From a virus: a stretch of 22,807 bases of DNA. The stretch spans positions 1 to 22,807 of the IMG/VR virus record IMGVR_UViG_3300017753_000121; one strand, written 5' to 3'. Both the position numbers and the translations under genes were made by a program. This document shows, piece after piece, positions 1-22,807 of this stretch. Within the stretch, counting starts at the first letter, position 1, and each line of letters opens with the position of its first letter. Below the pieces are notes generated by a model that saw only the letters and a program-made list of their open reading frames with translations, had not been told where the DNA came from and did not search any database.

Positions 1-1161
1 GTTACTAAGCGAAACAGAAATGGACAGACAGCGTCTGGCTTATATTCTCTTTTTATCCCAATGGAGTGGAACTACGAAGGATTTATTGATGAGCACGGAA
101 GCCCAGTCTTCAATACTCCGGATTATGAAGTCTTCGATCCACATGGGGAATTAATAGATATAGGCGTTATAGACAGTTGGCAGAATGAAGCTGACGGTTT
201 AAAAAACGATCAAGATGCTTTAAACGAGTTTTATAGACAGTTTCCAAGAACTACTGAGCATGCATTTAGAGATGAAACTAAAAATAGTATATTTAACTTA
301 GTGAAACTATACGAACAAATAGATTACAACGAAGAAATGTCTAGAACATTAGGCATTACTAAAGGTAATTTTCAATGGGTTAACGGGGTTAAGGATTCAA
401 CAGTAATATTTTATCCAGATACAAGAGGTAGATTCAAAATAAGCTGGACACCGCCAGCAAACATACAAAACAAGGTTGTAATAAAAAACGGTGTTAAATA
501 CCCAGGTAACGAACATATGGGAGCTTTTGGTTGTGACAGCTACGATATATCGGGAACTGTTGACGGTGTAGGTTCTAAAGGCGCTTTACATGGGTTGACT
601 AAGTTTAGCATGGAAGATGCACCAGCTAATACATTTTTTTTAGAGTATTTAGCTAGACCACAAACTGCAGAGATATTCTTTGAAGATGTTCTAATGGCAT
701 TAGTATTTTACGGGATGCCTATACTTGCAGAGAACAACAAACCTCGTCTATTGTATTATTTACGAAGACGTGGTTACAGAGGTTTTAGCATGAATAGACC
801 TGATAAAGTATGGAACAAATTATCTACAGCAGAAAAAGAAGTAGGTGGAATACCTAACTCAAGCGAAGATATAAAACAAGCTCACGCTGCCGCAATTGAA
901 ATGTACATACAAGATCACGTTGGTATGAAACAAGATGGGACTTTTGGCAGTTGTTATTTTAACGAATTACTAAATGACTGGGCTAAATTTGATATAAACA
1001 AAAGAACAAAACATGATGCCTCTATAAGCTCTGGTTTAGCTATAATGGCTAATAATAGGCATTTATATAGGCCAAATGCTAAAATAGAAAAACCAAAACT
1101 AAACATAAGTATTGCTAGGTACTCAAACAAAGGTAATACATCTAAATTAATTAAAAAATAA
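1..1161 (+). CDS. terL: Terminase large subunit (TerL), 3' part only
   Basis: This is the C-terminal 386 residues of the DNA-packaging motor. The reading frame is open to base 1, so the Met codon at 61 is internal and the ATPase domain lies upstream of the window. The segment begins at the usual linker between ATPase and nuclease (TASGLYSLFIP, then GFID). An RNase H-like nuclease follows. Its likely metal-binding acids are D179 in GCDSYD, E244 in AENNKPRLLYYLRRRGYR and D339 in KHDASISSGLA, numbered from base 1. TerL cuts concatemeric DNA and drives it through the portal using ATP. The portal gene begins two bases after the stop, as is usual in phage packaging modules. The GYRGFSMNRP and SGLAIMANNR segments are typical of TerL from crAss-like and other Bacteroidota podoviruses. 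The family is recognised from memory of these motifs, not by a search. Confidence 0.95.
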   Translation, partial: VTKRNRNGQTASGLYSLFIPMEWNYEGFIDEHGSPVFNTPDYEVFDPHGELIDIGVIDSWQNEADGLKNDQDALNEFYRQFPRTTEHAFRDETKNSIFNLVKLYEQIDYNEEMSRTLGITKGNFQWVNGVKDSTVIFYPDTRGRFKISWTPPANIQNKVVIKNGVKYPGNEHMGAFGCDSYDISGTVDGVGSKGALHGLTKFSMEDAPANTFFLEYLARPQTAEIFFEDVLMALVFYGMPILAENNKPRLLYYLRRRGYRGFSMNRPDKVWNKLSTAEKEVGGIPNSSEDIKQAHAAAIEMYIQDHVGMKQDGTFGSCYFNELLNDWAKFDINKRTKHDASISSGLAIMANNRHLYRPNAKIEKPKLNISIARYSNKGNTSKLIKK

Positions 1162-1163
1162 AT

Positions 1164-3578
1164 ATGGCAGAGTCTGTTGTAAATAATTATTTTCCTAGCC
1201 AAGTAGTTGGTGATAGTGAAAAAAACTCTATAGAATATGGCTTGAAAGTTGCCAAAGCTATAGAGCATGAGTGGTTTCATACCGATAGAGGTTCTAATAA
1301 ATACAGAACTAATCATAATAATTTTCACAAACTAAGACTTTACGCTAGAGGAGAACAGCCTATACAAAAATATAAAGATGAACTTTCTATAAACGGTGAT
1401 TTATCTTATTTAAATTTAGACTGGAAACCAGTACCTATTATACCTAAATTTGTAGATATAGTTGTAAATGGTATTGCAGAAAGAATTTTTGATGTAAAAG
1501 CTTATTCACAAGACCCGTATGGTGTTAGTAAAAGAACTTTGTATTTAGAAAATTTAAAAGAAGATATGATTGGTAAAAACCTAGGCGATAAGGTTCAAAA
1601 AAGCTTTGGTTTAAATATAATGCATAATGACCCAGCAACTTTACCAGAAACAGAAGAAGAATTAAATCTTCACATGCAGTTAAGTTACAAGCAAGCTGTA
1701 GAAATAGCTAACGAACAAGCTATTAATGTTTTATTAGACGGTAACAAATACGAGCTAACAAAGAAAAGGTTTTTTTATGACTTAACAGTTTTAGGTGTTG
1801 GTGCTGTAAAAACAGGATTTGATACGTCAGAGGGTGTTACTGTAAAGTATGTTGACCCGGCTGATCTGGTTTATTCTTATACAGAGTCACCATATTTTGA
1901 TGATATATACTATGTTGGTGAGGTTAAGATGATCCCAGTAAATGAGTTGATAAAACAGTTTCCTAATTTAACAGACTCTGATTTAGAGTCAATGATTAAA
2001 AACAAAAACTATCAAAAAACAAACTACAACAAGGCTGGAAGCAACTTAATAGAAGAAGACAACAACAAGGTTCAGGTTTTATATTTTAATTACAAAACTT
2101 ATAACAACAGAGTTTTTAAAATTAAAAAAACTGGCAGTGGCGCTATGAAGGCTATTGAAAAATCAGATTCTTTTAACCCACCAAATGCACAAGACTTTGA
2201 AAAAGTTTCAGATAGAATAGAGGTTTTATATGAAGGTGCAAAAGTTCTTGGAAGTGAAAAACTTTTAAAATGGGAACTAGCTAAAAATATGGTTAGACCT
2301 AAAAGTGATTACAATAAAGTTAAAATGAATTATTCTATTGTTGCTCCTAGAATGTACAAGGGTAAAATAGAAAGTTTGGTTAGACGTATTACTGGTTTTG
2401 CTGACATGATACAGCTTACACATTTAAAGCTTCAGCAAGTAATGTCTAGGTTAGTTCCAGATGGTATATACTTAGACGCTGATGGTTTAGCTGAAATAGA
2501 TTTAGGTAATGGTACAAACTATAATCCACAAGAAGCTTTAAACATGTTTTTTCAAACAGGATCTATAATAGGTAGATCGTTTACTTCAGATGGTGATCAA
2601 AACCCAGGTAAAGTACCTATACAAGAAATACAATCAGGCTCAGGTGGGCAAAAAATGCAAAGTTTAATACAGACATACAATTATTATCTACAAATGATAA
2701 GAGATACAACTGGGTTAAATGAAGCTAGAGATGCCGCAACTCCAGATAAAAACGCTTTAGTTGGCGTGCAAAAATTAGCAGCCGCAAACAGTAACACAGC
2801 TACAAGACATATATTGCAAGCTGGTTTATTTTTAACACAAGACACTGCGGAATCTTTATCGTTAAGAATATCTGATGTTTTAGAGTACTCACCTTCAAAA
2901 GATGCTTTTGTACAAAAAATTGGAGCTCACAACGTTGCTACATTAAAAGAAGTTGCGGAGTTACACTTATATGACTTTGGTATATTTTTAGAGCTAATGC
3001 CTGATGAAGAAGAAAAAATGATGTTAGAAAATAATATCCAAATGGCTTTACAACAACAAAACATAGAGCTTGAAGATGCTATTGATCTTAGAGAAATTAA
3101 AAACGTTAAATTAGCTAATCAATTACTTAAAATACGTAGAAAAAAGAAACAAGAAAAAGACCAGCAAATACAAGAAAGAAACATGCAACTGCAGTCTCAA
3201 ACAAACCAGCAAGCCGCACAAGCAGCAGCACAAGCCGAAATACAAAAACAGCAAGCGATGATGCAAAGCGAAGCACAGTTAGAGCAAGTTAAAGCACAAC
3301 TTGATACTCAAAAAATGCAAATGGAAGTTGAGTTTAAAAAACAACTAATGGATCATGAGTTTCAGATGAACATGCAGTTAAAACAAATGGAGATGAACGC
3401 TACATCTAACAGGGAAAAAACGAAAGAAGACAGAAAAGACGAAAGGACTAAAATACAGGCTTCACAGCAAAGTGAACTTATTGACCAAAGAAATAACGGT
3501 AAAGCACCTAAAAACTTTGAGTCAGCAGGTAATGATAACCTAGGAGGGTTTGACATGAGCATGTTTGATCCTAAGTAA
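1164..3578 (+). CDS. Portal protein
   Basis: An 804-residue protein directly after terL, in the position and size range of P22-type and crAss-like portals (P22 gp1 has 725 residues). Portals form the dodecameric ring at one capsid vertex through which DNA enters and leaves. The central region, about residues 397-600, carries segments I associate with these portals: IESLVRRITGFADMIQLTHL, the long helix LKLQQVMSRLVPDGIYLD, and TTGLNEARDAATPDKNALVG. From about residue 625 to 770 the chain is rich in Gln, Lys, Met and Glu with hardly any Pro or Gly, so it should form a long helix or coiled coil, probably the barrel or crown that projects into the capsid. The start is ATG at 1164 with leader AAAAAATAAAT and no Shine-Dalgarno sequence. 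The final 50 residues are polar and Asn/Asp-rich. Confidence 0.92.
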   Translation: MAESVVNNYFPSQVVGDSEKNSIEYGLKVAKAIEHEWFHTDRGSNKYRTNHNNFHKLRLYARGEQPIQKYKDELSINGDLSYLNLDWKPVPIIPKFVDIVVNGIAERIFDVKAYSQDPYGVSKRTLYLENLKEDMIGKNLGDKVQKSFGLNIMHNDPATLPETEEELNLHMQLSYKQAVEIANEQAINVLLDGNKYELTKKRFFYDLTVLGVGAVKTGFDTSEGVTVKYVDPADLVYSYTESPYFDDIYYVGEVKMIPVNELIKQFPNLTDSDLESMIKNKNYQKTNYNKAGSNLIEEDNNKVQVLYFNYKTYNNRVFKIKKTGSGAMKAIEKSDSFNPPNAQDFEKVSDRIEVLYEGAKVLGSEKLLKWELAKNMVRPKSDYNKVKMNYSIVAPRMYKGKIESLVRRITGFADMIQLTHLKLQQVMSRLVPDGIYLDADGLAEIDLGNGTNYNPQEALNMFFQTGSIIGRSFTSDGDQNPGKVPIQEIQSGSGGQKMQSLIQTYNYYLQMIRDTTGLNEARDAATPDKNALVGVQKLAAANSNTATRHILQAGLFLTQDTAESLSLRISDVLEYSPSKDAFVQKIGAHNVATLKEVAELHLYDFGIFLELMPDEEEKMMLENNIQMALQQQNIELEDAIDLREIKNVKLANQLLKIRRKKKQEKDQQIQERNMQLQSQTNQQAAQAAAQAEIQKQQAMMQSEAQLEQVKAQLDTQKMQMEVEFKKQLMDHEFQMNMQLKQMEMNATSNREKTKEDRKDERTKIQASQQSELIDQRNNGKAPKNFESAGNDNLGGFDMSMFDPK

Positions 3579-3582
3579 AATT

Positions 3583-3602
3583 ATTAATTATTATATTATA
3601 TC
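3583..3602 (+). promoter_or_regulatory. A/T-only leader ahead of the scaffold gene
   Basis: The 20 bases before the ATG at 3603 are all A or T except the last C. They read ATTAATT, then ATTATATTATAT, then C. A near-copy with a few extra T/A bases stands before the ATG at 6322. This could be a translation-enhancing leader, as A/T-rich unstructured leaders serve in Bacteroidota, or a late promoter for a phage or host polymerase. I cannot tell which, and chance in A/T-rich DNA remains possible. Confidence 0.3.
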
Positions 3603-4772
3603 ATGGAAGAAAACGTAGAAAACGTAGTTGAAGAAACTACACAAGCAACTGAACAAACAGTTGAAGAAACTAAAAAACCAAATCTTAATGAAGACGGCGA
3701 TTATGTCGTTAATTTAAACAAACCAATAGAAAATGAAAACCAAGAAGTTAAAGAAGATAACCCTGTCGACGAGGGAGTGGTTAGAGTCGATGAAAATGCC
3801 GATGCCACAGAAAAACAAGAAAAAGTACAGCCGGAAGAACAAGCACAAGAAACACCAGTATTAGAAGAAGTTACTGAAGAAGAAGTTCAAGAACAAACAG
3901 AAGAGCTAGCTGAAGAAATAGTAGAAGCTAAAGAAACTGGAAAAGCTTTGCCTGAAAATTTACAAAAAGTTGTAGATTTTATGGAAGACACTGGTGGTAC
4001 ATTAGAAGATTACGTTCGTCTTAACCAAGATTTTTCTAGTTATGACGATATGACAGTATTAAAAGAATACTATAAACAAACAAAATCTCACTTAACTACA
4101 GATGAAATTGATTTTTTAATAGAAGATTCGTTTTCATACAATGAAGAAGAAGATGAAGAGAGAGATATTAAAAAGAAAAAAATAGCGTTAAAAGAGCAAG
4201 TTGCCAACGCTAAAAGCCACTTAGACGGGCAAAAGTCTAAATACTATGAAGAAGTTAAAGCTGGAAGCAGGTTAACACCTGAACAACAAAAGGCTTGGGA
4301 CTTTTTTAATAGATATAACAAAGAGTCGAAGCAAAACGAAAAGATAGCAGAAAAACAAACTAACACTTTTTTAAATAAAACTAATAAAGTTTTTAACGAC
4401 AGTTTCAAAGGTTTTGAATACAACGTCGGTGATAAAAAGTATAGGTTTAACGTGAAAAATGCTAACGAGGTTAAAACAACTCAAAGCGATATTAATAATT
4501 TTGTCAAGAAGTTCTTGAATGAAAATAATGAAATGTCAGATGCTAAGGGTTATCATAAATCTTTATTTACAGCAATGAATCCCGATGCTATTGCCAATCA
4601 CTTTTATGAACAAGGTAAAGCAGACGCTTTAAAAGACAGCGTAGCAAAAGCTAAGAACATAAACATGGATCCTAGACAGTCGTTTTCAAACGATAATACT
4701 AGCGGGCCAAAGTTTAAAGTGTTAGGTAATGACAATGCCGCGGCTTTTAAGTTTAAAATTAAAAACAAATAA
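3603..4772 (+). CDS. Scaffold-like head assembly protein
   Basis: A 389-residue acidic protein between portal and major capsid protein, which is the standard place of the scaffold gene. Residues 1-115 are dominated by Glu, Val, Gln and Thr (EEVTEEEVQEQTEELAEE and similar) and look disordered or coiled-coil. The middle, about 115-280, is predicted helical with alternating Lys and Glu. The last residues are basic (FKFKIKNK), like the short positively charged C-terminal capsid-binding segment of known scaffolds. Scaffolds guide capsid assembly and are then removed or cleaved. I see no serine-protease motif that would make it a fused protease-scaffold. The assignment rests on position, composition and the C-terminal tail, not on recognised homology. 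A minor virion protein is the alternative. It ends with tandem TAA TAA. Confidence 0.68.
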   Translation: MEENVENVVEETTQATEQTVEETKKPNLNEDGDYVVNLNKPIENENQEVKEDNPVDEGVVRVDENADATEKQEKVQPEEQAQETPVLEEVTEEEVQEQTEELAEEIVEAKETGKALPENLQKVVDFMEDTGGTLEDYVRLNQDFSSYDDMTVLKEYYKQTKSHLTTDEIDFLIEDSFSYNEEEDEERDIKKKKIALKEQVANAKSHLDGQKSKYYEEVKAGSRLTPEQQKAWDFFNRYNKESKQNEKIAEKQTNTFLNKTNKVFNDSFKGFEYNVGDKKYRFNVKNANEVKTTQSDINNFVKKFLNENNEMSDAKGYHKSLFTAMNPDAIANHFYEQGKADALKDSVAKAKNINMDPRQSFSNDNTSGPKFKVLGNDNAAAFKFKIKNK

Positions 4773-4793
4773 TAAATTTAAAATTACAAAATT

Positions 4794-6248
4794 ATGGCAA
4801 TTACAGGTGCAGGCAATCTAGTACCAGCTCCAACGAAACAAACGTTGGCAACTGCGTATATAGATTTTACATCCGATGCAGGTAACAACGGATGGCAACA
4901 ACAATATTTACCAGATCTTATGGAAAAAGAAGCTGAGGTTTTTGGAAACAGAACTATCTCAGGATTTCTTTCACAAGTAGGAGCTGAAGAGTCTATGACT
5001 TCTGACCAAGTAGTTTGGTCTGAGCAAGGTAGACTACATTTATCATACACCGCTTCAATGGGTGATACTGGTTCAAGTTTAGTTATAACTCACAACGCTG
5101 ACGCTGTGGCTGTAGCTTCTGGCGCTGATCACGGTGTTAGAGCTGGAGACATGCTTTTAATAGCTGATGCTAATACAACTGCAAAAGCTTATGTTAAAGT
5201 AGTACACCCAACAACAGGTAAAATCACAATACAATCACTTAGTAATGACAACATGAACAACGCGGGTATTGCAAATGGTTCTAGTAACTGTAAAGTTCTA
5301 GTATTTGGATCTGAGTATGCTAAAGCTAACACAGGTAGAGTAGGTGCAAACACTCCATCTTTTAAATCTTTTGACAATAAGCCTATTATCATGAAAGATA
5401 AGTACGAGATCTCTGGATCTGATACTTCTCAAATTGGTTGGGTTGAAGTTACTGGTGAAGAAGGACAAAGTGGTTACTTATGGTACTTAAAAGCTGAAGG
5501 TGATACAAGAGCTCGTTTTACTGATTACTTAGAAATGACAATGATTGAAGCTGAAAAAGCTGCAGGTGACGGTCTTACTGCTTTAGTTGGTGACTCTGTT
5601 GGTACTAACGGTGGTGACATTACTGGTACTGAAGGTTTATTTTCTGCTATTGAAGGTAGAGGTAATATTACTACTGGTGTAACTGGTGTTAATGCTGCTA
5701 CTGATTTAGCTGAGTTTGATGCAATTTTAGCTGAGTTTGATAAGCAAGGTGCTATTGAGGAAAATATGATGTTTGTAAATAGAGCAACTGCTCTTGCAAT
5801 GGACGATATGTTAGCTTCAATGAATTCTTACGGCGCTGGTGGTACATCTTACGGTGTATTCAACAATTCTGAAGATATGGCATTAAACTTAGGTTTCTCT
5901 GGTTTCAGACGTGGATCTTACGATTTCTATAAGTCTGACTGGAAATACTTAAATGACTTATCTACTAGAGGTTTAATTAACGCTATGGACACAGTTGGTG
6001 CTGTTAGAGGTGTTATGATCCCAGCTGGTGTGTCTACAGTTTATGACCAAAACTTAGGTAAAAACCTAAAACGTCCTTTCTTACATACAAGATATAGAGC
6101 TTCACAAACTGATAACAGAAGATTAAAAACTTGGGTTACTGGTTCTGTTGGTGCAACTACATCTGATTTAGATGCAATGGAAGTACACTACTTATCTGAA
6201 AGATGTTTAGTAGTTCAAGGTGCTAGAAATTTCATGTTAATGAAATAA
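4794..6248 (+). CDS. Major capsid protein (HK97 fold)
   Basis: A 484-residue protein after the scaffold gene, matching major capsid proteins of crAss-like and related podoviruses in length and in the N-terminal segment around residues 43-80 (EKEAEVFGNRTISGFLSQVG, then EESMTSDQVVWSEQGRL). It should form the icosahedral shell. Residues about 90-175 look like an inserted beta domain (VRAGDMLLIADANTTAKAYV, then KITIQSLSNDN), probably surface-exposed. The remaining body contains an acidic helix region (YLEMTMIEAEKAAGDGL) and ends in a beta-rich axial domain. Codon choice is unlike its neighbours: Ile is ATT or ATC, and ATA is absent in frame from about 5400 to the stop, while ATA is common in the other genes. 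That fits very high expression. A strong terminator follows the gene. The start has leader TTACAAAATT and no Shine-Dalgarno. Confidence 0.93.
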   Translation: MAITGAGNLVPAPTKQTLATAYIDFTSDAGNNGWQQQYLPDLMEKEAEVFGNRTISGFLSQVGAEESMTSDQVVWSEQGRLHLSYTASMGDTGSSLVITHNADAVAVASGADHGVRAGDMLLIADANTTAKAYVKVVHPTTGKITIQSLSNDNMNNAGIANGSSNCKVLVFGSEYAKANTGRVGANTPSFKSFDNKPIIMKDKYEISGSDTSQIGWVEVTGEEGQSGYLWYLKAEGDTRARFTDYLEMTMIEAEKAAGDGLTALVGDSVGTNGGDITGTEGLFSAIEGRGNITTGVTGVNAATDLAEFDAILAEFDKQGAIEENMMFVNRATALAMDDMLASMNSYGAGGTSYGVFNNSEDMALNLGFSGFRRGSYDFYKSDWKYLNDLSTRGLINAMDTVGAVRGVMIPAGVSTVYDQNLGKNLKRPFLHTRYRASQTDNRRLKTWVTGSVGATTSDLDAMEVHYLSERCLVVQGARNFMLMK

Positions 6249-6262
6249 GCACTGTTTATTTT

Positions 6263-6300
6263 AAAGAACCGGGGCTTCGGCCTCGGTCCTTTTATTTATT
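6263..6300 (+). terminator. Rho-independent terminator after the capsid gene
   Basis: A 13-bp stem has left arm AAAGAACCGGGGC at 6263-6275 and right arm GCCTCGGTCCTTT at 6280-6292. It contains one A/C mismatch and one G/T pair. The loop is TTCG closed by C-G, the extra-stable cUUCGg tetraloop. The run TTTTATTTATT follows directly. It lies 15 bases after the capsid stop codon and is by far the most G+C-rich spot in the neighbourhood. It should end or attenuate transcripts after the capsid gene and protect their 3' end. Confidence 0.88.
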
Positions 6301-6321
6301 AATTTTATTATATATTATATT
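6298..6321 (+). promoter_or_regulatory. A/T-only leader ahead of the gene at 6322
   Basis: These 24 bases between the terminator and the start codon are only A and T, with the core TTATATATTATATT. They resemble the block before the ATG at 3603, which shares ATTAATT and TTATATTATAT in the same order and spacing from the start. Because a terminator stands just upstream, a new promoter here would make sense. The sequence alone cannot separate promoter from translational leader. Confidence 0.3.
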
Positions 6322-7128
6322 ATGGCAAAAAAACAAAAAGAAGTGGCTGTTGATCAGCCGCAGGTTGTAGAACAACCAAAAACAAAAAAAGTTGAACCTA
6401 AAAAACCAAATTGGGAAATAAAAGACAGAATGTATGTCCTAACAAGTAACAAAGAACCTTTAAGTTATATGATAAAGGCATCTGATATTTACTGGTTTGA
6501 CGAAGAAAAAGGTTACGAAAGAGAATTAAAATACACAAAAAATCAAAAAACTGTTTTTGTTGATGAAATGCAGGGTGATCAAAGATTAGATCATGTTATT
6601 TTTAGAAACGGTAATTTATTTGTCCCTAAAAATAAAGTAACATTACAAAAACTATTATCTTTATACCACCCACACGTTAACAAGTTATATTACGAAGTTG
6701 ATGAAGTTGCGGTTGCAGTAGATGAAGTTGCAGATCTTGAATTAGAAATAGACGCTTTAAATGCCGCTAAAGACATGGATATAGATATGGCTGAAGCAAT
6801 TATGCGTGTAGAGATTGGTTCTGAAGTGTCTAAGATGAGTTCTAAGGAGCTTAGAAGAGATTTGCTATTATACGCTAAAAACAATCCTGAATTGTTCTTA
6901 GATTTAGTAGAAGATGACAACGTAGTGCTTAGAAATTTTGGTATCAAAGCAACTGAAATGGGTATTTTAAAATTATCTCAAGACCAAAGAACATTCATGT
7001 GGGGTTCTAACGATAGAAAACTAATGAACGTTCCGTTTGACGAACATCCGTACTCAGCTTTAGCTGCCTGGTTTAAGACAGATGAAGGTATGGAGATATA
7101 CTCAAACATTGAAAAACAATTAAAATAA
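6322..7128 (+). CDS. Conserved virion-module protein of unknown function
   Basis: A 268-residue protein between the capsid gene and the ring genes. I recall similar proteins at this place in crAss-like and marine Bacteroidota podoviruses but know no function. Residues 1-30 are Lys/Gln/Val-rich and probably disordered. Residues 35-130 look like a mixed alpha/beta domain (MYVLTSNKEPLSYMI, HVIFRNGNLFVPKNKVTLQ). Residues 130-165 are an acidic Val/Ala/Asp helix (VDEVAVAVDEVADLELEIDA). The C-terminal third is helical, with NNPELFLDLVEDDNVVLRNF, GIKATEMGIL and WFKTDEGMEIY. Head completion, a capsid accessory role, or a connector are all possible. It is the only gene in the window with a structured hairpin on each side, so its expression may be set apart from the capsid and neck genes. 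Confidence 0.72.
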   Translation: MAKKQKEVAVDQPQVVEQPKTKKVEPKKPNWEIKDRMYVLTSNKEPLSYMIKASDIYWFDEEKGYERELKYTKNQKTVFVDEMQGDQRLDHVIFRNGNLFVPKNKVTLQKLLSLYHPHVNKLYYEVDEVAVAVDEVADLELEIDALNAAKDMDIDMAEAIMRVEIGSEVSKMSSKELRRDLLLYAKNNPELFLDLVEDDNVVLRNFGIKATEMGILKLSQDQRTFMWGSNDRKLMNVPFDEHPYSALAAWFKTDEGMEIYSNIEKQLK

Positions 7129-7134
7129 TCAAAC

Positions 7135-7173
7135 TGTAGAAGCGGTCGCTCTACGGGGCGACTGCAAACTACA
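7135..7173 (+). other. Intergenic hairpin with UACG tetraloop
   Basis: An inner 10-bp stem (7142-7151 with 7156-7165, including two G/T pairs) closes the tetraloop TACG with a C-G pair, a member of the stable UNCG loop class. After an A-rich internal loop (7140-7141 against 7166-7168), an outer stem of 5 bp pairs TGTAG at 7135-7139 with CTACA at 7169-7173. No T-run follows on the + strand; the bases after it are A-rich. It is therefore a weak candidate for a classic terminator. An RNA-stability, processing or translation-control element 11 bases before the ATG at 7185 is more likely. Confidence 0.6.
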
Positions 7174-7184
7174 ATAAAAAAATT

Positions 7185-7949
7185 ATGGCGGTAAACGTAG
7201 ACACAATATATCAAAGAGTATTAGCTATTGCAAACAAAGAACAAAGAGGTTATATAACACCTCAAGAGTTTAACCTGTTTGCCAACCAAGCTCAAGCACA
7301 AATATTTGAACAGTATTTTTACGATATAAATCAATTCAACAGATTACCTGGAAATACAACGCCATACTCTGATATGCTAGAGTTATTAGATGAAAAGTTA
7401 GCTGATTTAAGCTGTTCTTTCTACTCTTTAACTGACGGGGCATATCAAAGCTACGCAACAGGTACTAAAGGTACCGCTCAAGCTTTGCCACCAGACTTAT
7501 ATAGATTAGGTACTGTTTGGTACTACTGGGATAACGATTATATAGAAGCAGAATATATACCTCAAAACGAGTTTAGATATTATGCAAACTCCTCTTTAGC
7601 AAGACCTGCTAACGACCAACCTGTTTATACTAGAGATAAAGACGGTATAAAAGTATGGGGTCAAAACACTACTACAGCTCGTATAATACAAAGAAATACA
7701 AACGTTTTTATAGATTACGTTAAAACACCTGGTTACGGTGCAGATGCTGTAAACTGGGGTTATACAGAGATAAATGGAGCTGCTCTTTACAATGCTACAA
7801 GCTCTAAAAACTTTCAACTGCATGTTTCTGAGCAAGTTGAATTAGTTAACAAGATATTACAATTAGCTGGTATAGCTATAAAAGATGAATCAACATACCA
7901 AGCCGCAGCACAAGAAGACGCTAAGCAAGTTCAACAAGAAAAACAATAA
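7185..7949 (+). CDS. Ring / head-to-tail connector protein (P22 gp4-like)
   Basis: A 254-residue protein whose N-terminal helix segment (IYQRVLAIANKEQRGYITPQ, then FNLFANQAQAQIFEQYFYD) is of a type I associate with ring or tail-adaptor proteins of crAss-like and Bacteroidota podoviruses. These stack under the portal and lengthen the DNA channel. Residues 90-210 are beta-rich with many Tyr, Trp and Asn (YRLGTVWYYWDNDYIEAEYI, FIDYVKTPGY). The C-terminal 45 residues form a Gln/Glu-rich helix (HVSEQVELVNKILQLAGIAI) that would pack on the portal or neighbouring ring. It ends with tandem TAA TAA, and the next gene begins immediately in the same frame. The exact ring number cannot be assigned from sequence alone. 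Confidence 0.78.
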   Translation: MAVNVDTIYQRVLAIANKEQRGYITPQEFNLFANQAQAQIFEQYFYDINQFNRLPGNTTPYSDMLELLDEKLADLSCSFYSLTDGAYQSYATGTKGTAQALPPDLYRLGTVWYYWDNDYIEAEYIPQNEFRYYANSSLARPANDQPVYTRDKDGIKVWGQNTTTARIIQRNTNVFIDYVKTPGYGADAVNWGYTEINGAALYNATSSKNFQLHVSEQVELVNKILQLAGIAIKDESTYQAAAQEDAKQVQQEKQ

Positions 7950-7952
7950 TAA

Positions 7953-9482
7953 ATGGGATTATTTACGCAAGAACAAAAAAGGTATTATACTAAAATACAA
8001 ACTATAAATCAACAGGCTAGTGGCTTAACACAGCTTAGTACATTTGATTTATTAAACCCATTACCACCAACATCAAACGATCCTACCATAGACTCGTATA
8101 ACACCGATATGATTGTAAAAGTAAATGGTGTTGTATTAAGTAATATAAATTACTCTTATATAAAGGGAACACCTGAAATAGTTTTTGGTAGAAAAAAACT
8201 ATCAATAAGAGCTTTGGCTGGTGTAGCTGTAGCTTCTGCGGGTGGAACATATGCTGTTACTGGTACAGCCATTGGTGATGTTGCTGGTTCTATTATAACT
8301 TTAGCTGCTGAAAACACAACAATGCAAGTTGGTGATATTATAGCTGTGACAAATGCCAACAACTCAACTTCTTTTAGCACAACGTCTTCTAGTAACGGTG
8401 CTGGAGAGGCGGTTTCAACAACAGAAAATATATCTATACTTAAAATAGCAGATGACAATATAACTGTAACACTTAACAAGCCTGTTAGAATTGAAAATAG
8501 CATGTTTGTTTATTTCTTTAAATATAATTGGATAAGTGATATAACAAATACAGCAACAAGTAATTATAGTACTAATCACATTCCTACAACACAGGTATCT
8601 ACTCAAGTTCCTCCTGGAGCTGTAATTGAAATATTTAACTCGCACAACAACGAAACTGGTAACTACCAAAACATATCGTTAAAAGAAATTATAAATAACT
8701 TTATGGTTTCAATGGTTGGTCAAGGTAAATTAATACCAAAAATAAAAAGAGCTGATGTTGCTTTTCATGCTAGAAGAGCGCAACAAGAATTAAGCTATGA
8801 TACATACAGGTCAAGTAAGTCTCAAGAAATAGAAATACCGCCGTCTTTAACAATGTTGTTACCTCATGACTATGTTAACTACGTAAAAATGTCTTGGTGT
8901 GATGCCTCTGGTATTGAGCATATCATATATCCTCAATCTAAAACTAGCAATCCCACAGCTATAACACAAGACGTTAATGGTGCTTATACGTATAACTCTG
9001 ATGGAACTTTAGCTACAACAGATTCTAACACGTGGGAAAAGTACAAAGGACATGTACCTTCTGAGAATACAAAAGACGATTATAATTATGATGATGACAC
9101 TTATGATTTAAACGTAGGACAAAGGTATGGTGTTGACCCCGTTCACGCACAAACAAACGGTTCGTTTTTTATAGATAATAACAAAGGTAATATACATTTT
9201 AGTTCTAACTTATCTGGAAAAACTGTAACACTTAAATATCTAAGCGACTCAATGGGTACGTTAGAAGAAATGGTTGTTCATAAATACGCTGAGGAGGCAA
9301 TGTATAAGTGTATAGCATACGCTGTAGTCGCTAGTTTAATAAACATGCCAGAGTATATAGTTAGAAGGCTTAAAAAAGAAAGGTTTGCAGCGGTTAGAAC
9401 AGCCAAGCTAAGACTGTCAAATTTAAAAACAGAAGAATTAACTCAAATACTTAGAGGTAAATCTAAACAAATAAAACACTAG
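7953..9482 (+). CDS. Second ring / tail-hub adaptor protein
   Basis: A 509-residue protein with features of neck adaptors from crAss-like phages. Helix segments IINNFMVSMVGQGKLIPKIK and HARRAQQELSYDTYRSSKSQ are followed by EIEIPPSLTMLLPHDYVNYV, then KMSWCDASGIEHIIYPQSK. The C-terminal helix bundle is EEAMYKCIAYAVVASLINMP and RRLKKERFAAVRTAKLRLSN. Adaptors of this type combine a helical bundle facing the portal with a beta domain facing the tail. Residues about 83-192 look like an inserted beta region rich in Ala, Thr, Ser and Val (TYAVTGTAIGDVAGSIITLA and so on). The stop is TAG, the only one in the window. It is followed by one TAT codon and then the in-frame ATG of the muzzle gene, so readthrough would give a fusion protein. 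Confidence 0.78.
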   Translation: MGLFTQEQKRYYTKIQTINQQASGLTQLSTFDLLNPLPPTSNDPTIDSYNTDMIVKVNGVVLSNINYSYIKGTPEIVFGRKKLSIRALAGVAVASAGGTYAVTGTAIGDVAGSIITLAAENTTMQVGDIIAVTNANNSTSFSTTSSSNGAGEAVSTTENISILKIADDNITVTLNKPVRIENSMFVYFFKYNWISDITNTATSNYSTNHIPTTQVSTQVPPGAVIEIFNSHNNETGNYQNISLKEIINNFMVSMVGQGKLIPKIKRADVAFHARRAQQELSYDTYRSSKSQEIEIPPSLTMLLPHDYVNYVKMSWCDASGIEHIIYPQSKTSNPTAITQDVNGAYTYNSDGTLATTDSNTWEKYKGHVPSENTKDDYNYDDDTYDLNVGQRYGVDPVHAQTNGSFFIDNNKGNIHFSSNLSGKTVTLKYLSDSMGTLEEMVVHKYAEEAMYKCIAYAVVASLINMPEYIVRRLKKERFAAVRTAKLRLSNLKTEELTQILRGKSKQIKH

Positions 9483-9485
9483 TAT

Positions 9486-12400
9486 ATGCCGGAGATTAAA
9501 AACAATTTCACGTCAGGGAAAATGAACAAAGACCTTGATGAGAGATTATTGCCTAAAAATGAATATAGAGACGCGCTAAATATTGATATTGCTACAACAG
9601 AAGGTAGTGATATTGGTTCTGCGCAAAACTCTTATGGTAATGTAAAAATCTCAACAATAGGTATAGCCGGTTCAAAATGTATAGGTAGTATATTAAATCC
9701 AGAAAACCAAAAAATAATATGGTTTGTTTCTGGTACATCTCAAGATGTTATAGCAGAATATGACCAGTCTACACAGCAAGTAGAAGCTATTTTAGTAGAT
9801 AATCATGGTGGTAATCCTTCGTTTTTAAATTTTAGAGTTCAAAATGGTGCTAGAACTGCGGAAGATAATTTAATAACAGGTATAAATGTTATTGATGGTA
9901 TGTTGTTTTTTACTGATGGACAAAACGAACCTAAAAAAATAAATATTGACAGATTTAAAATTGGTGTAGATGACACTAATCCTTTTACAACTACAAATAA
10001 ATTTGTTGATTCTGATAATATAAAGTCTAGCGATAATGTTTTAGAAGAACACATAACAGTTGTAAAGCAATACCCTTTAGATGCTCCAACCTTAAAGCTG
10101 TATAGAGACATTGCTGGAACTGGAGATCCAAGCACGTCAACACTTACAATTCCAGAAAACACAACAAGAACTTCTTGGGGTACTCCATTTGGTGCTGGTA
10201 CTACTGATTCAGTAGAGTATTATAACGAGGTGTGGACTAGAACTGTTGATGGTGCTGTAAGCTCAACAACAATAAACTTTAACCAATCTGACGACGGTGG
10301 TAATGTTCAAGGTAGTACTAGATGGAACAATGTTGTTGTGGGTATGACACTTTGTCAAGAAAATGGTTTTGCAATAAAAAATTCATCAAACCAACCTATT
10401 GGTATAACAGCTATAGACGCAAGTGCGAATAGTGGTGGTGGTAGTATAACTCTTAGCTCTGCACCTGGGTCAACAATAGCTAATAATACAAAAGTAGGTT
10501 TTAGATGGGCTTTATCGCCACATAGAAATTTTAGTTTCTGGACTTATATAGATGTAAATGGAGATAGGCAAGTAAAACCAGCTGGTACAACCTCTAACAG
10601 TGTTTTAATAGACGAGCTTGAAAATACAGTATTTGATAACAAAGGTAATACCATTAGATTACAACAACTTGCTTTTACGCCTAGGCCTAATTTTGTAGAA
10701 AATGACGTTGTTGTTTTAACTGTACCAAACACTTTGACTACTGATGACGATTCAGATGAGATTAAAGTTAGAATAAGATTACTAGAAGAGGTTACTACGG
10801 GCCCTGTAGTGTCTAATAGTTATAGAAAAGTATTTGATTTTAAAATATTATCAATAGACGAGTCTATAAAACAAATGCAAACCTCTGATTTAACTAATTG
10901 GGAAGTAAAAAGAGAAACAAGCACATCTATATTTGAAGAAAAATTTCCAAGATTTGCGTATAGGTGGAAATATGTTGATGGCGAGTACTCTGCTATCTCT
11001 GCTTTTTCTGAAGTAGCGTTTTTACCGACAGAAGAGGGTTATAATTTTGATGCTTCTTTAGGAACAAATACAAATATAATAAACACGGTTAGTAAAGTAG
11101 AAATAACTGATTTTGTGGAAACACCTAAAGATGTTTTGTCTTTAGATGTTTTAATAAAATTTTCTGACAGCGCTAGCGTTTATAAATATAAAACAATAAA
11201 CAGCACGGATTTAGAGACTTTAACTACGGTTGAGGTTACATCTGATCAGATACACGCAATGTTACCTAGCAACCAACTACTAAGACCTTACGACAATGTT
11301 CCTAAAAAAGCAAAAGCTCAAGAAATAACCGCTAACAGACTTTTGTACGCTAATTATACAAACCAATATAACATAGATGAAGAACCTAGGTTTTCTTTAA
11401 CAGTAGAGTCAAACCTAATGAACACTATAACGGCTCAAAAATCTGTAAAGTCTTTACGTACGTATCAGCTTGGAGCTTCTCTTTTAGATCAATATGGTAG
11501 ACAAACACCTATATTTTCTCAAGCAGACTCTTGCTCTGCAATACTTACACAAGAAGAGTCTTTTACTGCAAACAATTTTTTTGTTAAACAAAACTTTTTA
11601 TTTCCTGATTGGGCTACTCATTTAAAGTATTATATAAAAGAGCCTAAAGGAGAGTATTACAATATTACTATGGATAGAATATACGAAAGTGATACTGAAG
11701 AGTTTTGCTGGGTGTCTTTTCCATCTAGTGATGTTAACAAGGTTTCTGAAGGTGATGAAATAGTATTGAAAAAAAGGCATGATGGTGGTTCACCTTTTAT
11801 AGTGCCAAAAACAGTTTCTTATAAAGTTATAGCAAAAGCAACAGCAGCTCCCGAAGCTATAAAAAATAGAAAAAAGTTTGTAGGAAGACTAGAAAATCAA
11901 TTATTTGGCTCTTACGCAGACGCTACCACAGGTTATCCAATAAAAGGCGGTGTAACAGTTAGAATAAGGGGTAATGGTGGTATAAACAACAACGATGCTT
12001 TAAAAAACATGGCAGACTCTACGTCTACAAATAGATATATTAGAATAGGATCGTACTTGTTAAATACAATTTCTAACTACTACGAAATAGAGTCAATAAT
12101 AAAAGTTGATGCTGGAGACGGTCAAACTTTAGGTAGTCCTGATGGAGATTACACAGACGCTGTTGATTACTGGGAAATATTATTATCAAAACCATTTGAC
12201 AATGACATAAACTTTGTAAAAGGTGCGCCTGGAAGTAGTACTAGAACAGAGTATTTTGAATTATGGGAAGAAAAAGTAAAAGAATTTGATGAAGAGTTTC
12301 AGGGTAGATTTTTTGTAAAAATATTAAAAGATGATTATTTAACAGATTTTGTTACAACTGTTTTTGGGTCTGATGGTTTAAATTATGGTATAAAGTCTAC

Positions 12401-15400
12401 ACAGGATATGTACTGGATTCAAAATGTTTATTCTTCTGATGATGCCAACGATGAAACTGGTCAAGCTGGTAATAGCGCTGACAACAACTCACTAGGTTTT
12501 GAAGATGCCGACTATTTACAGTCAGTGTACACTTTTCCAAGTGAAATAACTCAAACTGTAAATGGAGCAATAACTAATGATGATGAAATAACTTTAGATG
12601 CCGTTGGTACAATACAAGATGGCGCTACAGTAACACGTGCTGATGGCTCACAAATAGGTTCTGGTATTAGACATGCTGTAGTAGTATCTGTAACTGGTTT
12701 AGTGGTAAAAATTAACAAAAACGCAGACTTTGCAGATGGAGAAACTTTAAAATTTTCTATTGTAGAAAGAATAACTCAAGATCCTCATTTGTACATACAA
12801 AATGGTAGCGATGCTATTGGAGCGCCAGATGTTAACGGTGTTGTTTATAAAAACTGGCACTTTTTAGGTGCTTCAGACAATAGAGTTATAGTTCCTTCTT
12901 TAAAAAACGGTGGTATGTATAAAGGGCGACAAAGATACGCTATTGACCAGGCGTGGTCATGGAAACAAAACTCTTACGGCGATGTGTTTGGCCCTGAAAA
13001 TGGCGTGGGAAAGCAAATGGGTGTTGGTTTTAAAGTTGGATCAAGAGAAGTAAATTTTAGGTTGTTTAATTTAGGCCCAGGGTATAAGTTTAGCTCTGCA
13101 TCAAAAACAAGCTCTGATGGATATATATTTCACGATCACAAAGGAGGTCCTGACAGAAAATTTATTACAGAAAACTTTACGTTATACCAGGCTTTAGGTA
13201 GAAAAGGAATGCAGTTTAGATGGACAGATGATCCTACAGAAACTGTCTACACTGTTGAAAAGTCTGAGTTAATTGATGTAAACAACTACACGAACGTTGG
13301 TGGTAATGGAAATAACAACGGTGATTCAGACTTTGACTCAAGAGAAAACCAAGGTATAAAATGGCGTTTAAAACTAGACAAAGCGGTTACGTGGTCTCCA
13401 ACTCAACAATACTACCCTGAAGATGGTACTAACGTAGCAAACCCAGGTAAAATAATACCTTACTATGGTCCAAAACAAACTGGTTTACCAACAAACGCTT
13501 CTGAGTTACAAATTTTAGAACCTATAAGATCTAAACAAAGCTTTAATAGCTTTAGCCCTGCAGTTTTTGAAGTGCAACCCAAGGAAAGTAGTGATTTAAA
13601 TCTTTACTATGAAACACCAAAATCTGTTTTAATACTAAAAGACGATATGTACATCGAAAGGAATGTGCAAAAACCTAATGGTGCTATAGATAATAATGTG
13701 TTTGTTGCCGATGCTCAAATAGTGCTTTTAAACAGTGATTTAATGGATCCAGGTTTTTATATAAAAGGTAACTCTCCTTACAACGAACAAGTTAAACATG
13801 TTGAAGAAGGTTCTTATGTTACAATATATAGTAAGGATGTTAATGGTAATACTAAGTTTTCTCAAAAATTACTAATAGTAAACAGCGTTGCAGCACCAGG
13901 AACGGTAACAAGAAACGTAAACGACGGGTCAAGTCACACTGGTACTGCTAGAAATAATTTTTACTATAAAATACCTTTAAACTGGTTTAATTGTTATAGT
14001 TATGGAAACGGTGTTGAGTCTAATAGAATAAAAGACGCTTTTAACGAGCCAATAATAGATAACGGCCCTAGAGTATCTACTACTTTTATGGGTCAATATG
14101 AAGAAGAAACAAAACCTAATGGAATAATATTTTCAGGAATATATAATGGTAATGGTTCTGTAAACAACCTTAACCAGTTTATAATGGCTGAAGGTATAAC
14201 TAAAGATTTAAATCCTTCTTACGGGTCTATACAAAAATTATTTACTAGAAACACAAACGTTATATCTTTTTGTGAAAACAAAACTTTAAAAATACTAGCA
14301 AATAAAGACGCTATATTTAACGCAGATGGAAATCCTCAACTTATTTCAAATGAAAATGTACTAGGACAAACAATACCTTTTGCAGGTGAGTTTGGTATAT
14401 CTAAAAACCCAGAGTCTTTTGCTAGTTACGGCTATAGAGTTTATTATACAGATAAGAACAGAAATGCTGTTTTAAGATTATCTGGTGATGGTATAACAAA
14501 TATATCTGACAAAGGTATGTCTACGTTTTTTAAAGAAAACTTATCTAACGCCGACACTATAGTTGGTAGTTACGACGAAGATAAAGATACTTATAATTTA
14601 ACATTAAATTCAAAAACTATTAGCTTTTCAGAAAGTGTAAACGGGTGGACTAGTTTAAAATCTTTTATACCAGAAAATGGCTTTTCTGTTAGTGGCGATT
14701 ACTACACCGTTAAAAATGGAGAGCTTTACCAACACAACGAAAATTTATTAAGAAATTATTTTTATGGTGTTCAATATCAGTCTTCTATAAAGTTTATTTT
14801 TAATGACGAACCAGCTTTGATAAAAAACTTTAACACTCTAAACTATGAAGGCACCACGTCAAGGGTTTATGACAATCAAGAAGACGACGTTGTACTAACT
14901 ACAAACGGTTGGTATGCTAACTCTATAGAAACAAATGATCAGTCTGGTCAAATTATACAGTTTAAAGAAAAAGAAGATAAATGGTTTAATAATATAATAG
15001 GCCTAGAAACAACCGATGCTAATGTAGACACAAGCGAATTCACTATGCAAGGACTAGGTACAATACCTACAAGTGGTGTTTCAGTTGGCGACGGAGTACA
15101 TTCAACTAGATACACTCACACTATTTTTGCATACGCACCAGAATCTCCTGATCCAACCGTAACTTTAGTTGGTGGTATTTTTGGGCGCAGTAATCAAAAC
15201 TCTTACCCTACAAGCGAAAGTGGTAATCCTAGCGCTATAGGAGAAACACATGTAAATTCGGGGTTTACAGTTAACGCAGCAAATAAAATTACAGGTACAG
15301 CTGTTGCTGGGCTTCGTTACTTAAGAAACATATGTGAAGATTTAATACCAGGCGAAACATATACTATAACTGCAGATGTTACAATATCTTCTAACAATAA

Positions 15401-15989
15401 CAATAAAACGTTAGGTTTTGGAGGAGCTGGCTTGCCAGTGGCAGAAGCTAGAATATCTACAACAGGGGTAATATCTCACACGTGGACAGCCACAGGTTCT
15501 AACGTCTACTTATTTAAAGGTAGAAATATAGCTTGTGTAATTGATAATATATCTATAATGGTAACACCTCAAGAACAACCAAGGCACCCTAAGTTTAGAA
15601 TAAACACGTCTTCTATCGACGCTAATAGCACAGTGTTTAAAACTTCTGTAACTAACGCTGCAGACACAACAATAGATAACGATGCTTATAATGGTGGTAA
15701 TGATCAAGTTGCTTTTTACGCACACCCTTTAATTGTAAATGGCGCTAAATGGGCTGTTCAAGCAAGTGGCATAACAGTAACAACACCTTCAGATCCCTTA
15801 AATTTAATGAGGGCTGTAACAAAAGAAGACGGTTATATAAACAGTGGTGTTTGGACAGCGAGTAACGCACATCAAGGATTACACACTAATGTTGTTAGAG
15901 TTAAAATAGGTGTTGTGGGTACAATGCCGTCGTGGAACATAGACTCAGTATTAAAATTTGTAGTAGTACCAACTTTAACTCAATCATAA
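9486..15989 (+). CDS. Giant stabilisation/muzzle-like tail hub protein
   Basis: A 2167-residue protein whose opening (FTSGKMNKDLDERLLPKNEY, RDALNIDIATTEGSDIGSAQ) is characteristic of the stabilisation/muzzle proteins that close the tail of crAss-like podoviruses, related in role to P22 gp10 (472 residues). A second diagnostic stretch, about residues 1592-1678, contains GEFGISKNPESFASYGYRVY, then YTDKNRNAVLRLSGDGITN. These fit a large beta-propeller-like hub. Additional beta modules appear at about 250-341 and 1022-1095. Residues about 1923-2026 (LIPGETYTITADV ... ACVIDNISIMV) resemble a carbohydrate-binding jelly-roll. The last 130 residues are another beta domain. It starts three bases after the amber stop of the ring gene and stops one base before the next gene. 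Role by family: plug and hub of the tail, perhaps with glycan contact. Confidence 0.85.
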   Translation: MPEIKNNFTSGKMNKDLDERLLPKNEYRDALNIDIATTEGSDIGSAQNSYGNVKISTIGIAGSKCIGSILNPENQKIIWFVSGTSQDVIAEYDQSTQQVEAILVDNHGGNPSFLNFRVQNGARTAEDNLITGINVIDGMLFFTDGQNEPKKINIDRFKIGVDDTNPFTTTNKFVDSDNIKSSDNVLEEHITVVKQYPLDAPTLKLYRDIAGTGDPSTSTLTIPENTTRTSWGTPFGAGTTDSVEYYNEVWTRTVDGAVSSTTINFNQSDDGGNVQGSTRWNNVVVGMTLCQENGFAIKNSSNQPIGITAIDASANSGGGSITLSSAPGSTIANNTKVGFRWALSPHRNFSFWTYIDVNGDRQVKPAGTTSNSVLIDELENTVFDNKGNTIRLQQLAFTPRPNFVENDVVVLTVPNTLTTDDDSDEIKVRIRLLEEVTTGPVVSNSYRKVFDFKILSIDESIKQMQTSDLTNWEVKRETSTSIFEEKFPRFAYRWKYVDGEYSAISAFSEVAFLPTEEGYNFDASLGTNTNIINTVSKVEITDFVETPKDVLSLDVLIKFSDSASVYKYKTINSTDLETLTTVEVTSDQIHAMLPSNQLLRPYDNVPKKAKAQEITANRLLYANYTNQYNIDEEPRFSLTVESNLMNTITAQKSVKSLRTYQLGASLLDQYGRQTPIFSQADSCSAILTQEESFTANNFFVKQNFLFPDWATHLKYYIKEPKGEYYNITMDRIYESDTEEFCWVSFPSSDVNKVSEGDEIVLKKRHDGGSPFIVPKTVSYKVIAKATAAPEAIKNRKKFVGRLENQLFGSYADATTGYPIKGGVTVRIRGNGGINNNDALKNMADSTSTNRYIRIGSYLLNTISNYYEIESIIKVDAGDGQTLGSPDGDYTDAVDYWEILLSKPFDNDINFVKGAPGSSTRTEYFELWEEKVKEFDEEFQGRFFVKILKDDYLTDFVTTVFGSDGLNYGIKSTQDMYWIQNVYSSDDANDETGQAGNSADNNSLGFEDADYLQSVYTFPSEITQTVNGAITNDDEITLDAVGTIQDGATVTRADGSQIGSGIRHAVVVSVTGLVVKINKNADFADGETLKFSIVERITQDPHLYIQNGSDAIGAPDVNGVVYKNWHFLGASDNRVIVPSLKNGGMYKGRQRYAIDQAWSWKQNSYGDVFGPENGVGKQMGVGFKVGSREVNFRLFNLGPGYKFSSASKTSSDGYIFHDHKGGPDRKFITENFTLYQALGRKGMQFRWTDDPTETVYTVEKSELIDVNNYTNVGGNGNNNGDSDFDSRENQGIKWRLKLDKAVTWSPTQQYYPEDGTNVANPGKIIPYYGPKQTGLPTNASELQILEPIRSKQSFNSFSPAVFEVQPKESSDLNLYYETPKSVLILKDDMYIERNVQKPNGAIDNNVFVADAQIVLLNSDLMDPGFYIKGNSPYNEQVKHVEEGSYVTIYSKDVNGNTKFSQKLLIVNSVAAPGTVTRNVNDGSSHTGTARNNFYYKIPLNWFNCYSYGNGVESNRIKDAFNEPIIDNGPRVSTTFMGQYEEETKPNGIIFSGIYNGNGSVNNLNQFIMAEGITKDLNPSYGSIQKLFTRNTNVISFCENKTLKILANKDAIFNADGNPQLISNENVLGQTIPFAGEFGISKNPESFASYGYRVYYTDKNRNAVLRLSGDGITNISDKGMSTFFKENLSNADTIVGSYDEDKDTYNLTLNSKTISFSESVNGWTSLKSFIPENGFSVSGDYYTVKNGELYQHNENLLRNYFYGVQYQSSIKFIFNDEPALIKNFNTLNYEGTTSRVYDNQEDDVVLTTNGWYANSIETNDQSGQIIQFKEKEDKWFNNIIGLETTDANVDTSEFTMQGLGTIPTSGVSVGDGVHSTRYTHTIFAYAPESPDPTVTLVGGIFGRSNQNSYPTSESGNPSAIGETHVNSGFTVNAANKITGTAVAGLRYLRNICEDLIPGETYTITADVTISSNNNNKTLGFGGAGLPVAEARISTTGVISHTWTATGSNVYLFKGRNIACVIDNISIMVTPQEQPRHPKFRINTSSIDANSTVFKTSVTNAADTTIDNDAYNGGNDQVAFYAHPLIVNGAKWAVQASGITVTTPSDPLNLMRAVTKEDGYINSGVWTASNAHQGLHTNVVRVKIGVVGTMPSWNIDSVLKFVVVPTLTQS

Positions 15990-15990
15990 T

Positions 15991-17604
15991 ATGGCAGGAA
16001 CAATAAAAACATCAACTTTAAATTGTACAGAAAACGCTGTATCTACATACTCTTTAGCTGGGGTTCCACTTACAACAGCCACTTTGTTTACTAAAACATT
16101 TACAGCTTCTACTGGTCATATTTTTACAAAAGCACCTTCTATTAACCTAAACAGTGTTATTAATAAAAACAGCTATTCAATAACTATTAATGACACAGGT
16201 AGTATAGCTGGTGGCAACTTAACTGTTAGATCATTTGTTGTAAAATATAAATACCCATTAAAACAAGTTCAAAATGATACTATAAGTTTTGTAGCTAGAG
16301 CAGAATTAGACATAGCAAACTCTGTAGGTAAAATATACAACTTTATACTTAATAAAAATTGGGTGCCGGCGTCGGGTGAAACAAGATTACTTTCTGTTTT
16401 TGGTGATGAAAGCGACGCAAACAACGCGGCGGCAACATTTACTCTTGACTTTAAACAAGGCAGTACCTCAGTGAGAGTTTCTCCAACAGGTGTTTCTGGC
16501 TCTGGAACCGTAACAATTCCTACTGGCGGAAGATATGACGAAAATTTAGTTTTTCCTCAAGTCACGTCTAACAAAACTTATACTGTTATATTAACACAAA
16601 TAGCAAATAATTCTTTTTTAACGTTGCCAACTCCAAAAACAATAACTATACCACAATATATAGACCCTGTTATAGAGATTAACGCTACGCAATCAGCAAG
16701 CAAGTTTATAACAACAGATGCGGCTGCTATTAGACATACTGATTCTCCATTTTCAAGTAGAGCAAAAGAAATAGATATAGACTGGCGTGTAACATCTCAA
16801 TCTTCATCAGTGCCAATGAAATATGTTGGGGCGTTTAACTACAACGATTTTAGCGCTGATATAGTAAACAGTAATGGTATTTTAGGTTTTACTGATGGTA
16901 CAAAGTTAATATACAACAACTTAGTTGTTGAAATATACCCAGTACAAACAGCTGTTACAGCTGGTGCAACAACTGGAACTGCAATAACCTTAACTGGTAT
17001 AAACAACAGTATATTAAAAGGTATGCGAGTTACTGGTAGTGGTATAACTCACACTGGGGCAAACTCCACGCTTGTAACCGCAGTAAGTGGAACTTCTGTA
17101 ACACTAAGCAAAAGTAGCACTATAGCTAGTGGCACAACACTAACGTTTCACCCTATGGCACATATTACAGGTTCTGTTACGTTTAAAAAATTAGGTTTTA
17201 ATAACCAAACAAGTGGTTTAGTTGTTGATAATATAATAGACTTTAACCAACCACCGGTTCCTACCTTTACGGGTATTGTCAGTATAAGCGCTGAGGAAGC
17301 TGGTAGTTTCACTGGCATGACACCCACGGCTACTGATGCTGAGAGCGACACGCTTACGTTTAAAGTTACAGTAATGCCTCAGCACGGTACGTTTAAATAC
17401 ACAGATGCGCAAAATAACTTACAAACCATAACTTGTACCGGACAAACTTTAACTAGTAATAATACACTACATGCTACAACTAGGCTTCTGCAGTACAAGC
17501 CAGCCGATGGAAATAGCCAAAACACATCATTTCAGTATACGGTGGCTGATCCACATAACGCCGCGGTAGCAACAACAATAACACTTAATATAGCTGCTGG
17601 ATAA
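15991..17604 (+). CDS. Beta-rich fibre or surface adhesin-like virion protein
   Basis: A 537-residue, Thr/Ser/Asn-rich protein that appears almost all beta. Residues 1-230 look like two beta-sandwich units (TLFTKTFTASTGHIFTKAPS; FTLDFKQGSTSVRVSPTGVS). Residues about 320-390 carry the small module ITLTGINNSILKGMRVTGSG, then VTAVSGTSVTLSKSSTI, which resembles modules in neighbouring virion proteins. Residues about 420-537 resemble a cadherin-like domain: PTATDAESDTLTFKV, GTFKYT, LQYKPADGNSQNTSFQYTVA and a final TTITLNIAAG. Such domains mediate protein or glycan contacts in bacterial adhesins and phage fibres. It sits one base after the muzzle gene, so a tail appendage is the best guess; a head fibre is possible. 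There is no transmembrane segment or signal peptide. Confidence 0.62.
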   Translation: MAGTIKTSTLNCTENAVSTYSLAGVPLTTATLFTKTFTASTGHIFTKAPSINLNSVINKNSYSITINDTGSIAGGNLTVRSFVVKYKYPLKQVQNDTISFVARAELDIANSVGKIYNFILNKNWVPASGETRLLSVFGDESDANNAAATFTLDFKQGSTSVRVSPTGVSGSGTVTIPTGGRYDENLVFPQVTSNKTYTVILTQIANNSFLTLPTPKTITIPQYIDPVIEINATQSASKFITTDAAAIRHTDSPFSSRAKEIDIDWRVTSQSSSVPMKYVGAFNYNDFSADIVNSNGILGFTDGTKLIYNNLVVEIYPVQTAVTAGATTGTAITLTGINNSILKGMRVTGSGITHTGANSTLVTAVSGTSVTLSKSSTIASGTTLTFHPMAHITGSVTFKKLGFNNQTSGLVVDNIIDFNQPPVPTFTGIVSISAEEAGSFTGMTPTATDAESDTLTFKVTVMPQHGTFKYTDAQNNLQTITCTGQTLTSNNTLHATTRLLQYKPADGNSQNTSFQYTVADPHNAAVATTITLNIAAG

Positions 17605-17615
17605 AATAAATAAAC

Positions 17616-18035
17616 ATGCCTAGAATAGATATAAAACTACCTTTACCACTAAATCCTTCGTTAACAGCAAAAGTAGCTACGGTTGCTACTGACACTGAAG
17701 ATACTCCAGACACTGGCGCTTGGGACGTTATATACTTTTGTAAAGTAAATTTTTCTACAGGTAAACAGATAGGTGATGTAGTTAGGTTAGGTGAGTGTAT
17801 AGCATTGACAAATCCTAGCGCTGAAGATGAGCTAACAACATATACTATAGGAGTGCAAACAACTGGAACAGAATTACTACCTGTTGCGGGTGATTATGTG
17901 TTTTTTGGTAAAGATACAAAAGTAAATACCTCTGGTGTTAGAGGTTACTACGCAGAGGTTGAAATGAAGAACGATTCAAACTCACAAGCTGAGTTGTTTT
18001 CAGTAGGTGCAGAAATAAGCGCTAGTAGTAAATAA
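17616..18035 (+). CDS. Small beta-rich virion-module protein, function unknown
   Basis: A 139-residue protein in the tail/fibre region. The sequence alternates hydrophobic and small polar residues (AWDVIYFCKVNFSTGKQIGD, GVQTTGTELLPVAGDYVFFG) and ends with GYYAEVEMKNDSNSQAELFS, so it is probably one compact beta-barrel or sandwich. It has two Cys residues and no signal peptide or membrane segment. I do not recognise the family. By place and size it could be a capsid decoration protein, a fibre-attachment protein or a small tail component. The start is ATG with leader AAAATAAATAAAC; no Shine-Dalgarno. Confidence 0.6.
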   Translation: MPRIDIKLPLPLNPSLTAKVATVATDTEDTPDTGAWDVIYFCKVNFSTGKQIGDVVRLGECIALTNPSAEDELTTYTIGVQTTGTELLPVAGDYVFFGKDTKVNTSGVRGYYAEVEMKNDSNSQAELFSVGAEISASSK

Positions 18036-18078
18036 GACAAAATAAGTGTAATTATAACTAATAATAAAAGAAAAAAAT

Positions 18079-18714
18079 ATGCCATTACCATTAGCAGCAA
18101 TGTTAATTCCTGGAGCTTTAACCGCAATTGGTGGTTTGATGGGTGGAAAAGCCCGTAGAAGAGAGCAAAGACGAGCAAGGGAAGAATACAACGCAAGAAA
18201 AAAAGATTATCAAAACATGTCATTTAGCAATCCTTATGCTAACATGAGTAACGTTTATGAAAATTTACAAGTAAACACAAAGCAAGCAGACTTTATGAAA
18301 GAACAACAAATGCAAGGTTCTGCAAATGTTATGGATGCTTTAAGTGGTGCTGCTGGTAGCTCCGGTATTGCTGGTTTAGCCCAAAGCGTTTTAAACGCTA
18401 ACACACAAGCTGCTCAGCAGTCTTCAATTTCAATTGGTCAACAAGAACAAGCTAACCAACAAGCCATGTTAGGTGAAAGATCTAGGTTACAAGGTTTAGA
18501 CAGAGAGGGCCAACAATACGTAGAAGAACAAAAGAACGCAAGAACACAAACTTTACTAGGTATGTCACAGACTAGATACAGAGAAGCTAACGCTGCGAGA
18601 CAAGCCGCTAGAAATCAAATAATGTCTGGTATTGGACAAATGGGTAGTGGTTTAATGGCTGGTGTAGATGCTGGTATGCATAAAAACAACTTTTTTACAG
18701 GAAAAACTCCCTAA
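18079..18714 (+). CDS. Ejection / internal virion protein, T7 gp14-like
   Basis: A 211-residue protein starting with a hydrophobic segment (residues 3-23, LPLAAMLIPGALTAIGG), followed at once by a basic cluster (KARRREQRRAREE). Residues 55-185 are Gln/Ala/Ser/Asn-rich helix (NANTQAAQQSSISIGQQEQA; YREANAARQAARNQIMSGI), and the C-terminus is Gly/Met-rich and mildly hydrophobic (GIGQMGSGLMAGVDAGM). This plan and length match T7 gp14 (196 residues) and its podoviral counterparts, which sit in the head core, leave the particle with the DNA and insert into the outer membrane. The following two genes have the relative positions of gp15 and gp16. Assignment is by architecture and context; direct similarity to gp14 was not testable. 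The upstream 43-base gap shows no hairpin. Confidence 0.6.
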   Translation: MPLPLAAMLIPGALTAIGGLMGGKARRREQRRAREEYNARKKDYQNMSFSNPYANMSNVYENLQVNTKQADFMKEQQMQGSANVMDALSGAAGSSGIAGLAQSVLNANTQAAQQSSISIGQQEQANQQAMLGERSRLQGLDREGQQYVEEQKNARTQTLLGMSQTRYREANAARQAARNQIMSGIGQMGSGLMAGVDAGMHKNNFFTGKTP

Positions 18715-18719
18715 ATAAT

Positions 18720-20219
18720 ATGGCACAAACAAACAACTTAAATGCAATGCTTATAGCTGGTGAATCTGGCTTAAGTGAAAACATGTCTTTTAGGACAGAT
18801 TTAATATCTAATCCTATAATGGAGCGCATGTCTAGAACTTTAGAAAGTAACGCTGAAAAGGCAAAAGCAATAACAGCTAATATAAACAAAGCAACTGAAA
18901 AAGTTGATGATAAAACTGGTGAAATAGTTAAAGATATTACAGATAATAAAATAAGAAACGTAGTTTATAGACTTGCTGCTGGTTTTAAAAATATGTTTGC
19001 AGCTTCTGGAGGTGAAGGTGAAGACGTTATTATGGGTGAATACCAACAAGTTGAAACTGCAACAAATAATTTATTAGACGATAAAAAAGATTTTCAACAA
19101 AACAGAGATGGTAATAATTATTCCGCTGGTTCAAGCGTAAGAACTTACGATGCTAACGAAAGTGTGCACGGTGGTAATTATATAGGAGATCCTGTTTATA
19201 ACAGCCAAACAAATCAAATGATGTTTTTAGTTCCAATACCACAAGGTGATTATGGCAACACTACAGAGCAACTAGACGCTGATTATGAATCTTATGTTTC
19301 TGAAATGACTACTTTAAATGATGACGATTTACAAGAGTTTAGGAATTTGAAATCTAGAAAATCTACTGGTGAAAAGTTAACGGCAGAGGAGCAAACAAGA
19401 ATTGATGAGTTTGAAGCTATTGGCAGTAAAGAAGGCGTTTTAACCAAAAACCAGTGGTTATCACAACAACAAGGTGTTGATAGTGGTGGTGGCAACGAAA
19501 CCGAATTACAAGCTGGTAGAGACGGTTATATGTGGGTTGATTTAGATTATTTAAACAAAGATGTTGTATTAAAAGATGCCGAATTAATGACGGCTTTTGA
19601 AGAAGGCTTTGATGATATTTACAACACTGGATCAAGCAATAAAAATGTAAAAAGAAATAGCAATGGAGATGTTGCTATTGATGGTATTGATTTAAACGAG
19701 CTTACCAACAACAAGGAAACTTTGATAACTATGGCTTGGGATAATTATGCTAAAGACGGTGGCACTACTTTTTACGAAGACTTTGCTGATAAAAACCCAA
19801 ATGCCGATAGAAACTGGATGAAAGTTGACCACCCAGATTTTGATCAAAAAAGATTAAAAGATGAGGTAATGAAATTTTATCAAAACAAAATAAACAAAAA
19901 ATACGAGTCTGGAGTTGCTGACTATAAAAACACTACACAAGGAGGTATAAAAGTTGAGCAAATAGACAATATGGTTGACAACGCTTTTAAAACCGTTATA
20001 ACGTCTACTGAGGGTGAAGGAGAAACAGACACTGTAGTAGATTTTTCTATGTTAAGAACGGATAGAAGGAAAGTTGATTTAAGTAACGATGGTGAAATGT
20101 ATGAAGTTTTATCTTGGGAAAATGGCGATTGGGTTGTAATGGAAGAGTTTCCAAAAGATACAGACCCAAATATACTTAAAAAATATTTTAAAGTAGCATT
20201 TGGAGGTAGTTTAAATTAA
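18720..20219 (+). CDS. Probable internal virion protein, unrecognised family
   Basis: A 499-residue, acidic, Asp/Asn-rich protein between the gp14-like gene and the lysozyme-bearing gene, the position that gp15 takes in T7-like ejection cores (T7 gp15 has 747 residues). Residues 25-90 are helical and charged (ERMSRTLESNAEKAKAITAN), followed by a slightly hydrophobic helix (VVYRLAAGFKNMFAAS). Around 199-240 is another charged helix pair (EFRNLKSRKSTGEKLTAEEQ). The C-terminal part has mixed segments such as FSMLRTDRRKVDLSNDGEMY, then EVLSWENGDWVVMEEFPKD. It has no Cys, no signal peptide and no enzyme motif I can name. Role as an ejection protein is inferred only from neighbours. The start is five bases after the previous stop, with leader AAATAAT. 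Confidence 0.55.
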   Translation: MAQTNNLNAMLIAGESGLSENMSFRTDLISNPIMERMSRTLESNAEKAKAITANINKATEKVDDKTGEIVKDITDNKIRNVVYRLAAGFKNMFAASGGEGEDVIMGEYQQVETATNNLLDDKKDFQQNRDGNNYSAGSSVRTYDANESVHGGNYIGDPVYNSQTNQMMFLVPIPQGDYGNTTEQLDADYESYVSEMTTLNDDDLQEFRNLKSRKSTGEKLTAEEQTRIDEFEAIGSKEGVLTKNQWLSQQQGVDSGGGNETELQAGRDGYMWVDLDYLNKDVVLKDAELMTAFEEGFDDIYNTGSSNKNVKRNSNGDVAIDGIDLNELTNNKETLITMAWDNYAKDGGTTFYEDFADKNPNADRNWMKVDHPDFDQKRLKDEVMKFYQNKINKKYESGVADYKNTTQGGIKVEQIDNMVDNAFKTVITSTEGEGETDTVVDFSMLRTDRRKVDLSNDGEMYEVLSWENGDWVVMEEFPKDTDPNILKKYFKVAFGGSLN

Positions 20220-20231
20220 AAATTATATTTA

Positions 20232-22807
20232 ATGTCTGAAATTAATTACGACAAGTATTTAGAAAACGAAAATGTACAGTGGTTTCTTCATAATTTAATG
20301 GAGCACGAAGCTGACAAGACTTCAGACGGAAACATAAATTATGGAGGCTTTAACCAAGGTGGTAGTAATTCTACTGCTTTTGGTTTTGCTCAATTTACAG
20401 GCATTACAAGAAATGAAATTTTAGAAAAATACAAAGTAGACGCTTGGTCAAATGACTTAAACAGTCAATTTAAAGCAACATTAGCGCTACTACATATGGA
20501 CGGTGACTTAGACAACGTTGCAAGTGGAGATTTTGAATCTGTGTTTGGAAAGTCATCTCTTAAAACAAACAAAGATAACCAAATGGTTGGCGGTTCTCGC
20601 TGGCAAGCTTTTTACCCAGAAGGTCATAAAGATTTTTTACCAGATACAAATAAAAATAGTGTTTTATTTAGTGAAAGACCTGAGGGTTGGCAAACAAATT
20701 ACCAAAATTATATAGATAGCGCTATTTTTGACCCTAAAACTTCTTGGTCAAATATAGGTAATTTAGACAAAGGCTTAGACATACAAAAGAAAAAAAGAGA
20801 TCTTTACACTATTACTTATAAGGACAGTTTAGTTCCTCAGCACATATTAGATAGTATTGTTATAAACGAGGAAGACCCGGGTAATGTAACTGAAGTTGAT
20901 AATGACGATCCTTTCAAAAAGATTGACGAGTATGAAAAAAGAAAAAGTATTGAACGAAAACGAAAAATCAATAAAAATCGTAATAAAGAAGGTGTTGTAA
21001 GCGATATTATAGATAAGATCAGTTCTATGCATGGAGATCCATCTGATTGGGAAAAAAATACAAATCCCAATGCTCCAAAGATTAATTTTACAATACAGTA
21101 CGATGAAAATGGAAGGCCAATAGGTACTACTCAACGTGACAATTCACCAACAGTTGAAAATCAAAATTTAGTAAACAGAGAAAAAGAGCAAGCTAAAAAA
21201 ATAAACACTTTTAACTACGAAGGTCTTTCTGGCGATGTAAAAAATGCTGAAGAAGCAAGACTACAGTCTATGTTAAGGTATTTTTCTGCGTTAGAAGGTA
21301 GAGATCCTGAAAACTTTTTTAAATCAAAAGAAGAATACAAAGAGTGGTGGGTTAAAAATAATCCTAATTTTGGGCCTTTAAGCTTTGAGGCTACTTGGAA
21401 AAAAACAAAAAACACTAAGTTTAAGTTTGACGAAGAGTTGTTGTATAAAAAATCTGAACTAGAAAAATTAAATAAAGCTATTGACGAAATATACGATGGT
21501 GAGTTTGAACCAGACGAATCAATAGTTGATGATATGCGTATGGCTGTTTTAAGCCAATTAACAGAAGAGGATATAAGACAACTATCAAGCGGTTTGTTAA
21601 AGGGAAGTCATTTTACAACTGAAGAAAAAAACGCTATATTAAAAAATGCTAGAATAAAAATATACAACGATCAGCAAGAAAAAATGGCACCACAGTATGA
21701 CGTGTTGTTAGAAGAAAAAAAAGTTATTGACGAAGCTACAGCTGTTATAGAGGCTGATCAAAACGATTTACTTGCTGAGAGAGAATTGTTAGAGACACGA
21801 AGATCTGAAATGATGGAAAACGGTCGTTTTGAATATAATAAAATTGGCCAAGAAAGAGAGCAGTGGGTTCCAAACAGTGCTAGGGAGTTTGTTGATTTTC
21901 AAGCTGATGTAGAGATGTTTGAAAACAAATTAGATATTTTTAAATCTCAACAAGCTGTTTACGATGCTAAAGTTGAAGATTATAATTTAAAGGCTAAGGA
22001 GTTTGTTAAAAAAGAAGAAGATCTTCAAGCTATGTTAGCTTACAATGTAGTAGATGGAGCTCCTGTTTTTGACAAATCTATAAAAAGTTTTAGTGTTAGA
22101 AGTGCTGAGTGGCAAGAGAGTTTGAGAAATTTATTAGGCAGAGACACTTGGTACGCAAAAACTTTAGACTCGTTTTTAAGCTTTGCTAAGCCCTTTGCAG
22201 GTATGACAGCTGATATTTATACTTTTTCTTACCAAGCTGGAATTGCTTTTGCGGGTTTTGCTTCTGATGAAATTGGGTATGCTGCTGGTTACAAACAAAG
22301 AGGTGTAGACCATAGTAATTTTGAAGCTGTGTTAAATATGATGACGAGAGGTGGTTATGTACAAAACCTTATACCTACATCTCAAACAGAAGACACTAAG
22401 CTAACGCAAAAAGAATATAGAAACAGAGAGTTGTTTGGTATTGATATGAGTGGCTCACCTATATTTAGTAGAACTAAAATGAAGGAAGATGCCACTTTGT
22501 ACATGCATGCTAAAAATTGGCTACCTGTTTTTGCATATCCTTTGGTTTTAGTAAGATCAAACGCTAAACTACAGTTAAAGCAAGTTCAAAAGTACAAGAG
22601 TAAAGGTTTTAAAACCTTTAAAAACAGATTTCACATGAAGGGTGCTTCTAAAATAGACAGACTTGCTTGGCAGTATTTAGGTATAGCAAGAATACAAGCT
22701 AGAAAAGCTGCGCCAGGTTCAAAAAAACTAATTAACATGTTATCGCCGTCGTTTAAAATGACAGAAAATGCGGCTAGAAAAATAAACATGATTAACGTTA
22801 CTATGAA
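20232..22807 (+). CDS. Large ejection protein with N-terminal lysozyme-like domain (partial, 3' end missing)
   Basis: I translated this frame from ATG 20232 to the window end: 858 codons with no stop, so the gene continues beyond. Residues about 14-90 resemble a phage lysozyme or transglycosylase domain: a helix with candidate catalytic acids E24 or E26 (WFLHNLMEHEADK), then YGGFN and STAFGFAQFTGITR, comparable to the substrate-cleft GxxQ segment of lysozyme-like folds. Such a domain would open peptidoglycan during DNA entry. Residues 230-254 are strongly basic, about 483-531 are coiled-coil, and residues 646-688 contain a long mildly hydrophobic stretch (FAKPFAGMTADIYTFSYQAG, IAFAGFASDEIGYAAGY). 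T7 gp16 has 1318 residues with an N-terminal transglycosylase, which is the same plan. A tail-associated lysozyme or a multi-domain virion enzyme is the alternative. Confidence 0.7.
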   Translation, partial: MSEINYDKYLENENVQWFLHNLMEHEADKTSDGNINYGGFNQGGSNSTAFGFAQFTGITRNEILEKYKVDAWSNDLNSQFKATLALLHMDGDLDNVASGDFESVFGKSSLKTNKDNQMVGGSRWQAFYPEGHKDFLPDTNKNSVLFSERPEGWQTNYQNYIDSAIFDPKTSWSNIGNLDKGLDIQKKKRDLYTITYKDSLVPQHILDSIVINEEDPGNVTEVDNDDPFKKIDEYEKRKSIERKRKINKNRNKEGVVSDIIDKISSMHGDPSDWEKNTNPNAPKINFTIQYDENGRPIGTTQRDNSPTVENQNLVNREKEQAKKINTFNYEGLSGDVKNAEEARLQSMLRYFSALEGRDPENFFKSKEEYKEWWVKNNPNFGPLSFEATWKKTKNTKFKFDEELLYKKSELEKLNKAIDEIYDGEFEPDESIVDDMRMAVLSQLTEEDIRQLSSGLLKGSHFTTEEKNAILKNARIKIYNDQQEKMAPQYDVLLEEKKVIDEATAVIEADQNDLLAERELLETRRSEMMENGRFEYNKIGQEREQWVPNSAREFVDFQADVEMFENKLDIFKSQQAVYDAKVEDYNLKAKEFVKKEEDLQAMLAYNVVDGAPVFDKSIKSFSVRSAEWQESLRNLLGRDTWYAKTLDSFLSFAKPFAGMTADIYTFSYQAGIAFAGFASDEIGYAAGYKQRGVDHSNFEAVLNMMTRGGYVQNLIPTSQTEDTKLTQKEYRNRELFGIDMSGSPIFSRTKMKEDATLYMHAKNWLPVFAYPLVLVRSNAKLQLKQVQKYKSKGFKTFKNRFHMKGASKIDRLAWQYLGIARIQARKAAPGSKKLINMLSPSFKMTENAARKINMINVTM

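Follow-up and report, generated by a model that had tools for sequence, protein, structure and literature searches.

Three adjacent genes, here called A, B and C, probably encode proteins that are packaged as cargo and ejected by a short-tailed phage of Bacteroidota, from the neighbourhood of the Pervagoviridae, Pachyviridae and Elemovirus. They occupy positions 18079–22807 of the window, i.e. the whole stretch of DNA analysed, which is a complete IMG/VR record of 22,807 bases. That the trio is packaged and probably ejected is well supported by the recurrence of its order in relatives and by the MS/MS annotation of its counterparts in phage phi40:1. Kinship with the T7 ejectosome, as judged from the sequences, is not supported, and the resemblance to T7 is one of layout only. 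The ORF list confirms the originally predicted three consecutive genes, all on the + strand; the reading frame of C is still open at the contig end. The relevant features are:

1164–3578, + strand: portal protein with a long Gln-rich C-terminal tail (phrog_6547, E=9.5e-158)
9486–15989, + strand: muzzle protein, 2167 aa, with the C-terminal crassvirus muzzle domain PF25729
15991–17604, + strand: Ig/cadherin-like protein in the interval between muzzle and cassette (PF02014 Reeler, 23.1 bits, cut-off 21)
17616–18035, + strand: 139-aa protein directly before A, at the same position as phi40:1 gp098 (MS/MS annotation)
18079–18714, + strand: protein A, 211 aa, Gln/Ala-rich, candidate first-out ejection protein
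18720–20219, + strand: protein B, 499 aa, soluble and rapidly diverging; a candidate for the tunnel or for a second cargo protein
20232–22807, + strand: protein C, at least 858 aa, N-terminal part of a candidate giant cargo protein

The upstream genes include, by PHROG, a terminase (phrog_6681), the portal (phrog_6547) and capsid-type proteins. The C-terminal region of the muzzle matches PF25729 (crAss_MUZ_C) with 37.8 bits (cut-off 27, E=2.6e-9). A muzzle profile of the window's lineage, built from the window plus 45 of 79 sequences, matches crAss001 gp44 at E=8.7e-9; the same profile gave no match with T7 gp12. In the Ig/cadherin-like protein, Big_9 and Cadherin_3 matches remained below the Pfam cut-off, and the 139-aa protein matched no Pfam family. 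Among named phages, the portal is closest to those of ctfjg026 (54% identity), Panino (47.5%), elemo (43%) and phi38:1 (35%), and it is 28.7% identical to that of phi13:2. The named relatives belong to Pervagoviridae, Pachyviridae and Elemovirus directly under Caudoviricetes, outside Crassvirales. The predicted crAss-like backbone thus holds as a relation to crassviruses, carried by the muzzle and more weakly by the portal, but not as membership of that order. The hosts are bacteria, probably marine Bacteroidota.

The arrangement recurs widely. Searches with A found 80 IMG/VR loci. B is the next gene in 79 of them, and 66 have a third ORF; in the rest the sequence stops. Intergenic gaps range from −31 to 29 nt between A and B and from −3 to 24 nt between B and the third ORF. 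Of 13 additional contig stretches, 11 show the A-B-C order as well and two stop before the cassette (the two sets overlap, and loci L097 and L120 are one contig). This recurrence shows that the arrangement is not due to chance. The cassette lies downstream of the muzzle in the window and in relatives, with the exception of Gundel, in which the block is upstream of the portal. In phi40:1 the counterparts gp099–gp101, matched by gene position (B to gp100, C to gp101) with sequence alignment done with its relative phi38:1, carry the record annotation ‘structural protein’ from experimental MS/MS proteomics, and gp098 likewise. Absence of the proteins from virions was to count against the original prediction; this annotation places the phi40:1 counterparts in the virion. 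Phage phi14:2 shows the same layout in g071–g067, with MS/MS notes. In phi46:3 and phi19:3 an additional 102-aa gene separates B and C, and the C-position proteins are annotated as hypothetical.

The closest known system is the cassette of this lineage itself, represented by phi40:1 gp098–gp101 (Pervagoviridae, Callevirus) and its equivalents in phi38:1, phi46:3, Gundel, Panino, elemo and ctfjg026, although C of the window matches none of their C proteins detectably. Throughout, A is conserved while B and C diverge, which fits the pattern described for podovirus ejection proteins, in which the first protein is short and conserved, the second divergent and the third large (PMC8954989). The passages considered from PMC13288928 and PMC7886860 contain nothing on this cassette.

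Protein A has the predicted size of about 200 residues and is rich in Gln and Ala (25.1% together, versus 8.9–19.7% in the 11 other window proteins measured). Its predicted membrane-prone character comes down to a single hydrophobic Gly-rich stretch (residues 3–21, mean hydropathy 1.78) followed by a basic segment. Such a hydrophobic-plus-basic N-terminal segment, sought by hydropathy in the first 60 residues of A and the first 400 of reference proteins, was found in 72 of 91 A proteins with 1.4 expected after shuffling; the 91 remained from 98 profile sequences after removal of identical ones and those above 420 aa. As controls, crAss001 gp45 and also T7 gp16 pass, whereas T7 gp14 fails. A structure model computed from 66 sequences (the window together with 65 of the 80 loci; pLDDT 69.2) showed helices at 23–45, 59–91 and 98–195, giving a hydrophobic Gly-rich N-terminus, a basic helix and a helix-turn-long helix. 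A matches phrog_13764 (‘virion structural protein’) at E=2.1e-4, as do in total 6 of 16 A proteins; the PHROG class is ‘head and packaging’ only. By hhalign, A is homologous to the proteins of phi38:1/Panino/elemo (E=1.5e-7) and phi46:3/Gundel (6e-8). No match was found by tblastn against 50,697 phage records, and nothing significant among PDB sequences.

Structure searches with the A model returned one chance match in the PDB (Foldseek) and two weak matches in VIA (Z 3.5 and 2.7), with no T7 protein in either. In BFVD the best match was an ‘Internal virion protein’ of an uncultured virus (E=6.3e-6), and the second significant one an unnamed entry (4.3e-4). Third came a phi13:2 ‘Structural protein’ (E=0.74); Pseudomonas phage LKA1 contributed a ‘Putative internal virion protein’ at rank 18, which is chance level (7.3). 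On these models a gp14-like fold of A may or may not be present.

Protein B agrees with the mid-sized soluble protein predicted, as the hydropathy window showed no membrane-like stretch in its 499 residues. It matched no PHROG at E≤0.1 and no Pfam family above its cut-off. Recognisable homologues were confined to two loci (L163 and L180) among 96 other B-position proteins, and identity to B of the named phages is 13–16%. Like C, B is hardly connected by sequence to any protein whose function is known.

Protein C had been predicted to be very large, with a peptidoglycan-cleaving-like N-terminus. The size is borne out in relatives, whose complete third ORFs span 1149–3859 aa; the domain is not, as it rests on a motif lacking profile support. 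This SLT/lysozyme-like motif (...AFGFAQFT...) lies near residues 24–90. A strict lysozyme-like pattern occurred in two of 98 sequences (84 third ORFs including the window, and 14 ORFs following them), namely the window and locus L111, where shuffled sequences would give 0.5; restricted to the N-terminal 170 aa, 2 were observed against 0.025 expected. A looser pattern was at chance (2 observed, 2.3 expected). Since L111 also carries the strict pattern, the pattern is not specific. Residues 1–150 gave only chance matches in Escherichia phages by tblastn up to E=10, residues 1–200 nothing significant against the PDB, and C nothing listed against Pfam up to E=10, a search whose HMMER filters let few weak matches through. 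A single-sequence AlphaFold model of residues 1–170 (pLDDT 56.6, pTM 0.61) was too poor to judge, and its structure search gave no significant match and no lysozyme among the matches listed. As far as modelling goes, the N-terminus could be lysozyme-like or not.

For C of the window, phmmer against the 97 other sequences (83 third ORFs and 14 following ORFs), tblastn against the 50,697 phage records and a search for the whole of C in 45 records gave no match. No relative of its N-terminus was found among the 83 other third ORFs, and IMG/VR scans for C relatives and IMG/VR or GTDB contig scans for the C N-terminus, which reach close relatives only, also returned none.

The third ORFs of relatives have features of their own. 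HExxH is present in all 48 of at least 1500 aa, and together with a downstream Glu it is invariant in the 43 that were aligned; a HAD-type motif occurs in 32 of the 48, of which 25 were aligned (near-duplicates, cut and inserted sequences were excluded from both alignments). Against the PDB neither region gave anything significant. Crassviruses also package virion RNA polymerase subunits as cargo; here, with the window ending inside C, an RNAP-like DxDxD motif was seen in one of the 98 sequences. C of the window has no HExxH within the 858 aa seen and ends before the region that carries it in relatives; the motif is also absent from the C proteins of phi38:1, phi46:3 and Panino. Wall-cleaving Pfam families were found in none of the relatives' C proteins. 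Judged by these sequence features, the relatives' C is polyvalent-type cargo rather than a gp16. Polyvalent proteins are giant and modular, have a zincin-type site, adjoin late genes and are known to include lysozyme domains (Iyer et al., 2017; PMC5512222). The likeness is seen in the relatives' C only, the window's being cut before the HExxH region.

The alternative that comes closest, and that is compatible with the cargo reading, is descent from the crassvirus cargo block, with A corresponding to C1 (gp45), B to C2 (gp46) and C to the giant gp47. We regard it as possible but doubtful. The crassvirus block (crAss001 gp45–gp47 behind the muzzle gp44; phi14:2 g069–g067) has the same position behind a homologous muzzle, the same order and the same size trend, and like A, C1 combines a membrane segment with a basic helix. 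Of 55 proteins, the A profile ranks three C1 proteins at the top (crAss002, E=0.0011; crAss001, 0.003; cr128, 0.016; next 0.066), with the match falling in this segment and helix, and the pairwise comparison of A with gp45 gives p=0.002. Against this, locally shuffled C1 sequences score equally in 0, 6 and 3 of 100 cases, and three further proteins from the C1 position (DAC17, Carjivirus, phi14:2 g069) give no signal. A lacks PF25725 (crAss_CARG1; no match at E≤0.1, versus 2.3e-66 for crAss001 gp45 itself), and its 211 aa compare with 420–857 aa at the C1 position. The A core and the C-terminal part of C1 look alike by eye, an equivalence that was rejected as A gave no signal with a 40-row C1 C-terminal profile (16.1 versus 15.7 for the best of 30 column shuffles). 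Homology of B or C to C2 or gp47 is not detectable (B versus gp46, p=0.28; C versus gp47, p=0.09). One HExxH occurs in gp47 as well, but close to the C-terminus and matching the profile at E=0.022, and the motif is also present in T7 gp16. The crassvirus comparison of Bayfield et al. (PMC10172136), which already drew the parallel between the cargo block and T7, includes phi13:2, whose portal was compared above, while the nearest named relatives are classified outside Crassvirales. The similarity of A to C1 is only suggestive at the sequence level.

A true, highly diverged T7 ejectosome with a transglycosylase at the N-terminus of C appears improbable. It would account for the gene order and the size classes (about 200 aa, mid-sized, large), the Gln/Ala-richness shared with T7 gp14 (Q+A 27.5%) and the SLT-like motif, a possible counterpart to gp16. 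Weak matches to phrog_805 (T7 gp14) appear for two of 16 A proteins (best E=0.32), and C versus the gp16 N-terminus gives p=0.012 with loose gaps but 0.11–0.13 with standard gaps. An hhalign match of the A profile to the gp14 family (E=0.052, equalled by 2 of 200 column shuffles) was rejected as evidence, because a portal profile made from the window and 21 loci scores E=0.0083 with T7 gp14, and such values are therefore noise. Single-sequence hhalign is weak: with 29 phi14:2 proteins as targets, the counterpart came out at rank one for the window portal (E=0.0079), rank three for the capsid protein and rank six for the muzzle. A does not match PF24072 (T7_gp14) at E≤0.1, where T7 gp14 itself scores 7.6e-47, and the A profile against T7 gp14 alone gives E=0.85. 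B does not match the gp15 family phrog_1339 at E≤0.1, and pairwise values are p=0.27 for A and gp14 and p=0.41 for B and gp15. The several membrane helices expected of a gp14 counterpart escape the hydropathy window in T7 gp14 itself, where it flags none, compared with one stretch in A. The relatives' C lacks the wall-cleaving families. In addition, the portal has a long Gln-rich tail that would fit a barrel of P22/crAss type, and such a barrel is said to accompany the absence of a T7-type core stack. What survives of the predicted T7-like cassette is an ejection-type packaged trio in a T7-like layout; its T7 type does not, with gp14 and gp15 unmatched and a transglycosylase unproven here and not seen in relatives. 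To oppose such a cassette to a crAss-like backbone was a false contrast, as crassviruses have their own cargo block at the same place and in the same order.

A reading without a channel, in which A and B serve as accessory proteins of tail or head and C is an enzyme packaged on its own, such as a polyvalent effector, seems unlikely to us. The resemblance of the relatives' C to polyvalent proteins and the assignment of A by PHROGs to ‘head and packaging’ alone would suit it, but A, B and C are tightly linked wherever the sequence reaches, and the short tails of podoviruses require an envelope-spanning conduit. There is similarly little likelihood that T7 gp14, crassvirus C1 and A are one very old first-out protein, with a membrane-active segment, a basic helix and a helical hairpin, diverged beyond sequence detection. 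If so, podovirus ejectosomes would share one origin, and the third protein would have been free to gather enzymes: in the window phage an N-terminal wall-cutter, in relatives a zincin together with a HAD phosphatase.

Under the preferred reading of the trio as ejected cargo, A, B and C would travel within the virion and exit via the muzzle ahead of the DNA. A, with its hydrophobic Gly-rich N-terminus and long helical body, is likely the first-out, membrane-inserting piece, insertion being suggested by the hydropathy window, and B probably extends the channel across the periplasm. C would be injected too, as a giant of modular build; the part common to the relatives' C proteins carries a metallopeptidase-type HExxH...E and often a HAD-like domain; in the window phage it may additionally carry a wall-cleaving N-terminus. 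We infer in this way the position in head or tail, the exit order and the activity of C, as well as the roles of A and B. The trio may work like the T7 and crassvirus ejection sets, and is classed only with the cassette of its own lineage.

For a related Cellulophaga phage, mass spectrometry had already led to the annotation of this gene block as structural. The label is here corrected: the placement is of crassvirus type, and T7 descent is undemonstrated. Podovirus ejection proteins are recognised mostly by size and order, and this little-studied lineage, well represented in IMG/VR with at least 600 portal matches, follows the rule: the small protein is conserved, the middle one varies freely and the giant one bears enzymes. 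A, being phrog_13764-like, provides a marker gene for locating such cassettes, and the conserved metallopeptidase-type site of the giants opens self-processing, or an attack on the host during entry, to tests in cultured phages.

The window of 22,807 bases, which is the entire virus record, is most likely a genome fragment. No tRNA genes were found in it, and its genes are arranged as follows.

Genes of the window in their order
First gene, cut at its 5' end: TerL (phrog_6681, E=2.5e-88)
After TerL: portal (phrog_6547, E=9.5e-158)
After the portal: acidic protein of 389 aa
After the 389-aa protein: capsid-type structural protein (phrog_13704, E=5e-98)
After the capsid-type protein: 268-aa protein
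Before the muzzle: two structural proteins (phrog_14543, phrog_13977), putative tail-ring proteins by position
9486-15989: muzzle, 2167 aa (PF25729 crAss_MUZ_C, 37.8 bits; cut-off 27)
Between muzzle and A: Ig/cadherin-like protein, then 139-aa protein
18079-18714, + strand: A, 211 aa
18720-20219, + strand: B, 499 aa
20232-22807, + strand: C, at least 858 aa, open at the contig end

The original prediction of three genes at 18079-22807 behind packaging, portal and muzzle genes was thus largely right. Its description of the backbone as crAss-like is right in the broad sense, because the muzzle profile of the lineage matches crAss001 gp44 (E=8.7e-9; phi14:2 g071, E=0.003) and its portal profile crAss001 gp20 (E=1.2e-4; phi14:2 g093, E=0.011), showing a real link with crassviruses. 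However, the nearest named groups lie elsewhere. Among 87 phage records with matching portals, the closest were ctfjg026 (54% identity), Maribacter phage Panino (47.5%), Flavobacterium elemo phages (43%) and Cellulophaga phi38:1 (35%); the records opened for the nearest relatives belong to Pervagoviridae, Pachyviridae or Elemovirus, all outside Crassvirales by taxonomy, or are unclassified. Cultured relatives have mostly marine Flavobacteriia as hosts, and related portals are encoded in at least 600 IMG/VR stretches. The muzzle is longer than crAss001 gp44 (2167 versus 1371 aa), and its match to the domain of crassvirus muzzles is confined to the C-terminal region. Excerpts of Bayfield et al. 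(PMC10172136) count phi13:2 in the crassvirus comparison, and those of Bartlau et al. (PMC8776804) define families by portal and 'structural proteins'. Judged by titles and the beginnings of abstracts, with subscription journals mostly outside the scope, no literature treatment of the A-B-C cassette was found.

The order of the cassette is conserved. In 11 of 13 further contig stretches, picked for reaching far past the portal, A (219-385 aa), B (423-711 aa) and a giant C are consecutive, the other two ending too early; a large muzzle-position ORF precedes them in ten of the 11, the remaining stretch (L101) starting after the muzzle place. A search of IMG/VR with the A profile matched at least 546 relatives, of which 80 loci were kept. 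All 80 hold an A-type ORF. The next ORF is B in 79 of them (gap -31 to 29 nt), and 66 have a third ORF behind it (gap -3 to 24 nt); loci without the third ORF are those whose stretch ends there. In 79/80 an ORF of at least 1000 aa lies upstream and is taken to be the muzzle. Complete B proteins (n=69) measure 274-878 aa (median 421) and complete third ORFs (n=22) 1149-2874 aa, with 30 more open and each at least 1000 aa long. Named phages keep this order, their giants spanning 1439-3859 aa. Gundel has the block upstream of its portal, and phi46:3 and phi19:3, whose C-position protein is annotated hypothetical, have a 102-aa gene between B and C.

Some loci depart from this plan. In the relatives L148 (11647 on) and L166 (11656 on) a short complete third ORF is directly adjoined by the next (1206 plus at least 1710 aa; 1149 plus at least 1799 aa), perhaps a giant split in two. 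In L121 the ORF holding A (~8213-8674) has 604 aa, roughly threefold the normal length, and is followed by an ORF of at least 1052 aa; its A would be an extended, a fused or a differently organised form. L120 and L097 are one contig. Between the Ig-like gene and A, L092 (5859-6329) and L098 (13787-14230) encode a small protein starting like 'NFRxFKxGDYETCCEWW', by eye possibly a putative acetyltransferase. Just past the giant, at least five relatives carry a gene whose product begins like a signal sequence or a lipoprotein, i.e. with a hydrophobic segment, often with Cys (L091:18250-19350, L093:5286-6365, L098:2987-4075, L099:19413-19878, L100:13900-14949).

How far the sequence is conserved varies among the three proteins. 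A retains 34-47% identity to the window protein across 65 aligned relatives; homologues of the window B are recognisable only in L163 and L180 among 96 other B-position proteins, and the window C matched nothing in a set of 97, made up of 83 other third ORFs and the 14 ORFs following such ORFs. The same pattern, a small conserved first protein with a fast second and third, is described for podovirus ejection proteins in PMC8954989, where gp15-like proteins are paired by size and synteny ('Conservation of Ejection Proteins').

Absence from virions was named in the original prediction as speaking against it. Five phi40:1 genes in a row, gp097 in the muzzle place and gp098-gp101 after it, are labelled 'annotation based on experimental MS/MS proteomics analysis', and so are g071 to g067 at the corresponding place in the crassvirus phi14:2, the evidence in both cases being record annotations and not spectra. 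A profile of 12 IMG/VR-type A proteins, the window's included, matched that of Panino, elemo and phi38:1 (E=1.5e-7, probability 93.9%) and that of phi46:3 and Gundel (E=6e-8, probability 94.7%); by these profiles A belongs with the phi38:1-type protein. The phi38:1 record (L085, KC821614) names 'phi18:1_gp91-gp101' as similarity source. This credit may be a label error, since the MS/MS notes sit in the phi40:1 record and phi18:1 is given as a 39.2-kb phage in an excerpt of PMC11946311.

Kinship with the T7 ejectosome, gp14-gp15-gp16, was examined at family level. No match was obtained between A and PF24072 (T7_gp14) or between B and phrog_1339 (the gp15 family), whereas the T7 proteins match their own families strongly. 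The A profile reached the gp14 family at E=0.052, equalled by 2/200 shuffles, and T7 gp14 alone at E=0.85. The unrelated portal profile of the lineage, which has a Gln-rich tail, reaches T7 gp14 at E=0.0083; Gln/Ala-rich helices produce spurious 'gp14-like' matches. A hydrophobic-plus-basic segment is found near the N-terminus in 72/91 A proteins; such a segment is also present in crAss001 gp45 and within the first 400 residues of T7 gp16, but not in T7 gp14, in which the simple hydropathy criterion, not a trained predictor, flags no membrane helix. By family the cassette is not T7-type.

Position and layout agree with the crassvirus cargo block, in which the muzzle gp44 of crAss001 is followed by gp45 (C1), gp46 (C2) and gp47 (giant). 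According to Bayfield et al. (PMC10172136), all three were detected in virions by MS, parts of C1 are resolved both at the portal and within the tail barrel, and C1 and C2 are proposed as channel formers, the membrane helix of C1 being likened to T7 gp14 (repeated in the review PMC10136315). Against 55 proteins, the best three matches of the A profile were all C1 (crAss002 E=0.0011, crAss001 0.003, cr128 0.016; next 0.066), and pairwise A matched gp45 at p=0.002. However, A lacks the C1 domain PF25725 (crAss_CARG1), locally shuffled C1 sequences equalled these profile scores in 0, 6 and 3 trials out of 100, its profile found nothing in other C1-position proteins and no signal in the C-terminal part of C1, and neither B against gp46 (p=0.28) nor C against gp47 (p=0.09) was significant. 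Descent from the crassvirus block is therefore suggested, not shown.

An N-terminal peptidoglycan-cleaving-like domain had been predicted for C. Residues 24-90 contain a run of E24, E26, then AFGFAQFTGITRNEIL, then NDLNSQFKATLALL, which we take to resemble SLT or tail lysozymes, but Pfam gave no match to the N-terminus up to E=10. When C was aligned to the T7 gp16 N-terminus, p was 0.13 under standard gap settings and 0.012 under loose ones; for phi29 gp13 the values were 0.24 and 0.08. No wall-cleaving Pfam family was found at E<=0.01, whether in 18 C proteins, full-length or partial, or in the opening part (650 aa at most) of 61 others. The domain is thus possible in the window C and was not seen as a trait of the lineage.

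What the giants share lies further in. Of the third ORFs at the 80 loci, all 48 that reach 1500 aa contain HExxH, which, with a Glu about 60 residues on, is invariant in 43/43 aligned giants; a HAD-like DxDxT motif occurs in 32/48 (25 aligned, 40% mean column identity). The HExxH and DFDDT regions were located in the third ORFs of loci L106-L185. The zincin and HAD labels rest on motifs, neither profile matching a solved structure (HAD: no PDB match at E<=0.1). In the first set of C proteins, 14 of 18 contain HExxH, the exceptions being those of the window (where C is cut), Panino, phi38:1 and phi46:3; crAss001 gp47 has one near its C-terminus and T7 gp16 one at 559, neither matching the profile significantly. 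One or two giants match zeta-toxin/AAA kinases, DUF3293, GNAT, polynucleotide kinase or a tRNA methyltransferase family. In their modular build and zincin-type site the giants would fit the polyvalent proteins, a class that PMC5512222 describes as modular and injected, carrying zincins and sometimes lysozymes.

Of the proposal of a T7-type or analogous ejectosome, the gene layout stands, T7 kinship is unsupported by the family tests, and an ejection role of A-B-C is likely. The Gln-rich portal tail suggests that the portal ends in a barrel like those of P22 and crAss001 (PMC10172136), and PMC8954989 reports ejection proteins stacked in a T7-type core for phages with portals that have no such barrel; the cargo would hence be expected to surround the portal and to occupy the tail, unlike the T7 core. 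We infer that the muzzle would open on binding and that A would exit first, its hydrophobic segment inserting in the membrane, where B would join it in forming or lining a conduit. C would then thread through, in the window phage perhaps cutting peptidoglycan locally, and bring enzymes into the cell, where the metallopeptidase may cleave C or host proteins.
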